Shown piece after piece: positions 1-64,000 of a stretch of 64,000 nt of DNA. How positions within the stretch are numbered: the stretch's first letter is position 1; each line of letters opens with the position of its first letter. Origin of the DNA: Streptomyces sp. NBC_00568 (lineage in GTDB: Bacteria > Actinomycetota > Actinomycetes > Streptomycetales > Streptomycetaceae); contig NZ_JAPENW010000001.1 in assembly GCF_026341855.1 (NCBI RefSeq), positions 806,001-870,000 of the forward strand. The letters run 5' to 3'. A program made the translations under genes and the position numbers. The notes under the pieces are model-generated. The model was not told the origin of the DNA. It searched no databases and saw only the letters and a list, made by a program, of their open reading frames with translations.

Positions 1-410
1 TGCCCAACCAGCCCAATCCGCAGCAACGCGAGTGGCTGGCCACGCTGAGCGCGGCGCACGGCACGGAGTACGACCGGGACTTCGCGAACATCCTGCGCAA
101 GGCGCACGGCAAGGTCTTCTCCGTGGTCGCCCAGGTCCGCGCGAACACCCGCAACTCGCTCGTACGCGATCTCGCCGACGACGCGAACACCACCGTGCTC
201 GACCACATCAAGGTCCTGGAAGCGACCGGATACGTGGACTTCGACGCGCTGGCGGAGGACGCGGCGACCGCGAGCCCGCCGCCGCTCACCGCCTCCCCCG
301 CGCCGCCCGGCCCGACGCGGTCCCCGCAATCGCCGGTCCCGGTGACCCCGTCCCCGGGCTATCCGCTCCCACCGGCCGCCGCACGCCCGAACCCGACCTC
401 GACGTCCTGA
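1..410 (+). CDS. DUF4142 domain protein, C-terminal part (partial at left edge)
   Basis: The reading frame is open from base 3 to the TGA at 408-410, so only the C-terminal part of a longer protein is present. The visible residues begin PNQPNPQQREWLATLSAAHG and continue through helical sequence with the conserved element VLDHIKVLEATGY, the end pattern of DUF4142 (ferritin-like four-helix) proteins, which are usually secreted. A disordered Pro/Ala/Ser-rich tail of about 45 residues follows. The biochemical role of the family is not established. The start, signal peptide and most of the helical domain lie outside the window. The family call rests on the final helices and on the general layout of Streptomyces DUF4142 proteins. 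Confidence 0.75.
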   Translation, partial: PNQPNPQQREWLATLSAAHGTEYDRDFANILRKAHGKVFSVVAQVRANTRNSLVRDLADDANTTVLDHIKVLEATGYVDFDALAEDAATASPPPLTASPAPPGPTRSPQSPVPVTPSPGYPLPPAAARPNPTSTS

Positions 411-536
411 GGCGTGTCCGCAAGGTCCCGGCCATCCCGTATCGCCCGGAAAACGGAACGTCACATACCCACAACGCTCCGTCCACATGGTGAATAAGGC
501 ATGGCGCCCGCCCAGCCCTTCGCATAGAAAAACGCC

Positions 537-1346
537 ATGTTCTGGGTCCTTCTCCTGCTCCTGGCCTGGGCCGCGGCCGGCATCTCCTGCACCCGGCTGT
601 GCCTGGCCGCCGTCCGCGCCGCGTCGGTCGACGCCGACGCGGCGCGCGGGCACGACCTCACGCTGTACGAGGCGGCGTTCCTGTCCGGCGGCCCGGCCCG
701 GGTGGCCGATCTGACCCTGGTGTCGATGGCCCGGCAGCGCCGGCTGCTGCTCGCGCACACCGGCTGGGTGACGGTGGTGGACCCGCGCGGGCGCGACGAC
801 ATGGAGCGCTCGGTCCTCCGAGCCATCGGCCCGGAGGGCCAGTCCCGGATAGCGCCGGTGCGGGCGACCGCGGCCGGCGCGGACTCGGTACGCCGTCTCG
901 CGGACCGCCTGGTCGCGGCGGGCCTGGCCGTGCCCGACGGCGCCCGCACCACCGTCGCGGAGGCGGTCCGTCAGGTCCAGGCCGCCGCGGCCGCGGTCCT
1001 CGCGCTGGCCGTCGCAGCCCTGCTGCTGCCGGCCCAGACCACCGGGAACGAGGTCCCGGTGGCGGTCTGGTTCACGCTCCCGCTCCTCCTGACGGTGAGC
1101 TGTCTCGCCATCGCCCGGATCGAGGTGCACCCCTACACGCGCTGGGCCTCCCCGGCCGGCCAGCGACTGCTCGGCACACTCGCCCGGCACTCCGACGAAT
1201 CCGGCGACGACCGTACGTACCTCACGTCCGTCGCCGTACGCGGCGTTCGCGCCATCGGTGAACCGGAGGTGCGGGCGGCACTGACGCACCGGGACCGCGA
1301 CGCCGGACTCGGCGGCTGGCTCCAGGGGGCTCGCGAAGGGGGCTGA
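537..1346 (+). CDS. TIGR04222-type membrane protein
   Basis: This 269-residue protein has an N-terminal hydrophobic helix (residues 1-25), a soluble section, and two hydrophobic helices near residues 145-165 and 175-195, so it is an integral membrane protein. The soluble part contains the element LTLYEAAFLSGGPARVADL followed by ALVSMARQRRL-like sequence, the signature of the actinobacterial TIGR04222 family, whose function is unknown. There is no strong ribosome binding site before the ATG at 537, but the start is supported by the membrane helix beginning at once. It stands alone between the DUF4142 gene and the peptidase gene. Confidence 0.8.
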   Translation: MFWVLLLLLAWAAAGISCTRLCLAAVRAASVDADAARGHDLTLYEAAFLSGGPARVADLTLVSMARQRRLLLAHTGWVTVVDPRGRDDMERSVLRAIGPEGQSRIAPVRATAAGADSVRRLADRLVAAGLAVPDGARTTVAEAVRQVQAAAAAVLALAVAALLLPAQTTGNEVPVAVWFTLPLLLTVSCLAIARIEVHPYTRWASPAGQRLLGTLARHSDESGDDRTYLTSVAVRGVRAIGEPEVRAALTHRDRDAGLGGWLQGAREGG

Positions 1347-1466
1347 CGGGCGCTCAGGGGGGCGCATCGGGGTCATTGGCGCCGACACCGGCGGCCGGTG
1401 CTTTACTTCGCCAACCGCCGAACGAAACATCCTTTTTGTCGCTGCCGTGCGCTGAAGGGATTCGCG

Positions 1467-3161
1467 ATGAGAGCTGCCGTCCTCCACGGAACCGCAGGGT
1501 CCTTGCTCCTGACCGGTCTCGTCGCCGCTCCGGCGGGTGGCGCGCCGGCCTGGCCCGCCCCGGCCGGCTCCGCCGAGGCGCGCGGTACCGCCGTCGCCGC
1601 CCAGCGCGCCGCGGCCGCAGGCGTCCGCTTCGGCAAGTGCGCCAAGGAAGAGCGTCTGCCGGGCAATCTCCAGTGCGGCACGGTGACGGTGCCCCTCGAC
1701 TACGCCCTCCCCGACGGCAAGCGGATCAAACTGACCGTCAGCCGCGTCAAGGCCACCGGCAAGGACCCGCACAACTCGAAGCACAAGGTGCCGCGCCAGG
1801 GCGCCCTCGTGTACAACCCCGGCGGTCCCGGGGCCTCCGGCATGTACTTCCCGCTGATCGGCTTCCTCCCCGAATGGAAGCCGATCGGGGCGGCGTACGA
1901 CCTCGTCGGCTACGCCCCGCGCGGCGTGGACCGCTCCGCGCCGCTGTCCTGCCGGGACCCGAGGCGCCTGCTGAAGGCACCCCTGCACTCCCCGACGTTC
2001 CCCTCGGAGTCGTACAAGAAGGAACGGATCGCGGAGGCGAAGGCGTACGCCCGCGGCTGTGCCCTCCGTTCGGGCCCCGGCCTGCGCCACTACACCTCGC
2101 TCAACAACGCGCGCGACCTGGACGTGCTGCGCGCCGCGCTCGGTGAGCGGAAGCTGACCTTCATGGGTGCCTCGTACGGGACGTACTTCGGCTCCCTGTA
2201 CGCGACGCTCTTCCCCTCGCATGTACGCCGGATGGTCTTCGACTCGGCGGTGAACCCCGACCCCGAGAAGATCTGGTACCGGAACAACCTCGACCAGTCG
2301 TCCGCGTTCGAGGTCCGCTGGGCGGACTTCCGCGCGTGGATGGCCCGGCACGACAAGGTGTACGGGCTCGGCCGGACGCCCGAGGAAGTGCTGCGTTCCT
2401 ACGAGAAGGCGCGGGCGCAGCTCGCCGCCAAGCCCGCGGGCGGCAAGGTGGGGCCGGCGCAGCTGCAGGGCGCGTTCCTGCAGGCCGGGTACTACGACGA
2501 CTACTGGCCGCAGCGCGCGCTGGCGCTGTCCGCCTATCTGAAGGGTGACCCGAAGCCGCTGGTCCAGGTGGCGGGACCGCATCCGGAGGCGGCGGCCGAG
2601 CAGGAGAACGGCAGCGCGGTCTACACCGCGGTGGAGTGCAACGACGCGTCCTGGCCGACCGACTGGCGCATCTGGGACCGCGACAACACGCGTCTCGCGG
2701 AGGTCGCGCCGTTCGAGACCTGGGACAACGTATGGCTGAACCTGCCGTGCGCGTACTGGTCCGGGCCGCGGCAGAGGCCGCTCGACGTGCGGACGCTGCC
2801 CGGGGAGCTGCCGCCGACGCTGATCCTGGCCGCCGAGCGGGACGCGGCGACACCGTACGAGGGCGCCAAGGAGTTGCAGCGGCGGCTGTGGGGCTCGGTG
2901 CTGGTGACCGAGAACGGCGCCGGTACGCACGGCATCGGCGGCGGCCCCAACAAGTGCGTCAACGGCTATCTGAACGCCTACTTGCTGGAGGGCAGGCTGC
3001 CCGAGCGGAGCGCGGCGTGCGCGCCGCACGCGGAGCCGAAGCCGCAGGCACCGGACCGTCGTGCGCGGGGCACCGAGGGCGCGAAGGAATCGAAGGGTGC
3101 GGCGGCGTCGAAGGCCTCCGCGCGCGTCGCGACGGCGAAGACCGTCCGGCAGGCGCCCTGA
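1467..3161 (+). CDS. Secreted S33-family alpha/beta-hydrolase peptidase (tripeptidyl aminopeptidase type)
   Basis: A 564-residue secreted hydrolase of the Streptomyces SlpD/SlpE/Tap type, which removes short peptides from protein N termini outside the cell. Residues 1-30 are a Sec signal peptide. YNPGGPGASG forms the oxyanion loop, and the nucleophile elbow GASYGTYFG places the catalytic Ser at residue 236. Asp459 (AERDAATP) and His488 (GAGTHGIGG) complete the triad, in the C-terminal TAP-like domain. The last 45 residues are a Lys/Ala-rich tail without family similarity. The ATG at 1467 has AAGGGA 6 nt upstream; an in-frame ATG further upstream would spoil the signal peptide. It converges on hemQ across a shared terminator. 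Confidence 0.88.
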   Translation: MRAAVLHGTAGSLLLTGLVAAPAGGAPAWPAPAGSAEARGTAVAAQRAAAAGVRFGKCAKEERLPGNLQCGTVTVPLDYALPDGKRIKLTVSRVKATGKDPHNSKHKVPRQGALVYNPGGPGASGMYFPLIGFLPEWKPIGAAYDLVGYAPRGVDRSAPLSCRDPRRLLKAPLHSPTFPSESYKKERIAEAKAYARGCALRSGPGLRHYTSLNNARDLDVLRAALGERKLTFMGASYGTYFGSLYATLFPSHVRRMVFDSAVNPDPEKIWYRNNLDQSSAFEVRWADFRAWMARHDKVYGLGRTPEEVLRSYEKARAQLAAKPAGGKVGPAQLQGAFLQAGYYDDYWPQRALALSAYLKGDPKPLVQVAGPHPEAAAEQENGSAVYTAVECNDASWPTDWRIWDRDNTRLAEVAPFETWDNVWLNLPCAYWSGPRQRPLDVRTLPGELPPTLILAAERDAATPYEGAKELQRRLWGSVLVTENGAGTHGIGGGPNKCVNGYLNAYLLEGRLPERSAACAPHAEPKPQAPDRRARGTEGAKESKGAAASKASARVATAKTVRQAP

Positions 3162-3178
3162 CAGCGGTCACGAACACC

Positions 3179-3214
3179 GGAAGGCGGGCGTCCCCCTTGG
3201 GGCGCCCGCCTTCT
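3179..3214. terminator. Bidirectional terminator between peptidase gene and hemQ
   Basis: The arms AAGGCGGGCG (3181-3190) and CGCCCGCCTT (3203-3212) are perfect complements, extended by one pair outside and by a CCCC/GGGG inner stem. It lies between two convergent genes and can serve both. Confidence 0.8.
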
Positions 3215-3225
3215 CGTGGTGCGGA

Positions 3226-3957
3226 TCAGGCGAGGCCCGCGACCAGCTCGGCGACGTCCTTGCGGCGGCCGGTGTAGAACGGGACCTCTTCGCGGACGTG
3301 CATCCGGGCCTCGGAGGCGCGCAGGTGGCGCATGAGGTCGACGATGCGGTAGAGCTCGTCGGCCTCGAAGGCGAGGATCCACTCGTAGTCGCCGAGCGAG
3401 AACGAGGCGACCGTGTTCGCGCGCACGTCGGGGTAGCCGCGGGCCATCTTGCCGTGGTCGGCGAGCATACGGCGGCGGTCCTCGTCGGCCAGCAGGTACC
3501 AGTCGTAGGAGCGCACGAACGGGTAGACGCTGACGTAGTCGCGCGGCGTCTCGTCGGCGAGGAACGCCGGGATGTGCGAGCGGTTGAACTCGGCGGGCCG
3601 GTGCAGCGCCATGTTCGACCAGACCGGCTCCAGAGCGCGGCCCAGCCGGGTGCGCCGGAAGAGGTTGTACGCCTCCTGGAGCTGGTCGCTGGTCTCGGCG
3701 TGCCACCAGATCATGACGTCGGCGTCGGCGCGCAGCCCCGACACGTCGTACGTGCCGCGGACGGTGACATCCTTCGCGGCGAGCTGGTCGAACAGCTCCT
3801 GGACCTCGTCGGCGTATCCGGCGCGGTCCTCGGGCAGCACGTCCTTCAGCCGGAAGACGGACCACAGGGTGTAGCGAATGGTCTCGTTGAGGTCCTTGGC
3901 CAGCTTGCCCTTGTTCGGGACCCTGCCGGACTCGGTGGTGGGGGCGTCGTCACTCAT
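3226..3957 (-). CDS. hemQ: Coproheme decarboxylase HemQ (chlorite dismutase family)
   Basis: HemQ performs the last step of the coproporphyrin-dependent haem pathway, oxidative decarboxylation of coproheme to haem b using hydrogen peroxide. The 243-residue protein shows the family layout. [12 protein letters not shown] holds the catalytic Tyr at residue 145, and [14 protein letters not shown] holds the proximal haem ligand His168; the C-terminal half is best conserved. True chlorite dismutases carry a distal Arg and use chlorite; the Streptomyces genomic setting beside hemG argues for haem synthesis. The ATG at 3957 is 4 nt downstream of the hemG stop, so the two are co-transcribed and probably translationally coupled. 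The protein is cytoplasmic. Confidence 0.93.
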
Positions 3958-3961
3958 GCGG

Positions 3962-5452
3962 CTATTCTCCCGCGCCGCCGTGCAGGCTCTGCACCGGGTC
4001 GGTCCGCAGCGCGTCCAGGGCGCCGTCGTCGCCGCCGAGCCGGTCGACGGCCGCGTACGCGGACGCGATGCAGGCGGGGATGCCGACCCCGTCGTACGCC
4101 GCGCCGCACACGGCGAGGCCCGGGAGTCTGCCGACGTGCTCGCGGACGCGGGCCACGCGCGCGTGGTGACCGACGGGGTACTGGGGCAGTCCGTCGTCCC
4201 AGCGCGTCACCCGGGTCGCCACCGGGTCGGCGTCGATCCCGATCGCCTCCCGCAGGTCGTGCCGGGACACCTGGACGAGGTCGGCGTCCGCCCGGCCGAG
4301 CACCTCCGTCTCGCCGTACCGTCCGACGGAGGTGCGCAGCACCAGCAGACCGGGGTCCTGGTCGGCGATCCAGCCCCACTTGCGGGAGGCGAAGGTGGAC
4401 GCCTTGATGGTGTGCCCGTCGACCGGCGGCACCAGAAAACCGCTTCCCTCGGGGAGGGTGATGTCGCCGCTGCGGTAGGCGAGGGTCACCAGGGCCATCG
4501 ACGCGTACTCCACGGTGGCCAGCTCGGCCGCGGCGGCGGGGGCCTCGGCCCGCAGCAGCCCGGCGGCGGCCGGGGCGGGCAGCGCCAGGACGACCGCGTC
4601 GGCGTGCAGGACACGGCCTCCGGCGACGACGCGCCAGACGGCGCGCGGCCTCTCACCGGTGGCGGACTCGGCCGACACTGTCCTGCGCAGCTCGGTCACC
4701 GGCGTCCCGGTGAGGATCTCGCCCCCGCGTGCCGTCACGGACTCGGCGACGGCGAGGGGCAGTTGACCCACTCCGCCGTCGATGCCCATGAACACCGGGC
4801 CGGTCTGCCCGGCGGCGGCCGCCTTGGCCTGGATCTCGCGGACGGCCTCGGTGAGGGAGGTGTGCGTACGGGCGGCGGCGTAGAGCTGGGGGACGGCGAG
4901 ACGCAGGGAGAGGCGGTAGGCGTCGCCCGCGTACACGCCGCCGAGGAGCGGTTCGACGAGACGGTCGACGACCTCGCGGCCGAGGCGTGCCGCCACGTAC
5001 TCGCCCACGGCGATGTCGTCGCCCACCTCCGTGCGGGGCAGGTCGGCGTCCCGCTCGATGCGGCGCAGGCCCTCTTCGGAGAGGACGCCGGCGACGGCGG
5101 AGGCGCTGCCGGGAACGCCCATGACGTGGCCCTTGGGCATGGGGCGCAGGACGCCGCGGTTCCACAGGGAGGCCGTCGCGGTGGCGGGCGGCTGGAGGCG
5201 GTCGCCGAGTCCGGCCTCGCGGGCGAGGTCCACGGCCTCCGGGCGGCGCGCCAGCATCGACTCGGCGCCGAGGTCCACGCGGGCGCCCGCGATCTCGCCG
5301 GGGAGCAGCTTGCCGCCGACGCGGTCCGACGCCTCCAGGACGGTGACGCGCGCGCCCCGCCCCAGCAGGCGGTGGGCGGCGGCCAGTCCCGCGATCCCCC
5401 CGCCGACGACCACGACGTGTCCCGAACCCGTAGAAGTGTCCTCTTCGCGCAT
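3962..5452 (-). CDS. hemG: Protoporphyrinogen/coproporphyrinogen oxidase (HemG/HemY type)
   Basis: A 496-residue FAD enzyme that oxidises a porphyrinogen to the porphyrin with oxygen; in Gram-positive bacteria with HemQ the substrate is coproporphyrinogen III. Near the N terminus [17 protein letters not shown] is the dinucleotide-binding GxGxxG fold, and ASDRVGGKL follows as the usual flavin-binding motif of the amine-oxidase superfamily. The C terminus [16 protein letters not shown] is the second FAD-contacting segment. Streptomyces databases usually label it hemG; it is not related to the E. coli flavodoxin-type HemG. It is the first gene of the hemG-hemQ pair and diverges from the DUF4349 lipoprotein gene. 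Confidence 0.92.
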
Positions 5453-5610
5453 GACTCCACCTTCTCAAACCCCGCCGGCACCTCCGGCGGGGAGCCCGGT
5501 GTCCCGAGCGAGTCCGGACCGTGACCGCATCGGGACCGGATCCCGCCAACGTCCGGTGCCGGTCCGGCGTCGAAGGACCGTCACTCGTCACCACCCTGGG
5601 GGTAGCCCGC

Positions 5611-6807
<1,197 letters not shown>

Positions 6808-6834
6808 AATGCCGGGCCCCCGTAGCGTGTTCGT

Positions 6835-8244
6835 ATGAGCGTGAACGGTACGAGCGGCAGTGGCGGGGCCCGGGAACGACTGGTCGTGATCGGCGGTGAC
6901 GCGGCGGGCATGTCCGCCGCGTCACAGGCGCGCCGGCTGCGCGGCCCCGACGAGCTGGAGATCGTGGCGTTCGAGCGGGGCCACTTCACGTCCTACTCGG
7001 CGTGCGGCATCCCGTACTGGGTGGGCGGCGACGTCTCCGATCGCGACCGGCTGATCGCGCGGACGCCCGAGGAGCACCGCAGGCGCGCCATCGATCTGCG
7101 GATGCGCACGGAGGTCACGGAGATCGACGTCGCGGGCGCCCGGGTGCGCTCCCGGGACCTCGGCAGCGGGGCCGAGGAGTGGACGTCGTACGACAGACTC
7201 GTGATCGCGACGGGCGCGCGTCCGGTCCGCCCCGACCTGCCGGGAGCCGACGCGCCGGGCGTGCACGGCGTGCAGACCCTGGACGACGGACAGGCCCTGC
7301 TCGACTCGCTGGCGGCGGCCGGGGGCCGCCGCGCCGTGGTCGTCGGCGCGGGATACATCGGCGTGGAGATGGCCGAGGCGCTCATCAATCGCGGGTACGA
7401 GGTGACGGTCGTCAACCGCGGCAAGGAGCCCATGTCCACGCTCGACCCGGACATGGGCCGCCTGGTGCACACCGCCATGGAGGGCCTCGGGATCACCATG
7501 GTCGACGACGCCGAGGTCACCGCGTTCCGCACCGGCGACGAAGGACGGGTCAGCGCGGTCGTCACGAAGGACGCCACGTACCCGGCGGACGTGGTGGTGC
7601 TCGGCATCGGCGTGCGCCCCGAGACGACGCTCGCCCGGGCGGCGGGGCTGCCCCTCGGCGAGCACGGCGGGCTGCTCACCGACCTGGCGATGCGGGTGCG
7701 CGGGCACGAGGACATCTGGGCGGGCGGCGACTGCGTCGAGGTGCTCGACCTGGTCTCGGGCCGCGAGCGGCACATCGCGCTGGGCACCCACGCGAACAAG
7801 CACGGGCAGGTGATCGGCTCCAACGTGGCCGGCGGATACGCCACCTTCCCCGGGGTGGTCGGCACGGCCGTGAGCAAGGTCTGCGATCTGGAGATCGCCC
7901 GCACCGGGCTGCGCGAGAAGGACGCGCACCGCGCGGGCCTGCGGTTCGAGACCGTCACCATCGAGTCGACGAGCCGCGCGGGCTACTACCCGGACGCCGC
8001 CCTCATGACGGTGAAGATGCTCGCGGAGCGCCGCACGGGGCGGCTGCTCGGCGTGCAGATCGTCGGCCGGGAGGGCGCGGCGAAGCGCGTGGACATCGCG
8101 GCCGTGGCGCTGACCGCGGGCATGACGGTGGAACAGATGACGATGCTGGATCTCGGCTACGCGCCGCCCTTCTCGCCGGTCTGGGACCCCGTCCTGGTGG
8201 CGGCCCGCAAAGCAGTGGCGAAGGTGCGGCACGGCGACCGGTGA
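6835..8244 (+). CDS. FAD-dependent pyridine nucleotide-disulfide oxidoreductase, CoA-disulfide reductase-like
   Basis: A 469-residue flavoprotein of the single-cysteine disulfide reductase group (CoA-disulfide reductase, NADH oxidase, NADH peroxidase). It has an FAD site at the N terminus (LVVIGGDAAGMSAASQARRL), the active-site motif SYSACGIPYW with the redox Cys57, an NAD(P)H site around residues 165-195 (RAVVVGAGYIGVEMAEAL), a second FAD motif IWAGGDCVEV, and a C-terminal dimerisation domain. Cys57 aligns with the cysteine of the NADH oxidase and CoA-disulfide reductase families, so reduction of a CoA or low-molecular-weight disulfide, or of oxygen/peroxide, is possible; the sequence alone does not separate these. 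The ATG at 6835 is 27 nt after the DUF4349 stop, so co-transcription is possible. Confidence 0.85.
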   Translation: MSVNGTSGSGGARERLVVIGGDAAGMSAASQARRLRGPDELEIVAFERGHFTSYSACGIPYWVGGDVSDRDRLIARTPEEHRRRAIDLRMRTEVTEIDVAGARVRSRDLGSGAEEWTSYDRLVIATGARPVRPDLPGADAPGVHGVQTLDDGQALLDSLAAAGGRRAVVVGAGYIGVEMAEALINRGYEVTVVNRGKEPMSTLDPDMGRLVHTAMEGLGITMVDDAEVTAFRTGDEGRVSAVVTKDATYPADVVVLGIGVRPETTLARAAGLPLGEHGGLLTDLAMRVRGHEDIWAGGDCVEVLDLVSGRERHIALGTHANKHGQVIGSNVAGGYATFPGVVGTAVSKVCDLEIARTGLREKDAHRAGLRFETVTIESTSRAGYYPDAALMTVKMLAERRTGRLLGVQIVGREGAAKRVDIAAVALTAGMTVEQMTMLDLGYAPPFSPVWDPVLVAARKAVAKVRHGDR

Positions 8245-8321
8245 CGGGCGCGCGAAGAAACGCCGGCTTGCCGGGCGGGGACGGCGCCCGGTCTACGGCC
8301 CGCGACGGCCCACGCGCCCGG

Positions 8322-8654
8322 TCACGCGGACTCGTGCCCTGCCGTCCCGTTGATCCGGTCTATCGCCTGCCGGGCCTGCTCCGCGGGCGGCCGGGCCGGC
8401 AGCGAGGAGACCGAGGCCGGCGGGGCGACCGCGGGGGGTGTCTGGGCCGGCTTCGCGTGCGCCGCCGACCGGGAGGACCGCAGCCGATGACTGACGGCCT
8501 CGTCCAGGGTCACGGGCCGCTGCATCCGCGCCGCGAGGCGTCCCGCCTCCTGGCCGAGCGCGGCGACGTCCTCCCAGGGGAGGTGCAGCACCAGGGCGAT
8601 TTCCGCCTCACCGTCGGGCAGGGCATGCATCGGAGGAGTAACTCGGTCGCTCAT
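8322..8654 (-). CDS. Hypothetical protein
   Basis: I do not recognise this 110-residue protein. The first half contains ordinary soluble sequence (EAEIALVLHLPWEDVAALGQ); the second half is Ala/Pro-rich and probably disordered. The ATG at 8654 has GAGGACA about 6-12 nt upstream, which selects it over earlier in-frame codons. It converges on the flavoprotein gene and diverges from the rhomboid gene, so it is a single-gene unit. No signal peptide, membrane helix or known motif is visible. Confidence 0.6.
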   Translation of the reverse strand: MSDRVTPPMHALPDGEAEIALVLHLPWEDVAALGQEAGRLAARMQRPVTLDEAVSHRLRSSRSAAHAKPAQTPPAVAPPASVSSLPARPPAEQARQAIDRINGTAGHESA

Positions 8655-8854
8655 CGCCTGTGTCCTCACGTCTTCACGTCGTCGCGTCGAACCCGCGTCG
8701 CGTCTTCGTCGCGGCGCGGGCGGTTGAGGAGACATACGGCTGCGGGGGCACATGTGTTCAGTGGGAGACCGCACCGGCCGCCGGGCCGGCCGGGCACCGC
8801 TCCGGGCCCGGTGGAGCACGGATTCGCCCGGCACATCGGGGGCAGTACTTCCTC

Positions 8855-9673
8855 GTGGTCATACCCGTCCATGACGTGAACCCGGTGCGGCGCACGCCCT
8901 ATGTGACGTACGCGCTGATCGCCGCCAATGTCCTCGTGTTCCTCTACACCCCCGGTCTCGCCGGATCGGTGGCGGGGGACAGCGCGCTCTCGCAGCTGTG
9001 TCATCTGCACGCGTTCCTGGACCACTACGCCGCCGTGCCGCAGGAACTGATCCACCATCACATGCCCCGCCTGGTGCCGACCGGTGACGTCGGTGCCGGT
9101 CCGCACGGGTCGGGCTGTGTAGTGGGCCCGCCGGACTACGACAAGTCGCCGCCGCTGTCGGTGGTCACGGCGATGTTCCTGCACGGAAGCTGGCTGCACC
9201 TGCTGGGCAACATGCTCTTCCTGCTGATCTTCGGCAACAACATCGAGGACCGGCTCGGACATGTGCGGTTCACGCTGTTCTACGTCGCGTGCGGTTTCGC
9301 GGCGGCGTACGGCTTCGCGCTGGTGAACGCCGACTCGGGCGACCCGCTGATCGGCGCCTCGGGGGCGATCGCCGGGGTCCTCGGCGCCTATCTGGTGCTG
9401 TATCCCAAGGCCAGGGTCTGGGTTCTCGTCCCGTTCCTGGTGTTCCTGCCGCTCCGGCTGCCCGCGTGGCTCGTGCTGGGCTTCTGGTTCGCGCTCCAGG
9501 CGGCGTACTCGTCCGGCGCCGCGGTGCCCGCCGCGGGCACGGTGGCCTACGAGGCGCATGTCGTCGGCTTCCTCGCCGGCATGCTCCTGGCCTGGCCGCT
9601 GCGCCCCGGCACCCCGCCACCGCCCGAGCCGCGCCGCCTGCTGTGGGGCAGACGGGCACGGCACGGCTGGTGA
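8855..9673 (+). CDS. Rhomboid-family intramembrane serine protease
   Basis: A 272-residue polytopic membrane protease that cleaves transmembrane segments of other proteins. The catalytic dyad is visible: GASGAIAGVLGAYL with Ser169 and HVVGFLAGMLLAWP with His235. HGSWLHLLGNMLFLLIFGNN is the conserved HxxxN element of the family, and six or more hydrophobic helices are present. The GTG at 8855 starts the protein at VVIPVHDVNPVRRTPYVTYA, which matches the normal N terminus of Streptomyces rhomboids, so the upstream in-frame extension from 8660 is rejected. The natural substrate is unknown. It converges on hemE, 35 nt away. Confidence 0.88.
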   Translation: MVIPVHDVNPVRRTPYVTYALIAANVLVFLYTPGLAGSVAGDSALSQLCHLHAFLDHYAAVPQELIHHHMPRLVPTGDVGAGPHGSGCVVGPPDYDKSPPLSVVTAMFLHGSWLHLLGNMLFLLIFGNNIEDRLGHVRFTLFYVACGFAAAYGFALVNADSGDPLIGASGAIAGVLGAYLVLYPKARVWVLVPFLVFLPLRLPAWLVLGFWFALQAAYSSGAAVPAAGTVAYEAHVVGFLAGMLLAWPLRPGTPPPPEPRRLLWGRRARHGW

Positions 9674-9708
9674 ACCGGTCCGCTCCGGGGACGGTCCGGG
9701 AACGGGCT

Positions 9709-10776
9709 CTAGCGAGCCGTCTGCGTGTGCACGTACTCCACGAGGTGGGTCAGCGCGTCCGGGTTCATGCTGGGCAGGACGCCGTGGCCGAGGTTGAAGA
9801 CATGGCCCTCCAGACCGGCGGCGGCGTCGAGCACCTCGCGGGTCTTGGCCTCGACGGCTTCGGTGGGGGCGAACAGGACCGCGGGGTCGAGGTTGCCCTG
9901 CAGCGCCTTGTCGGGACCGACGCGGCGGGCGGCCTCGTCGAGCGGGACGCGCCAGTCGACGCCGACCACGTCCGCGCCCGCCTCGCCCATGAGGCCGAGC
10001 AGCTCACCGGTGCCGACGCCGAAGTGGATGCGCGGGACGCCGTACGCGGCGACGGCGTCGAAGACCTTGGCGGACGCGGGCATCACCGAGCGGCGGTAGT
10101 CGGCGGGAGCCAGGGCGCCGACCCAGGAGTCGAAGAGCTGGACGGCGCTCGCTCCCGCCTCGATCTGCACCTTGAGGAAGGCGGAGGTGATCTCGGCGAG
10201 ACGGTCGAGCAGGTCGGCCCACAGCTGCGGGTCGCCGTACATGAGCGCCTTGGTGTGCTCGTGGTTCTTGGACGGACCGCCCTCCACGAGGTAACTCGCG
10301 AGGGTGAAAGGCGCGCCCGCGAAACCGATGAGGGGGGTCTCGCCGAGCTCGGCCGTCAGGAGCTGGATCGCCTCGGTGACGTACCAGACGTCCTCGGGGG
10401 TCAGATCGCGCAGCTGGGCCAGGTCGGCGCGGGTGCGGATCGGGTTCTGGACGACGGGGCCGACGCCCGGCTTGATGTCCAGGTCGACGCCGATGGCCTT
10501 CAGCGGGACGACGATGTCGCTGAAGTAGATCGCCGCGTCCACGCCGTGCCGGCGGACCGGCTGGAGCGTGATCTCGGCGACCAGGTCGGGCCGCATGCAG
10601 GACTCCAGCATGGGGATGCCCTCGCGCACCTTGAGGTACTCGGGCAGTGAGCGACCGGCCTGCCGCATGAACCACACGGGCGTGTGCGGCACGGGCTCGC
10701 GCCTGCACGCCTTGAGGAAGGCGGACTCGTACGTGGCTGTCGGCTGCTGCCCGGCGGGGCTGTGGTTGGCGCTCAC
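9709..10776 (-). CDS. hemE: Uroporphyrinogen decarboxylase HemE
   Basis: HemE removes four acetate carboxyls from uroporphyrinogen III to form coproporphyrinogen III, the substrate then oxidised by HemG and completed by HemQ, both encoded about 5 kb away. The 355-residue length is normal. [15 protein letters not shown] holds the substrate-contacting RQAGR motif at residues 38-42; [16 protein letters not shown] holds the conserved active-site Asp, and the C-terminal [15 protein letters not shown] is typical. The GTG at 10776 has GGGAGA 9 nt upstream and replaces a longer open frame. Divergent from the DUF3000 gene; cytoplasmic. Confidence 0.96.
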
Positions 10777-10962
10777 GACGGAAAGTCTCCCACGGCTCAC
10801 GGACGTCACCGTCCCGGGCTCCGGGCCGCCCGGCCGCCACCGCTCCGGCACCCGGGAGCACCCGCCCGGGCGACCGCGTTCACGTGGCGTGATCCGGACA
10901 GGGGTCCCACGCACGGGTGTCTCTCCCTGCGCGCGGGCTCCGTTCCCCTTAATCTTCCCCGC

Positions 10963-11631
10963 ATGGCTGCGGCTCAGGGACGACTGTCGGACGGCGCTGG
11001 CGGAATGGACGACGCGAAGGAGGAAGACAGGAATGCGGCGGACACGGCCCCGTTGCCCTTCCGGGCGGCCGTCGACGGCCTGAGGGCCGCGCGGCTGCGG
11101 CCGGACATCGAGATCGACCCGACGCGGCCACCGCAGCGCCTGGCTCCGTACTCGTACGCGCTGGAGGCCGCGGTCGTCGCCGACGACGAGGATCTGGCCG
11201 ACGGCCGCCTCGTCCTGCTCCACGACCCGGCGGGGCACGACGCCTGGCAGGGCTCCTTCCGTCTGGTGACGCTCGTCCGCGCGGAACTGGAGCCGGAGAT
11301 GGCCGCCGACCCGCTGCTCCCCGAGGTCTGCTGGTCGTGGCTGACCGGCGCGCTCCAGGCCCGCGGCCTGTCGTACGGGGAGGCGAGCGGCACCGTCACG
11401 CGCGCGAGCTCGCACTATTTCGGCGGGCTAGCGGAGCGTCCGGCCGCCTCGCAGATCGAGATCCGCGCGTCGTGGACACCCCGGGAGGGCCTCGGCGGCG
11501 TTCCGGACACGGCCGCGCACCTCGCGGGCTGGTGCGACCTGCTGTGCCAGCTCGCCGGGCTGCCGCCGGTGCCTCCGGGTGACGCCTCGGTGGTCACCCT
11601 TCCGCAGCGCCGGGGACCACAGTCCCGCTGA
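10963..11631 (+). CDS. DUF3000 domain protein
   Basis: A 222-residue soluble actinobacterial protein of unknown function, always seen beside hemE in Streptomyces as far as I remember. Recognisable parts are [20 protein letters not shown] and the Trp-rich element [19 protein letters not shown]. The ATG at 10963 lacks a clear ribosome binding site; the gene may be read from a leaderless or near-leaderless transcript, or start at an in-frame ATG at 11005. A strong hairpin terminator follows at once, separating it from whiI. The constant neighbourhood with hemE hints at a link to haem or iron, but nothing in the sequence proves that. Confidence 0.78.
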
Positions 11632-11640
11632 CCGCCGAGA

Positions 11641-11672
11641 GGGCGCGCGCCGACGCGCGCGCCCTTTCCGTT
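11641..11672 (+). terminator. Rho-independent-type terminator after DUF3000 gene
   Basis: Perfect 9-bp arms GGGCGCGCG (11641-11649) and CGCGCGCCC (11656-11664) enclose a 6-nt loop and are followed by a T-rich run. Confidence 0.8.
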
Positions 11673-11806
11673 TTCTTACCGGGCCGTTTGTCGATACGAC
11701 CACTTTCGGCCGCGTATCGACGTGGAACGACATCGTTCGATCTTCGGATGATCGATCGCGTGTCCGAATTGCGCGGATTGTTACTCACCACATCGTGATC
11801 ATTCTC

Positions 11807-11834
11807 TAAAGGTCGATGGGTTTGATGCCGAAGA
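11807..11834 (+). promoter_or_regulatory. Putative sigma-WhiG promoter of whiI
   Basis: TAAA (11807-11810) and GCCGAAGA (11827-11834) are 16 nt apart. The known consensus of WhiG-type (sigma-28 family) promoters is TAAA, about 15 nt, then GCCGATAA; six of eight -10 positions agree. In S. coelicolor whiI transcription is known to need WhiG. The start codon lies about 80 nt further on. Confidence 0.6.
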
Positions 11835-11915
11835 CGTCTGTGACCTTGAAAGCACGGTTCGTCCTGGCTCGCCCCCCCCCAGAGCCGGTCCCCGTCCCGC
11901 ACCCCAGGAGGCCTG

Positions 11916-12578
11916 GTGTCCGTTCTCCTCGAGCAGCCCGCAAGCCTGGTCGCCTACCGCCCGAACAAGCCGACCGCCATGGTGGTCGTGGCCGACCCCC
12001 GGGTCCGCTCCACCGTCACCCGCCATCTGTGGGCGCTCGGAGTGCGCGACGTCATCGAGGCGTCGTCCGTCGCGGAGGCCCGCCCCCGAATCGGCAACCC
12101 GCGCGACATCTGTGTCGCCGATGTCCACCTGCCGGATGGTTCCGGCCTCACCCTCCTTTCCGAAACCCGAGCCGCCGGCTGGCCCAACGGCCTCGCCCTC
12201 TCCGCCGCCGACGACATCGGCGCCGTACGCAACGCCCTCGCGGGCGGCGTCAAGGGCTACGTCGTCACCGGCACCCGTACGAACGTCGGGCTCCCCACCC
12301 GGCCCGGCGCCGCGCCCATCGGCTCGGCCGCCGCCCGTATGCACCGCCGCCCCCCGGGTGCCCCGAGCCACCCGGGCGGCTACCGCGAACTGTCCGGACG
12401 TGAGGTCGAGGTCCTGCGCCTGGTCGCGGAGGGCCAGTCGAACAAGGCCATCGGCGTCTCCATGGGCCTGTCCGCGCTGACCGTCAAGAGCCACCTGGCC
12501 CGCATCGCCCGCAAGCTCGGCACGGGCGACCGTGCCGGAATGGTCGCGGTGGCCCTGCGGACCGGAATCATCCACTGA
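11916..12578 (+). CDS. whiI: Atypical response regulator WhiI (sporulation)
   Basis: WhiI is the late-sporulation regulator of Streptomyces; it forms a heterodimer with BldM to control genes of spore maturation. The 220-residue protein has a degenerate receiver (about residues 20-125) and a NarL/FixJ/LuxR-type HTH (155-215; LSGREVEVLRLVAEGQSNKA and SALTVKSHLARIARKL). In the receiver the acidic pair is reduced to one Asp (VVVADPRV, Asp27), Asp69 is at the phosphorylation position and Lys114 is present. This incomplete pocket fits the known view that WhiI is not regulated by ordinary phosphorylation. The GTG at 11916 has AGGAGG only 4 nt upstream. No sensor kinase lies nearby. Position between the hemE/DUF3000 pair and rnd matches S. 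coelicolor SCO6029. Confidence 0.92.
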   Translation: MSVLLEQPASLVAYRPNKPTAMVVVADPRVRSTVTRHLWALGVRDVIEASSVAEARPRIGNPRDICVADVHLPDGSGLTLLSETRAAGWPNGLALSAADDIGAVRNALAGGVKGYVVTGTRTNVGLPTRPGAAPIGSAAARMHRRPPGAPSHPGGYRELSGREVEVLRLVAEGQSNKAIGVSMGLSALTVKSHLARIARKLGTGDRAGMVAVALRTGIIH

Positions 12579-12673
12579 CCCCTCCCCGACACCGCCCCCT
12601 CCTCCCCTGCCCCGGCATCCCCCTCGCGCGTGAACCGGATCTTTCACCTGCCTGACTGGTTTGCGACCCTCAG

Positions 12674-12707
12674 ACGCCCGTCGACGGAACGTTCCGTCGA
12701 CGGGCGT
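12674..12707. repeat. Perfect 34-bp palindrome between whiI and rnd
   Basis: The 17-nt arm at 12674-12690 (starting ACGCCCGTCGAC) is exactly complementary to 12691-12707 with no loop. It starts 96 nt after the whiI stop and ends 26 nt before the rnd start, so it may terminate whiI or bind a dimeric protein. Confidence 0.85.
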
Positions 12708-12733
12708 TGTCCATACACAGATACCCTTGACAG

Positions 12734-14011
12734 GTGACCGACGCCCAAGAGACCGCAGCAGACAGCTCACTGCGAACCACCGGAGGCGGCCCTCCGGACG
12801 ACGTCGAATCGGCGCCGATCCCTTTGCTTGAGCCCCGAGAAGGCATTCCGCCGGTGATCACCGACGACGCCTCGCTAGCCGAGATGATCGCCGCCTTCGC
12901 CGCCGGATCCGGCCCGGTGGCCGTCGACGCCGAACGCGCGTCCGGGTACCGATACGGCCAGCGCGCCTATCTCGTGCAGCTGCGCCGCGAGGGCGCCGGC
13001 AGCGCGCTGATCGACCCCGTCGCCTGTCCCGACCTGTCGGGGCTGGGCGAGGCGATCTCCGGGGCCGAGTGGGTGCTGCACGCCGCCACCCAGGACCTGC
13101 CCTGTCTCCGCGAGATAGGCATGATCCCCACCAGCCTCTTCGACACCGAGCTGGCCGGACGCCTGGCCGGGTTCCCCCGGGTGGGCCTCGGCGCGATGGT
13201 CGAGAGCGTCCTCGGCTTCGTCCTGGAGAAGGGGCACTCCGCCGTCGACTGGTCGACCCGCCCGCTGCCCGAGCCCTGGCTGCGCTACGCCGCGCTCGAC
13301 GTGGAACTCCTCGTCGACCTGCGCGACGCCCTGGAGAAGGAACTCGACCGGCAGGGCAAGCTGGAATGGGCCCGGCAGGAGTTCGACGCGATCGCGCAGG
13401 CCGAGCCCGCACCGCCGCGCAAGGACCCCTGGCGCCGGACGTCCGGGATGCACAAGGTGCGCCGCCGCCGTCAGATGGCCGTCGTCCGGGAGCTGTGGGA
13501 GACCCGGGACCGGGTCGCTCAGCGCCGGGACATCTCACCGGGCAAGGTGCTCGGGGACGCGGCGATCGTCGAGGCTGCCCTGGCCGTGCCCGCCAACCTG
13601 CACGCCCTGGCCGCCCTGAACGGCTTCGGGCACCGCATGGGCCGCCGCCAGCTGGAGCAGTGGCAGGCCGCGGTCGAACGGGCCAAGGAGTTGCCGGACG
13701 CCGAGCTGCCGCAGCCCGGGCAGCCGGTGACCGGACCTCCCCCGCCGCGGGCCTGGGCCGACAAGGACCCGGCCGCCGCGGCCCGGCTCTCCGCCGCGCG
13801 GGCCGCCGTATCGGCGCTGGCCGAGCGGCTGAACATGCCGCAGGAGAACCTGATCACCCCGGACACCGTGCGGCGCGTGTGCTGGGAGCCGCCCGCGGCA
13901 CCGGACACCGAGTCCGTGGGCGCCGCGCTCACCGGCTACGGGGCCCGGCCCTGGCAGGTCGAGCTGGTCACGCCGGTGCTGGTGACCGCGCTGTCCCTGA
14001 AGGCCGCCTAG
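12734..14011 (+). CDS. rnd: Ribonuclease D with HRDC domain
   Basis: A 425-residue 3'-5' exoribonuclease of the DEDDy class that trims structured RNAs such as tRNA precursors. PVAVDAERASGYRYGQ contains the first metal-binding DxE, HAATQDLPCLREIG the second Asp, and the last motif YAALDVELLVDLRDAL is the YxxxD of the DEDDy subclass. The HRDC nucleic-acid-binding domain follows at about residues 235-320 (MAVVRELWETRDRVAQRRD, then GFGHRMGRRQ). An actinobacterial C-terminal extension of about 80 residues ends the protein. The GTG at 12734 has GACAGG immediately upstream. It is a single gene in this window, flanked by whiI and the fad operon. Confidence 0.9.
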   Translation: MTDAQETAADSSLRTTGGGPPDDVESAPIPLLEPREGIPPVITDDASLAEMIAAFAAGSGPVAVDAERASGYRYGQRAYLVQLRREGAGSALIDPVACPDLSGLGEAISGAEWVLHAATQDLPCLREIGMIPTSLFDTELAGRLAGFPRVGLGAMVESVLGFVLEKGHSAVDWSTRPLPEPWLRYAALDVELLVDLRDALEKELDRQGKLEWARQEFDAIAQAEPAPPRKDPWRRTSGMHKVRRRRQMAVVRELWETRDRVAQRRDISPGKVLGDAAIVEAALAVPANLHALAALNGFGHRMGRRQLEQWQAAVERAKELPDAELPQPGQPVTGPPPPRAWADKDPAAAARLSAARAAVSALAERLNMPQENLITPDTVRRVCWEPPAAPDTESVGAALTGYGARPWQVELVTPVLVTALSLKAA

Positions 14012-14588
14012 GAACCGAGGCGGTAGGACGCCCTGGCGCGGGCGCCGGACGGCCCGGCAGGAACAGGGCGACGACGACCGCGCCGATGACCGCGACACCC
14101 GCGCCGCGAGGGGCGGGCCGGAACATGCGGACCATCGGTCCGGGGCGCCTCCCGCGGCGCCCGCGCGCCCGCGCACTCCGCGCTTTCCGCCCTCTCCGCG
14201 CGCCGCGTGTGCTCCGAACGGGCCCTGGAAGCGGAATCGGGACCTCGACCGGACGTCGAGTTCACGCCAAGATCCTGGGCCGCCCGACCGCGCCACCCGG
14301 TTTCCTGGCCTCCCCGCCCTCCGGAACGCCGTCGCGGCAGGTGGAGCCGCTGTAGGCGGACCGTCCGCCGCCCCCGCCCGCAGAGCCGGCCCGGAGCGGC
14401 GCGCCGGTGCCGGGCGCCCGCGCATGATGGGCTTGGCCGGGAACACGCAGCCCTTCCGGATGTGACCTTCGCCGCTCCCGGCCTCGGGACTGGGCAGGTT
14501 GGTTACTCGTAAGTAGCATGGGTGCTGAGCGCGCGCTCAGGCGTGTGTCCGCGCAGCAGTGCCATCCCGCATCTGGAGGAGAGCCATC
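14012..14588. other. 577-bp intergenic region before the fad operon
   Basis: Very GC-rich sequence without a convincing gene. Short open frames occur on both strands but have the composition of shadows. The last 90 bp, where AT content rises, hold the likely fad control region, including the TACT/AGTA palindrome and the ribosome binding site GGAGGA at 14574-14580. Confidence 0.6.
14504..14515. promoter_or_regulatory. Putative operator of the fad operon
   Basis: TACT and AGTA half-sites with a CGTA centre (14504-14515) sit in the only AT-richer patch of the upstream region, 74 nt before the thiolase start. The arrangement resembles TetR-family operators that control beta-oxidation genes in actinobacteria. 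Confidence 0.35.
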
Positions 14589-15815
14589 GTGCCTCGTACC
14601 GTCAGGGACGTCGTCTTCGTAGACGGCGTCCGCACCCCGTTCGGCAAGGCGGGCCCGAAGGGCATCTACCACGAGACCCGTGCCGACGACCTCGTCGTGA
14701 AGGCCATCCGGGAGCTGCTGCGCCGCAACCCCGGTCTTGACCCCAAGAAGATCGACGAGGTCGCCATCGCGGCGACCACGCAGATCGGTGACCAGGGTCT
14801 GACCCTGGGCCGCACGGCCGGCATCCTCGCCGGGCTCCCCCAGTCGGTCCCCGGCTACTCCATCGACCGCATGTGCGCGGGCGCGCTGACCGCCGTCACC
14901 GCCACCGCGGGCTCCATCGCCTTCGGCGCGTACGACGCCGTCATCGCCGGCGGTGTCGAGCACATGGGGCGCCACCCCATGGGCGAGGGCGTGGACCCGA
15001 ACCCGCGGTTCGTCAGCGAGAAGCTGGTCGACGAGTCCGCCCTGTTCATGGGCATGACCGCCGAGAACCTGCACGACCGCTACCCCACGATCACCAAGCG
15101 GCGCGCCGACGAGTACGCCGTGCGCTCGCAGGAGAAGGCCGCCAAGGCGTACGCCAACGGCAAGATCCAGCAGGACCTGGTGCCGATCTCGGTGCGCAAC
15201 ACCAACGCGGAGGTCGGTGAGACGGGCTGGGGCCTGGTCACCGCCGACGAGCCGATGCGTCCGGGCACCACGCTGGAGAACCTGTCCGGCCTGAAGACCC
15301 CGTTCCGCGTCCACGGCCGCGTCACCGCCGGTAACGCCGCCGGTCTGAACGACGGTGCGACCGCGTCGATCCTCGCCTCCGAGGACTTCGCCCGCGAGAA
15401 CGACCTGCCGGTCAAGATGCGCCTGGTCTCGTACGCCTTCGCGGGCGTCGAGCCGGAGGTCATGGGCTACGGCCCGATCCCGGCCACCGAGAAGGCCCTC
15501 GCCAAGGCCGGCCTCTCGATCGAGGACATCAACCTCTTCGAGATCAACGAGGCCTTCGCCGTCCAGGTGCTCGCCTTCCTCGAGCACTACGGCATCGCCG
15601 ACGACGACGCGCGCGTCAACCAGTACGGCGGCGCGATCGCCTACGGCCACCCCCTCGCCTCCTCCGGCGTCCGTCTGATGACGCAGCTGGCCCGCCAGTT
15701 CGAGGAGCAGCCGGAGGTCCGTTACGGCCTCACCACCATGTGCGTCGGCTTCGGCATGGGCGCCACGGTGATCTGGGAGAACCCGCACCACAAGGACGCC
15801 GGAGGCGACAAGTGA
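14589..15815 (+). CDS. fadA: Acetyl-CoA C-acyltransferase (thiolase), FadA type
   Basis: A 408-residue thiolase that cleaves 3-ketoacyl-CoA with CoA to acetyl-CoA and a shortened acyl-CoA. The catalytic residues are in place: SIDRMCAGALTAV with nucleophile Cys96, GGAIAYGHPLASSG with His354, and TTMCVGFGMGA with the proton-transferring Cys385; NEAFAV is also typical. The GTG at 14589 has GGAGGA 8 nt upstream and gives a start in VPRTVRDVVFVDGVRTPFGK, the normal N terminus. Its stop overlaps the start of the next gene in GTGA, so the two subunits of the beta-oxidation complex are coupled in translation. Confidence 0.92.
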   Translation: MPRTVRDVVFVDGVRTPFGKAGPKGIYHETRADDLVVKAIRELLRRNPGLDPKKIDEVAIAATTQIGDQGLTLGRTAGILAGLPQSVPGYSIDRMCAGALTAVTATAGSIAFGAYDAVIAGGVEHMGRHPMGEGVDPNPRFVSEKLVDESALFMGMTAENLHDRYPTITKRRADEYAVRSQEKAAKAYANGKIQQDLVPISVRNTNAEVGETGWGLVTADEPMRPGTTLENLSGLKTPFRVHGRVTAGNAAGLNDGATASILASEDFARENDLPVKMRLVSYAFAGVEPEVMGYGPIPATEKALAKAGLSIEDINLFEINEAFAVQVLAFLEHYGIADDDARVNQYGGAIAYGHPLASSGVRLMTQLARQFEEQPEVRYGLTTMCVGFGMGATVIWENPHHKDAGGDK

Positions 15816-17938
15816 CCACCGCTGAACTCCTGAAGGGCGCAGCCGAGCTGTTCCCCGACGAGGTCGTGACGTCCGCGAACGTACGCCACCTCGACCTGCC
15901 GTTCGGTGCCGGGCGCTTCGCGCTCATCACCCTGGACAACGGCTTCGACCACACCAAGCCGACCACCTTCGGTCCTCAGTCGCTGGCGAACCTGAACACC
16001 GCCATCGACCAGGTCGAGAAGGAGGCCGCGGCCGGCGAGATCGTCGGTATCGGTGTCACCGGCAAGCCGTTCATCTTCGCGGTCGGCGCCGACCTCAAGG
16101 GTGTCGAGCTGCTGAAGAAGCACGAGGACGCCCTCGCCATCGGCAAGGGCGGCCACGAGGTCTTCAAGCGTCTGTCGGGCCTCGCGGTCCCGACCTTCGC
16201 CTACTACAACGGCGCGGCGATGGGCGGTGGCGTCGAGGTCGGTCTGCACTGCTCGTACCGGACCGTCTCCGCGGCCCTGCCGGCCTTCTCGCTGCCCGAG
16301 GTCTTCCTCGGTCTGGTCCCCGGCTGGGGCGGCTGCACGATCCTGCCGAACCTGATCGGTGCGGACAAGGCCGTCTCGGTGATCATCGAGAACTCGCTCA
16401 ACCAGAACAAGCAGCTCAAGGGCGGCCAGGTCTACGACCTCGGCATCGCCGACGCGCTGTTCGAGGGCGCGGACTTCCTGGAGCAGTCGCTGCTCTGGAC
16501 GGCCGCCGTCCTCAAGGGCGAGATCGCCGTCGAGCGCCCGGAGATCGACCGCGGCGAGGCCTGGGACCAGGCCGTCGCGCGCGGCCGGTTCATCGCCGAC
16601 AGCAAGGTGCACGGGGCCGCCCCGGCCGCCTACCGCGCGCTGGACATCATCGCCGCGGCCAAGGACGGCGACCTGCAGAAGGGGTACGACGCCGAGGACG
16701 TGGCGCTCGCCGACCTGATCATGGGTGGCGAACTGCGCTCCGGCATCTACGCCTTCAACCTGGTGCAGAAGCGCGGCAAGCGTCCGGCGGGTGCGCCGGA
16801 CAAGTCGCTGGCGCGTCCGGTCACCAAGGTGGGCGTCGTCGGCGCCGGCCTGATGGCCTCGCAGCTCGCCCTGCTCTTCCTGCGCCGCCTCGAGGTGCCG
16901 GTCGTACTGACCGACATCGACCAGGAGCGCGTCGACAAGGGTGTGGGCTACGTCCACGCCGAGATCGACAAGCTGCTGCTCAAGGGCCGCGTCAACCAGG
17001 ACAAGGCCAACCGCCTGAAGGCCCTGGTCTCCGGTGTGCTGGACAAGGCGGAGGGCTTCTCCGACGCCGACTTCATCATCGAAGCCGTCTTCGAGGAGAT
17101 CGGCGTCAAGCAGCAGGTGTTCGCGGAGGTCGAGGCGGTCGCCCCGGCGCACGCGATCCTCGCCACCAACACCTCCTCGCTGTCGGTGAGCGAGATGGCG
17201 TCGAAGCTGAAGAACCCCGAGCGGGTCGTCGGCTTCCACTTCTTCAACCCGGTCGCGATCCTCCCGCTCCTGGAGATCGTGCGCGGCGAGCAGACGGACG
17301 ACGCCTCGCTGGCCACGGCGTTCGCCGTCGCCAAGAAGCTGAAGAAGACCGCGGTCCTCACCAAGGACGCCCCGGCGTTCGTCGTGAACCGCATCCTGAC
17401 CCGCTTCATGGGCGAGATCCAGAACGTCATCGACGAGGGCACGTCCGTCGAGGTCGCCGAGAAGGCCATCGAGCCGCTCGGCCTGCCGATGTCCCCGCTG
17501 GTCCTCCTCGAACTGGTCGGTCCCGCGATCGGTCTGCACGTCTCGGAGACCCTCAACCGGGCCTTCCCGGACCGCTTCACGGTCTCCCCGAACCTCGCGG
17601 CCGTCGTCAAGGCGGGCAAGCGCGGCTTCTACGTCTACGACTCCGGCAAGCCGGAGCTGGACCCCGAGGTCGCCGCGCTCCTCAAGCAGGGCGACGTCGT
17701 CCTGACGGAGGAGCAGGTGCGCGCCCGGGTCCTCGACGCGGTCGCCCAGGAGATCGGGCTCATGCTCGACGAGGGTGTCGTCGCCGAGGCTCAGGACATC
17801 GACCTCTGCCTGATCACCGGTGCCGGCTGGCCCTTCCACCTGGGCGGCATCACGCCGTACCTGGACCGTGAGGGTGTCTCCGAGCGTGTGACCGGGAAGC
17901 GGTTCCTGGAGCCCGGCGTGGCTTCGGTTCCCGCGTAA
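15812..17938 (+). CDS. fadB: Multifunctional fatty-acid oxidation protein, FadB type
   Basis: A 708-residue fusion of enoyl-CoA hydratase (about residues 15-320) and L-3-hydroxyacyl-CoA dehydrogenase (about 335-700), the partner of the upstream thiolase in the beta-oxidation complex. The hydratase part shows the crotonase-fold oxyanion region GAAMGGGVEVGLHCSYR. In the dehydrogenase part VGVVGAGLMASQLAL is the NAD-binding loop, ATNTSSLSVSEMA the Asn-containing motif, and GFHFFNPVAILPLLEIV the catalytic His-Glu region. The GTG at 15812 overlaps the thiolase stop by 4 nt. A UUCG-capped terminator follows. The protein is soluble. Confidence 0.93.
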   Translation: MTTAELLKGAAELFPDEVVTSANVRHLDLPFGAGRFALITLDNGFDHTKPTTFGPQSLANLNTAIDQVEKEAAAGEIVGIGVTGKPFIFAVGADLKGVELLKKHEDALAIGKGGHEVFKRLSGLAVPTFAYYNGAAMGGGVEVGLHCSYRTVSAALPAFSLPEVFLGLVPGWGGCTILPNLIGADKAVSVIIENSLNQNKQLKGGQVYDLGIADALFEGADFLEQSLLWTAAVLKGEIAVERPEIDRGEAWDQAVARGRFIADSKVHGAAPAAYRALDIIAAAKDGDLQKGYDAEDVALADLIMGGELRSGIYAFNLVQKRGKRPAGAPDKSLARPVTKVGVVGAGLMASQLALLFLRRLEVPVVLTDIDQERVDKGVGYVHAEIDKLLLKGRVNQDKANRLKALVSGVLDKAEGFSDADFIIEAVFEEIGVKQQVFAEVEAVAPAHAILATNTSSLSVSEMASKLKNPERVVGFHFFNPVAILPLLEIVRGEQTDDASLATAFAVAKKLKKTAVLTKDAPAFVVNRILTRFMGEIQNVIDEGTSVEVAEKAIEPLGLPMSPLVLLELVGPAIGLHVSETLNRAFPDRFTVSPNLAAVVKAGKRGFYVYDSGKPELDPEVAALLKQGDVVLTEEQVRARVLDAVAQEIGLMLDEGVVAEAQDIDLCLITGAGWPFHLGGITPYLDREGVSERVTGKRFLEPGVASVPA

Positions 17939-17957
17939 CGGCCGTACGGCATACGTG

Positions 17958-17990
17958 AAGAGGGCCTCCGCTTCGGCGGGGGCCCTCTTT
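17958..17990 (+). terminator. Terminator of the fad operon
   Basis: A 14-bp stem (17958-17971 with 17976-17989, one G-U pair) closed by a TTCG tetraloop and followed by Ts; a textbook intrinsic terminator. Confidence 0.9.
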
Positions 17991-18073
17991 CGTCGTTGTC
18001 GGGACGGGTGGACGGCGTGGGAGTGCCGAGCGTGCCGTGCCCCGGGCAGGATGACCTGGCCGGGCCTACGGCG

Positions 18074-19090
18074 TCACACCGCCCGCCATGCCTCCAGGGC
18101 GATCCCCGGCTCGTCCTTGCGGCGGGTGACCCGGAGTTCGCCGGTGCCCGGGGAGAGCGTCGCGGCGACCACGCGGCCCTCCTCGTCCTCCGTCAGCGAC
18201 ACCAGGGCGTCGGCGGGGAGTTCCGGCCCCGACTCCGTCCACCACGCGCCCGCCGACTCGTCCTCGGTCGGGTAGGCGGCGAAGGCCACCCGTCCGCTCG
18301 ACGAGCGTTGGGCGAGCAACGTGCAGTCGTGGCCGTCCAGTTCGCAGCGGACGACGCAGACGGGACCCGGGCCGGCCGAGGCCAGGAGGGCCACGGGCTT
18401 GGTGCCGGGGCGCCAGGCGCACACATCGCCCGAGTCGTCGGTGAAGAAGAGCGTCGTCGAGTCAGCGGAGGTCGCGAGCGCGCGCAGGGTGTCCGGGCGG
18501 ACCGGTGCCTCCAGCGCCTCGTCCAGGGCGGGGACCGAGCCCGCCTCCTCCTGGCGCCAGTGCAGAACGCCGCCCGGAACGGCCGCGTACAGCTCGGCTC
18601 GGCCGGACATCCCCGTCACGGCCGCCAGGTCCCCTTGGACGTCATGCCCCTTGAGGTCGCGCCAGGGACCCCAGCCGCCCTTCAGCTTCTGGCCGACCAT
18701 GCTCACTCCGCCGCTCTTGTTGCGCACGAAGACATGGGCACGCCCCTCCGCGTCGACCGCGACGGCGGGGTTGCCGGTCCGGCCCCCGGTGCGGTCGGGG
18801 TGACCGATCGGATTCCAGTCGAGGGCGGAGAGGTCCGGCCGGAAATGGGTCGAGTGGACGAGGCCCGACTCGTCGCGGACGGTCGGACGCCAGGAGACCA
18901 GATGGGCGTAGCGGTCGGGTCCCTGGCCCAAGGCCATGACGGGGTGCAGGCGTTGGGCGCCGCCCACGGTGCGCGGAGGGTCCCATGGGCCACCGGGTCC
19001 GCGCTCCGCCCGGCAGCGGACGGTGGCCTCCGACAGCAGGTACGCACTGAGCCTGCCGTCGCGGCCACGTATGAGCCAGTCGACGTTCAC
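18074..19090 (-). CDS. Hypothetical beta-propeller-like protein
   Basis: A 338-residue protein with repeated units of a Trp or aromatic residue followed by a short variable loop and a [D/N]-x-[D/E]-G-R-type turn, for example NPAVAVDAEGRAHVFVRNKS and GDVCAWRPGTKPVALLA. This pattern is common in PLL-like or sugar-binding beta-propellers, which is an inference from spacing, not a proven fold. No signal peptide is visible. The GTG at 19090 is preceded by AAGGTG. It lies downstream of the pgs-type operon, beyond a hairpin, so it may be separately expressed. No specific function can be given. Confidence 0.6.
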   Translation of the reverse strand: MNVDWLIRGRDGRLSAYLLSEATVRCRAERGPGGPWDPPRTVGGAQRLHPVMALGQGPDRYAHLVSWRPTVRDESGLVHSTHFRPDLSALDWNPIGHPDRTGGRTGNPAVAVDAEGRAHVFVRNKSGGVSMVGQKLKGGWGPWRDLKGHDVQGDLAAVTGMSGRAELYAAVPGGVLHWRQEEAGSVPALDEALEAPVRPDTLRALATSADSTTLFFTDDSGDVCAWRPGTKPVALLASAGPGPVCVVRCELDGHDCTLLAQRSSSGRVAFAAYPTEDESAGAWWTESGPELPADALVSLTEDEEGRVVAATLSPGTGELRVTRRKDEPGIALEAWRAV

Positions 19091-19105
19091 CGGTTCACCT
19101 TAATC

Positions 19106-19136
19106 GGGGACGGGCCGCTCGCCGAGGCCCGCCCCC
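19106..19136 (-). terminator. Probable terminator of the pgs-type operon
   Basis: GGGGACGGGCC (19106-19116) pairs with GGCCCGCCCCC (19126-19136) with one mismatch across a 9-nt loop, in the 61 nt after the NlpC/P60 gene. Confidence 0.55.
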
Positions 19137-19151
19137 GCACCGGTCAGCCGC

Positions 19152-20210
19152 TCACAGGCGCTTGGCGCTGCGCAGCAGCCCGGCGTAGAAGCCGTTGCCG
19201 TCGATCCGGGAGGCACCGCCCTTGTCGCCCATGGTCGGTCCGTTGACCTCCTTGCGGCTGGAGATGAAGACACGGTGGCCGTCGGTGTCCACGCCCAGGT
19301 ACAGGGCGACGTGGTCCAGGTGGTTGCCGGTGCGGTGGTCCATCTTGAAGAAGAGGAGGTCACCGGGCTGGACCACGTCGATGTTCTTGGGGCGGGTGTA
19401 CCAGGGGGACGGCCCGGAGAGCTTCAGGATGTCGACGCCGATCTTCGATCGGGCCATGCCGTCGGCGCTGCGCGGCAGTCCGTCGCCGGAGAGATTCGTC
19501 GCCATCAGCGGATAGCGGGCCCGGTAGCCCCAGATCATGCGCATGAACCCGGAGCAGTCCAGGGCGCGGTAACGCTCCTTGCGCGCCACCATCGAGGTGC
19601 CGTCGCGGAAGGTGTAGTTGATGCCCAGGTAGTCGTAGAAGTCGTTCTGTTCGAGGCGGTCGACGCCGTCCTCCTTGAAGGGGCCGAAGATCGCGTCGCC
19701 CTCGTACGGAACGCCCTCGTCGTCCTTCTTCACCGGCGCCCCCTCGACGTACTGGAAGGCGATCGCGAAGATGTCGTCGGCCTCGCTGCCGTAGAACTCC
19801 TTGAACCAGTCCTTGAACCACTTCTCCTTCTCGGCACCCTTGCGCCAGGCCTCCGGCATCAGGCGCACCCAGTCCTGTGTCACCACACGGGACTGGGTGT
19901 TGGCCGGCTCGGTGAGGGTGCGGGAGGGGCCCCGGAGGGTCGCGGTGCGGGCGCCGTCCGTGAAGGTGGCGAGGATGTCGCCGTTCTCGCCGCGCAGCAC
20001 GGAGCGGGTCGGGTTGTTCAGGCGCTCCCAGGTCTGCTTGCCGGTGGCCTTGCCCGAGTTCTCCAGGGCCGGCTTGTCGGTGACGGCCTGCACGGCCGGG
20101 ACCTTCGCCTCCTCGTCCTTGCGGAGTTCGAAGGTGAAGTAGGCGCTGCCCGCGAGCAGCGCGAGGACCGTGGCCGCGTGGAGGACGGGACGGCCTTTGC
20201 GCTTCGGCAT
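19152..20210 (-). CDS. NlpC/P60-type cysteine hydrolase, membrane-anchored, pgs operon
   Basis: A 352-residue protein with an N-terminal signal anchor (HAATVLALLAGSAYFTFEL), an extracytoplasmic middle region and a C-terminal NlpC/P60-like domain. RALDCSGFMRMIWGYR provides the nucleophile Cys219 and HLDHVALYLGVDTDG provides His300, in the order expected for the family, whose members hydrolyse gamma-D-glutamyl bonds in peptidoglycan. It is the last gene of the operon with the HAMP sensor, pgsB and pgsC. In characterised poly-gamma-glutamate loci a gamma-glutamyl-bond enzyme (PgsS, PgdS, CapD) trims or anchors the polymer; a similar role here is an inference from context. PgdS of Bacillus is itself an NlpC/P60 protein. 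Confidence 0.82.
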   Translation of the reverse strand: MPKRKGRPVLHAATVLALLAGSAYFTFELRKDEEAKVPAVQAVTDKPALENSGKATGKQTWERLNNPTRSVLRGENGDILATFTDGARTATLRGPSRTLTEPANTQSRVVTQDWVRLMPEAWRKGAEKEKWFKDWFKEFYGSEADDIFAIAFQYVEGAPVKKDDEGVPYEGDAIFGPFKEDGVDRLEQNDFYDYLGINYTFRDGTSMVARKERYRALDCSGFMRMIWGYRARYPLMATNLSGDGLPRSADGMARSKIGVDILKLSGPSPWYTRPKNIDVVQPGDLLFFKMDHRTGNHLDHVALYLGVDTDGHRVFISSRKEVNGPTMGDKGGASRIDGNGFYAGLLRSAKRL

Positions 20211-20247
20211 GGTGACGGCTCCAGAGGTTCCGAAGAAAGAGGCGGGC

Positions 20248-20730
20248 TCAGGCGGACGGCATGGCGCCGAGAAGGATTCCGGCGGTCAGCACGACGTAGG
20301 TGGCGAGCGTGACCGAACCGGTCGACAGCAGCGTGGCCCCCTTGGGCTGGCGCACCAGCTGGTAGCCGACGAGACCGGGGACGATGAAGCCCAGGGTCTG
20401 GTTGGCGTACAGCAGCGGGAACTCCATCTGGAGCACGATGATCACGGACGCCTGGATCAGTACGCCGGTCAGCACGACGGCCGCGAACAGCCGCTTGCCG
20501 TAGAGGATCACGAAGCGCTGGAGCAGCAGGGTGGTGACGTACGTCAGAACGGTCACGCCGAGGACGAGCGCCGCGCGCTGCAGGTCCTCGATGAGGGTGA
20601 GCGCCAGCCAGCCAGGGGTGATCATGCCGCCGGGCGAGAGGTTGGTGGTGAGGTAGCAGATCAGCGAGAACATCAGGCCCAGGCCGATGCCGATCGCGGC
20701 GATCTCGGGGGTGAGGACGGAGGGGATCAA
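20248..20730 (-). CDS. pgsC: PgsC/CapC-like membrane protein of poly-gamma-glutamate synthesis
   Basis: A 160-residue polytopic membrane protein with the normal length of PgsC/CapC. Characteristic sequence includes TPEIAAIGIGLGLMFSLICY, the conserved YLTTNLSPGGMITPGWLAL, and GFIVPGLVGYQLVRQP near the C terminus. PgsC associates with the synthetase PgsB in the membrane complex that polymerises and exports poly-gamma-glutamate. I chose the TTG at 20730: it starts LIPSVLTPEIAAIG, has AGGAGAG 5 nt upstream, and overlaps the pgsB stop as TTGA, the usual coupled arrangement. A GTG 24 nt further upstream is also possible. Five or so hydrophobic helices are visible. Confidence 0.85.
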   Translation of the reverse strand: MIPSVLTPEIAAIGIGLGLMFSLICYLTTNLSPGGMITPGWLALTLIEDLQRAALVLGVTVLTYVTTLLLQRFVILYGKRLFAAVVLTGVLIQASVIIVLQMEFPLLYANQTLGFIVPGLVGYQLVRQPKGATLLSTGSVTLATYVVLTAGILLGAMPSA

Positions 20731-22712
20731 CGGGGCTCTCCTGGGCTGCGCCACTGCTGGGGGTCGTCGTCGGGGTGTGTGGGAGGTACGCGGGGTTCGA
20801 ACAGGCCGCGGGACCCGGGCTGTTCACCGGAACCGGGCGGCTGGGGCCGTGTGTCCGCGGCTCCCTGCGACTCGTCCGGCCAGGGCTCACGGGCCTGCTC
20901 GGGCCGGTACACCTGCTCCGGCTGGTGGCTCCGGCGCGGGTGCTCCGGCTGCTGGTGCGGGTGCTCCGACCGGTGCGGCTGGTGCGGCTGCTCCAGCTGG
21001 TTCTGCTGTGTCTGCTGCGGGTAGTCGGGACGCGCCCGCCGCGAACGGCTCTCCGGCGCGGACGCACCCAGCGGGTCCGTCCGCGGGTGCGCCGCCTGCG
21101 GTCGGCCCTGCTGCGGCTGGCCCTGCTGCGGCTGACCCCGCTGGTCGAGCGTCGCCTGCGGGTGACCCTGCTGGTGATGCCCGGCCTGCGGGTGGCCCTG
21201 CTGAGGCTGCGGCTGGCCCTGCTGGGGACGGCCCCGGCGCGGACGGCCCTGCTGCTCGGGCGTCGGCTGCGGGTGACCCTGCTGGGGGTACGGCTGGGCC
21301 GCGGTGCGCTGTGCGGGGACGTGGGTCTGGGGCGCGTACCGCGTCTCGTACGCCTCCGAGTACCGCTGGTAGGGGTCGATCCGCGGCGCGTACAGCTGCA
21401 CGGTCTCGACGTGCTCGCGCACCGGCGTCGGCACACGCGGCTCGTCGGCCGTGCCGCCGGGACGGTCGGCACGGCCGGCGTCACCGGCGGCGTTCCCGTC
21501 CGCGCCGTCGTCCGCGCCGTCGTCCGCGCTGTCGTCCGCGGGGAGTTCGGCGAGGTGCTCCAGCAGGTGCTCGCCCTGGCCGTGGATGTTGCCGATGGCC
21601 ACCAGGGAGCTGTCCGCGCCGAGCTCACCGAGCAGCCGGCGCATGAACTCCTCGGGGTCGCGGCGGTCGCCGCCGAGGTCGACCGCGCGGGAGCGGTACT
21701 CCGCGGGCATCGCGTCGATGGCGCTCTTGGCCGGGTGGCCGATCACGAAGACCTTCTCGGGGTCCAGCTCGGGGATGATCTCGCCCATCTGACCGTTGCG
21801 CTCGACGCGGTCGGGGCGGCAGTTGATCACCACGTTGAGCGGGCGGTGGATGGCGCCGAGATCGAGCAGCTGGTTGATGTTCATCAGCGTCGACTCGGGG
21901 TCGTTGGCCGCGAAGACGTTCGCGAAGCGGAGCTTCTTGCCGTCCTCGGTGACGTACCGCTCGACGGAGAGGACACCGGGGTCCGGCGGCGCGTCGTACA
22001 TGCCCTGGAGGGCCGTCTCCCGCTCCACGCCGAGGAGTTCGGCGACGGTGAGCGCGATCGCCACGTTCTCCTTGAAGGTGAACCAGCTGAACCCGCGCAG
22101 CTCCTCGTCCGAGACCGTTTCCGGGTCGGCGTAGATCAGCTTGCAGTCGCGGGAGTCGGCCTCCTCCTGGAGGATCGCGAAGCGCTCCTGCTCGGCGGTG
22201 ACACAGATGCCGCCCTCCGGCATGGACCGGGAGAGCGAGCGGGCCACGTCGTCGAGGGTGGGGCCCATCTCCGCGAGGTGGTCCTCGCGGACGTTGCACA
22301 GGACGCCGATCGTGGAGCGGATCAGCTTGGACTGGTTGATCTCCTGGAGGGCCGGCATGACGGCCATGCACTCGATGACCAGGGCGTCCGGGTTGTACGC
22401 CGCCGCGCGCCGGACGATGCCGATCTGCTCGACGACGTTGGCGATGCCGAACTTGCGGTAGACCGGCTCCTCGGTGGCGTCGGGGTGGATGAACCGGGCC
22501 GCCGTACCGGTGGTCTTGGCGACCGTGGTCAGCCCGCCGCCGCGCAGCGCGCCCGCGCAGAGCCGGGTGATGGACGACTTGCCGCGGATGCCGTTGACCA
22601 GCACCCGGGTGGGAATGTTGTCCAGGTTGGTGAAGTGCCGCCGCTGTTCGACGATGCCCGCCACCAGCAGGATCGCGCAGCACACCACCAGGACGGTGAA
22701 GAGGAAGAGCAC
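20727..22712 (-). CDS. pgsB: PgsB/CapB-like poly-gamma-glutamate synthetase with Gln/Pro/His-rich tail
   Basis: A 661-residue Mur-ligase-like ATP-dependent amide ligase that polymerises glutamate through gamma-carboxyl bonds. The first 17 residues form a membrane helix (FLFTVLVVCCAILLVAG). PTRVLVNGIRGKSSITRLCA contains the P-loop, and ALVIECMAVMPALQEINQSK and CNVREDHLAEMGPTLDD are strongly conserved CapB motifs; catalytic sequence ends near residue 400. The last 260 residues are an unusual disordered extension: an Asp/Ala-repeat (ADDGADDGADG) and a tract built on QQGHPQ/QQGQPQ units. Such a tail is absent from Bacillus PgsB. The GTG at 22712 begins 6 nt after the upstream stop. pgsC overlaps its end. 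Confidence 0.88.
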   Translation of the reverse strand: MLFLFTVLVVCCAILLVAGIVEQRRHFTNLDNIPTRVLVNGIRGKSSITRLCAGALRGGGLTTVAKTTGTAARFIHPDATEEPVYRKFGIANVVEQIGIVRRAAAYNPDALVIECMAVMPALQEINQSKLIRSTIGVLCNVREDHLAEMGPTLDDVARSLSRSMPEGGICVTAEQERFAILQEEADSRDCKLIYADPETVSDEELRGFSWFTFKENVAIALTVAELLGVERETALQGMYDAPPDPGVLSVERYVTEDGKKLRFANVFAANDPESTLMNINQLLDLGAIHRPLNVVINCRPDRVERNGQMGEIIPELDPEKVFVIGHPAKSAIDAMPAEYRSRAVDLGGDRRDPEEFMRRLLGELGADSSLVAIGNIHGQGEHLLEHLAELPADDSADDGADDGADGNAAGDAGRADRPGGTADEPRVPTPVREHVETVQLYAPRIDPYQRYSEAYETRYAPQTHVPAQRTAAQPYPQQGHPQPTPEQQGRPRRGRPQQGQPQPQQGHPQAGHHQQGHPQATLDQRGQPQQGQPQQGRPQAAHPRTDPLGASAPESRSRRARPDYPQQTQQNQLEQPHQPHRSEHPHQQPEHPRRSHQPEQVYRPEQAREPWPDESQGAADTRPQPPGSGEQPGSRGLFEPRVPPTHPDDDPQQWRSPGEPR

Positions 22713-22718
22713 GGCTGA

Positions 22719-24980
22719 TCAGTTCCTTACGTGCTGCTGGGGCGCGGTGCCGGGTGCGCTCCGGCGCGGGGACGGCTGCTGTCTGCGCTGTTCCTGGAGC
22801 TGCTGGCGGACGAGTTCCAGGGAGCGGGTGACCGCGCCGACCTCGTCGTGGTTGCGCGGGAACAGGACGGTCTTGCGGTCGCCGCCGGCCAGCGCCTCGG
22901 CCTGGCCGGCCAGGGCGCGCAGCGGCCGGGCCACCACGATGTGCATCCAGCCGAGACAGGCGGCCGCGGCGGCGGCACCCAGCAGTCCGGCGAGCACCGT
23001 GCGGTGCTGCACGTCGTACTCGGGGATGGCGAGCCGGTCCGCGGGCTGCCAGCTGACGACGGTCCAGCCGAGCTGCTTGGCCGGGCCGCCTCCCACGAAG
23101 GGAGCCGCGGCGGCGATCTGCACGCCGTCCTCGCGGTAGAGCACACCGGCGGCGTGCGCGGACTTGCCGACCTTCTGCCCGGCCGCGAAGACCAGGTCCT
23201 TCAGGCGCTGGTTGGGCAGCGACTGGAAGGCGAGGTAGCCGGTGTTGCCCGCGATGACCTTGCCCTGGTCGTCGACGAGGCGTACGACGCCGAGGCCCGG
23301 CCTCTTGAGCACCGAGTTGAGGAAGTCGATCCGGAACTCGCCGACCAGCGCGGACCCGTCGCGGCCGGGGATCTCGGCGGTGCCGACCACGAGCGGCTTC
23401 TTGCCTCCCTGGCCGAGCAGCTGGATGGGGTCGGCGGTGGCGGGCTTGGGCCGCGCCTCGCGGGGCTTGTCGCCGACCTGGGCGACCACGTCGCCGGAGG
23501 CGTCGACGACGTAGAGCGACTGGTAGCGCAGGTGCTGGTTGAGCGTGCGGTCCAGCACCTTGGTCATGTCGTCCGGGGTGGTGCGGTCGCCGATCAGCGT
23601 GGCCACGGACTGGAGGTCGGCCTCGCCCTCGTTGAGCGCGCGGCGCACCCGGTCGGTGAGCGTGTCGGTGCGCTCGCGCTGGTCGTTCACGAGCTGCTGC
23701 GGTACGACGACGGTGCCGTCGGCCCGGTTCAGGATGAGCAGCAGCGGGGCCGACCAGGCGAGCAGCAGGACGGCGCAGACGGCGAGCAGGCCGCGGGTTC
23801 CGATGCGGCGCGGGCCGCGCGGGCGGGGCGCGGCCTCGGTCCGCTCGGCGCCTTCGCCGAGCAGCTGGCCGCGCAGCCCTTCCAGGGCCGTGCCGATCCG
23901 GCGGGCCTCGCCGTAGCCGGGGACGCTCACCGGGCGTGCCAGGTCTCCGCGGGTGAGGCGGCGCGACTCCAGGAAGAGCCGGATGAGCGGCCGCTGCACC
24001 GTACCGAGCAGCACGGCGACGGCGATGCCGCCGATGATCAGGAGGGCGCCGCCGGCGAGCAGTCCGAAGACGGGGGAGGTGGAGCGGGTGGGGTCCTCGG
24101 CGACCTTCACCATGGCGACCACGGTGAGGCCGAGGGCGGTCGCGGTGGTGGTCTCGCCGGGCTGCGGCGCGGAGAGCGTGGCGTAGCCGGCGACGGACCG
24201 GTCGCTGAGGAACGTGCCGCCGAGCAGGCTGCCGCTCACGCCCAGGTAGCCGCCGGAGCCGGGCTCCTTGGTGCTGAGCGGGTGCTCCCCGGCCTTGCTC
24301 GCCGCCGTCTTGGCGAAGGACTTGAGCTGCTTGTTGGACGCGGCGACCTCTTCGCGCTGGAGGTCGGTGAGGACCTGCTCGGGCTCGGGGATGCCGTCGC
24401 TGCTGAGGATCGCCCCGGAGCGGTCCACGACCGCGATGGAGCGGAACTGGCCGAGGCTGATGCCCGGGAACTTGAGGCTGTTGGAGGCGACGAGAAGCAG
24501 CTGCGGCTTGCCCGGCCAGGACAGCAGCGCGAAGGACAGCAGCCGGACCTCGCCGTTCTCCAGGCGCACCATGCGGGGCGCGAGCCCGCCCTCGTCGCCG
24601 AGCGTGGACCGGTCGAGGGAGGTCAGCGGGACGGTCTCGCCGCGGGTCGCGACGAGCTTGCCCGACCGGATCTCGATGACCGCCGTACCCATCCACTTCT
24701 GGTACGTGTTGCCCAGTTTGTCGAGCACGGTGTCGCCGGAGACCGGCGCGCCCGCGCTGAACAGGGCGGCGGAGCGGTCGAGGTCGGTCACCGACTCGTC
24801 GATGGAGGCACGCAGGGCGATCGCGCCGTCCTCCGCGAAGTGCTGCTGGGACGTCTGGACGGCCTTGGGCAGGCTGGTGTCACCGGCCGGACCGAGCACG
24901 AGCGCCGTGACGGCCGCGAGCGAGAGGAGGAGCGCCGACAGGACCGCTATGGGCGGTCGTATGCCGCCAAGCAGCGACAT
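22719..24980 (-). CDS. Tandem HAMP membrane sensor without output domain
   Basis: A 753-residue protein built twice on one plan: membrane helix (residues 8-30), extracellular sensor region of about 270 residues, helix (300-325) and HAMP (326-380, with PLIRLFLESRRLTRGDLA); then helix (397-420), second extracellular region, helix (655-680) and second HAMP (PLRALAGQAEALAGGDRKTV, then ELVRQQLQEQRR). The extracellular parts look Cache-like, which is an inference. There is no kinase, cyclase, methyl-acceptor or phosphatase sequence; the protein ends just after the second HAMP. It leads the operon with pgsB, pgsC and the NlpC/P60 gene. The ATG at 24980 opens directly into the first helix; earlier in-frame codons give only Arg/Pro-rich sequence. 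Confidence 0.78.
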   Translation of the reverse strand: MSLLGGIRPPIAVLSALLLSLAAVTALVLGPAGDTSLPKAVQTSQQHFAEDGAIALRASIDESVTDLDRSAALFSAGAPVSGDTVLDKLGNTYQKWMGTAVIEIRSGKLVATRGETVPLTSLDRSTLGDEGGLAPRMVRLENGEVRLLSFALLSWPGKPQLLLVASNSLKFPGISLGQFRSIAVVDRSGAILSSDGIPEPEQVLTDLQREEVAASNKQLKSFAKTAASKAGEHPLSTKEPGSGGYLGVSGSLLGGTFLSDRSVAGYATLSAPQPGETTTATALGLTVVAMVKVAEDPTRSTSPVFGLLAGGALLIIGGIAVAVLLGTVQRPLIRLFLESRRLTRGDLARPVSVPGYGEARRIGTALEGLRGQLLGEGAERTEAAPRPRGPRRIGTRGLLAVCAVLLLAWSAPLLLILNRADGTVVVPQQLVNDQRERTDTLTDRVRRALNEGEADLQSVATLIGDRTTPDDMTKVLDRTLNQHLRYQSLYVVDASGDVVAQVGDKPREARPKPATADPIQLLGQGGKKPLVVGTAEIPGRDGSALVGEFRIDFLNSVLKRPGLGVVRLVDDQGKVIAGNTGYLAFQSLPNQRLKDLVFAAGQKVGKSAHAAGVLYREDGVQIAAAAPFVGGGPAKQLGWTVVSWQPADRLAIPEYDVQHRTVLAGLLGAAAAAACLGWMHIVVARPLRALAGQAEALAGGDRKTVLFPRNHDEVGAVTRSLELVRQQLQEQRRQQPSPRRSAPGTAPQQHVRN

Positions 24981-25179
24981 ATCAGCTCTGCGGCGAGCAC
25001 GGTGCTGCCGCGCCGGGGGCGATGGCGCCAACGGACAGGTCCTCTCAAGCGGTTGTACGGGCAGGCGTGCGCGAAAGCGGCCTGCTTGCGGGTGCGGGTG
25101 CGGGCGTGACACAGGGGCACAGTTGGGAAAATTGAGTCCCTGCGCGTGTCAGACCGGCGAAGGAGTCAGGAAGTTGCAC

Positions 25180-25207
25180 GGATTAAAAGTGATCTGGGCA
25201 ACATCAA
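25180..25207 (-). promoter_or_regulatory. Putative promoter of the HAMP-pgsBC operon
   Basis: On the minus strand TTGATG (25202-25207) is followed after 16 nt by TAATCC (25180-25185). It is the most promoter-like element in the intergenic region and points toward the operon, about 200 nt before the start codon. Confidence 0.35.
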
Positions 25208-25364
25208 TGTTTCGAACGGGCATGTTCGGGCAGGACCGATCGATTCCGGTTCGAATGGGGTCCGTCACCGCTCCGGCGGCCCGGGCCGCGAACCCGCGCC
25301 CGGCCGGCCGTCGGCGCCGGCACGGGCGGGCCCGAACGCCGGCTCGCGGCCCGCGACAAGGCAA

Positions 25365-25391
25365 GTGCCCGGCCCGAGGCGGGCCGGGCAC
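25365..25391 (-). terminator. Terminator of the capA gene
   Basis: Perfect 11-bp arms GTGCCCGGCCC (25365-25375) and GGGCCGGGCAC (25381-25391) around a 5-nt loop, 22 nt after the capA stop. Confidence 0.8.
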
Positions 25392-25412
25392 GGATCCTCG
25401 CGCCGGTCGGCC

Positions 25413-26639
25413 TCAGCCCGGCAGTTCCGTGAGCGGCTTGAGGCCGTCCTTCGCCGCGCCGCGGTTGAGCATGGTGCCCTCGGTCCGCTCGAAGGCCAGC
25501 CGGAGACGGGCCCGCTCCTGGTCGCTCAGGTCGTCGCGCTCGAGCTCCGCCGCGACGTCCACCAGCCGGTAGTTCTTGACGTCACCCTTCGCCGGCTCGG
25601 CCGGGGTGCCGTCCTCGGTCGCCTCGGGGTCCGGCGGAATCTCCACGAGGGTCGGCTCGTAGCGGGCCTCGACGTCCCACTTGCCGCCGTGCTCGGTGAA
25701 GGTGAACCAGCCGATCACGCCCTCCTCGGTGAGCCCCGTCGGCACGTCGTGGCGCGCGACCTGGTTGCCGAGGCCGTACACGATCCAGGTGCCGTCGACC
25801 TTCTCCATCGGCTGCACGACATGCGCGTGGTGCCCGATGACCAGGTCGATGCCGGTCTTCCGGGCCAGCTGCCGGGCGAACTTGAGCTGCGGGGTCGACG
25901 GGTTGGGGTGGTGCTCACGGCCCCAGTGGATGGAGAGGATCACGACCTCGGCGCCGGCCGAGCGGGCCCGCTTCTCGGCCGTCCTGATCCGGCCCAGGTC
26001 GTTCTGGTTGACCAGCCACGGCTTGTCCTTGGGCAGCTCGTGGGCGTTGAAGCCGAAGGCGAAGGAGATCTGCGCGACCTTCACGCCCTTGACGTCCATG
26101 ATCAGCGGGGTGAGCGCGTCCTTCTCGGTACGGAAGGAGCCCGTGTGCTTGAGGCCCGCGGAGTCCAGGGTGTCGAGGGTGCGCTTCACACCGGCGTAGC
26201 CGTGGTCGATCGAGTGGTTGGAGGCGGTCGAGCAGGTGTCGTAGCCGATGTCCTTGATGGTCCCGGCTATCTGCGGCGGTATGAGGAAGTTGGGGTAGCT
26301 CTCGAAGGGGCCCTTCGGCTTGCCCATCACCGGCTCCATGTGGCAGATGCCCAGGTCCGCCTTGCTGATCACCGGCTTGATCCCGGCCATGAGCGGACCG
26401 AAGTCCAGACCGTCGACCCCCCGGCCGGTCTCCTTGGCGTCCGCCGTCGCCTGCTCGATGAGCTGAGGATGGATCAGAATGTCGCCGGCCGCGGCTACGG
26501 TGAACGAGCGTCCGCCCCCCTTCGACGTGGAGTCGGAGTCCCCGCCTCCTCCGACGAGGCCGCACCCCGACAGTGCGGCGACGAGGGTGAGCGGGGCCAG
26601 GAGGGTGGGCAAGGTGCGGCGGTTACGGCGTCTGGTCAC
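25413..26639 (-). CDS. CapA/PgsA-family lipoprotein (poly-gamma-glutamate synthesis)
   Basis: A 408-residue lipoprotein with lipobox VAALSGCG followed by a Gly/Ser linker and a PGA_cap metallophosphatase-like domain. Metal-site motifs are intact: VAAAGDILIHPQLIE (GDxxxH), TASNHSIDHGYAGV (NH), SIHWGREHHPNPS, and VIGHHAHVVQPME (GHHxH). In capsule or poly-gamma-glutamate systems CapA/PgsA sits at the membrane and is needed with PgsB and PgsC for polymer production or export. Here it is its own transcription unit directly upstream of the HAMP-pgsBC operon and read in the same direction. The GTG at 26639 gives a proper signal peptide; an upstream extension would reach into the divergent gene. Confidence 0.86.
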   Translation of the reverse strand: MTRRRNRRTLPTLLAPLTLVAALSGCGLVGGGGDSDSTSKGGGRSFTVAAAGDILIHPQLIEQATADAKETGRGVDGLDFGPLMAGIKPVISKADLGICHMEPVMGKPKGPFESYPNFLIPPQIAGTIKDIGYDTCSTASNHSIDHGYAGVKRTLDTLDSAGLKHTGSFRTEKDALTPLIMDVKGVKVAQISFAFGFNAHELPKDKPWLVNQNDLGRIRTAEKRARSAGAEVVILSIHWGREHHPNPSTPQLKFARQLARKTGIDLVIGHHAHVVQPMEKVDGTWIVYGLGNQVARHDVPTGLTEEGVIGWFTFTEHGGKWDVEARYEPTLVEIPPDPEATEDGTPAEPAKGDVKNYRLVDVAAELERDDLSDQERARLRLAFERTEGTMLNRGAAKDGLKPLTELPG

Positions 26640-26659
26640 CGAGATATCTTGATACAACC

Positions 26660-27637
26660 ATGAGGGCAAACCGCTCCAGAACGATAACGATCGCAACACT
26701 TCTCTTGCTCATCACCGCTCTCGCCTGTTGGGGAACGGTGGTCCTGCGCGACACCCGCGACACCCGCGGGGAGTCGCCCTCCGGCCGGCCCGGGGACGGT
26801 CCGCCGTCCGTCGACCTGGCCCGCTCCGTCGCGGCGTACACCGACCGGTTCGCACCCGACGGTGCCTTCCGGCCACCCTCCCGCACCGAGCGGCAGACGG
26901 TCGCCGACGGGGTGGGACTCCTCCTCGACCACCACCGGGAACAGGCCGAACAGCGGCTCGCCGAGGTCGACTTCGCCGTGCGCACCCTGGTCGACAGCGC
27001 CACCGGCCGACAATTCGCAGAGGTGTACGACCGCGTCGACCAGGGGCCCGCGCCGCGCGGCTGGGGCCGCGTCTTCATCGGCCTCGGCCACCCCGTCCGA
27101 TGGTCGGTACAGGTGCCCCATCCGGTCGCGGACCAGCACACGGAACTGCTGGGCGTACGCATCCTGAGAGGCTCGCCCGGCGGTCTCCTGGTCGTTGCCG
27201 GAGCACATCGCAAATCCGGCGAGGGGGATGCCGCGGACGTGGCGCACCGCCGCGACACCGTCTTCCACGCGGTCTGCTCCGAACTCGTCCGGCGAGGTGT
27301 CGCCGGCATCCAGCTGCACGGCTTCGCCCAGGAGTCCGCCCCGCGCTACGACGTGATCGCCTCGGCGGGTGCCGGAACGGCCGGCCGCCCCGCGGGCCGC
27401 CGGCTCGCCGACGCGCTCGGCGCCAAGGACTTCGCCGTGTGCCGGGCCTGGGCCCGCTCCTGCCCGCTCGCCGGGCGGGACAACGTGCAGGGGCGCTGGG
27501 CCGCCGAGAAGGGGATTCCGTTCCTCCATGTGGAGTTCGCCCCGGGGCCGCGCTCGGACGTCCGGAAGGCCGCCCGGGTGGCCGAGGCCGTATCCGTCGT
27601 CACGCGCCGCTGGGCCGGGGGCGTTCTGGCAGGGTGA
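26660..27637 (+). CDS. Secreted protein of unknown function, divergent from capA
   Basis: A 325-residue protein with an N-terminal signal anchor (TITIATLLLLITALACWGTV) and an extracytoplasmic domain I do not recognise with certainty. The second half contains LLVVAGAHRKSGEGDAADVA, GVAGIQLHGFAQES and IPFLHVEFAPGP; the His, His and Glu in these segments follow the order of metal ligands in some zinc-dependent amidohydrolases and poly-gamma-glutamate hydrolases, but that is speculation. The ATG at 26660 is only 20 nt from the start of capA on the other strand. The position beside a poly-gamma-glutamate-type locus suggests a part in polymer turnover. Two other readings, lipid or peptidoglycan hydrolase or a non-enzymatic protein, remain open. 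Confidence 0.65.
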   Translation: MRANRSRTITIATLLLLITALACWGTVVLRDTRDTRGESPSGRPGDGPPSVDLARSVAAYTDRFAPDGAFRPPSRTERQTVADGVGLLLDHHREQAEQRLAEVDFAVRTLVDSATGRQFAEVYDRVDQGPAPRGWGRVFIGLGHPVRWSVQVPHPVADQHTELLGVRILRGSPGGLLVVAGAHRKSGEGDAADVAHRRDTVFHAVCSELVRRGVAGIQLHGFAQESAPRYDVIASAGAGTAGRPAGRRLADALGAKDFAVCRAWARSCPLAGRDNVQGRWAAEKGIPFLHVEFAPGPRSDVRKAARVAEAVSVVTRRWAGGVLAG

Positions 27638-27641
27638 GGGC

Positions 27642-28016
27642 ATGACGACTCTGCTCATCGTGGACGGCGCCAACGTGGTGGGGTCCGTGCCGGACGGCTG
27701 GTGGCGCGACCGCCGCGGCGCCGCCGAGCGGCTCAGGGACCGGCTGGCGGACTTCGCCGAGCGGGGCCTGCCCGGCCACCCGGGCCCCCTGGAGATCGTC
27801 CTGGTGGTGGAGGGCGCGGCGCGCGGGGTGGCTTCCGTCCCCGGAGTCCGTGTCGACGAGGCGCCGGGCAGCGGCGACGACCGCATGGTGGAGCTGGTGG
27901 CCGAGGCCGGGGGCCGCGCCCGCCTGGTCGTCACGGCCGACCGCGAACTGCGCCGCCGGGTCGGCGAACTGGGCGCGGAGGTCACCGGGCCGCGCACGGT
28001 ACGCCCCCACCCCTGA
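27642..28016 (+). CDS. NYN/PIN-like domain protein
   Basis: A 124-residue protein with the NYN (YacP-like) variant of the PIN nuclease fold: TTLLIVDGANVVGSVPDGWW has the first acidic residue with the VDGANV signature, SGDDRMVELV the central acidic pair, and LVVTADRELRRRVGELG the TADR element. The family acts on RNA in the proteins that have been tested; Streptomyces copies are often misnamed NTP pyrophosphohydrolases. The ATG at 27642 lies 4 nt after the preceding stop with GTGAGGG in front, so the two genes are probably co-transcribed. Confidence 0.8.
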   Translation: MTTLLIVDGANVVGSVPDGWWRDRRGAAERLRDRLADFAERGLPGHPGPLEIVLVVEGAARGVASVPGVRVDEAPGSGDDRMVELVAEAGGRARLVVTADRELRRRVGELGAEVTGPRTVRPHP

Positions 28017-28117
28017 CCGCCGGCCGGCGCGCACCGCACCACTCCGTCCCGCCGCCCCCGGCCGCCGCCCCGCCCTCCGCGTACCCCGCGGCCCGCGCCC
28101 GCCACTGACGGGGCGAG

Positions 28118-28269
28118 TCCCGCACGCACTCCCCCGCCCCGCCGACGGAAGCGGGTGCCGCACGCACTCCCCCACCCCGCCGACAGAAGCGGGTGCCGCA
28201 CGCACTCCCCCACCCCGCCCACGGGAGCCGGTGCCGCACGCACTCCCCCGCCCCGTCCCTCGCGACGCC
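28118..28269. repeat. 38-bp direct repeat, four copies
   Basis: Units begin at 28118, 28156, 28194 and 28232 with the shared core CCGCACGCACTCCCCC. The inner two are nearly identical; the outer ones diverge at their ends. The copies abut, with no spacers. Confidence 0.85.
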
Positions 28270-28364
28270 GGACCGCGCGCCGCGTCGCCGCCGCTGTCGA
28301 CGACGGCCGTACGAGGACTTCGTCCGGGCCTGTGCGGACCTCGGCCGGGCCCGGGGACGCCGAA

Positions 28365-28404
28365 GGGCCCCGCGGTCACCGCCGGAGGGTGACGTACGGG
28401 GCCC
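28365..28404 (-). terminator. Probable terminator of the amino-acid permease gene
   Basis: GGGCCCCG (28365-28372) pairs with CGGGGCCC (28397-28404), and GGTCACC with GGTGAC inside it, giving an imperfect long hairpin that begins 19 nt after the permease stop. Confidence 0.6.
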
Positions 28405-28422
28405 GAGGGCGGAGCGGGCCGG

Positions 28423-29946
28423 CTACCGGCCGGGGCCTCCGGGCGGGCCCTGGACCTCGCCCAGAGTCGTCTCCTCGTGCCGGCCGAGGCGGCTGTGGGA
28501 GCGCCCGTACAGGAAGTACACGACGACGCCGATCACCATCCAGATCGCGAACCGCAGCCAGGTCTCCGCGGGCAGGTTCAGCATCAGCCACAGCGTCGCG
28601 AGGACCGACAGGATCGGCACCCACGGCACCCACGGGGTGCGGAAGGCGCGGGGCAGGTCGGGGCGGGTGTGGCGGAGCACGACGACGCCGACGGCGACCA
28701 CGATGAAGGCGAAGAGCGTGCCGATGTTGACCAGTTCGGCCAGCTCGCTGAGGCTGGTGAAGCCGGCGAGGATCGCGATGATCACACCGAGCAGGATGGT
28801 CGGGCGGTGCGGGGTGCGGAACTTCGGGTGCACGCGGGAGAAGAAGCGCGGCAGCAGTCCGTCGCGGCTCATCGCGAAGAAGACACGGGTCTGGCCGAGC
28901 AGCAGGATCATGCAGACCGTGGTCAGTCCGACCGCGGCGCCGAAGCTGATGAAGCCCGCGTACCAGGGGTGCCCCGTGGCCTTGAACGCGTCGGCGAGCG
29001 GGGCGTCGATGGACAGCTGGCTGTAGTGCTGCATGCCCGTGACCACGATCGACACGAGGACGTAGAGCGTGGTGCAGATGATCAGCGAGCCGAGGATGCC
29101 GCGCGGCATGTCGCGCTGCGGGTTCTTCGTCTCCTCGGCGGCCGTGGCGACCACGTCGAAGCCGATGAAGGCGAAGAACACGACGGAGGCCGCCGTGAAG
29201 ATGCCCATCACGCCGAAGTTGGTCGGCGCCCAGCCGAACATGAGCTGGATCAGCGGTGACTTGATGCCGCTGCCCGCCTCCACGGCCTGCGCCTTGGGGA
29301 TGAACGGCTTGTAGTTGTCGCCGTCGATGAAGAAGGCGCCCGCGATGATCACGACCAGGACGACGGTGACCTTGATCGCGACGACCAGTGTGGTGATCCG
29401 GGCGGAGAGCTTCACGCCGATGACGAGAATGGCGGTGAGCACCAGCACCAGCGCGGCGGCGAGGATGTCGAAACCGAACCCGTCCGCCCCCTCCCGCCCG
29501 CTGAGTGCCTCGGGCATGTGCCAGCCCGCGTTGTCCATCAGCGAGCGCACATAGCCCGACCAGCCGACGGCCACCACCGCCGTGCCGAGCGCGAACTCCA
29601 GGACCAGGTCCCAGCCGATGATCCAGGCGGGCAGCTCGCCGAGTGAGGCGTAGGAGAAGGTGTACGCGGACCCGGCGACCGGGACCGTGGAGGCGAACTC
29701 CGCGTAGCACAGAGCCGCCAGCGCGCAGGCGACGCCCGCGGCGACGAAGGCCAGCGAGACCCCCGGCCCCGCGTTCTCCTTGGCCACTTTGCCGGTGAGG
29801 ACGAAGATGCCGGTGCCGATGATGACGCCGACACCGAACACGGTGAGATCCAGAGCGGACAGCGTCTTTTTGAGCGCGTGCTCCGGCTCCTCAGTGTCCA
29901 AGATCGATTGTTCGACCTTCTTCGTCCTGAAGAGGGTGTTGCTCAC
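28423..29946 (-). CDS. APC-family amino-acid permease
   Basis: A 507-residue cation-coupled amino-acid transporter with about 12 to 13 membrane helices, closest in pattern to the bacterial YfnA/cationic amino-acid transporter group. The first helix carries the substrate-binding motif GVIIGTGIFVLTGKVA; helix 6 has FFAFIGFDVVATAAEETKNP, and the loop after helix 8 has GQTRVFFAMSRDGLLP, all typical of this group. The GTG at 29946 has GGGAGGT 6 nt upstream; an ATG 33 nt earlier lacks a ribosome binding site. It is a single-gene unit between the NYN gene and dxs. The exact substrate cannot be read from sequence. Confidence 0.88.
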   Translation of the reverse strand: MSNTLFRTKKVEQSILDTEEPEHALKKTLSALDLTVFGVGVIIGTGIFVLTGKVAKENAGPGVSLAFVAAGVACALAALCYAEFASTVPVAGSAYTFSYASLGELPAWIIGWDLVLEFALGTAVVAVGWSGYVRSLMDNAGWHMPEALSGREGADGFGFDILAAALVLVLTAILVIGVKLSARITTLVVAIKVTVVLVVIIAGAFFIDGDNYKPFIPKAQAVEAGSGIKSPLIQLMFGWAPTNFGVMGIFTAASVVFFAFIGFDVVATAAEETKNPQRDMPRGILGSLIICTTLYVLVSIVVTGMQHYSQLSIDAPLADAFKATGHPWYAGFISFGAAVGLTTVCMILLLGQTRVFFAMSRDGLLPRFFSRVHPKFRTPHRPTILLGVIIAILAGFTSLSELAELVNIGTLFAFIVVAVGVVVLRHTRPDLPRAFRTPWVPWVPILSVLATLWLMLNLPAETWLRFAIWMVIGVVVYFLYGRSHSRLGRHEETTLGEVQGPPGGPGR

Positions 29947-30032
29947 GGACGTACCTCCCACGCTTGTCGTCCTCGACATGATCGAGAGGGCAGGTAGCAG
30001 CTATCCCCCGACGCGGCCCGGTTCACGCAAAT

Positions 30033-30073
30033 GGGCCGGTTTCACCACCCGTACAGGGTGCTGAAACCGGCCC
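30033..30073 (-). terminator. Terminator of dxs
   Basis: Perfect 12-bp outer arms GGGCCGGTTTCA (30033-30044) and TGAAACCGGCCC (30062-30073), with a further CACCC/GGGTG stem inside, 17 nt after the dxs stop. Confidence 0.88.
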
Positions 30074-30090
30074 TTCGGCCCTGCGGTACG

Positions 30091-32022
30091 TCAGTCGCGC
30101 GCGGGCTCCACCGCGTCCACGGCATGCGCGGTGGTGCGCTCGTAGCGGCCGTCGAGCTTGGCCACGAGTCCGGTGACCTGCCGGGCGATGTCCGGCGCGG
30201 TCAGGCCGATCTCCGCCATGACCTCGGCACGGGAGGCGTGGTCGAGGAAACGCGGCGGGATGCCGAAGTCACGCAGCGGGACGTCGACGCCCGCGTCGCG
30301 CAGGGCCTGCGCGACCGCGGATCCGACACCGCCGACCCGGGAGTTGTCCTCGACGGTGACGACCACGCGGTGCTGCTCGGCGAGCGGCGCCATGGCCTCG
30401 TCGACCGGCTTGACCCAGCGCGGGTCGACGACGGTCGTGGTGATGCCCTGCTGGTCGAGGAGAGCGGCGATCTCCAGGCACATCGGGGCGAGCGCGCCGA
30501 CGGAGACCAGCAGCACGTCGGGCGCGTCGGTGCCGGGCGCCCGCAGGACGTCCATGCCGCCGATCCGGCCCACGGCGGGGACGGCCGGGCCGACCGCGCC
30601 CTTGGAGAAGCGCACCACGGTGGGCGCGTCCTTCACGTCGACGGCCTCGCGCAGCTGGGCGCGGACCTGGTCGGCGTCGCGCGGCGCCGCGAGCCTGAGG
30701 CCCGGGACGACCTGGAGGATGGACATGTCCCACATGCCGTTGTGCGAGGCGCCGTCGGTGCCGGTGACGCCCGCGCGGTCCAGGACGAAGGTGACGCCGC
30801 ACTTGTGCAGGGCCACGTCCATCAGGACCTGGTCGAAGGCGCGGTTGAGGAAGGTCGCGTAGACGGCGAAGACGGGGTGCAGTCCGCCGGTGGCGAGGCC
30901 GGCCGCGGAGACAGCGGCGTGCTGCTCGGCGATTCCGACGTCGTACACCCGTTTGGGGAAGGCCTTGGCGAACCGGTCGAGGCCGACCGGCTGGAGCATC
31001 GCGGCGGTGATCGCGACGATGTCCTCGCGCTCCTTGCCGAGCTCGACCATCTCCTCGCCGAAGACAGAGGTCCAGTCGGCACCGGACGAGGCGATCGGCA
31101 GGCCCGTGTCCGGGTGGATCTTGCCGACGGCGTGGAAACGGTCCGCCTCGTCCTGGAGGGCGGGCTGGTAGCCGCGGCCCTTCTCGGTGAGGCAGTGCAC
31201 GATGACCGGGCCGCCGAAGCGCTTGGCGCGGGCGAGGGCCGACTCGAGGGCCTCGATGTCGTGGCCGTCGATCGGGCCGACGTACTTCAGGCCGAGGTCC
31301 TCGAACATGCCCTGCGGGGCGATGAAGTCCTTCAGGCCCTTCTTCGCGCCGTGCAGGGTCTCGTAGAGAGGCTTGCCCACGACCGGGGTGCGCTCCAGGA
31401 GGTCCTTGCCGCGGGCCAGGAAGCGCTCGTAGCCGTCGGTGGTGCGCAGGGTCGCCAGATGGTTCGCGAGGCCGCCGATGGTCGGCGCGTACGAACGCTC
31501 GTTGTCGTTGACGACGATGATCAGCGGGCGGTCCTTGGCGTCGGCGATGTTGTTCAGCGCCTCCCAGGCCATGCCGCCGGTGAGCGCGCCGTCACCGATG
31601 ACGGCGACCACGTGGTCGTTCCTGCCGAGGACCTCGTTCGCCTTGGACAGTCCGTCGGCCCAGCCGAGGACCGTGGAGGCGTGCGAGTTCTCGATGATGT
31701 CGTGCTCGGACTCGGCCTGCGAGGGGTAGCCGGACAGGCCGCCCTTCATCTTCAGCCGGGAGAAGTCCTGGCGGCCGGTGAGCAGCTTGTGGACATAGGA
31801 CTGGTGGCCCGTGTCCCACAGCACCCTGTCCTTGGGCGACTCGAAGACGCGGTGCAGGGCGATGGTCAGTTCCACGACACCGAGGTTGGGGCCGAGGTGG
31901 CCGCCGGTCTTGGAGACCGCGTCGACGAGGAAGGTCCTGATCTCGCCGGCCAGCTGGTCCAGCTGCTCCAGGCTGAGCCGGTCCAGATCGCGCGGTCCCC
32001 TGATGCGGGTCAGCAGCGGCAC
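30091..32022 (-). CDS. dxs: 1-deoxy-D-xylulose-5-phosphate synthase
   Basis: Dxs condenses pyruvate and glyceraldehyde 3-phosphate with thiamine diphosphate, the first step of the MEP isoprenoid pathway. The 643-residue length is usual. Early sequence [20 protein letters not shown] and [16 protein letters not shown] is diagnostic; GDGALTGG at residues 143-150 binds thiamine diphosphate and magnesium, with VVNDN ending that motif. The middle domain has [15 protein letters not shown] with the cofactor-activating Glu, and the C-terminal transketolase domain is complete. The GTG at 32022 has AAGGAGG 6 nt upstream and replaces a longer frame. Streptomyces often has a second dxs elsewhere; this is the conserved-locus copy. 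Confidence 0.95.
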
Positions 32023-32160
32023 CCGTGCCTCCTTGCAGTAGAGCTGTTGCCGGGCTTGGTCGAGTCTAATGTTCCGCCTTTTCGGGCGCGGGCCGGGCCC
32101 GGCGATGTACGCCACACGATCGGCCCAACCGGCGGGAACACACGTTCCCGTCCGGACATG

Positions 32161-32196
32161 ACTGTGCCCGGCGCCGCCATTGGCGCCGGGCACAGT
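32161..32196 (-). terminator. Terminator of the xylose-type ABC operon
   Basis: Perfect 15-bp arms (32161-32175 with 32182-32196) around a 6-nt loop, 19 nt after the permease stop. Confidence 0.9.
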
Positions 32197-32214
32197 GCCT
32201 GTGAGGGTGGGACC

Positions 32215-33504
32215 CTACGCGCGACCCGCGGACTTCTGGGTCTTGCGGGTGACGGCGTCGATGACGACCGTGGCGAGAAGCACACCACCGGTGATCATGT
32301 ACTGGACCGGCGAGGCGATGCCCTGCAGGGCCAGGCCGTACTGGATCGAGACGATCACCAGAACACCCAGCAGGGCGTTCCAGGTGCGGCCACGGCCACC
32401 GAAGAGGCTGGTGCCACCGATGACGGCCGCCGCGATGGCGTTCATCAGGAGGTCACCGGCGCCCGCGCCCTGGTTGGCGGAGGCGATCTTCGAGGCGATG
32501 AACAGACCGCCGATGGCGGCGAAGGTGCCGGAGATCGAGAAGACCGAGATGCGGATCAGCTCGACGTTGATACCGGCACGACGGGAGGCCTCGACGCTGC
32601 CGCCGAGCGCGAAGATCTTCCGGCCGAACGTGGTACGGCGCAGCACGAAGTCCGTGATCAGCAGGACCGCGAGGAAGATCACCACGGCGAGCGGCAGACC
32701 CTTGTACTGGTTGTACATGATCGCCACGCCGAAGCTGAGGATACCCAGCAGCACCGTGCGGGCGATGGTCTCGCTCACCGGGCGGGACGGCACACCGGCC
32801 GCCTCGCGGCGCTTGTTGCCGAGGAACGAGCTGAGGAAGAACCCTGCGGTGACGACGACCGCGAGCACGTAGGCGGCGGCGACATCAGTGAAGTAGTAGC
32901 TGGTCAGCTTGGCGACGACGCCCTCGCTGTCCAGGTTGATGGTGCCGTTGCTGCCGAGGATCTGGAGCATCAAGCCGTTCCAGAACAGCAGACCCGCCAG
33001 GGTGACGGCGAAGGCCGGCACACCGATGCGCGCGAAGACGAAGCCCTGGATCGCGCCGGCGACCGTGCCGGTGAGGATGGCCAGGACGAACGCCAGCCAC
33101 TCGTTCATGCCGTGCGTGACGCTGAGCACGGCGAACGTGGCGCCGGCCAGACCGGAGAGCGAACCGACCGACAGGTCGATCTCACCGAGCAGCAGCACGA
33201 AGACGATGCCGACCGCGATCATGCCCGTGCCGACCATGGCGACGGAGATGTCGGAGAGGTTGCCCGCGGTGAGGAAGTTCTCGTTCAGGCTCGCGAAGAT
33301 CGCCCAGATGACGATCAGGCCGATGACGACCGGGATGGAACCCAGGTCGCCGGACTTCATCTTGCGCTTGAACTCGCCGACGTAACCGGCGAAGCCCTGC
33401 TCACGGACGAGCAGGCGCGGGTCGACGGCGGTGACCGCCTTGGCGGCCGCCTCGGGGTTCGCCACGTCGTGGGAACCGGTCTCAGAAGTCTTGTCGATGC
33501 TCAC
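32215..33504 (-). CDS. xylH: Sugar ABC transporter permease (XylH type)
   Basis: A 429-residue integral membrane permease of the ribose/xylose (CUT2) class. About ten hydrophobic helices are visible, and LLLGEIDLSVGSLSGLAG and VIGGTSLFGGRGRTW are the conserved permease motifs of the RbsC/XylH family. In S. coelicolor the homologous operon imports xylose. It is the last gene of the xylF-xylG-xylH set; its ATG at 33504 overlaps the xylG stop in ATGA, giving translational coupling. A strong terminator follows. Specificity for xylose rests on the conserved locus and the adjacent ROK regulator, not on permease residues. Confidence 0.88.
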   Translation of the reverse strand: MSIDKTSETGSHDVANPEAAAKAVTAVDPRLLVREQGFAGYVGEFKRKMKSGDLGSIPVVIGLIVIWAIFASLNENFLTAGNLSDISVAMVGTGMIAVGIVFVLLLGEIDLSVGSLSGLAGATFAVLSVTHGMNEWLAFVLAILTGTVAGAIQGFVFARIGVPAFAVTLAGLLFWNGLMLQILGSNGTINLDSEGVVAKLTSYYFTDVAAAYVLAVVVTAGFFLSSFLGNKRREAAGVPSRPVSETIARTVLLGILSFGVAIMYNQYKGLPLAVVIFLAVLLITDFVLRRTTFGRKIFALGGSVEASRRAGINVELIRISVFSISGTFAAIGGLFIASKIASANQGAGAGDLLMNAIAAAVIGGTSLFGGRGRTWNALLGVLVIVSIQYGLALQGIASPVQYMITGGVLLATVVIDAVTRKTQKSAGRA

Positions 33505-34280
33505 TTCTGAGCCTCCCCGCTGCGCGCCGCACGACGGGTCACGGCGTTCTCCGTGGCGCCCGTGATGGCGGAAATGATCTCTTCCTGGGAGGTCGACTTG
33601 ACCTCGAAGATGCCGTTGTTGCGACCGAGACGCAGAACGGCGACCTTGTCGGCCACGGCCTTCACGTCAGCCATGTTGTGGCTGATGAGGATCACGGCGT
33701 GACCCCGCTCGCGCAGACGCTCGACGAGGTCGAGGACCTGGGCGGTCTGCTCGACGCCGAGGGCCGCGGTGGGCTCGTCGAGGATGACGAGCTTGGGCTC
33801 ACCGAGCATCGAACGGGCGATCGCCACGGTCTGGCGCTGACCGCCGGAGAGCGAGGCGATCGGGATGCGGACGCTGGGGATGCGGATCGACAGCGTGTCC
33901 AGCAGCTCGCGGGAGCGGCGCTCCATCTCGACCTCGTCCAGGACACCGCGCTTCTTCAGCTCGCGGCCCAGGTAGAGGTTCCCGACGACATCGATGTTGT
34001 CGCAGAGCGCGAGGTCCTGGTAGACCGTCGCGATGCCCAGGTTCTGGGCGTCGTGCGGACGGCTGATCTGGACGGACTTGCCGTCCCACTCGATGACGCC
34101 CTCATCGATGGGGTGCACGCCGGCAATCGTCTTGACCAGCGTGGACTTTCCGGCTCCGTTGTCGCCCACCAGGGCGACCACTTCACCGGCGTGGACCTCA
34201 AGCTCTACATCGGTGAGCGCCTGGACGGCACCGAATCGCTTGGAGACCCCGCGCAACGCCAGAACAGGCGTAGCGGACAC
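33501..34280 (-). CDS. xylG: Sugar ABC transporter ATPase (XylG type, single domain)
   Basis: A 259-residue ATPase that energises the sugar importer. It has Walker A GDNGAGKSTLVKT, Q-loop VYQDLALCDN, signature SLSGGQRQTVAIARSM and Walker B KLVILDEPTAALG. CUT2 ATPases in enterobacteria contain two fused nucleotide-binding domains; this one has a single domain, usual for actinobacterial members, so it must dimerise. The start is the GTG at 34280, with AAGGAG 9 nt upstream; the ATG at 34289 directly abuts that sequence and is less likely. It overlaps xylH by 4 nt. Two competing hairpins precede it in the gap after xylF. Confidence 0.88.
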   Translation of the reverse strand: MSATPVLALRGVSKRFGAVQALTDVELEVHAGEVVALVGDNGAGKSTLVKTIAGVHPIDEGVIEWDGKSVQISRPHDAQNLGIATVYQDLALCDNIDVVGNLYLGRELKKRGVLDEVEMERRSRELLDTLSIRIPSVRIPIASLSGGQRQTVAIARSMLGEPKLVILDEPTAALGVEQTAQVLDLVERLRERGHAVILISHNMADVKAVADKVAVLRLGRNNGIFEVKSTSQEEIISAITGATENAVTRRAARSGEAQK

Positions 34281-34348
34281 GTTAACCATCTCCTTCGCCG
34301 CCTGACCCGGCGGGAGGTTGTGCAGAAGTATGCGGTGGGGTGTTCCGT

Positions 34349-34394
34349 CCGGCGCCCCGCTTAGCTTGCGGGGCTATTGGATGCGGGGCGCCGG
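34349..34394 (-). promoter_or_regulatory. Alternative hairpins between xylF and xylG
   Basis: The arm CCGGCGCCCCGC (34349-34360) can pair perfectly with GCGGGGCGCCGG (34383-34394), or its inner part GCCCCGC (34354-34360) with GCGGGGC (34368-34374). The two structures exclude each other. Confidence 0.55.
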
Positions 34395-34418
34395 AGGAGC
34401 TTTGGATCACACGAGCCA

Positions 34419-34450
34419 CGTACGGGAATTCAGTATCGAATTCCCGTACG
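34419..34450 (-). promoter_or_regulatory. Intercistronic stem-loop after xylF
   Basis: Perfect 13-bp arms CGTACGGGAATTC (34419-34431) and GAATTCCCGTACG (34438-34450) around a 6-nt loop, 21 nt after the xylF stop. Such structures protect binding-protein mRNA and reduce downstream expression. Confidence 0.75.
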
Positions 34451-34471
34451 CGTTTGGCTACTCGCGGTTGT

Positions 34472-35584
34472 TTACTGCAGGCCGGCCTTCTTGCAGGCCG
34501 CGGCGTACGCCGGGGTGCAGATGTCGTCGACCGTGTACAGGCCGTCCTTGACGACGGTGTCCTTGATGTTGTCCTTGGTCAGCGAGGTGACGGGGACCAG
34601 CAGGGACGGGATCTGCTTGTCGGTCGGGCTGTCGACCTTGTCCTTGGCGACGGTGTCGAGCGACTTGCCCTGGGCGAGCGCGACGGCCAGCTCCGCGGCG
34701 GCGTCGGCCTCCGGGGCGTACGGCTTGTAGACGCTCATGAACTGCTCACCCGCGAGGATGCGCTGCACACCGGCGAGCTCGGCGTCCTGGCCCGTGACGG
34801 GGACCTTGATGCCGGCGGCCTTCAGCGCGGTGATGATACCGCCGGCCATGCCGTCGTTCGCGGAGTAGACACCGATGATGTTCTTCTTGCCGAGAGCCGA
34901 GATCGCCGCCTCCATGTTGGCGTTGGCGTTCTCCGGCTTCCACTCCTTGGTGTCGTACTCCTTGCCGACGTTCACCTTGCCGTCGAGCACCTCGTGGGCG
35001 CCGGCCTTGAACTGAGCGGCGTTCGGGTCGGTGACCGAACCGTTCATCATGACGATCTTGCCGTCCTTGGCCTTGGAGCCAAGGGCGGTGAGGAGCGCCT
35101 CACCCTGCGTCTTGCCGACAGTCTTGTTGTCGAACGAGGTGTAGGCCGAGATCGGGCCCTGCGCGAGGCGGTCGTAGGCCACGACCGGGATGCCGGCGTC
35201 CTTGGCCTTCTGGACCGAGCTCTTGATGGCGGCCGCGTCCACAGCGTCAACGATCAGCACGTCCACCTTGTTGGTGATCATCGTGTCGACCTGCTGGTTC
35301 TGCGTGCTCGCGTCCTGCTTGGCGTTGGCGTAGATGACCTCGCCCTTGCCGTTCGTGAGCTCCTTGACCTTCTTCTCGATCAGCGGCTTGTCGAACTTCT
35401 CGTAGCGAGCCGTCTGGTTCTCCGGAAGGAGCAGACCGACCTTGATCGCGTCGCCCTTCTTGGAGGCGCTGGCGGAGCTGTCACTGTCGCCACTGGACTC
35501 CTTGGCGCTGCCACAAGCGGCGAGAGAAACGGCCATTGCACCAGCGGCAACGGCAACGGCGGCACGACGCATCTGCGTGTTCAC
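34472..35584 (-). CDS. xylF: Sugar ABC transporter substrate-binding lipoprotein (XylF type)
   Basis: A 370-residue lipoprotein that captures the sugar at the outer membrane face. The signal peptide ends in the lipobox SLAACG, then a Ser/Lys linker leads into a periplasmic-binding-protein type 1 fold: IKVGLLLPENQTARYEKFDK, VDVLIVDAVDAAAIKSSV, AYDRLAQGPISAYTSFDN and GVYSANDGMAGGIITALK are typical of xylose-binding proteins. The GTG at 35584 has GGGAGG 7 nt upstream. It is first in the operon, with a structured gap before xylG, so it should be made in excess over the membrane parts. A short AT-rich palindrome lies 80 nt upstream. The ROK regulator is encoded next door. Confidence 0.9.
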   Translation of the reverse strand: MNTQMRRAAVAVAAGAMAVSLAACGSAKESSGDSDSSASASKKGDAIKVGLLLPENQTARYEKFDKPLIEKKVKELTNGKGEVIYANAKQDASTQNQQVDTMITNKVDVLIVDAVDAAAIKSSVQKAKDAGIPVVAYDRLAQGPISAYTSFDNKTVGKTQGEALLTALGSKAKDGKIVMMNGSVTDPNAAQFKAGAHEVLDGKVNVGKEYDTKEWKPENANANMEAAISALGKKNIIGVYSANDGMAGGIITALKAAGIKVPVTGQDAELAGVQRILAGEQFMSVYKPYAPEADAAAELAVALAQGKSLDTVAKDKVDSPTDKQIPSLLVPVTSLTKDNIKDTVVKDGLYTVDDICTPAYAAACKKAGLQ

Positions 35585-35663
35585 TTTGAAACCTCCCTGA
35601 CGAGGCCGCGTCGTTGCGGCCGAGGTGGTTTGGAGTCAACTCGGCCACCCGTGCGACGTCAAG

Positions 35664-35675
35664 AAGTAAATACTT
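35664..35675. promoter_or_regulatory. AT-rich palindrome between rok7B7 and xylF
   Basis: AAGTA-AA-TACTT is a rare AT-rich inverted repeat in the 120-nt gap between the end of rok7B7 and xylF, with TTGACG adjacent on the minus strand. It is a candidate operator for the neighbouring ROK regulator. Confidence 0.45.
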
Positions 35676-35704
35676 AACGAGATGGCAACGGTGCCATGCG
35701 TTCT

Positions 35705-36916
35705 CTAAGTGAAGGCAGGGGTAGCGGCCGAGAGTGAACCGTCCAAAAGGGTCGAATCACCCATCTCGCTGAGCGCGAGAGCGAGCGCTCCGAGCACCTC
35801 TGCACGGCCGCCAAGTGCCCCTGGCAACACCGAGAGTTGACGTGCGGCGCTGGGGATCGCATAGCGGCCGACAGACTCCCTGATGGGCCCGAGAACGAGC
35901 TCCCCGGCCTCGGCGAGATCGCCGCCGAGGACCACCCGGCTCGGGTTCAGCAAATTGCAGAGATTGGCGACTCCACTGCCGATATGTCGGCCTACGTCGG
36001 CGATCACCCGACGGCAGCCCGGATCTCCGTCCCGCGCCAGCCTGACCACGCCTTCCATGGTCAGATCGGTACCGTGACTGGACTGGAGGAGCGGCAGCAC
36101 ATAGCGCGCCGCCGCGAAGGTCTCCAGGCAGCCACGATTGCCGCAACGGCAGACGGGGCCGGATTCATCAAGTGTAATATGCCCGATTTCTCCCGCTGTG
36201 CCACCCGGACCGCGGTAGATCTTGCCCTCTATCACCAGGCCCGCGCCGACACCGCTGGCGACCTTGATGTACGCCAGGTCCCTGACCCCGCGCCCACTGC
36301 CCCAGACCATCTCGCCGAGCGCGCCGAGATTCGCGTCGTTGTCCACGTAGACAGGCACGCCGAGCCGCCCCCGCAGCTCCTCGGCGGGCCTGGCGCCGGT
36401 CCAGCCCGGCAGGATCGAGGTGGACCCCAGAGTCCCCGATTCCACGTCGATGGGCCCCGGCACGCCGAGGCCCACACCCGCGATCTTGGAACGGTCCACA
36501 CCGGTTGCTGCGATCAGGCGACCGACCAGCTCCTCGGCCCGGTCGAAGCCCTGCGCGGCGGAGGCGTCCACGTCCAGCGGCTCGGACTCCTCCGCCAGCA
36601 CCTGATGGGCCAGATTTCCGACCGCGACGCGCAAATGCGTGTGCCCGAAGTCGACACCGATGACGATGCCGGCGTCCCCGCTCAAGGACACGCTGCGCGC
36701 CCTGCGGCCGCCGGCCGAGGTGGGTGTGACCTCGACCGTCCCGCCGTCCTTGAGTTCACGGACGATATTGGAAACGGTCGCGGCCGACAGGCCCGTCGTC
36801 CTCGCGATCTCCGCCTGCGTGAGCGAGCCGGCTAGGCGCACCGCTCGCACGACGCGCTCCAGATTGGCTCGGTGCAGCGAAGACTGCGACCCCGGAGTCT
36901 CCATCGACTCATCCAC
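35705..36916 (-). CDS. rok7B7: ROK-family transcriptional regulator Rok7B7
   Basis: A 403-residue regulator with an N-terminal winged HTH (residues 15-75; LTQAEIARTTGLSAATVSNI) and a ROK sugar-kinase-like domain. GIVIGVDFGHTHLRVAVGNL begins the ROK fold, PVYVDNDANLGALGE is the sugar-site region, and HITLDESGPVCRCGNRGCLE has the zinc-binding cysteines of the family. Rok7B7 of S. coelicolor is known to affect xylose use, carbon catabolite repression and antibiotic production and to lie beside xylFGH; the same arrangement is seen here. The GTG at 36916 has GAGG 6 nt upstream; an ATG 12 nt later is an alternative start. It is read in the same direction as xylFGH but ends 120 nt before it. Confidence 0.9.
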   Translation of the reverse strand: MDESMETPGSQSSLHRANLERVVRAVRLAGSLTQAEIARTTGLSAATVSNIVRELKDGGTVEVTPTSAGGRRARSVSLSGDAGIVIGVDFGHTHLRVAVGNLAHQVLAEESEPLDVDASAAQGFDRAEELVGRLIAATGVDRSKIAGVGLGVPGPIDVESGTLGSTSILPGWTGARPAEELRGRLGVPVYVDNDANLGALGEMVWGSGRGVRDLAYIKVASGVGAGLVIEGKIYRGPGGTAGEIGHITLDESGPVCRCGNRGCLETFAAARYVLPLLQSSHGTDLTMEGVVRLARDGDPGCRRVIADVGRHIGSGVANLCNLLNPSRVVLGGDLAEAGELVLGPIRESVGRYAIPSAARQLSVLPGALGGRAEVLGALALALSEMGDSTLLDGSLSAATPAFT

Positions 36917-37096
36917 TCCTGCCCTCAGCCGGGCGGCCCCGATGCCGCCCGTGTGATCTGGGTCACGTCAACGGGACCCCGGTCACTTACAAGTTGTGAA
37001 CTCCAAGCTCCGCTGAACGGGTTACCGCCGTCAAGTCCTTGACGAAAATCGGGTCCGTCCATTCATGTTCGATTTTCGCCATGACCCGGACACACG

Positions 37097-37126
37097 TACG
37101 CCACCCCCGGGGACGGGGGTGGCGTA
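37097..37126 (-). terminator. Terminator of the ngc-type operon
   Basis: Perfect 12-bp arms TACGCCACCCCC (37097-37108) and GGGGGTGGCGTA (37115-37126) around a 6-nt loop, 22 nt after the last gene of the operon. Confidence 0.9.
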
Positions 37127-37147
37127 GGCGACGGAAGGGGCGGAGCG

Positions 37148-38086
37148 CTACTTGAGGGTCGCCGAGGTGAGACCCGCCTGGACCTGGCGCTGGAAGGACA
37201 GATAGACGATCAGCATGGGGATCATCGCGATCGTCACGCCGGCGAACAGGACGGGAAGATCGGTGGCGTACCCCTGCTGCTGCTGGAGCTGGATGAGGCC
37301 CTGGGTCAGAACGTAGCGTTCCGGATCCGAACTGTTCTGCGGCTGCATCAGCACCGAGGGCAGGATGTACTGGTTCCACTGGCCCAGCACGTTGAAGATG
37401 CCGACGCTGAGCAGTCCGGGCTTGGCCATCGGCAGCATGACCTGGAAGAACGCCCGGGTGTGCGAGGCCCCATCGAGCACCGCCGCCTCGAAGACCGCCG
37501 TGGGCAGCGTCCGGAAGAACGCGTGCATGAAGAACACGGTGAACGGCAACGAGTAGGCGACGTACACCAGGATCAGGCCTTGGTACGTGTTCAGCATGTC
37601 GAGGCGCTTGACCATGAAGAACAGCGGCACCAGGGCGAGGAAGACGGGGAACATGGCCCCGCCGACGAAGAAGTAGTAGACGACCCGGTTGCCCGGGAAC
37701 TCGTAGCGGGCCAGTACGTACGCCGCCATGGAGCCGAGGAGCATGGTCAGCGGGACGGAGAACACCAGCACGATCAGGGTGTTGGCGAAGTAGTCGCCGA
37801 TGCCCTTGTTCCAGGCCCGGCTGAACACGTCGAGCTGCCAGTTCGAGGGCCAGCCGAGGGCCGAACCGCCGATCTGCGCGTCGGTCTTGAAGGAACTCAG
37901 GACCAGCCACAGCAGCGGCAGGATGATCAGGACGGCCCACAGGGCCAGGAACCCGTGCGAGAAGACGTTGAGGGCCATGCCCTCGGTGCGCTTGTCGCCC
38001 GGCCGCGGCGGGGCCTTCCTGACGGTTCGCTGCGGGGGTACTCCGGCGCCGTCGACCTTCGTCGGCTCCGTGATGGGTGCGCTCAT
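37148..38086 (-). CDS. ngcG: Carbohydrate ABC transporter permease (NgcG type)
   Basis: A 312-residue permease of the CUT1 class with six membrane helices. The cytoplasmic EAA loop reads EAAVLDGASHTRAFFQVMLP, the contact point for the shared ATPase (MsiK in Streptomyces, encoded elsewhere). The N terminus has about 40 disordered cytoplasmic residues. The ATG at 38086 has GGGAGA 8 nt upstream. It is the third gene of a binding protein-permease-permease operon that matches ngcEFG, known in S. olivaceoviridis and S. coelicolor for GlcNAc/chitobiose and chitooligosaccharide uptake. No ATPase gene is present in the operon, as expected for this system. Confidence 0.82.
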   Translation of the reverse strand: MSAPITEPTKVDGAGVPPQRTVRKAPPRPGDKRTEGMALNVFSHGFLALWAVLIILPLLWLVLSSFKTDAQIGGSALGWPSNWQLDVFSRAWNKGIGDYFANTLIVLVFSVPLTMLLGSMAAYVLARYEFPGNRVVYYFFVGGAMFPVFLALVPLFFMVKRLDMLNTYQGLILVYVAYSLPFTVFFMHAFFRTLPTAVFEAAVLDGASHTRAFFQVMLPMAKPGLLSVGIFNVLGQWNQYILPSVLMQPQNSSDPERYVLTQGLIQLQQQQGYATDLPVLFAGVTIAMIPMLIVYLSFQRQVQAGLTSATLK

Positions 38087-38101
38087 AGTCGTGTCTCCCG
38101 C

Positions 38102-39034
38102 TCAGAACTCGATGCGCTCGCGGCGGGTGGCGCGCAGCGTGACCACGGACAGGATCAGGGTGAGAAGGAGCATGACGACGCCCATGGCACAGGCGTAGCC
38201 GCTCTTTCCGAAGTAGAGGAAGTTGCGCATCATGACGTTCGCCATGACCTCGCTGTGGTGGTCGGGCCCGCCGCCGTAGCCGGTGCCCTGGGTCGTGGTC
38301 GAGACGAGCACGAACATGTCCATCGCGATGATGCCGAGATAGACCCAGGCGGTCTGCACCGTGTCCCACAGCAGGGGCAGGGTGACCCGGAAGAAGGTGT
38401 GGGTGCGGCTCGCGCCGTCCAGCAGCGCGGCCTCGTAGATGTCCCGCGGGATGGACTGCATGGCGGCGGAGAACAGCACCAGATAGAAGCCGACGCCGTG
38501 CCAGACGACGACCGCCATCAGGCACCAGAGCACCAGGTTGGGCTCGTTCATCCACTCGACGGGACTGCTCGCGTCGACCAGGCCCAGCTTGATCAGCAGG
38601 CCGTTGAGCAGACCGCCGCTGTCGCTGCGGTAGAGGGCCCCGAAGAGCACCGCGACGATCGCGAGCGACAGCACCTGCGGGAAGAAGTACACGATCTTGT
38701 AGAAGCGCGAGCCGGCGACGCCCTGTACGCCACCGGCGCCGCCCCGCCCGCCCGCGTTCACCATGAAGGCGAAGAAGAGGGCGAGCAGGATGGTGATCAC
38801 CGGGATGAACACCAGGAACAGGATGTTGTGCCAGATCGCTTGGAGGAAAACGTCGTCCTGGAACAACGCCTTGTAATTGTCCAGGCCGACGAAACCGAAC
38901 GTCTGCGACTGGCCGCTCCAGTCGGTGAAGGAGTAGCCGATGGTCTGTATGTAAGGCCAGATCACGAAGATCAGATACAGCGCCAAAGGTGCGAGGAGAA
39001 ACCCCGCGACGAACCGGTACTGCCCTTTTCGCAT
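38102..39034 (-). CDS. ngcF: Carbohydrate ABC transporter permease (NgcF type)
   Basis: A 310-residue CUT1 permease with six helices and the EAA loop EAALLDGASRTHTFFRVTLP. Start FVAGFLLAPLALYLIFVIWP is the usual first helix of the MalF-like partner. It forms the channel with NgcG. It ends 15 nt before the ngcG start and follows ngcE after 58 nt; the gap contains a small tandem duplication. Assignment to the GlcNAc/chitooligosaccharide class depends on the binding protein and on conserved position beside rok7B7. Confidence 0.82.
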   Translation of the reverse strand: MRKGQYRFVAGFLLAPLALYLIFVIWPYIQTIGYSFTDWSGQSQTFGFVGLDNYKALFQDDVFLQAIWHNILFLVFIPVITILLALFFAFMVNAGGRGGAGGVQGVAGSRFYKIVYFFPQVLSLAIVAVLFGALYRSDSGGLLNGLLIKLGLVDASSPVEWMNEPNLVLWCLMAVVVWHGVGFYLVLFSAAMQSIPRDIYEAALLDGASRTHTFFRVTLPLLWDTVQTAWVYLGIIAMDMFVLVSTTTQGTGYGGGPDHHSEVMANVMMRNFLYFGKSGYACAMGVVMLLLTLILSVVTLRATRRERIEF

Positions 39035-39044
39035 GGCATCCTGC

Positions 39045-39092
39045 CCCTGGTGTTCCGGGTGTGCGTGACCCTGGTGTTCCGGGTTTACGTGA
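39045..39092. repeat. 24-bp tandem duplication between ngcE and ngcF
   Basis: Two adjacent 24-bp copies (39045-39068 and 39069-39092) share CCCTGGTGTTCCGGGT and differ only near the end. The second ends exactly at the ngcE stop codon. Confidence 0.85.
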
Positions 39093-40544
39093 TCAGTCGC
39101 GGTGGTTCTTCTTGGACTCCGGGTCCTTCGCCGCCTTGTCGACCGCGGCCTGGGCCCGCTTCAGCCATTCCTTCGGCTGAATACGCTTGGACATCAGCTC
39201 GTTGGACGCGGTCTCGATGGCCGTACCCATCTCGCTGTACCAGTTGGGGTACAGGTAGTTGAAGGTATTGTCGCCCGCCGCCTTCGACGCGTCGACGGTC
39301 GACTGCGTACCGGGACGCAGCTCGACGCCGTCGGACACACCGTCCTTGAGGATGGTGAGCGAGTTGGCCTTCTGCGCGAAGAGCGTCGACCACTCCTTGG
39401 AGAGCATGGAGCGCATGAACTCCTTGGCCTCGGGCAGGTTCGCGGCCTTCGCCGGGATGATGAACGGCTCGCCGGAGCCGGCCCGGATCGCCTCGAACGG
39501 CAGCTTGCTGTCGGGCAGCAGGGGCATCGGCATGAACTTCATGTCGAAGTCGGCCGGGGTCTGCTTGAGCTGCTCGTTCTCCAGCCAGGAACCACAGGTG
39601 ATGAAGGCGGCCTTGTACTGGTTCCACCGGGTCTGCGACTCGGTGTGGGTGAGGCCGTTGGTGCCGGGCAGCAAGTAGCCCTTCTCCACGATCTCGTAGA
39701 TCGCCTCGACGGCCGCCTGGGCGGCGTCGGACCCGACGAACGCCTTGGGGTCGAGGTTGTCGATCGCCTTCATGGCGTCCAGACCGCCCTTCTTGGCGAT
39801 CAGGTCCATGATGGCGACGTTGATGTAGTACGGGTACTTGCCCTGGTGGGCGAGGCCGCCGATGCCCTGCGACTTGGCGTCCTTACAGATGGCGAGGAAG
39901 TCGTCCCAGGTCTTCGGGACCTCCCAACCCTTCTCCTTGAAGAGCTTGCCGGAGTACCACAGGCCCCACACCGTGTAGATGTAGTTGAGGGCCACGACCT
40001 TGCCGCCCTGCAGGCCCGGGTCGAGCGTGCCCGGGATCAGGGTGTCACGGACCTTCTTGCTCGGGTCGTCGATGGACGGCGCGTCCAGGACGGCGGCCAG
40101 GTCGAGGAGTTGGCCGCTCTTGTAGAGCACGTCCAGCTTGATCTGCTGGGCGCCCGAGTCGTCGACGATGTCCGGCGGGTTGCCGCCGTTGAAGCGCGGC
40201 TGGAGCTTGCCGGTGATCTCCTGCGTGCCGGTGTGGGCGCTCTTGGTGCCCCACTTCTTGTCGAAGGAGGCTTCCCACGCCTTGGCGTACTCGTCGCCGT
40301 AGCCGCCCTTGAAGACGACGACGTCGAGCTTTCCGCCGCCCTTCTTCACGCCGAAGGGGTTGTCCTTGCTGGTCTTGCCGGTGCCCTTGTCGCCCGACTT
40401 GTCATCGTCGCCCCCGCCGCTCGCACACGCGGACAGGAAGCTCATCGTCGGGACGGTGATCAGACCGAGTGCGGCCGACCTCTTGATGAGGTCACGGCGG
40501 CCGACACCCTCGGGGCTGCTGTTCTCGGCGGAAGTGGATCCCAT
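39093..40544 (-). CDS. ngcE: Carbohydrate-binding lipoprotein (NgcE type)
   Basis: A 483-residue extracellular solute-binding protein of family 1. The N terminus combines a twin-arginine motif (GRRDLIKRSAALGL) with a lipobox (SFLSAC, Cys40), so it is a Tat-exported lipoprotein, like other Streptomyces sugar-binding proteins of this kind. In the mature part LDVVVFKGGYGDEYAKAWEA and KTWDDFLAICKDAKSQGIGG are typical of NgcE, which binds GlcNAc, chitobiose or longer chitooligosaccharides. The ATG at 40544 has GAGGA 6 nt upstream; a TTG two codons earlier is rejected. No DasR-type operator is recognisable in the upstream region, so its regulation is open. Confidence 0.86.
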   Translation of the reverse strand: MGSTSAENSSPEGVGRRDLIKRSAALGLITVPTMSFLSACASGGGDDDKSGDKGTGKTSKDNPFGVKKGGGKLDVVVFKGGYGDEYAKAWEASFDKKWGTKSAHTGTQEITGKLQPRFNGGNPPDIVDDSGAQQIKLDVLYKSGQLLDLAAVLDAPSIDDPSKKVRDTLIPGTLDPGLQGGKVVALNYIYTVWGLWYSGKLFKEKGWEVPKTWDDFLAICKDAKSQGIGGLAHQGKYPYYINVAIMDLIAKKGGLDAMKAIDNLDPKAFVGSDAAQAAVEAIYEIVEKGYLLPGTNGLTHTESQTRWNQYKAAFITCGSWLENEQLKQTPADFDMKFMPMPLLPDSKLPFEAIRAGSGEPFIIPAKAANLPEAKEFMRSMLSKEWSTLFAQKANSLTILKDGVSDGVELRPGTQSTVDASKAAGDNTFNYLYPNWYSEMGTAIETASNELMSKRIQPKEWLKRAQAAVDKAAKDPESKKNHRD

Positions 40545-40718
40545 GCTCAAGTCCTCGCCTTCTCCAGGACTCAGGCGGTGAACCGGATCCTCCCCGGCAC
40601 CGCGGTTAGGTCAAGCTGGGGTCGTGCGTGGGGGATTCAGTGGGACGAATCGGCGGTAGGTGTATCGACCACGGTCCGCCGGCCCTCGAAATTCCCCCCT
40701 GGGTCCTGCCTGTCCGGA

Positions 40719-40736
40719 GCCAGTCGATCGACTGGC
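40719..40736. promoter_or_regulatory. 18-bp perfect palindrome, putative operator
   Basis: GCCAGTCGATCGACTGGC is fully self-complementary. It lies about 175 nt before ngcE and 295 nt before the GH92 start, so it could control either gene. Confidence 0.5.
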
Positions 40737-40995
40737 CGGACGCGACAGGTATAGTCCACTTCCCGCCAAGGGAGCAAGATCGAATGCAGGTTTGCCCGTC
40801 GGTCTTTTCCGAGTTGAGACCTCCCGGAAATATGGGGCAGCTCCGGACCACCCCGGCGAAGATCCTTAGAGGGCCAACCTCCCGCAATGAACGCAATGCA
40901 CGGTTCGTCACACGGTATTCACCCCGGATGCCACACCCAACACCCTTGACATCACTGACAACTTGACGCCCAAATGGTCCTTGCGCATCGAATTT

Positions 40996-41007
40996 GACAA
41001 CGTTGTC
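40996..41007. promoter_or_regulatory. LacI-type operator, first GH92 gene
   Basis: GACAACGTTGTC is a perfect 12-bp palindrome with the central CG of LacI/GalR-family sites, 24 nt before the start codon and downstream of TTGACG. The same 12 bases occur upstream of the second GH92 gene. Confidence 0.65.
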
Positions 41008-41031
41008 CAGGTGCAGGGAGGGTGCTCGCGC

Positions 41032-44000
41032 ATGCAGCACAGAGCTCGGTACAGACAGAGTTCCACGAGTCGGACCGGATGGCTTTCCCCGACGGCACTG
41101 GGGGTGGCAGCGCTTTCCCTGGTGGTGGCATCGCAGGGCGCGGCGGTCGCCCTGCCCGCCCAAGCGGCGGTCGCCGACCGGGATTTCAGCTCCTCGTTCG
41201 AATCGGGCGATCCGGCTCCGGACTGGCTCAACACGGTGGATACGGCTCCTGACGGGACGAAAAGGTCCTCGGGTGTCGACGGCGGCTACAGCACCGGCAT
41301 CCCCGGCAATGTGACCGACCATGTCACCGACGTGCGGGCCAGCGGCGAGAACACGGGCGCGGGCGAGGTCAAGGAGAACCTCGTCGACGGCGAGTCGAGC
41401 AGCAAGTGGCTGACCTTCGAGCCCACCGGCTGGGCGGAGTTCGACCTGGACGCGCCGGTCAAGGTGGTCACGTACGCGCTCACATCCGCAAACGACCACG
41501 ACGAGCGCGACCCCGCGGACTGGACCCTCCAGGGCTCCACCGACGGCAAGGACTGGAAGACCCTCGACACCCGCTCCGGCCAGTCCTTCGACGAGCGGTT
41601 CCAGACGAAGTCGTACGACATCGAGAGCCCCGTCGAGTACCAGCATTTCCGTCTTGAAGTCACCAAGAACAACGGCGGCGACATCCTGCAGCTCGCCGAT
41701 GTCCAGTTCTCGACGGGTAAGAGCGACGACCCGACGCCCAAGGACATGCTCTCGCTCGTGGACCGGGGGCCGAGCGGCTCGCCGACCGCGAAGGCGGGCG
41801 CGGGCTTCACGGGCAAGCGGGCGCTGCGCTACGCCGGCACCCACAAGGGCGACGGCCGGGCGTACTCGTACAACAAGGTCTTCGACGTGAACGTCGCCGT
41901 CGGGCGCGACACCGAGCTGTCGTACCGGATCTTCCCCTCGATGGCGGACGGCGACCGGGACTACGACGCGACGAACGTGTCCGTGGACCTGGTCTTCACC
42001 GACGGCAGCTCGCTCAGCGGCCTGAACGCCACGGACCAGCACGGATTCGCGCTGACACCCCAGGGCCAGGGCGCCTCCAAGGTGCTGTACGTCAACCAGT
42101 GGAACAACGTGTCGTCGCGGATCGGGTCCGTCGCGGCCGGGAAGACCGTCGACCGGATCGTCGTCGCCTACGACTCGCCGAAGGGCCCCGCGAAGTTCCG
42201 CGGCTGGCTGGACGACGTCTCGCTGAGGACCGCCGCCCCGCAGAAGCCCAAGGCGCACCTGTCCGACTACGCGCTGACCACCCGGGGCACCAACTCCAGC
42301 GGCGGCTTCTCGCGCGGCAACAACTTCCCGGCGACCGCCGTCCCGCACGGCTTCAACTTCTGGACGCCGGTGACCAACGCGGGCTCGCTGAGCTGGCTGT
42401 ACGACTACGCCCGCGCCAACAACGCGGACAACCTGCCCACCATCGAGGCGTTCAGCGCGAGCCATGAGCCGAGCCCCTGGATGGGTGACCGGCAGACCTT
42501 CCAGGTGATGCCCTCGGCGGCCTCCGGCACCCCGGAGACCGGCCGGGCGGCCCGCGAGCTGGCCTTCCGGCACGAGAACGAGACCGCGCGCCCGTACTAC
42601 TACGGCGTGACCTTCGAGAACGGTCTCAAGGCGGAGATGGCGCCGACCGATCACGCCGCCGCCCTGCGCTTCACCTACCCCGGCGACGACGCGAACGTGA
42701 TCTTCGACAACGTCACCGAGCAGGCGGGGCTGACGCTGGACACCTCGGCGGGCGTGGTGACCGGCTACTCGGACGTGAAGTCCGGCCTGTCGACCGGCGC
42801 CACGCGGCTCTTCGTGTACGGGGTCTTCGACGCCCCGGTGACCGAGGGCGGCTCCAGCGGCGTCAAGGGCTATCTGAAGCTCAAGCCCGGCTCCGACCAC
42901 TCCGTCACCCTGCGTCTGGCCACCTCGCTCATCAGCCTCGACCAGGCCAAGGACAACCTGCGCCAGGAGATCCCGGACGGCACGTCGTTCGGGGCGGTCA
43001 AGGCCGGGGCCCAGAAGCAGTGGGACCGGCTGCTCGGCAAGGTCGAGGTGCAGGGCGCGACGCCGGACCAGCTCACGACGCTGTACTCCAGCATGTACCG
43101 GCTGTACCTGTACCCCAACTCCGGCTTCGAGAAGGTGGGTTCGAAGGACCAGTACGCCTCGCCGTTCGTCCCGATGCCGGGTCCGGACACCCCGACCCAC
43201 ACCGGCGCGAAGATCGTCGACGGCAAGGTGTACGTCAACAACGGCTTCTGGGACACCTACCGGACGACCTGGCCGGCGTACTCCTTCCTGACGCCTGGTC
43301 AGGCGGGTGAGATGGTCGACGGGTTCGTTCAGCAGTACAAGGACGGCGGCTGGACCTCGCGCTGGTCCTCGCCCGGGTACGCGGACCTGATGACCGGCAC
43401 CTCGTCGGACGTGGCGTTCGCGGACGCGTACGTCAAGGGCGTCGGCTTCGACGCGGAGTCGGCGTACGACGCGGCGCTGAAGAACGCCACGGTCGTCCCG
43501 CCGACCTCCGGTGTCGGCCGCAAGGGCATGGCCACCTCCCCCTTCCTTGGCTACACGAGCACCGCCACCGGCGAGGGCCTGTCGTGGGCCATGGAGGGCT
43601 ACGTCAACGACTACGGCATCGCCGAGATGGGCCGTGCGCTCTACAAGAAGACGGGCAAGAAGCACTACAAGGAGGAATCGGACTATTTCCTCAACCGCGC
43701 CCAGGACTACGTGAACCTGTTCGACTCCAAGGCCGGCTTCTTCCAGGGCCGGGACGCGAAGGGCGACTGGCGGGTCGACTCCGCGAAGTACGACCCGCGC
43801 GTGTGGGGCTACGACTACACGGAGACCAACGGCTGGGGGTACGCGTTCACCGCGCCGCAGGACTCGCGGGGTCTGGCGAACCTGTACGGCGGCCGGAGCG
43901 GGCTCGCGGAGAAGCTCGACACGTACTTCGCCACGCCCGAGACCGCCTCGCCGGACTTCGTGGGCTCGTACGGCGGGGTCATCCACGAGATGACGGAGGC

Positions 44001-44856
44001 CCGGGACGTACGGATGGGCATGTACGGGCACTCCAACCAGGTGGCCCACCACGTGAACTACATGTACGACGCGGCCGGACAGCCCTGGAAGACCCAGAAG
44101 AACGTCCGCGAGGTCCTCTCCCGGCTCTACACCGGCAGCGAGATCGGGCAGGGCTACCACGGTGACGAGGACAACGGCGAGCAGTCGGCCTGGTACCTCT
44201 TCTCCTCGCTCGGCTTCTACCCGCTGGTGATGGGAAGCGGCGAATACGCCATCGGCTCACCGCTGTTCACCAAGGCGACGGTCCACCTGGAGAACGGCCG
44301 GGACCTGGTGATCAAGGCCCCGCGGAACAGCGCGAAGAACGTGTACGTGCAGGGTGTGCGGTTCAACGGCAAGCAGTGGAAGTCGACTTCGCTGCCGCAC
44401 TCGCTGATCTCCCGCGGCGGGGTGCTGGAGTTCGACATGGGCGCCAAGCCGTCCTCGTGGGGCACCGGCAGGAACGCGGCGCCGGTGTCGGTCACCGAGG
44501 ACGACAAGGTGCCGTCGCCGCGCTCGGACACCCTGAAGGGGGACGGCGCGCTGTTCGACAACACCTCGGCGACGGACACCGCGGTCACCTCGGTGGACCT
44601 GCCGGTCGGCGCCGCCACCGAGGGAGTCCAGTACACGCTGACGTCCTCGGACCACGCGAAGGCTCCGGCCGGCTGGACCCTCCAGGGCTCCTCGGACGGA
44701 ACGACGTGGAAGGACCTCGACAAACGCTCCGGCGAATCCTTCCGCTGGGACAAACAGACCCGGGCGTTCACGGTCGCGGACCCCGGCTCGTACGCCCACT
44801 ACCGCCTGGTGCTCGACGGCGAGTCGACCCTCGCGGAGGTGGAACTGCTGGCCTGA
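41032..44856 (+). CDS. Secreted GH92 alpha-mannosidase flanked by two F5/8-type C domains
   Basis: A 1274-residue secreted enzyme. A signal peptide covers about residues 1-46. A discoidin (F5/8 C, CBM32-like) domain lies near 110-230 (ENLVDGESSSKWLTFEPTGW, ADWTLQGSTDGKDWKTLD). The GH92 catalytic unit spans about 420-1130, with conserved YGHSNQVAHHVNYMYDAAGQ and GDEDNGEQSAWYLFSSLGFY. A second discoidin-like domain forms the C terminus (GWTLQGSSDGTTWKDLDKRS). GH92 enzymes are calcium-dependent, inverting exo-alpha-mannosidases that act on alpha-1,2-, 1,3- or 1,4-mannosides, for example of yeast mannan or N-glycans. The ATG at 41032 has GGAGGG 10 nt upstream. It converges on the second GH92 gene. 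Confidence 0.9.
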   Translation: MQHRARYRQSSTSRTGWLSPTALGVAALSLVVASQGAAVALPAQAAVADRDFSSSFESGDPAPDWLNTVDTAPDGTKRSSGVDGGYSTGIPGNVTDHVTDVRASGENTGAGEVKENLVDGESSSKWLTFEPTGWAEFDLDAPVKVVTYALTSANDHDERDPADWTLQGSTDGKDWKTLDTRSGQSFDERFQTKSYDIESPVEYQHFRLEVTKNNGGDILQLADVQFSTGKSDDPTPKDMLSLVDRGPSGSPTAKAGAGFTGKRALRYAGTHKGDGRAYSYNKVFDVNVAVGRDTELSYRIFPSMADGDRDYDATNVSVDLVFTDGSSLSGLNATDQHGFALTPQGQGASKVLYVNQWNNVSSRIGSVAAGKTVDRIVVAYDSPKGPAKFRGWLDDVSLRTAAPQKPKAHLSDYALTTRGTNSSGGFSRGNNFPATAVPHGFNFWTPVTNAGSLSWLYDYARANNADNLPTIEAFSASHEPSPWMGDRQTFQVMPSAASGTPETGRAARELAFRHENETARPYYYGVTFENGLKAEMAPTDHAAALRFTYPGDDANVIFDNVTEQAGLTLDTSAGVVTGYSDVKSGLSTGATRLFVYGVFDAPVTEGGSSGVKGYLKLKPGSDHSVTLRLATSLISLDQAKDNLRQEIPDGTSFGAVKAGAQKQWDRLLGKVEVQGATPDQLTTLYSSMYRLYLYPNSGFEKVGSKDQYASPFVPMPGPDTPTHTGAKIVDGKVYVNNGFWDTYRTTWPAYSFLTPGQAGEMVDGFVQQYKDGGWTSRWSSPGYADLMTGTSSDVAFADAYVKGVGFDAESAYDAALKNATVVPPTSGVGRKGMATSPFLGYTSTATGEGLSWAMEGYVNDYGIAEMGRALYKKTGKKHYKEESDYFLNRAQDYVNLFDSKAGFFQGRDAKGDWRVDSAKYDPRVWGYDYTETNGWGYAFTAPQDSRGLANLYGGRSGLAEKLDTYFATPETASPDFVGSYGGVIHEMTEARDVRMGMYGHSNQVAHHVNYMYDAAGQPWKTQKNVREVLSRLYTGSEIGQGYHGDEDNGEQSAWYLFSSLGFYPLVMGSGEYAIGSPLFTKATVHLENGRDLVIKAPRNSAKNVYVQGVRFNGKQWKSTSLPHSLISRGGVLEFDMGAKPSSWGTGRNAAPVSVTEDDKVPSPRSDTLKGDGALFDNTSATDTAVTSVDLPVGAATEGVQYTLTSSDHAKAPAGWTLQGSSDGTTWKDLDKRSGESFRWDKQTRAFTVADPGSYAHYRLVLDGESTLAEVELLA

Positions 44857-44874
44857 CGCACGGGCGAAGGGAAA

Positions 44875-44908
44875 GGGGCGGGCCCGGAGGAGACTCCGGG
44901 CCCGCCCC
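44875..44908. terminator. Bidirectional terminator between the GH92 genes
   Basis: Perfect 15-bp arms (44875-44889 with 44894-44908) closed by a GAGA tetraloop, between two convergent genes. Confidence 0.9.
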
Positions 44909-44936
44909 GCGTTCATGGACGGATCAGCTCACCGGC

Positions 44937-47900
44937 TCACCGGCTCACCGCGAGGGTGAAGACGTGCAGGTCCGCGTTGTCCGGGAGTTTGACGCTCTTG
45001 ACGGTCTTCCCCGCCGGTGCCTGGAAGGGCTGGGTGGCGAAGACGTAGGTGGCCACCGGGTCCTTGTCGGCACCGGCGACATTGCGGTAGGCCGCCTTGG
45101 CGATGGTCTTGTTGCCGTACTGGACGGTGCCGCCCCCGCCGCCGACGGTCCAGTCGGTGAAGGACAGATCGACGGAGTCGGTGCCGCCGTCGGTGTACGT
45201 GACGGTCGCCCTGGTCTGCTGGTTGCCGTTCACGGCGCTGCCGATGAAGGACAACCGGCTCACGGGGTCGGCCAGTTCGATGGTCTGCGCGGTCGCCGAG
45301 GCGTTGTCGGGGCGGCCGGACGGCGAGTTCGGCCAGGTGTAGGTGAGACCGTCCACCGTGCCCTGGGTGCCCGGGGTCAGGCCCACGGCGGCGAGGGCCT
45401 GACGGGAGTAGCTCCAGCCGCCGCCGTCGTAGTCGGCCTCGTCGTGGTCACCGCTGTCGTCGGAGACACCGGTGTTGTTGTAGGCCGCCAGGAGGGACCC
45501 CGGGGCCGCGACCGTCAGGGCCACCGGCTGGGCGTACGACGTGTCGGCCGAGGTCACCCTGACCTTGACGTCGTAGAACCCCTGCTCGGCGTCGTCGGCG
45601 GCGGTCAGGGTGATCCGCTGGGCGCCGTCGGTCACCGTGCCCTCGGCGGGCGTCGCCGTCACGCCGTCGGGCACGTCCACGTGGAAGCGGACCTCGGGCC
45701 CGGCGCCACCCCCGAGAGCGAGGGCGCGGATGTCGAGCGCGGTGCTCCCGCCGGGCGCGAGCGTCGCCGCGGTCGGGCCCACACCGATCTGGTACGGCTG
45801 CTCACCCTTGCGGAAGGACGGCGGCGCGGCCGTCTCGGCGCTGCCCCAGCTCTTGTCGGGCGTGCCGGACAGCGTGTAGTCGAGCGTGCCGCCGTCGCGG
45901 ACGAAGGAGGCCGGGAGCCACGGCCGTTCGCTCGTACGGCCGTCGACGCGCAGCGACTGGACGTACGGGGCGTCCGCGGCCGCGCCCCGGGCCCGGATCT
46001 CGATGTCGTCGCCGCCCGGACGCTCGATCTCGATTCTCGGGAACAGCGGCGAGGACAGGGTGAGTTCGCCACGGGAGGGCACCTGGGGGTACATGCCGAG
46101 CGCGGAGAAGACGTACCAGGACGACATCTCGCCGAGGTCGTCGTTGCCGGGGATGCCGCCCGGCTCCGTCGACCACAGCTTGCCCATCGCCGCACGGACG
46201 GTCTCCTGCGCCTTGTAGGGCGCGCCCGCGTAGTCGTACAGGTAGGGCACGTTGACCGACGGCTCGTTGTCCAGCTCGGACTTGTCGCCGCCGCTGCCGG
46301 TGAACGCCCAGCTGCCGTCGGCGTTGTGGAAGAAGGTGTCGAGGCGGTCGAGGGCCTTGGCGCGCCCGCCCATGGCGGCGAACAGGCCCGCCGGGTCGTG
46401 CTGCACCATCCAGGTGTACTGGGCCGCCGTGCCCTCCACGAAGCCGTTGCCGGTCGCCGGGGTGAAGCCGGTGACCCAGCTCCCGTCGGCCTTGCGGTTG
46501 GCGATGTAGCCGCCGCCGGGGTCGGCCGCGATGTTGAAGGTGTTCTGCCACCACTGGGAGCGTTCGGCGAAGTCGGCGGCCGTCTTCTTCTCCCCTGCGG
46601 CCGAGGCCAGTTGGGAGATCGCGAAGTCCGCGCCGGACATCTCCAGGGTCTCGGCGGCGCCGCCCCAGGCGTTGGACACGGACGGCATGTAATGGTGTTC
46701 GAGGTACTTGTCGAGCGAGGGCCGCTGGCCGACCGAGAGGACGGGCTTGCCCGCCGAGGAGAGGTCCCCCTCGGTCGGCACGGTGGCCGCCTTCACCAGG
46801 GAGGCGAGCGCGCCGCGCAGGTCGAAGTCCGTGCCGCCGAAGGCGCGGATGCCGGCGAGGGCGGCCGGTGACGGGTCGCCGTTCATGACGTGGGTGCCGC
46901 TCGCGCCGTGCAGCCAGCGGTCCCAGACTCCCCCGTTCTGCCGGGCGAGTTCGAGCAGCGACTGCGCGATGTCGGAGCCGGTGTCCGGGTTGAGCAGGGT
47001 CAGCAGCTGGACCTGGGAGCGGTAGACGTCCCACCCGGAGAAGGTGCCGTACTGCGCCTCGTGGCCGCGGCTCACGGTGTGCACCTGGTCGTCGGGGCCC
47101 CGGTATCTGCGGTCGGCGTCGCTGATGACGTTCGGGTGCAGGAGGGCGTGGTAGAGCGCGGTGTAGAAGGTGGTGCGCTCGGTGTCGGTGCCGCCGCCGA
47201 CGCCGATCGCGCCGAGCCTCTCGCGCCAGGCCCGGTGGGCGGCGCGCCGCACCGAGGCGAAGGAGCGGGACGGCGGGTTCTCGGCCGCGAGGTTGGCGGT
47301 GGCGCCGGCCTGACTGACGTACGAGATACCGACCTTGACGTTCACCGGGTCGGTGCCGGGCTCGAACTCCACATAGCCGCCCGCCCCCTTGCCCGCGACG
47401 GGTCGGCCGCCCTGTTCGAAGCCTCCGGTGCCGCCGCTCGCCTCGGTGGCCCCCGGGCTCAGCCGGTCGTCCTGCCAGGTGCCGGTGGTCTTGAAGTCAC
47501 GGTCGAAGCGGGCGGTGAAGTAGAGGGTGTAGTAGGAGCGTCGGCCCTCGGGGTCGAGGTAGCCGCAGAAGTTCCCGGAGGTGACCGAGCCGGAGACCGT
47601 GCGTGTCCCGGGGTCGATCCGCACCGTGGAGTCGGTCGAGCCGACCTCGGAGTTGGCCGTGCGGATCAGCAGCGAGGCGGGCTTGTCGGCCGGGAAGGTG
47701 AAGCGGCCCGAGCCGGTGCGCGCGGTCGCGGTGAGGTCGGCGGTCACTCCGGAGGCGAGTCCGACCTTGTAGTGGCCGGGCTCGGCCTGCTCGTCGGCGT
47801 GCGCGAAGCCGGCCGCGTAGACGGCGTCCTTGGTGTCGCTCGCCGGGGAGGAGGTGACCTCGCCCGCGTACGGGAAGAACGGGATGTCGCCGCTGCCGCC

Positions 47901-48215
47901 CGCGCATCCCGTTCCGGACATGTGGGTGAGGCTGAAGCCCCGGATGCGCGTGGCGTCGTACTGGTAGCCGCCGGGCGCGGCCGTGCGGGTGGCGTCCCCG
48001 CGGGTGTTCTCCGGGCTCCAGGAGAGCATGCCGAAGGGCGTGACGGCGCCCGGGAAGACATTGCCGCCGTTCTTGGTGCCGATGAGCGGGTCGACGTACG
48101 CGGTGGGGTCCTGGACGAGTTCCGGTGGACCTGACGGGGGTGCGGCGAGCACCGGAGTGGCGCCGGCGACCGTCAGGGCGACGGCCAGCAGGACGGATGA
48201 CGGACGGAAACGCAT
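44937..48215 (-). CDS. Secreted GH92 alpha-mannosidase with NEW3-type and C-terminal accessory domains
   Basis: A 1092-residue secreted protein. The signal peptide is MRFRPSSVLLAVALTVAGAT and ends near AAPPS. The GH92 unit runs from about residue 40 (YVDPLIGTKNGGNVFPGAVT) to about 790, with GFSLTHMSGTGCAGGSGDIP, VPYLYDYAGAPYKAQETV and GNDDLGEMSSWYVFSALGMY as family motifs. After it come a NEW3/Ig-like module (ITLTAADDAEQGFYDVKVRV) and a C-terminal beta-rich module resembling carbohydrate-binding domains (QTRATVTYTDGGTDSVDLSF). The ATG at 48215 has AAGGAGGAGGGG upstream; a longer frame to 48566 has no signal peptide. It is not closely related to its convergent GH92 neighbour, so the two likely differ in linkage. 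Confidence 0.9.
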   Translation of the reverse strand: MRFRPSSVLLAVALTVAGATPVLAAPPSGPPELVQDPTAYVDPLIGTKNGGNVFPGAVTPFGMLSWSPENTRGDATRTAAPGGYQYDATRIRGFSLTHMSGTGCAGGSGDIPFFPYAGEVTSSPASDTKDAVYAAGFAHADEQAEPGHYKVGLASGVTADLTATARTGSGRFTFPADKPASLLIRTANSEVGSTDSTVRIDPGTRTVSGSVTSGNFCGYLDPEGRRSYYTLYFTARFDRDFKTTGTWQDDRLSPGATEASGGTGGFEQGGRPVAGKGAGGYVEFEPGTDPVNVKVGISYVSQAGATANLAAENPPSRSFASVRRAAHRAWRERLGAIGVGGGTDTERTTFYTALYHALLHPNVISDADRRYRGPDDQVHTVSRGHEAQYGTFSGWDVYRSQVQLLTLLNPDTGSDIAQSLLELARQNGGVWDRWLHGASGTHVMNGDPSPAALAGIRAFGGTDFDLRGALASLVKAATVPTEGDLSSAGKPVLSVGQRPSLDKYLEHHYMPSVSNAWGGAAETLEMSGADFAISQLASAAGEKKTAADFAERSQWWQNTFNIAADPGGGYIANRKADGSWVTGFTPATGNGFVEGTAAQYTWMVQHDPAGLFAAMGGRAKALDRLDTFFHNADGSWAFTGSGGDKSELDNEPSVNVPYLYDYAGAPYKAQETVRAAMGKLWSTEPGGIPGNDDLGEMSSWYVFSALGMYPQVPSRGELTLSSPLFPRIEIERPGGDDIEIRARGAAADAPYVQSLRVDGRTSERPWLPASFVRDGGTLDYTLSGTPDKSWGSAETAAPPSFRKGEQPYQIGVGPTAATLAPGGSTALDIRALALGGGAGPEVRFHVDVPDGVTATPAEGTVTDGAQRITLTAADDAEQGFYDVKVRVTSADTSYAQPVALTVAAPGSLLAAYNNTGVSDDSGDHDEADYDGGGWSYSRQALAAVGLTPGTQGTVDGLTYTWPNSPSGRPDNASATAQTIELADPVSRLSFIGSAVNGNQQTRATVTYTDGGTDSVDLSFTDWTVGGGGGTVQYGNKTIAKAAYRNVAGADKDPVATYVFATQPFQAPAGKTVKSVKLPDNADLHVFTLAVSR

Positions 48216-48416
48216 GACGCGGCCCCTCCTCCTTCGGACGGGTCGCGCACCACAGGTCGCACAAGCCGCAGGGACAGTAACGTGCGCCACGGGTACCACG
48301 GAAGACCGCCTGCGCCGCCGGGACGCGCCCGGTGCACACCCCAATGGCGCCACCGAAGGCGCGCCCGGCACGCACCTCATGGCGCGGCCCGCGCCGGGTC
48401 GGCCGTCAACTGGCTT

Positions 48417-48428
48417 GACATCGTTGTC
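48417..48428. promoter_or_regulatory. LacI-type operator, second GH92 gene (near-perfect)
   Basis: GACATCGTTGTC differs from the perfect palindrome by one base. It lies downstream of the candidate promoter, in the transcript leader. Confidence 0.5.
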
Positions 48429-48437
48429 CGTTGAGGC

Positions 48438-48466
48438 GATAGAGTCGTGTGCAGACCGTTCGACAA
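48438..48466 (-). promoter_or_regulatory. Candidate promoter of the second GH92 gene
   Basis: On the minus strand TTGTCG (48461-48466) is followed after exactly 17 nt by TCTATC (48438-48443). The -35 element lies inside the perfect operator. Confidence 0.4.
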
Positions 48467-48473
48467 CGTTGTC
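48462..48473. promoter_or_regulatory. LacI-type operator, second GH92 gene (perfect)
   Basis: GACAACGTTGTC, identical over 12 bases to the site at 40996-41007, 247 nt before the start codon and overlapping the candidate -35 element. Confidence 0.65.
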
Positions 48474-48590
48474 GCACACCACGGTCGCCACAAGCCGCAC
48501 CATCCCGGGCAGGGCCTCCCCCGACCCGTCCGGGCTCGCGGACCGGGCGGGTCCGAACCCACCCACCCGGTCCGCCCCGAGCGTCGCTGT

Positions 48591-49676
48591 TCAACCGACC
48601 CGACAGGGCAGTGCTGTTGACGGATCGTCGCCCGAGCCCGAGACGACGTATCCGAACGTCGTACTGCCGCCCGGACTCAGCGAGCCGTTCCAGTCGGCGT
48701 TGTGCACCATCACGTCCTGGCCGCCGTAGGTCGCGTTGCCGTTCCACAGGCTGGCGACCGACTGACCGCCCGGCAGCGTCCAGTCGACCATCCAGCCGAG
48801 CATCGGGACGTCGCCGGTGTTGGTGACGGTCACCTCGGCCTGGTAGCCGCCGGACCAGCTGTTGGTGGTGCGCCGGGTCGCGGAGCACGCGCCGGGCGGG
48901 GGTTCGGTCGGGTTGCCGGGGTCGTGGATTCCGGTGACCTCGCCGTTGCCGCCGTCGAAGACGACGTCGGAGCAGGAGTAGAAGGTCTCCGCGCTGTCCG
49001 AGCGCTGCCAGACCACGTAGACGATGTGGCGGCCGGTCTTGCCCGCCGGCAGCCTGCCGCTCCAGGAGTAGTTGGCCTCGACCGTGCCCGGGGTTCCGTT
49101 GAGCGCCGGGTGGTCGACGGTGAGGAACGGCTGGTCCTCCATGGCGTCCCAGGTGAGCGCGCGGGTCGGGTCGAAGCCGTCCTTGGTGATATAGACGTAG
49201 AACCAACCGGGGTGCGCGGCCCAGGCGTTGTACGCGAAGTCGACGGTCGCGCCCGAGGCGAGATGGGTCAACGGCCAGTCGGAGCGCGGCAGATCGAAGC
49301 CCGTGAAGTTGGGGTTGCCGCCGCTGCACAGCTGACCGTCCGGGACGAAGCCGCGGGTGCGCCCCGCGCCGTCCGAGCGCAGCACCGAGAACCAGTTGTA
49401 GAACGGTGTGGTCCCGCTGACCTGTTGCGCCGCCTTGCAGGCGGGGTTCACGGGTTTGATCTCGCCGGTGTCGGTCAGCCCGTCCTGCCAGCACAGGAAC
49501 GTGCGGCTGCCGGGCTTCATGGGCGTGCCGTGCGCCTCCGCCCGCCCGCCGGCCATGACGATCAGGGCGAGAGCCGGAAGCGCGGCCAGCAGGGCGAGGA
49601 GGACGAGGAAGGTGGACGGGTGGCGGCCGGGAAGCCGTAATCGGGAGAACGGTCGTCGCATTCTTGCTAGGTACAT
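48591..49676 (-). CDS. AA10 lytic polysaccharide mono-oxygenase with CBM2
   Basis: A 361-residue secreted copper enzyme that cleaves crystalline cellulose or chitin oxidatively. Signal cleavage after GRAEA exposes His49, the first residue of the mature enzyme; together with His155 (WAAHPGWFYVYIT) it forms the copper-binding histidine brace. The C-terminal third is a family 2 carbohydrate-binding module (NSWSGGYQAEVTVTNTGD, then ADWNGSLSPGGSTTFGYVVS) with the conserved Trp residues, which favours cellulose as substrate. The ATG at 49676 has AAGGAG 9 nt upstream. A CebR-type operator and a well-spaced promoter precede it, so induction by cello-oligosaccharides is expected. Confidence 0.92.
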   Translation of the reverse strand: MYLARMRRPFSRLRLPGRHPSTFLVLLALLAALPALALIVMAGGRAEAHGTPMKPGSRTFLCWQDGLTDTGEIKPVNPACKAAQQVSGTTPFYNWFSVLRSDGAGRTRGFVPDGQLCSGGNPNFTGFDLPRSDWPLTHLASGATVDFAYNAWAAHPGWFYVYITKDGFDPTRALTWDAMEDQPFLTVDHPALNGTPGTVEANYSWSGRLPAGKTGRHIVYVVWQRSDSAETFYSCSDVVFDGGNGEVTGIHDPGNPTEPPPGACSATRRTTNSWSGGYQAEVTVTNTGDVPMLGWMVDWTLPGGQSVASLWNGNATYGGQDVMVHNADWNGSLSPGGSTTFGYVVSGSGDDPSTALPCRVG

Positions 49677-49719
49677 GACAATCTGCTCCTTCGTGGACCC
49701 GTGCGGGATCGGGGTGAGG

Positions 49720-49733
49720 TGGGAGCGACCCCC
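49720..49733. promoter_or_regulatory. Second, imperfect CebR-type site
   Basis: TGGGAGCGACCCCC matches the CebR consensus at 11 of 14 positions, 36 nt downstream of the perfect site in the leader of the oxygenase mRNA. Confidence 0.4.
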
Positions 49734-49755
49734 GGGGCAGGTTCCGGTCCGCCGA

Positions 49756-49769
49756 TGGGAGCGCTCCCA
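49756..49769. promoter_or_regulatory. CebR operator of the oxygenase gene
   Basis: TGGGAGCGCTCCCA is identical to the known consensus of CebR, the LacI-family repressor of cellulose and cello-oligosaccharide use in Streptomyces. It starts 10 nt downstream of the -10 element, around the transcription start. Confidence 0.9.
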
Positions 49770-49779
49770 CCTCACTCGG

Positions 49780-49808
49780 AAATTAGCGCGCGCGGGAACC
49801 CCTGTAAA
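49780..49808 (-). promoter_or_regulatory. Promoter of the oxygenase gene
   Basis: On the minus strand TTTACA (49803-49808) and TAATTT (49780-49785) are separated by exactly 17 nt, a good vegetative-type promoter in otherwise GC-rich DNA. Confidence 0.75.
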
Positions 49809-49895
49809 CGCCTGGCGCATCCCGCACACCCGTGGGTCGCGCCCCGGTTCCCCGGACAGGCCCTGATTCCCCGGACGGCCTTGACCGGCTCGCGC

Positions 49896-51551
49896 TCACC
49901 TCCGGGGGAAGACGGCCGCTTCCCCTCCGGCCCGGGGCGCCGGTGTGCGCTCCCCTGCGGCCGGACCGGCCGGGGGCGCGGGCTCCGCGGCCGGGAGCTC
50001 GACGGTGAACTCCGTACGGCCCGGGACGCTCTCGGCGTGGATCCGGCCGTGGTGGGCCGTCGTGATCGCCGCGGCGATGGCCAGACCGAGACCCGAACCG
50101 CCGTGTCCGGGAGAGACGCGGGAGCGGGAGGGGTCGGCCCGGGTGAAGCGTTCGAAGACCCTGGGCAGCAGGGAGGGCGGGATGCCGGGGCCGTCGTCGC
50201 GGACCCGGATCGTGCGGGACGCGCCGGTGACCTCCACCGTGGTGACGACCGTCGTGCCGGCCGGTGTGTGCGCACGGGCGTTGGCCAGCAGGCCGGCCAC
50301 CACCTGACGGAGCCGGGCCTCGTCGCCGACGACCAGGGCCGGGGAGTCCACGAGCAGGGCGAGCCGCCAGGTGTGGTCCTCCCCCGCGGCCCGCGCGTCC
50401 CACACCGCCTCGGCGACCAGCGCCGCCAGGTCCACCTCCGCCGACGGCAACGGCCGTCCCTCGTCCAGCCGGGCGAGCAGCAGCAGCCCCTCGACAAGGC
50501 TCGTCATCCGTGCCGACTCGGCGGACACCCGCCGCCAGGCCAGGGCCGGTTCGACCGGCCCGGTGCCCCGGTTCATCAGCTCCGCGTATCCGGCGATGGA
50601 CGCCAGCGGCGTACGGAGTTCATGGCTCGCGTCGGCGAGGAAGCGCCGCATGCGTTCCTCGCCGCGGCGCGTCTCCTCCTCGCCGCGGCGCCGTTCCGCG
50701 AGGGAGCTCTCGACGTGGTCGATCATGCGGTTGAGCGCGGCGCCGACCTGGCCGGCCTCGCTGCCGGGGTCGGCGTCCCGTTCGGGTACCCGGGTCAGGC
50801 CGGTGACGCCGCCGTGCCCCAGGGGCGAGCGGGAGACCTCGGCGGCGGTGGCGGCGACCCGTCCGAGCGGGCGCAGCTGACGCCGGATGACGACCGCGCA
50901 GAGGCATCCCGCCACGGTGAGTCCGGCGGCCGCGACCACGCCCTCGACCACGATCAGACCACGGATCATGTCCTGTACGTCGTCCATCGGGAGCCCGGTG
51001 AGCACGGGCCGTCCGCCGCCGTCGAGCGCGGTGACGCGGTAGGTGCCGAGCCCGGGAACCGTCCGGGTGTGCAGTGAGCCGTCCGCCTCGATGCCGGCGA
51101 GGGCCGAGCGCTGGGCGGCGCCGAGGTCGCGCAGCCCGCCGGACCCGCTCACCACCTTGGCGGCGATGACGGCCCCGTCGTCGTCGAGGCGGGCGGCGAT
51201 CGTGCCGATGGGCTGCCCCTGCTCGTCGAGGAAGGCGAGGTCCGCCCCTACGCCCCGCCCGATGGAGACGCCGCCCTGGCCACGCTCGGCGGCGTCGGCG
51301 ACCCGCTGGTCCAGGTCGCCGAGCAGACAGGCGCGTTGCGCGAGGACCGTGGTGAACGCCATGGTCACGCACACCGCGCCGAGTGCCAGGCAGACGAGGG
51401 CGAGGAGGCGGACTCCCAGGGACCGCGTTCGCCGGATCGGCGAGGGCGGGATCGGTGTACGCGGAGAGCGCGTCCGCGGGGACCGGGTGAAGCGGGATCG
51501 CCCGCACGGTCGCGTCCACGGTGGGCGGCGCGCGCCGGGCAGGGTGCTCAT
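49896..51551 (-). CDS. Two-component sensor histidine kinase
   Basis: A 551-residue membrane sensor kinase. After a 40-residue Arg-rich cytoplasmic start come a membrane helix (RLLALVCLALGAVCVTMAFT), an extracellular domain of about 130 residues, a second helix (GVVAAAGLTVAGCLCAVVI) and a HAMP region. DASHELRTPLASIAGYAELM is the H box with phospho-accepting His310; DDGPGIPPSLLPRVFERF and GGSGLGLAIAAAI are the ATP-binding boxes. The N box reads LANARAHTPAGTTV. The enzyme looks active. The ATG at 51551 overlaps, as ATGA, the stop of a shortened response-regulator frame, the usual arrangement of a regulator-kinase operon, but its native partner is broken. The signal sensed is unknown. Confidence 0.88.
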   Translation of the reverse strand: MSTLPGARRPPWTRPCGRSRFTRSPRTRSPRTPIPPSPIRRTRSLGVRLLALVCLALGAVCVTMAFTTVLAQRACLLGDLDQRVADAAERGQGGVSIGRGVGADLAFLDEQGQPIGTIAARLDDDGAVIAAKVVSGSGGLRDLGAAQRSALAGIEADGSLHTRTVPGLGTYRVTALDGGGRPVLTGLPMDDVQDMIRGLIVVEGVVAAAGLTVAGCLCAVVIRRQLRPLGRVAATAAEVSRSPLGHGGVTGLTRVPERDADPGSEAGQVGAALNRMIDHVESSLAERRRGEEETRRGEERMRRFLADASHELRTPLASIAGYAELMNRGTGPVEPALAWRRVSAESARMTSLVEGLLLLARLDEGRPLPSAEVDLAALVAEAVWDARAAGEDHTWRLALLVDSPALVVGDEARLRQVVAGLLANARAHTPAGTTVVTTVEVTGASRTIRVRDDGPGIPPSLLPRVFERFTRADPSRSRVSPGHGGSGLGLAIAAAITTAHHGRIHAESVPGRTEFTVELPAAEPAPPAGPAAGERTPAPRAGGEAAVFPRR

Positions 51552-51790
51552 CTCCCGCCCTCCGGCGGCCTGGTGGCGTCCCCGAAGCCCCTCGCTGTGG
51601 GCGCCATCGGTGCCCGCCCCTTGCCGGGCCGCGTCGCGGGCAGGGCGCTCCGCCCGTCGGCCACCGGGCAGGGCAGGCCGCCCGCCTCCGTCACGGCGGT
51701 GGACAACGGTTCCATGAGCACCGGCCCGTCGTCCACCGTCAGCACACGGACCCGGACACGGCCGACAAGGACCCCAGAAGCGCCAGTCAT
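51548..51790 (-). pseudogene. Internally deleted OmpR-type response regulator
   Basis: The 80-codon frame starts with a response-regulator receiver beta-strand and helix (VRVRVLTVDDGPVLMEPLST, then AVTEAGGLPCPVADGRSAL) and ends with TARGFGDATRPPEGGR, which resembles the last residues of OmpR/PhoB-type regulators (RGxGYxL). The roughly 150 residues in between, including the phosphorylation site, the rest of the receiver and the DNA-binding domain, are missing, replaced by about 20 residues of low-complexity sequence. Its stop overlaps the kinase start in ATGA, as in an intact operon. It cannot work as a regulator. A small intact protein of unknown role is less likely given both ends. Confidence 0.7.
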
Positions 51791-51881
51791 GGGGCAATCG
51801 TGTCCCGGCCCGCTGGGGGAATCCTGTGTTCCACCTGAGCACCGCCGATGTCCTGAAACCGACTTCGGGGGCGGACGGCGA

Positions 51882-51915
51882 AGGGCCGCACCCCCGTCAC
51901 CGGGGATGCGGCCCT
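51882..51915 (-). terminator. Terminator of the aconitase gene
   Basis: AGGGCCGCA (51882-51890) pairs with TGCGGCCCT (51907-51915), with an inner CCCCG/CGGGG stem, 64 nt after the aconitase stop. Confidence 0.8.
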
Positions 51916-51979
51916 CAACTGCCTTGGAGCTGCCCCAACAACCTCTTGGAGCTGCCCTACAACTGCGTTACCGGACCGC

Positions 51980-54781
<2,802 letters not shown>

Positions 54782-54836
54782 GTAGCCCTTACCGCCGGAC
54801 GGCCGACGCAGTGCGACTGCGGTACGCCTCGGCAGA

Positions 54837-54854
54837 TATCTCGATGTCGAGATA
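54837..54854. promoter_or_regulatory. TATCTCGA palindrome upstream of acnA
   Basis: TATCTCGA and TCGAGATA are perfect arms with a 2-nt spacer, the form of many MarR-family operators, 143 nt before the acnA start. Confidence 0.55.
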
Positions 54855-55124
54855 ACTCTAATGCATGGGGGCGGGCAGGTCATGTCCGGGCGCCCTCATG
54901 TCCGGCCGGAGTCACTTGTCCGCTCACGAGGAGAAGGGCCCGCATCGCCCGGCATCACCCGGCATCACCCGGTCGGGCCATCCGGGGCGAGCGCCCCTTC
55001 CGGCACAGACGCCACGCGCCGAGAAGCAGCGCCACCCGACCACGGCGGTCGGCCCGGGCGGGCCCCCGCCCCGACGACGCCACACCTGGCCCACCTGGCC
55101 CACCTGGACGAGTCTCCCGCTCCA

Positions 55125-55258
55125 ACGACGGCCGACCCGGGCGAGCCCCCTCTCCCTTACGACGGCCGACCGGGCGAGTCCGCCACTACCCACGACGGAC
55201 GACAGGGCGCCCCCGCTCCCCACGACGGACGGCCGGGCACCACCGCGCCCCACGACGG
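55125..55258. repeat. Degenerate ACGACGG-centred repeats
   Basis: The heptamer ACGACGG recurs at 55125, 55159, 55192, 55222 and 55252, spaced 30-34 nt, each followed by a related GC-rich stretch. This looks like an eroded tandem array. Confidence 0.6.
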
Positions 55259-55555
55259 CCGAGCGAGCGAGACCCCTCCCGAAGGCGGGACCCCCGAGCG
55301 AGCCCCCCTCCATCCCTCCGCTCCTCCCCCTCCCTCTCCTCCCTCCTGAAAATGCGCGCCGCGCAGCGAGGCCCTCCAGCAGCCCGGACTCCGGGCGCAC
55401 CAAGGACGGAATCCGGCACGCCGGAGTGGGGGCCAACCAGGCTCCCCCGGGAGGAAATTGACGCCCCGAAGGCGAAGACAGGCACATCGGGGCCCTTTCG
55501 GGGTACCCGGTGTCCGCCGGGAACGCCTCGGCGGACACGACACGAGGGGGCACTC

Positions 55556-55750
55556 ATGCCGCTCACCTTCCGCAAGAGCTTCCGCATCCTTCCGGGACTG
55601 CGACTCAACATCAACCGCAAGTCATGGTCCATCACCTCGGGCGGAAAGAACGGGCCGAAGCGCACGCACAGCAGCACCGGACGCAGGACGACCTCGATGG
55701 ACCTGCCGGGGCCGTTCGGCTGGCGCAAGACGACCCGTAAGGCAAAGTGA
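55556..55750 (+). CDS. DUF4236 small protein
   Basis: A 64-residue basic protein beginning PLTFRKSFRILPGLRLNINR, followed by KSWSITSGGKNGPKRTHSST. This is the DUF4236 pattern (a short beta-rich domain with FRKS, LPGLRLN and a Gly-rich turn), found in phages and bacteria and of unknown function. The ATG at 55556 has GAGGGGG 5 nt upstream, better than any other start. It stands alone between the aconitase control region and the XRE-MurA gene. Confidence 0.8.
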   Translation: MPLTFRKSFRILPGLRLNINRKSWSITSGGKNGPKRTHSSTGRRTTSMDLPGPFGWRKTTRKAK

Positions 55751-55979
55751 CCCAATAGCGACAAATAGCCCCAGCGCCGACGAACCGTCACGGAAGCGCC
55801 GCTTCACGGCACTCATCGGCGGCGACGTCGACCGCGGCACCCCCGGAACCGCCGCGACCGTCGCCGCCGCGCCGGGGCGCGAGGCCCGAACTCCCCGTCG
55901 GCCGGGCCCTGCTGGACCCGACCACCCGGAAGGCCGCGCTCCATTTCTTTTTATCTCACATCCGATATACGGTCGCGCC

Positions 55980-57509
55980 ATGGCAGACGACTACCTCGTA
56001 CGTATCGGCAAGCTCATCCGTGACGCCCGGCAACACCGGGGCTGGACACAGTCGCAGCTTGCCGAGGCGCTCGGCACCAGTCAGAGCGCCGTCAATCGCA
56101 TCGAGCGCGGCAACCAAAACATCAGCCTTGAGATGATCGCCCGAATCGGTGAGGCGCTGGACAGTGAGATCGTCTCGCTCGGCTATGCGGGTCCGATGCA
56201 TCTGCGCGTCGTCGGCGGACGTCGTCTGTCCGGCTCGATCGACGTCAAGACCAGTAAGAACGCCTGTGTCGCGCTGCTGTGCGCCACGCTCCTGAACAAG
56301 GGGCGGACGGTGCTGCGCCGGGTGGCCCGCATCGAAGAGGTGTACCGCCTGCTGGAGGTACTCGGGTCGATCGGTGTCCGCACCCGGTGGATCAACGACG
56401 GGGTCGACCTCGAGATCGTGCCGCCGAGCGAGCTGGACATGGAGGCCATCGACGCCGAGGCCGCCATTCGCACGCGGTCCATCATCATGTTCCTCGGCCC
56501 GCTGCTGCACCGCCTGGACGCCTTCAAGCTGCCCTACGCGGGCGGTTGCGACCTGGGCACCCGGACCATCGAGCCGCACATGATCGCGCTGCGCCGGTTC
56601 GGCCTCGACATCGCCGCGACCGAGGGGCTCTACCACGCCCAGGTCGACCGGTCCGTCACGCCCGGACGGCCGATCGTGCTGACCGAGCGCGGGGACACGG
56701 TCACCGAGAACGCGCTGCTCGCCGCCGCCCGCCACGACGGCGTCACGGTCATCCGCAACGCGTCCTCCAACTACATGGTCCAGGACCTGTGCTTCTTCCT
56801 GGAGGCCCTGGGCGTACGAGTGGAGGGCATCGGTACCACGACGCTCACCGTGCACGGCGTGCCGAACATCGACGTCGACGTGGACTACTCGCCCTCCGAG
56901 GACCCGGTCGAGGCGATGAGCCTGCTCGCCGCCGCCGTGGTCACCGAGTCCGAGCTGACGGTGTGCCGGGTGCCGATCGAGTTCCTGGAGATCGAGCTCG
57001 CGGTCCTGGAGGAGATGGGCCTCGACCACGACCGTACGCCGGAGTACTTCGCGGACAACGGCCGCACGCGCCTGATCGACCTGACCGTACGGCCCTCCAA
57101 GCTGGAGGCGCCCATCGACAAGATCCACCCGATGCCGTTCCCCGGCCTGAACATCGACAACGTCCCGTTCTTCGCGGCCATCGCGGCCTCCGCGCAGGGC
57201 AAGACGCTGATCCACGACTGGGTCTACGACAACCGGGCGATCTACCTGACGGACCTCAACCGCCTCGGCGGCCGGCTCCAGCTCCTCGACCCGCACCGCG
57301 TCCTCGTCGAGGGCCCGACCCGCTGGCGCGCCGCCGAGATGATGTGCCCGCCCGCGCTGCGCCCCGCCGTGGTCGTCCTGCTCGCGATGATGGCGGCCGA
57401 CGGCACCTCGGTGCTGCGGAACGTCTACGTCATCAACCGCGGCTACGAGGACCTCGCCGAGCGACTGAACTCGATCGGCGCACAGATCGAGATCTTCCGG
57501 GACATCTGA
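55980..57509 (+). CDS. XRE HTH-UDP-N-acetylglucosamine 1-carboxyvinyltransferase fusion (MurA-like)
   Basis: A 509-residue protein joining an XRE-type HTH (residues 1-68; GWTQSQLAEALGTSQSAVNR) to a complete MurA-like enolpyruvyl transferase. MurA moves enolpyruvate from PEP to UDP-GlcNAc, the first committed step of peptidoglycan synthesis. In the catalytic part SIDVKTSKNACVALLCATLL matches the Lys22 region of E. coli MurA, YAGGCDLGTRTIEPH carries the fosfomycin-target Cys (Cys190), and PPALRPAVVVLLAMMAADG carries the C-terminal Arg. All three are kept, so activity and fosfomycin sensitivity are plausible. The canonical Streptomyces MurA lacks an HTH; this is the second, conserved fusion copy. 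The ATG at 55980 lacks a strong ribosome binding site. Confidence 0.88.
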   Translation: MADDYLVRIGKLIRDARQHRGWTQSQLAEALGTSQSAVNRIERGNQNISLEMIARIGEALDSEIVSLGYAGPMHLRVVGGRRLSGSIDVKTSKNACVALLCATLLNKGRTVLRRVARIEEVYRLLEVLGSIGVRTRWINDGVDLEIVPPSELDMEAIDAEAAIRTRSIIMFLGPLLHRLDAFKLPYAGGCDLGTRTIEPHMIALRRFGLDIAATEGLYHAQVDRSVTPGRPIVLTERGDTVTENALLAAARHDGVTVIRNASSNYMVQDLCFFLEALGVRVEGIGTTTLTVHGVPNIDVDVDYSPSEDPVEAMSLLAAAVVTESELTVCRVPIEFLEIELAVLEEMGLDHDRTPEYFADNGRTRLIDLTVRPSKLEAPIDKIHPMPFPGLNIDNVPFFAAIAASAQGKTLIHDWVYDNRAIYLTDLNRLGGRLQLLDPHRVLVEGPTRWRAAEMMCPPALRPAVVVLLAMMAADGTSVLRNVYVINRGYEDLAERLNSIGAQIEIFRDI

Positions 57510-57539
57510 GCGACCTTCACACGAACGTCGCCGCATTCG

Positions 57540-57571
57540 CCTCCCGACCCGGGTGAGTACGGGTCGGGAGG
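57540..57571 (+). terminator. Terminator of the XRE-MurA gene
   Basis: Perfect 11-bp arms CCTCCCGACCC (57540-57550) and GGGTCGGGAGG (57561-57571) around a 10-nt loop, 31 nt after the stop. Confidence 0.8.
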
Positions 57572-57963
57572 TGGTGCGGCGGCACACGTCCGGGACGGGA
57601 GATTCGACGGTGTCGGGCCCTCGTGTCCACTCGAACCCCCGGATCAGGTCGAATCCGTAAGCCTCTCCGGACACGGCCGAGCAGAAAGCGCGCCTACGTG
57701 CGCACTGTGAATGCGGAAACGAGTGGCCGGGCCACGAAGTCAGGCAGGCATTCGGCCCGGATGCCCGACCCTGATGACGAGCGCGAACGTCAGCGGGCCT
57801 CTAGGGCTTCGATTACGTCGCGGACCGTGCGCCCCTCGGGCAGCTCGAAGCCTCCCCGACATCCTCTTGATCTGGCGTCGAACACCGACGACCCTGCCAT
57901 CTGTAATGCAACAGCCTGGCCGTAGCAGGCGAATCTTCGCGAACACGATCCCCAAAAGCACAT

Positions 57964-57978
57964 ATCGGTAATACTGAT
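57964..57978. promoter_or_regulatory. Near-palindrome with TAATAC element upstream of the conflict operon
   Basis: ATCGGTAATACTGAT is a near-palindrome (12 of 15 positions symmetrical) containing TAATAC (57969-57974), a good -10-like hexamer about 50 nt before the first start codon. No clear -35 element is present. It may be a repressor- or activator-controlled promoter. Confidence 0.45.
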
Positions 57979-58025
57979 TTGTCATGTCCTTCGGTATCGA
58001 GGACCACCTCACGGGGGGGCCAGTC

Positions 58026-58346
58026 ATGCAGTTGATCAGTTTTCGCACAGCAGACGGCGGCGAGGCAGTGGTCGAAATCGCCGAGGACGAGCCAGGAATC
58101 GTCTCGGTCTCACGAGCCGGGGACGCCATCGCACAGGCAACCGGCTCACTGGAAGCAGGGTTCGACCGGATCCGCTCGGTGGCCCAGACCGCACTCGACA
58201 GGCTGATCACGCTGCCTCGGCCGCCAGAAGAAATCACCCTTGAGTTCGGCGTTCGCTTCAACGCCAAGGCAGGCGCTGTCATCGCCCATACGGAAGGGGA
58301 AGGACACCTGAAGGTCGCCGTGGTGTGGCGTAGCGCAGCAACGTGA
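58026..58346 (+). CDS. Trypco1-type trypsin-co-occurring small protein (CU044_2847 family)
   Basis: A 106-residue protein that starts with MQLISFRTADGGEAVVEIAE and continues through IRSVAQTALDRLITLPRPPE to ITLEFGVRFNAKAGAVIAHT and a final hydrophobic strand. This is the pattern of the small protein that accompanies trypsin-like proteases in bacterial conflict operons (Trypco1; often named CU044_2847 family). Its role is not known; a chaperone-like, inhibitor or adaptor role for the protease has been suggested. The ATG at 58026 has a run of seven Gs just upstream; an in-frame ATG at 57984 lacks any binding site. Its stop overlaps the protease start in GTGA. It has no TTA codon. Confidence 0.82.
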   Translation: MQLISFRTADGGEAVVEIAEDEPGIVSVSRAGDAIAQATGSLEAGFDRIRSVAQTALDRLITLPRPPEEITLEFGVRFNAKAGAVIAHTEGEGHLKVAVVWRSAAT

Positions 58347-59419
58347 GCTCAATTCCCCCTTCCACTCGTACACTTGGCACAGCTGGTGAACTCAGTTGCG
58401 GTGGCTCGGGGGAGACGAACACTGTGGGGCCGGAGCGAGGTCAGATGCGGGTGCTGTCCAAGGACGGCGCCCTGTGGGGAGCCGGCGTTCTGGTGACACT
58501 CGGCGAAATGGGAGCTCACGTCCTCACGTGTGCACACGTCGTCATGGACGCGATGGGCAACCCTTCGAGCGGGTCACTCGTGGTGGATCTGCCGGGACGT
58601 GACTGGTTCGCTCATGCATCCCCGGTGCCCGACGCCTGGTCACCTGTTCCGCCGCTCGCCCATACGGAGGCGGGCACCGCCACCGCAGACCATGCCGACT
58701 TCGCCGTGCTCGCCCTGGACGCGGGTCACCCTCGCCTCCCCGGTGGGTGCGGACCCCTGCCGCTCGCGGCGTGCGGTCCCCCGGATGACCGGCGGGTCGC
58801 GGTCATCGGCTACCCACAGGGCGCACCAGCCGGCCTGATCGCCACAGCTCGCCTGGCCGGGACCGGCGGCCCCTGCCCCGACTGGGTACAACTCGACGGC
58901 CTTCGCGCCACCGGTGGCACGGTGACCCACGGTTTCAGTGGCGCGGCCGTCTGGGATCCGGTCAGCGCCCGTGTCATCGGACTTGTCACCGCCGCCTACA
59001 CCGACCGCGCCGCCAGGGTCGCCTGGATGCTTCCTACCGAATCCGCTGTACGGATCTGGCCGCCTCTCACGGCCGCCGTCCGTCGCCCGCGGCCCCGACC
59101 TCACACCCCTCCCTCCGTCGACGAGTTGTACGAACTCGCAGACGCCCTCCTGGACGTGCCCCAGATAGCCCACGACTCAGGCCGCCTGCTCCGGGAGTCC
59201 CTCCCCCCGGCCATCCGCCACAACATCCGCGACAATCCCTGGCCGCGCCAACAGCTCCTCGCCGTCGTCCAGGCGTGCACGGACCACCGGGACGGCTGCT
59301 GCGCACTGCGCGGCGCGACACTGCAGCTCGGGGGTGAATCGGTGTCAGTTGCCCTGGCGGTGGGAATTCTTGACCGCATCTGCTGTGTCGGCGAAGTCGG
59401 TTCAAGGGGCGGTGCATGA
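58343..59419 (+). CDS. Trypsin-like serine protease with EAD2-type domain
   Basis: A 358-residue cytoplasmic protein; no signal peptide is visible. The trypsin-like domain (about 25-235) has the full triad: His65 (VLTCAHVVMD), Asp119 (ADFAVLALD) and Ser199 (HGFSGAAVWD). After a short Pro/Arg linker, an effector-associated domain of the EAD2 type follows (255-340; ELADALLDVPQIAHDSGRLL, then LLAVVQACTDHRDGCCALRG). In this class of systems EADs are thought to recruit the effector to the signalling NTPase by like-with-like contacts. The protease is the predicted effector, perhaps cutting cellular proteins once activated. GTG 58343 overlaps the previous stop by 4 nt and its TGA overlaps the next start by 4 nt. 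Confidence 0.86.
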   Translation: MSSIPPSTRTLGTAGELSCGGSGETNTVGPERGQMRVLSKDGALWGAGVLVTLGEMGAHVLTCAHVVMDAMGNPSSGSLVVDLPGRDWFAHASPVPDAWSPVPPLAHTEAGTATADHADFAVLALDAGHPRLPGGCGPLPLAACGPPDDRRVAVIGYPQGAPAGLIATARLAGTGGPCPDWVQLDGLRATGGTVTHGFSGAAVWDPVSARVIGLVTAAYTDRAARVAWMLPTESAVRIWPPLTAAVRRPRPRPHTPPSVDELYELADALLDVPQIAHDSGRLLRESLPPAIRHNIRDNPWPRQQLLAVVQACTDHRDGCCALRGATLQLGGESVSVALAVGILDRICCVGEVGSRGGA

Positions 59420-60921
59420 TCGATCCGAGGTCTCTAGCAGACAGTGCCCGCCGGGAACTGCCTAGGTATCTCGTCGACGCAGTACAACAACTGACCTGCC
59501 TGGATGATCCAGCGGCCTTGCGTCGGCTGGTGAGCAAGTTCGACCCGGCGCCGGCAGCCCCCAGCAGCGCGAGCGGCAGCACGCAGCGCGCCCAGTTGGT
59601 CCGGCTCATGGAAGGGTTGTGCGGTGCACCCGGCGGACTCACACCGATGGTGCAGACACTGGAAGTGTGGGAGGGAAGCACCGTCGCCGTCCTGAATCTC
59701 AAGATCGCCCTCGCGGCCTGGGAAGTCGACCTGTTCGCCTACGAGGAGTGGGAGGAGCTCTTCCGGCTGCTGGACGGGTTACGCGTGCCCGACCTCAGTC
59801 GGCAGTACGCCGACTTCCTTCGAGAGCACGGAAGGTTCACCTCACCCGCGCATTGCACCGAGCCCTGGGCGGTCTTTCTTCACGCCGCGACGCTCAACGC
59901 CCGCAGCGGTGAGCCCCTGCCGTGCTTCCAGCTCCTCCGTCGCCTGGCCCTCGCGGCCGAAGGGGACCGCCAATTCGCCATCACCGACTGGGTCGATGAC
60001 CACGACCCGCATTCCTCGCTGCCCGATGACGTCGAGCCCAAAGCCGACGAGCAGGAAGCCGCGGCCAGGGCGGACGTATGGAGCCCGTCGGACTACCTCA
60101 TCATTCGTCTGAGGCCGTTACTCGACGGCGATGGCGAAGGAACGACGATCCTCTCCCACTGGCGACGGGTGCACCCCGGCGGGCAGGTCCGCGGCGAGGA
60201 CCGGCGCATCGCACCAACAGACCTGGAGCAGGAAGTGCGAGCGCTGATTCACAAGGCGGAAAGCGACTGGGCCTACTTCCTCAAGGGCGAGCTCGCCATC
60301 GAGTTCGTGCTTCCCTGGGACCTTCTTCATCTGCCCGTGGAGAACTGGGAGAAGTCGTCGTTCCACGGAGTCGGCGCGGTGCTGGGCGAGGACCATCCGG
60401 TCGTCATCCGCAGCTTGGAGCGGCTTGACCGGCGCGACCTGCACGGTCGTTGGGGAAGAAGGTGGGACGCCTTCGCACAGAGGCGGGCGGGAAGCGCTCA
60501 TTGGTTCGCCTACGACAGTCTGGCCCATCTGCTCTCGGATCCCCCTCCGGCGGTGGCGGTGCTCAGTTCCGCTCCGGGCGACACGTCTCCGTCGGGGGAT
60601 TCGCCCCCTCACTCCCCCGACGAGCTGGGCGAGGCGTTGAGAGCGGGCGTCCCCGTCGTGTTGTGGGACAGACGAGGAGGCGGAGACCCCGACTTCCGAG
60701 CCGCGTTACGTGCCGTCCTGGAGAGCAGCGATCCCCGGCGACTGCCAACTCTGGTGAAATCCTTGCGCATCACGTCCAGGGACCGCGATTCTGAAGACCC
60801 CATGGTCGGCCGCCATGTAGCCCTGCTCTGGGACGACCCGTATCGACTACCCGTCGCAATGACGGACTCTTCCGCATCGATCAGGGACGGTTGGGAGGAG
60901 AAGAGTCATGACGCATCCTGA
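59416..60921 (+). CDS. VMAP-type (vWA-MoxR-associated) protein
   Basis: A 501-residue protein that I identify as a vWA-MoxR-associated protein (VMAP). The C-terminal part (about 225-500) has the recognisable VMAP-C features: LIIRLRPLLDGDG, WAYFLKGELAIEFVLPWDLL and WEKSSFHGVGAVLGEDHPVV, ending with PVVLWDRRGGGDPDF. The first 200 residues look like two helical EAD-like units (AVQQLTCLDDPAALRRLV and FRLLDGLRVPDLSRQYADFL with EPWAVFLHAATLNARSGEPL), able to bind the EAD of the protease. VMAP is thought to link MoxR, vWA protein and effector. It starts at ATG 59416 inside the protease stop, overlaps the next gene by 14 nt, and has three TTA leucine codons. Confidence 0.8.
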   Translation: MIDPRSLADSARRELPRYLVDAVQQLTCLDDPAALRRLVSKFDPAPAAPSSASGSTQRAQLVRLMEGLCGAPGGLTPMVQTLEVWEGSTVAVLNLKIALAAWEVDLFAYEEWEELFRLLDGLRVPDLSRQYADFLREHGRFTSPAHCTEPWAVFLHAATLNARSGEPLPCFQLLRRLALAAEGDRQFAITDWVDDHDPHSSLPDDVEPKADEQEAAARADVWSPSDYLIIRLRPLLDGDGEGTTILSHWRRVHPGGQVRGEDRRIAPTDLEQEVRALIHKAESDWAYFLKGELAIEFVLPWDLLHLPVENWEKSSFHGVGAVLGEDHPVVIRSLERLDRRDLHGRWGRRWDAFAQRRAGSAHWFAYDSLAHLLSDPPPAVAVLSSAPGDTSPSGDSPPHSPDELGEALRAGVPVVLWDRRGGGDPDFRAALRAVLESSDPRRLPTLVKSLRITSRDRDSEDPMVGRHVALLWDDPYRLPVAMTDSSASIRDGWEEKSHDAS

Positions 60922-62020
60922 CGACGGTTCGGCCTTACCGGGAGACAATCAGCACCCTCGTTGGTGGATCTACCGAGGGACACGGCTGCCGCGGGCCGAC
61001 TTCTCCCTGACCGAATTGCTTCCCCCGCCTCCTCCCTGGCGGACGTTCAGCGGTGGCCCGGTACTTCCGTCCCCGCCCCACGACGACGTGGAGACGTTAC
61101 GCAGGCTGGGCTCACATCTGCCGACCAGGACCGTTTCCGAGTTCGCCCGCCGCGAAGCGGAGATGGTGAACGCCGCTCTGCTGCTGCGCCGACCGCTGCT
61201 GGTCAGTGGGCGGCCAGGCACAGGAAAATCAAGTCTCGCCTACCGCGTCAGCCGCGAGTTGTGTCTCGGGCGCGTCCTGCGCTGGCACATCACCAGCCGC
61301 ACCACGCTGCAACGGGGCCTGTACGACTACGATGCGATCGGCCGGGTGCAGGACACCGCGGCGGCCAGGGCAGCCCTCGGGCAGGGGCCATCCGAGGGTG
61401 AGGACCCGACGGCTCTCGGGATCGGCGAGTACCTTCAACTCGGGCCGCTGGGCACGGCACTGTTGCCCTACGCAGAACCGCGAGTTCTCCTCATCGACGA
61501 ACTCGACAAGAGCGACCTCGACCTCGCCAACGATCTGCTCAGCATCTTCGAAGAGGGTTCTTTCACGATTCCTGAGTTGTTGCGCGCCCGGCGAAGGCAC
61601 CCGGTGGTGCGTGTCCTGACGAACGATCCGGAGGGCGAGGCCGAGATCCGTGGAGGGACGGTCACCTGCAATGCCTTCCCATTGGTCGTGATGACCTCGA
61701 ACAGCGAACGGGAATTCCCGCCGGCCTTCCTGCGACGTTGCCTGCTTCTCGAGATGCCCGACCCCAGCCAGGACGACCTCGCCGACATGCTGGCGGCGCA
61801 CTTCGGCGAGGAGACTGCCAGGCAGTGGGGCGGTGACCTCATCGCCAGGTTCCTCGAACGCAGCCGGGAACGCGGCGGCCTGTCCCGAGACCAACTGCTC
61901 AACTCTCTCTATCTGGCCACATCGGGCGGGGTCGGCGGCCAGGACGGCTCGCTGTACGAACTCGTCGAAGCGGTGTGGCATCGTCTCGACAGATCAAGGT
62001 CGGGGACGAAGCCGGGATGA
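60908..62020 (+). CDS. MoxR-family AAA+ ATPase
   Basis: A 370-residue AAA+ ATPase. Walker A is GRPGTGKSS (residues 101-109), Walker B is VLLIDELDKSD (193-203), sensor 1 is in VMTSNSEREFPPAF (about 262-273), and LRR at 275-277 is the arginine-finger position. MoxR proteins work as chaperone-like ATPases with vWA partners. The first 75 residues form a Pro-rich extension with no known domain. TTA codons occur at 60935-60937 and 61097-61099. It overlaps the VMAP gene by 14 nt and the next gene by 4 nt (ATGA), so the proteins are made together. Confidence 0.88.
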   Translation: MTHPDDGSALPGDNQHPRWWIYRGTRLPRADFSLTELLPPPPPWRTFSGGPVLPSPPHDDVETLRRLGSHLPTRTVSEFARREAEMVNAALLLRRPLLVSGRPGTGKSSLAYRVSRELCLGRVLRWHITSRTTLQRGLYDYDAIGRVQDTAAARAALGQGPSEGEDPTALGIGEYLQLGPLGTALLPYAEPRVLLIDELDKSDLDLANDLLSIFEEGSFTIPELLRARRRHPVVRVLTNDPEGEAEIRGGTVTCNAFPLVVMTSNSEREFPPAFLRRCLLLEMPDPSQDDLADMLAAHFGEETARQWGGDLIARFLERSRERGGLSRDQLLNSLYLATSGGVGGQDGSLYELVEAVWHRLDRSRSGTKPG

Positions 62021-64000
62021 CCAGCGCCGCGGATGAACGGCGTTCTTTCCCGTCCGGGCCGGAAATCCTGGACGCCCTGTACCTCACGGCGTATGTGGAC
62101 TCCGTCTCGCCGGCCCCGAGCACGAGCGACCCCCGCAGTACGTCAGACCCTCAGCGCAGCCCTGACACCGGAGTCAGTGACGACCGGGTCGCGCCCGAGC
62201 AGCCCGCCGAGCCCCACCCGGACAACACCGGTCGCTCTGACTTCACCGTCCGAACACGGGAGTCACGCACCCCCCACGACTCGAGGACAGGGAGTGGCAG
62301 TTGGCCTGCCTCGCCGCAACTGCCGGGCGCTCTCGGTCTGGCACGGGCGCTCAAGCCGCTGAGGTTACGTCGCCCATCTCCCCATGAATGGGAACTGGAC
62401 GAGGAATCCACTGCGGAGCGTGCCGCCTCTGACGGGCTGTGGCTGCCGGTCCGCCGTCCTGTTGAGGAGCGCCGCCTCGACTTGTGGCTGATCGTGGACG
62501 CCAATCCGTCCATGGCCCTGTGGCAGGACATCGTGCCCGTGTTCCAGGAGCTGTTGGAGAACACTGCCGTCTTTCGCGCGATCCGGACCACCCGGGTCGA
62601 CATGGCGGATGCCGGGCGTGATGCCCGTCTCCATGGAGACTCCGTCAATCGCCCGGAGCATCTTCAGTCCGGATCGGACAGTCTGGTACTGATCGTCACC
62701 GACGGAGTGGCCAGTGCGTGGCGCGACGGCGAGGCCGCCGCATTCCTCCACGGGAAGGCGAGAGTCTCCCCCACCGCCGTTCTCAGCCTGCTGCCACAGG
62801 AGCTCTGGGAGTTCACCCTTCCCAGCGCGTTCCGTGTCCAGCTGGCAGTCCCTCAGGCCGCCGCCGCCAACAGGACCTGCAGAATGGTGCGTTCGGCCGC
62901 TTCCTCATCCAGACCGGGCGGGCTTGCGCCCTCACGGTCCGGGCAGGCGGTACCGGTACCCCTGCTGGAATTGACGCCGGCATCGTTGGGTCGATGGGCA
63001 CGCCTGGTCGGATCCCCCGGTGGTCGACACAACTCGGCAGTCCTGCTGACCAGCAGGCGGGGCGATCTGGGGAGCCACACCTCACTCCACTCTGTCGAAT
63101 CCGACTCAGAGACGGACCTTGACGGCTCCCGCGCGACGTGGAGCTCGGGCACTCGACAGAGTGCGGCTCGGGAAGCAGTGCTGAGCTTCATGGCAAAGGC
63201 ATCGCCCACAGCCTTTCAACTTGCCTGCCGCCTGGCAGCCGCGCCCCTGAATCTTCCGGTCATGCGACTGCTTCAGCATTCCATGCCGGAGGCAGAGAAC
63301 TGGAATCTCGCTGAAATCATGTTGTTCGGTCTGCTGCACCGTATCAAGCCGGATACGGACGTGCAGGACATCGAGCAGGTAACCTTCGACTTCGCAGAAG
63401 GAGTCAGAGAAGAGCTGCTCGCTCTCGCCACCCGCTTCGAGACGCTGGGCGTTCTGCGTCAAGTCTCGGATGTTCTGGGCTCTCGACTGGATACATCCAC
63501 GGCTCAAGGGGACACCCTCTTGTCCTGTCGGGCGGACTATATCGATCCGCCGGTAACCCACCTGACCCGGCCATTCGTTCGACCATTGCAAGCAGCGCTG
63601 AGCGCCCTGTCAGGTCCCTACCTTGAGCGGGCACTCCGACTTGACAGTCTCTTAAGTCGCCGCGAGAGTTCCGGACAGCCGGAAGCGCAGTCGGATAGCA
63701 ATGAGGCAGAAGTGTCCACTGGACCACCTGTATCGGGACCCGACAGCGAATCCGCAGATCCGGAATCACGTTCTCTACCTGTTCGGGGAGAATTCATGCC
63801 CAGTGCCGAGAAGGAAAGTTCGCGGCAGATACTGTCAACTCAGCCTCAGTTCGGCGGCAATCTACCGCTGCGGAACCGGAACTTCACGGGCCGCGAAGAG
63901 CTCCTCGCCAAACTACGCCGGCGACTGGAGAGAGGCGTTACCACAGCCGTCCTCCCCGAGGCCTTGCACGGCATGGGCGGCGTGGGCAAGTCACAGATCG
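62017..64000 (+). CDS. SAV_2336-type vWA domain fused to STAND NTPase (FxSxx-COOH-system type); partial at right edge
   Basis: The frame is open from the ATG at 62017, which overlaps the MoxR stop in ATGA, to the end of the window; 661 codons are seen. Residues 1-125 are disordered. A von Willebrand A-like part follows (LDLWLIVDANPSM with Asp161 at the metal site, then DSLVLIVTDGVASAWRDGEA), typical of proteins named SAV_2336 N-terminal-related. A helical region runs to about 560. The final visible part (FGGNLPLRNRNFTGREELLA, then LPEALHGMGGVGKSQI, Lys658) is the start of the STAND/NB-ARC NTPase of TPR proteins assigned to the FxSxx-COOH system; TPRs should follow beyond the window. TTA codons are at 62365 and 63652. 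GC content falls in the second kilobase. Confidence 0.8.
   Translation, partial: MTSAADERRSFPSGPEILDALYLTAYVDSVSPAPSTSDPRSTSDPQRSPDTGVSDDRVAPEQPAEPHPDNTGRSDFTVRTRESRTPHDSRTGSGSWPASPQLPGALGLARALKPLRLRRPSPHEWELDEESTAERAASDGLWLPVRRPVEERRLDLWLIVDANPSMALWQDIVPVFQELLENTAVFRAIRTTRVDMADAGRDARLHGDSVNRPEHLQSGSDSLVLIVTDGVASAWRDGEAAAFLHGKARVSPTAVLSLLPQELWEFTLPSAFRVQLAVPQAAAANRTCRMVRSAASSSRPGGLAPSRSGQAVPVPLLELTPASLGRWARLVGSPGGRHNSAVLLTSRRGDLGSHTSLHSVESDSETDLDGSRATWSSGTRQSAAREAVLSFMAKASPTAFQLACRLAAAPLNLPVMRLLQHSMPEAENWNLAEIMLFGLLHRIKPDTDVQDIEQVTFDFAEGVREELLALATRFETLGVLRQVSDVLGSRLDTSTAQGDTLLSCRADYIDPPVTHLTRPFVRPLQAALSALSGPYLERALRLDSLLSRRESSGQPEAQSDSNEAEVSTGPPVSGPDSESADPESRSLPVRGEFMPSAEKESSRQILSTQPQFGGNLPLRNRNFTGREELLAKLRRRLERGVTTAVLPEALHGMGGVGKSQI

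Follow-up and report, generated by a model that had tools for sequence, protein, structure and literature searches.

A VMAP-type ternary operon of Streptomyces adjoined by genes for an HExxH enzyme and a small precursor peptide

Results

Five consecutive open reading frames lie on the forward strand at the end of the window, the 64,000-nt stretch of Streptomyces sp. NBC_00568 DNA that was analysed; coordinates are window positions, and those above 64000 are window-equivalent numbers on the same contig. The frames occupy 58026-58346, 58343-59419, 59416-60921, 60908-62020 and 62017 onward, and inspection of start and stop codons confirms the order and the overlaps of 4, 4, 14 and 4 nt noted in an earlier sequence-only reading, the overlap of genes 4 and 5 being ATGA. 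That reading assigned the products as Trypco1, an EAD2-tailed protease, VMAP, MoxR and a vWA-STAND fusion, and Pfam and NCBIfam matches agree throughout; the profile searches that it called for found similarity to the MoxR-VMAP-vWA families (PF07728, PF19916, PF20028, NF041121). Two refinements are required. Gene 5 is cut by the window edge and ends at 66321, and beyond it the locus extends as far as about 68416 on the opposite strand. Scans for promoters and terminators yielded no signal above chance.

Gene 1 (58026-58346) encodes Trypco1, trypsin-co-occurring domain 1 of the CU044_2847 family, with 106 aa (PF19493, 1.8e-25; NF041216, 3.9e-18). Homologues begin near MQLISF, which favours the start at 58026 over an ATG further upstream, at 57984; the predicted structure is poor (pLDDT 59.3). 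Trypco1 was not found by tblastn and motif scan in the close relatives L045, L047, L050-L053, L055, L056 and L063, and is thus not obligatory.

Gene 2 (58343-59419) encodes a trypsin-fold serine protease of 358 aa (PF13365, Trypsin_2, 4.8e-12) that ends in an EAD2 adaptor (residues 266-338, 59138-59356; PF19956, 4.1e-13). The catalytic triad is intact, as had been claimed. In an alignment of 28 proteases, our own included, no covered sequence lacks any of its residues (His65 25/25, Asp119 26/26, Ser199 26/26, the remainder being gaps; the contig pair L029/L053 is counted twice). Trypsin has an aspartate six residues before the catalytic serine. At the corresponding position, 193, our protease has T; the residues among the 26 covered sequences are T, A, V, P, G, R or W and never Asp, so that specificity for Arg or Lys does not appear to be indicated.

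The VMAP protein, gene 3 (59416-60921, 501 aa), comprises EAD2 (residues 20-96; PF19956, 1e-7), VMAP-M0 (108-204; PF19916, 5.6e-21) and VMAP-C (246-475, 60151-60840; PF20028, 1.3e-47). For VMAP-C, structure prediction gives a CHAT/separase-like, that is caspase-like, fold, and the similarity to CHAT/separase holds at the level of the predicted structure. Profile comparison with CHAT was negative in three set-ups (hhalign probability <1%), and with a CHAT HMM the score of VMAP-C exceeded those of shuffled controls (p 0.002) but not those of reversed ones (p 0.46). Sequences in the PDB gave VMAP chance-level matches only (best E 0.15). One low-threshold alignment paired VLSxPP with LSACxT and AGVPVVLWDRR with AG..V..LW.V.D; the register shifted with broader alignments, and therefore we claim no residue-level correspondence between VMAP-C and CHAT. 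VMAP-C lacks the His-Cys dyad, with Cys below 30% in every column of an alignment of 102 sequences, and on this ground VMAP is predicted to be a dead, caspase-like scaffold. Outside the genus there are five VMAP-C matches, one above the cut-off (L171) and four below it (L172-L175); the frames listed for these four included nothing recognisable.

The proposal that the protease is held in an EAD-linked complex gains indirect support from the EAD2 common to protease and VMAP, and from natural protease-VMAP fusions. Three of these (P0028, P0032 and P0033) have one, one (below the cut-off) and two EAD2 stretches, and the second VMAP system of this same genome is a protease-VMAP fusion lacking EAD2. 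Fewer than two copies are thus present in three of the four fusions.

Gene 4 (60908-62020) encodes a MoxR-type AAA+ ATPase of 370 aa (PF07728, AAA_5, 5e-9) with the intact Walker boxes described before (A, GRPGTGKS; B, VLLIDE). Its N-terminal motifs WWIYRG and PPWRTF correspond to WxhapG and PsWRxa of VMAP-type MoxR proteins, and with slightly looser patterns each was found in 61 of 62 MoxR proteins, from our own and the named loci. The VMAP-C protein and the gene order VMAP, MoxR, vWA are those of a VMAP ternary system. The filing with the conflict systems predicted by the Aravind group is supported by domain matches, gene order and MoxR motifs.

In gene 5 (62017-64000, continuing to 66321) a vWA part with the SAV_2336 N-terminal region is fused to an NB-ARC/STAND ATPase and TPRs. 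The protein has 1434 aa from the ATG at 62017, or 1448 aa from an alternative in-frame GTG at 61975. The vWA part matches NF041121 (SAV_2336_NTERM, 6.8e-103, residues 29-505; 1e-103 with the in-window part of the protein) and carries the N- and C-terminal extensions of the vWA family; the literal N-terminal pattern [D/E]xxx[D/E]xxxa is absent here, but it is non-discriminating since it occurs in only 17 of 63 vWA proteins, our own included. The remainder matches NF040586 (FxSxx_TPR, 2.1e-256, residues 630-1445), of which the in-window part covers only the first 41 positions, together with NB-ARC (3.1e-6) and TPR_12 (4e-51). The nucleotide-binding motifs are GMGGVGKS (Walker A) and LLVFDN (Walker B).

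Convergent with gene 5 and separated from it by three bases is a reverse-strand gene (66325-68193; 14325-16193 of our locus, L001) for a 622-aa protein of the aKG-HExxH-type peptide oxygenase family (TIGR04267, 1.3e-39; 136.1 bits against a cut-off of 40) with the motif HEVQH. Among 52 aligned sequences, our own included, H327 is conserved in 48, E328 in 49, H331 in 48 and R360 in 48; these counts, like those for the protease, mix named and other loci, with at least one contig (L029/L053) entered twice. The start of this gene is overlapped by 53 bases by a frame on the same strand (68141-68416; L001 16141-16416) for a RiPP-like precursor of 91 aa, with leader SELIDLSDVRLDELG and core PLCEGSIAPAC.

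The precursor frame matches the five closest loci by tblastn (3e-12 to 7.5e-4), and in an alignment of 11 clade precursors PLC and the second Cys are invariant. Changes at codon positions 1, 2 and 3 over all pairs of the 11 are 0.365, 0.274 and 0.434, fewest at position 2 and most at 3; between our precursor and its relatives, changes at position 1 nearly equal those at position 3 (325 versus 369, ten pairs summed). The precursor has no NCBIfam family match and no homologues in a large protein set, its relatives being found through synteny instead. Of the 39 named loci that carry the enzyme, 16 gave a precursor in a leader-pattern scan; it found none in L056, L057 or any of the 21 more distant ones, where any link to a peptide would come through the enzyme. 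Conservation of the leader is partly circular since the leader was the search pattern. The locus shares with the peptide-processing subtypes a nearby HExxH gene, a small precursor and an AP-ATPase-TPR fused to vWA. By eye none of the 11 precursors has an FxSxx, RxD or acidic C-terminus, and we therefore class the locus as a variant of the printed subtypes rather than placing it within them.

How closely is the enzyme tied to the STAND module? Of the VMAP-anchored named loci counted, 42 have a vWA followed by STAND, and 39 of these contain the HExxH gene; it occurs in none of the 16 without STAND (Fisher p 1.2e-11, which overstates independence as the loci are from related species). These counts cover named loci only, some others being the same contigs, and 10 of 68 loci were dropped as too short or lacking a vWA match; one locus counted as without STAND (L111) has a weak STAND match ~5 kb from its vWA gene. 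No HExxH enzyme was detected in three STAND systems (L058, L098, L107). In 33 of the 39 the gene lies downstream on the opposite strand. In the reverse direction, 20 HExxH stretches were hand-picked among the matches listed, about every sixth row, and all 20 have STAND nearby (18 at E<=1e-80; L158 and L163 are weak). So do 18 of the 20 best HExxH matches, our own set aside; of the other two, the L030 stretch is only 5 kb long and L040 has the enzyme gene with neither STAND nor ternary genes. The genome's second VMAP system provides an internal control: its vWA protein is of the kinase/BTAD kind, STAND is lacking, and no HExxH gene lies within 16 kb. Judged from gene neighbourhoods, the HExxH enzyme is paired near-obligately with STAND-bearing systems.

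VMAP relatives (E<=1e-20) occur in 20 of 150 genus genomes, our own included, and of the others only G087 and G017 are close. The cassette has GC3 of 0.71-0.78. All of its genes fail a GC3>0.80 filter that flanking genes pass, and the figures for the flanking genes cover only frames passing that filter. All 68 related loci are actinomycete, one metagenome bin excepted. In a plasmid collection the VMAP protein had no match at E 1e-15, so carriage on plasmids is not apparent there. PADLOC-DB 2.0.0, searched with genes 1-4 whole and gene 5 to the window end, has no matching system, only short generic AAA matches of MoxR.

Discussion

Judging by the peptide and HExxH genes beyond the window, the trigger is likely to be a ribosomal peptide. 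We give an even chance to a VMAP-type ternary alarm in which an oxidised ribosomal peptide is read by the STAND-TPR module and the signal is relayed through MoxR, vWA and VMAP, switching on the EAD2-docked protease. The peptide would probably be oxidised by the neighbouring HExxH enzyme, the TPRs may bind its core, and its oxidation state or abundance could set the threshold. MoxR would remodel the vWA-VMAP complex. EAD2-EAD2 docking would join the protease to VMAP, which, if the predicted fold holds, would be a dead caspase-like scaffold holding a live serine protease, and Trypco1 may restrain the latter. Once switched on, the protease could cut the system's own linkers or cell proteins, leading to death or arrest. 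In the available text of PMC10907252 a logic with the sensor in vWA and the effector at VMAP is proposed for other ternary systems.

The peptide might instead be the product, an invader-activated ternary complex letting the protease cut the leader and so release an oxidised toxin or intercellular signal; a toxin or signal is what the available text of Kaur et al. (PMC7159879) proposes. We consider this rather unlikely. The precursor does have a leader-like part and a separable core, and a protease is encoded in the same locus. However, the Arg that precedes the core in L001 (RLA) gives way to Gly in L049, L050, L051 and L053, which have GLA or GLT, a protease match was found in only 17 of the 39 enzyme-bearing named loci, a query-limited count, and there is no transporter among the subset of downstream frames scanned.

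That the cassette regulates development or stress responses in hyphal bacteria, instead of serving defence or death, seems to us similarly improbable. It would fit the almost wholly actinomycete distribution, the lack of a known phage trigger and the lack of a PADLOC match. Yet presence is patchy among related species (20/150) and the composition is atypical (GC3 0.71-0.78), and for these reasons an accessory conflict system fits better.

Still more doubtful is cleavage of the precursor by the HExxH protein acting as a metallopeptidase, the role that Kaur et al. give it. HExxH is the zincin motif, and PflC is proteolytic without a leader according to the available text of PMC12636437; however, the same text has HEXXH enzymes as aKG oxygenases, with ChlH/ChlBH, BpmH, PflC and PosC aKG-dependent, and NCBIfam names TIGR04267 as an aKG-HExxH peptide oxygenase family. 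Finally, that the HExxH-precursor pair, on the opposite strand and not in the same operon, is a chance neighbour is exceedingly improbable given 39/42 versus 0/16 and, in the reverse direction, 20/20 among the matches listed.

Beyond the alarm switched by an oxidised peptide, we tentatively suggest a bacterial counterpart of the apoptosome. A dead CHAT/separase-fold VMAP would act with its EAD2-docked serine protease, while an NLR-like STAND-TPR would read a self-made RiPP of a new PLC...C class, modified by the oxygenase. Since the modification would depend on iron, oxygen and alpha-ketoglutarate, the metabolic collapse of infection could itself be the alarm.

VMAP systems occur widely among multicellular bacteria: in the table of Kaur et al. 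(PMC7159879), 694 of the 716 hosts are scored as multicellular. What triggers these systems, how VMAP-C folds and what the peptide genes do are unsettled in the portions of the literature examined. By the counts presented here the peptide enzyme is linked to the STAND-TPR module in particular, and a concrete precursor and core can now be named for mass spectrometry or binding tests.

Comparison with known systems

The sequence-only reading held that, to its knowledge, this exact layout had not been studied experimentally. No experimental study was found in the open-licence papers searched, but the class of layout, a VMAP system with AP-ATPase-TPR fused to vWA and peptide-processing genes, is described by Kaur et al. 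2020 (PMC7159879). As far as its available text goes, those systems share with ours the VMAP-MoxR-vWA order, EAD2, trypsin, Trypco1, the AP-ATPase-TPR-vWA fusion and an adjoining HExxH gene with a small precursor. They differ in that the printed precursor types are FxSxx, RxD and acidic, whereas the core here is PLC...C. A legend there can be read as making peptide-modification genes and Trypco-trypsin mutually exclusive, whereas our locus contains both; the HExxH protein is termed a metallopeptidase, where we find the TIGR04267 oxygenase family; and VMAP-C is without a known fold, where we predict a CHAT/separase-like one.

The FxSxx-COOH system (NF040586, FxsB radical SAM) resembles the STAND-TPR half of gene 5 (2.1e-256), and the HExxH protein scores 87.4 bits with the FxsBH exception model, below the cut-off of 225. 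Our locus differs in having no radical SAM/SPASM among the downstream frames scanned and no FxSxx C-terminus. With the aKG-HEXXH RiPP oxygenases ChlBH, BpmH, PflC and PosC it has in common the TIGR04267 family and an adjacent small precursor, but in the frames scanned there is no radical SAM, MNIO or transporter partner; those enzymes lie in natural-product clusters, while ours is tied to a conflict-system ATPase.

Craspase (TPR-CHAT/Csx29, type III-E CRISPR) and separase are like VMAP-C in predicted fold; VMAP-C differs in having no conserved Cys and a profile homology of <1% probability. A dead caspase-like VMAP-C, if true, would connect the VMAP systems with both. Apaf-1/NLR apoptosome-like assemblies combine a protease and adaptor domains with a STAND ATPase that bears superstructure repeats. 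All of these elements have predicted counterparts here, and such assemblies are also discussed in the available text of Kaur et al. (PMC7159879). Our locus differs from them in its predicted MoxR-vWA switch, its serine protease and its ribosomal peptide.

Results

The window occupies positions 806001–870000 of contig C4, in a genome of 7.9 Mb. The sequence-only reading of five consecutive genes overlapping by 4, 4, 14 and 4 nt is borne out by the frame listing and a check of start and stop codons, and the proposed similarity to the VMAP, MoxR and vWA families is present in domain profile searches. These give, in order, Trypco1; Trypsin_2 with EAD2; EAD2 with VMAP-M0 and VMAP-C; a MoxR-type AAA_5; and a vWA protein. 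Read on past the window edge, this fifth gene (forward strand) encodes 1448 aa from a GTG at 61975 or 1434 aa from an ATG at 62017. Its N-terminal part matches the SAV_2336 N-terminal vWA region (6.8e-103), and its C-terminal part is NB-ARC/STAND with TPRs, FxSxx_TPR being matched over positions 1–827 of 830 (2.1e-256). Leaving aside the window's own entry, the nearest VMAP homologues (79% and 78%) belong to Actinacidiphila. GC3 of the cassette genes (window 58026–64000 and 14325–16416 of L001, the same locus extended) is 0.71–0.78. Flanking genes, aconitase (0.97) among them, pass a GC3 filter of 0.80 that the cassette does not reach, and this difference suggests lateral acquisition. At 55458–57509 lies a MurA-like enzyme (NF006873, 315 bits), the start of whose frame resembles by eye an XRE-type helix-turn-helix.

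On the opposite strand, a gene ending 3 bases after the end of gene 5 encodes a 622-aa HExxH enzyme of the aKG-HExxH-type peptide beta-hydroxylase family (TIGR04267, 136.1 bits, cut-off 40). A search of 392 genomes from the genus found matches to it in 261 (E 1e-15). Among 68 loci found through VMAP rather than via the enzyme, 58 were usable; the enzyme is present in 39 of the 42 with STAND after vWA, and in 0 of the 16 without, where absence means below detection, since a single query was used. In 33 of these 39 loci its gene lies downstream, on the opposite strand; the other six (L076, L079, L085, L086, L088 and L090) have it on the same strand. In L076, L079, L085 and L088 this same-strand HExxH gene is located upstream of VMAP: the same parts in another arrangement. 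In a reverse sample of 20 enzyme genes, about every sixth among the matches listed in ranking and sought with a few queries, STAND was found within the fetched stretch in all 20 (strong in 18) and a vWA part in 18. Around the 20 best enzyme matches after our own, 18 stretches carry STAND and a vWA part in convergent orientation to the enzyme gene. Among the 20, L040 has its HExxH gene at 15593–17362 and no ternary-system gene detected across 20 kb.

The genome has a second ternary system near 4.74 Mb (C4:4732000–4748000), comprising Trypco1, a trypsin–VMAP fusion, MoxR and a vWA-kinase-BTAD protein; neither STAND nor the HExxH enzyme was found in its 16 kb. From this and the counts, the peptide pathway is tied to the STAND-TPR module, and not to VMAP systems generally.

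A 91-aa frame overlapping the enzyme start has the appearance of a RiPP precursor. Fourteen of the 20 best-match stretches have a precursor with the leader pattern at the enzyme start (L025–L035, L037, L039 and L043), three more have a precursor-like frame by eye (L038, L041 and L044), and L036, L040 and L042 lack a clear one. The leaders have SDLIDLSGVPLxELG-like sequence in common, whereas the core varies by clade. In our own clade P-L-C and a second cysteine eight residues later are invariant in all 11 precursors found, and the leader pattern gave none in L056, which belongs to this clade too. Tails in a second clade are EEMRFVRGRRPDQ-like, and within a third group some members finish in RxD (SRPD, SRLD and QRFD in L038, L041 and L044). 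At L150 a precursor-like frame ending SRFD adjoins a VMAP-linked HExxH enzyme. Of the 39 enzyme-bearing VMAP-derived loci, 16 have the pattern next to the enzyme and the 21 most distant gave no instance of it; the counts therefore support the enzyme more than the peptide.

EAD2 is common to the protease and VMAP, in line with what Kaur et al. (PMC7159879) describe for coupling domains. The two proteins are fused in three of 120 homologues listed, with a single EAD2 stretch in one, a single sub-threshold stretch in another and two in the third; the distant fusion of the second system has none. Loss of EAD2 upon covalent joining would fit an adaptor role, though the fusions number only four and one of them, P0033, retains both stretches. 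The protease operon begins with Trypco1 here and in L046 and L054. In L057, L059–L062 and L066 Trypco1 is instead divergent and adjoins the precursor–enzyme genes; given this variable position, it may serve either arm, protease or peptide.

Discussion

Kaur et al. (PMC7159879) assign sensing to VMAP and the effector role to the domains fused to vWA. PMC10907252 proposes the reverse for the systems it covers: there the variable vWA protein would do the sensing, and the peptidase linked to VMAP would be the effector. Because the enzyme pairs with STAND, our comparisons favour the latter scheme, with a vWA-side sensor, for the STAND subtype, the peptide being its putative ligand. The TPRs would bind the peptide core, its modification would matter, and the outcome may be cell death or arrest.

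The ternary core is already known, as is the fact that it can have a peptide-processing partner. As far as these searches of open-licence literature go, where the names FxsA and FxsB gave nothing relevant, the PLC...C precursor class, the counts linking enzyme to STAND, the probable role of the enzyme as an oxygenase in a ternary system, and a predicted CHAT-like fold are new. So is the co-occurrence of Trypco1-trypsin with peptide genes; Trypco1 is also present in 7 of the 17 enzyme-bearing VMAP-derived loci having a protease match.

Peptide hydroxylation is the activity of the HEXXH enzymes characterised so far, and two of them, PflC and PosC, also carry out oxidative backbone cleavage at an ARMD C-terminus (PMC12636437). 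The RxD ends of L038, L041 and L044 are of the RxD type described by Kaur et al., and with that of L150 they resemble the cleaved ARMD. Own-clade precursors have no such end, and the likeness in these related systems serves as a lead only. The protease triad, read as intact from the sequence, is conserved in every covered aligned sequence, whereas effector-position trypsins are reported by Kaur et al. (PMC7159879) to be nearly all inactive.
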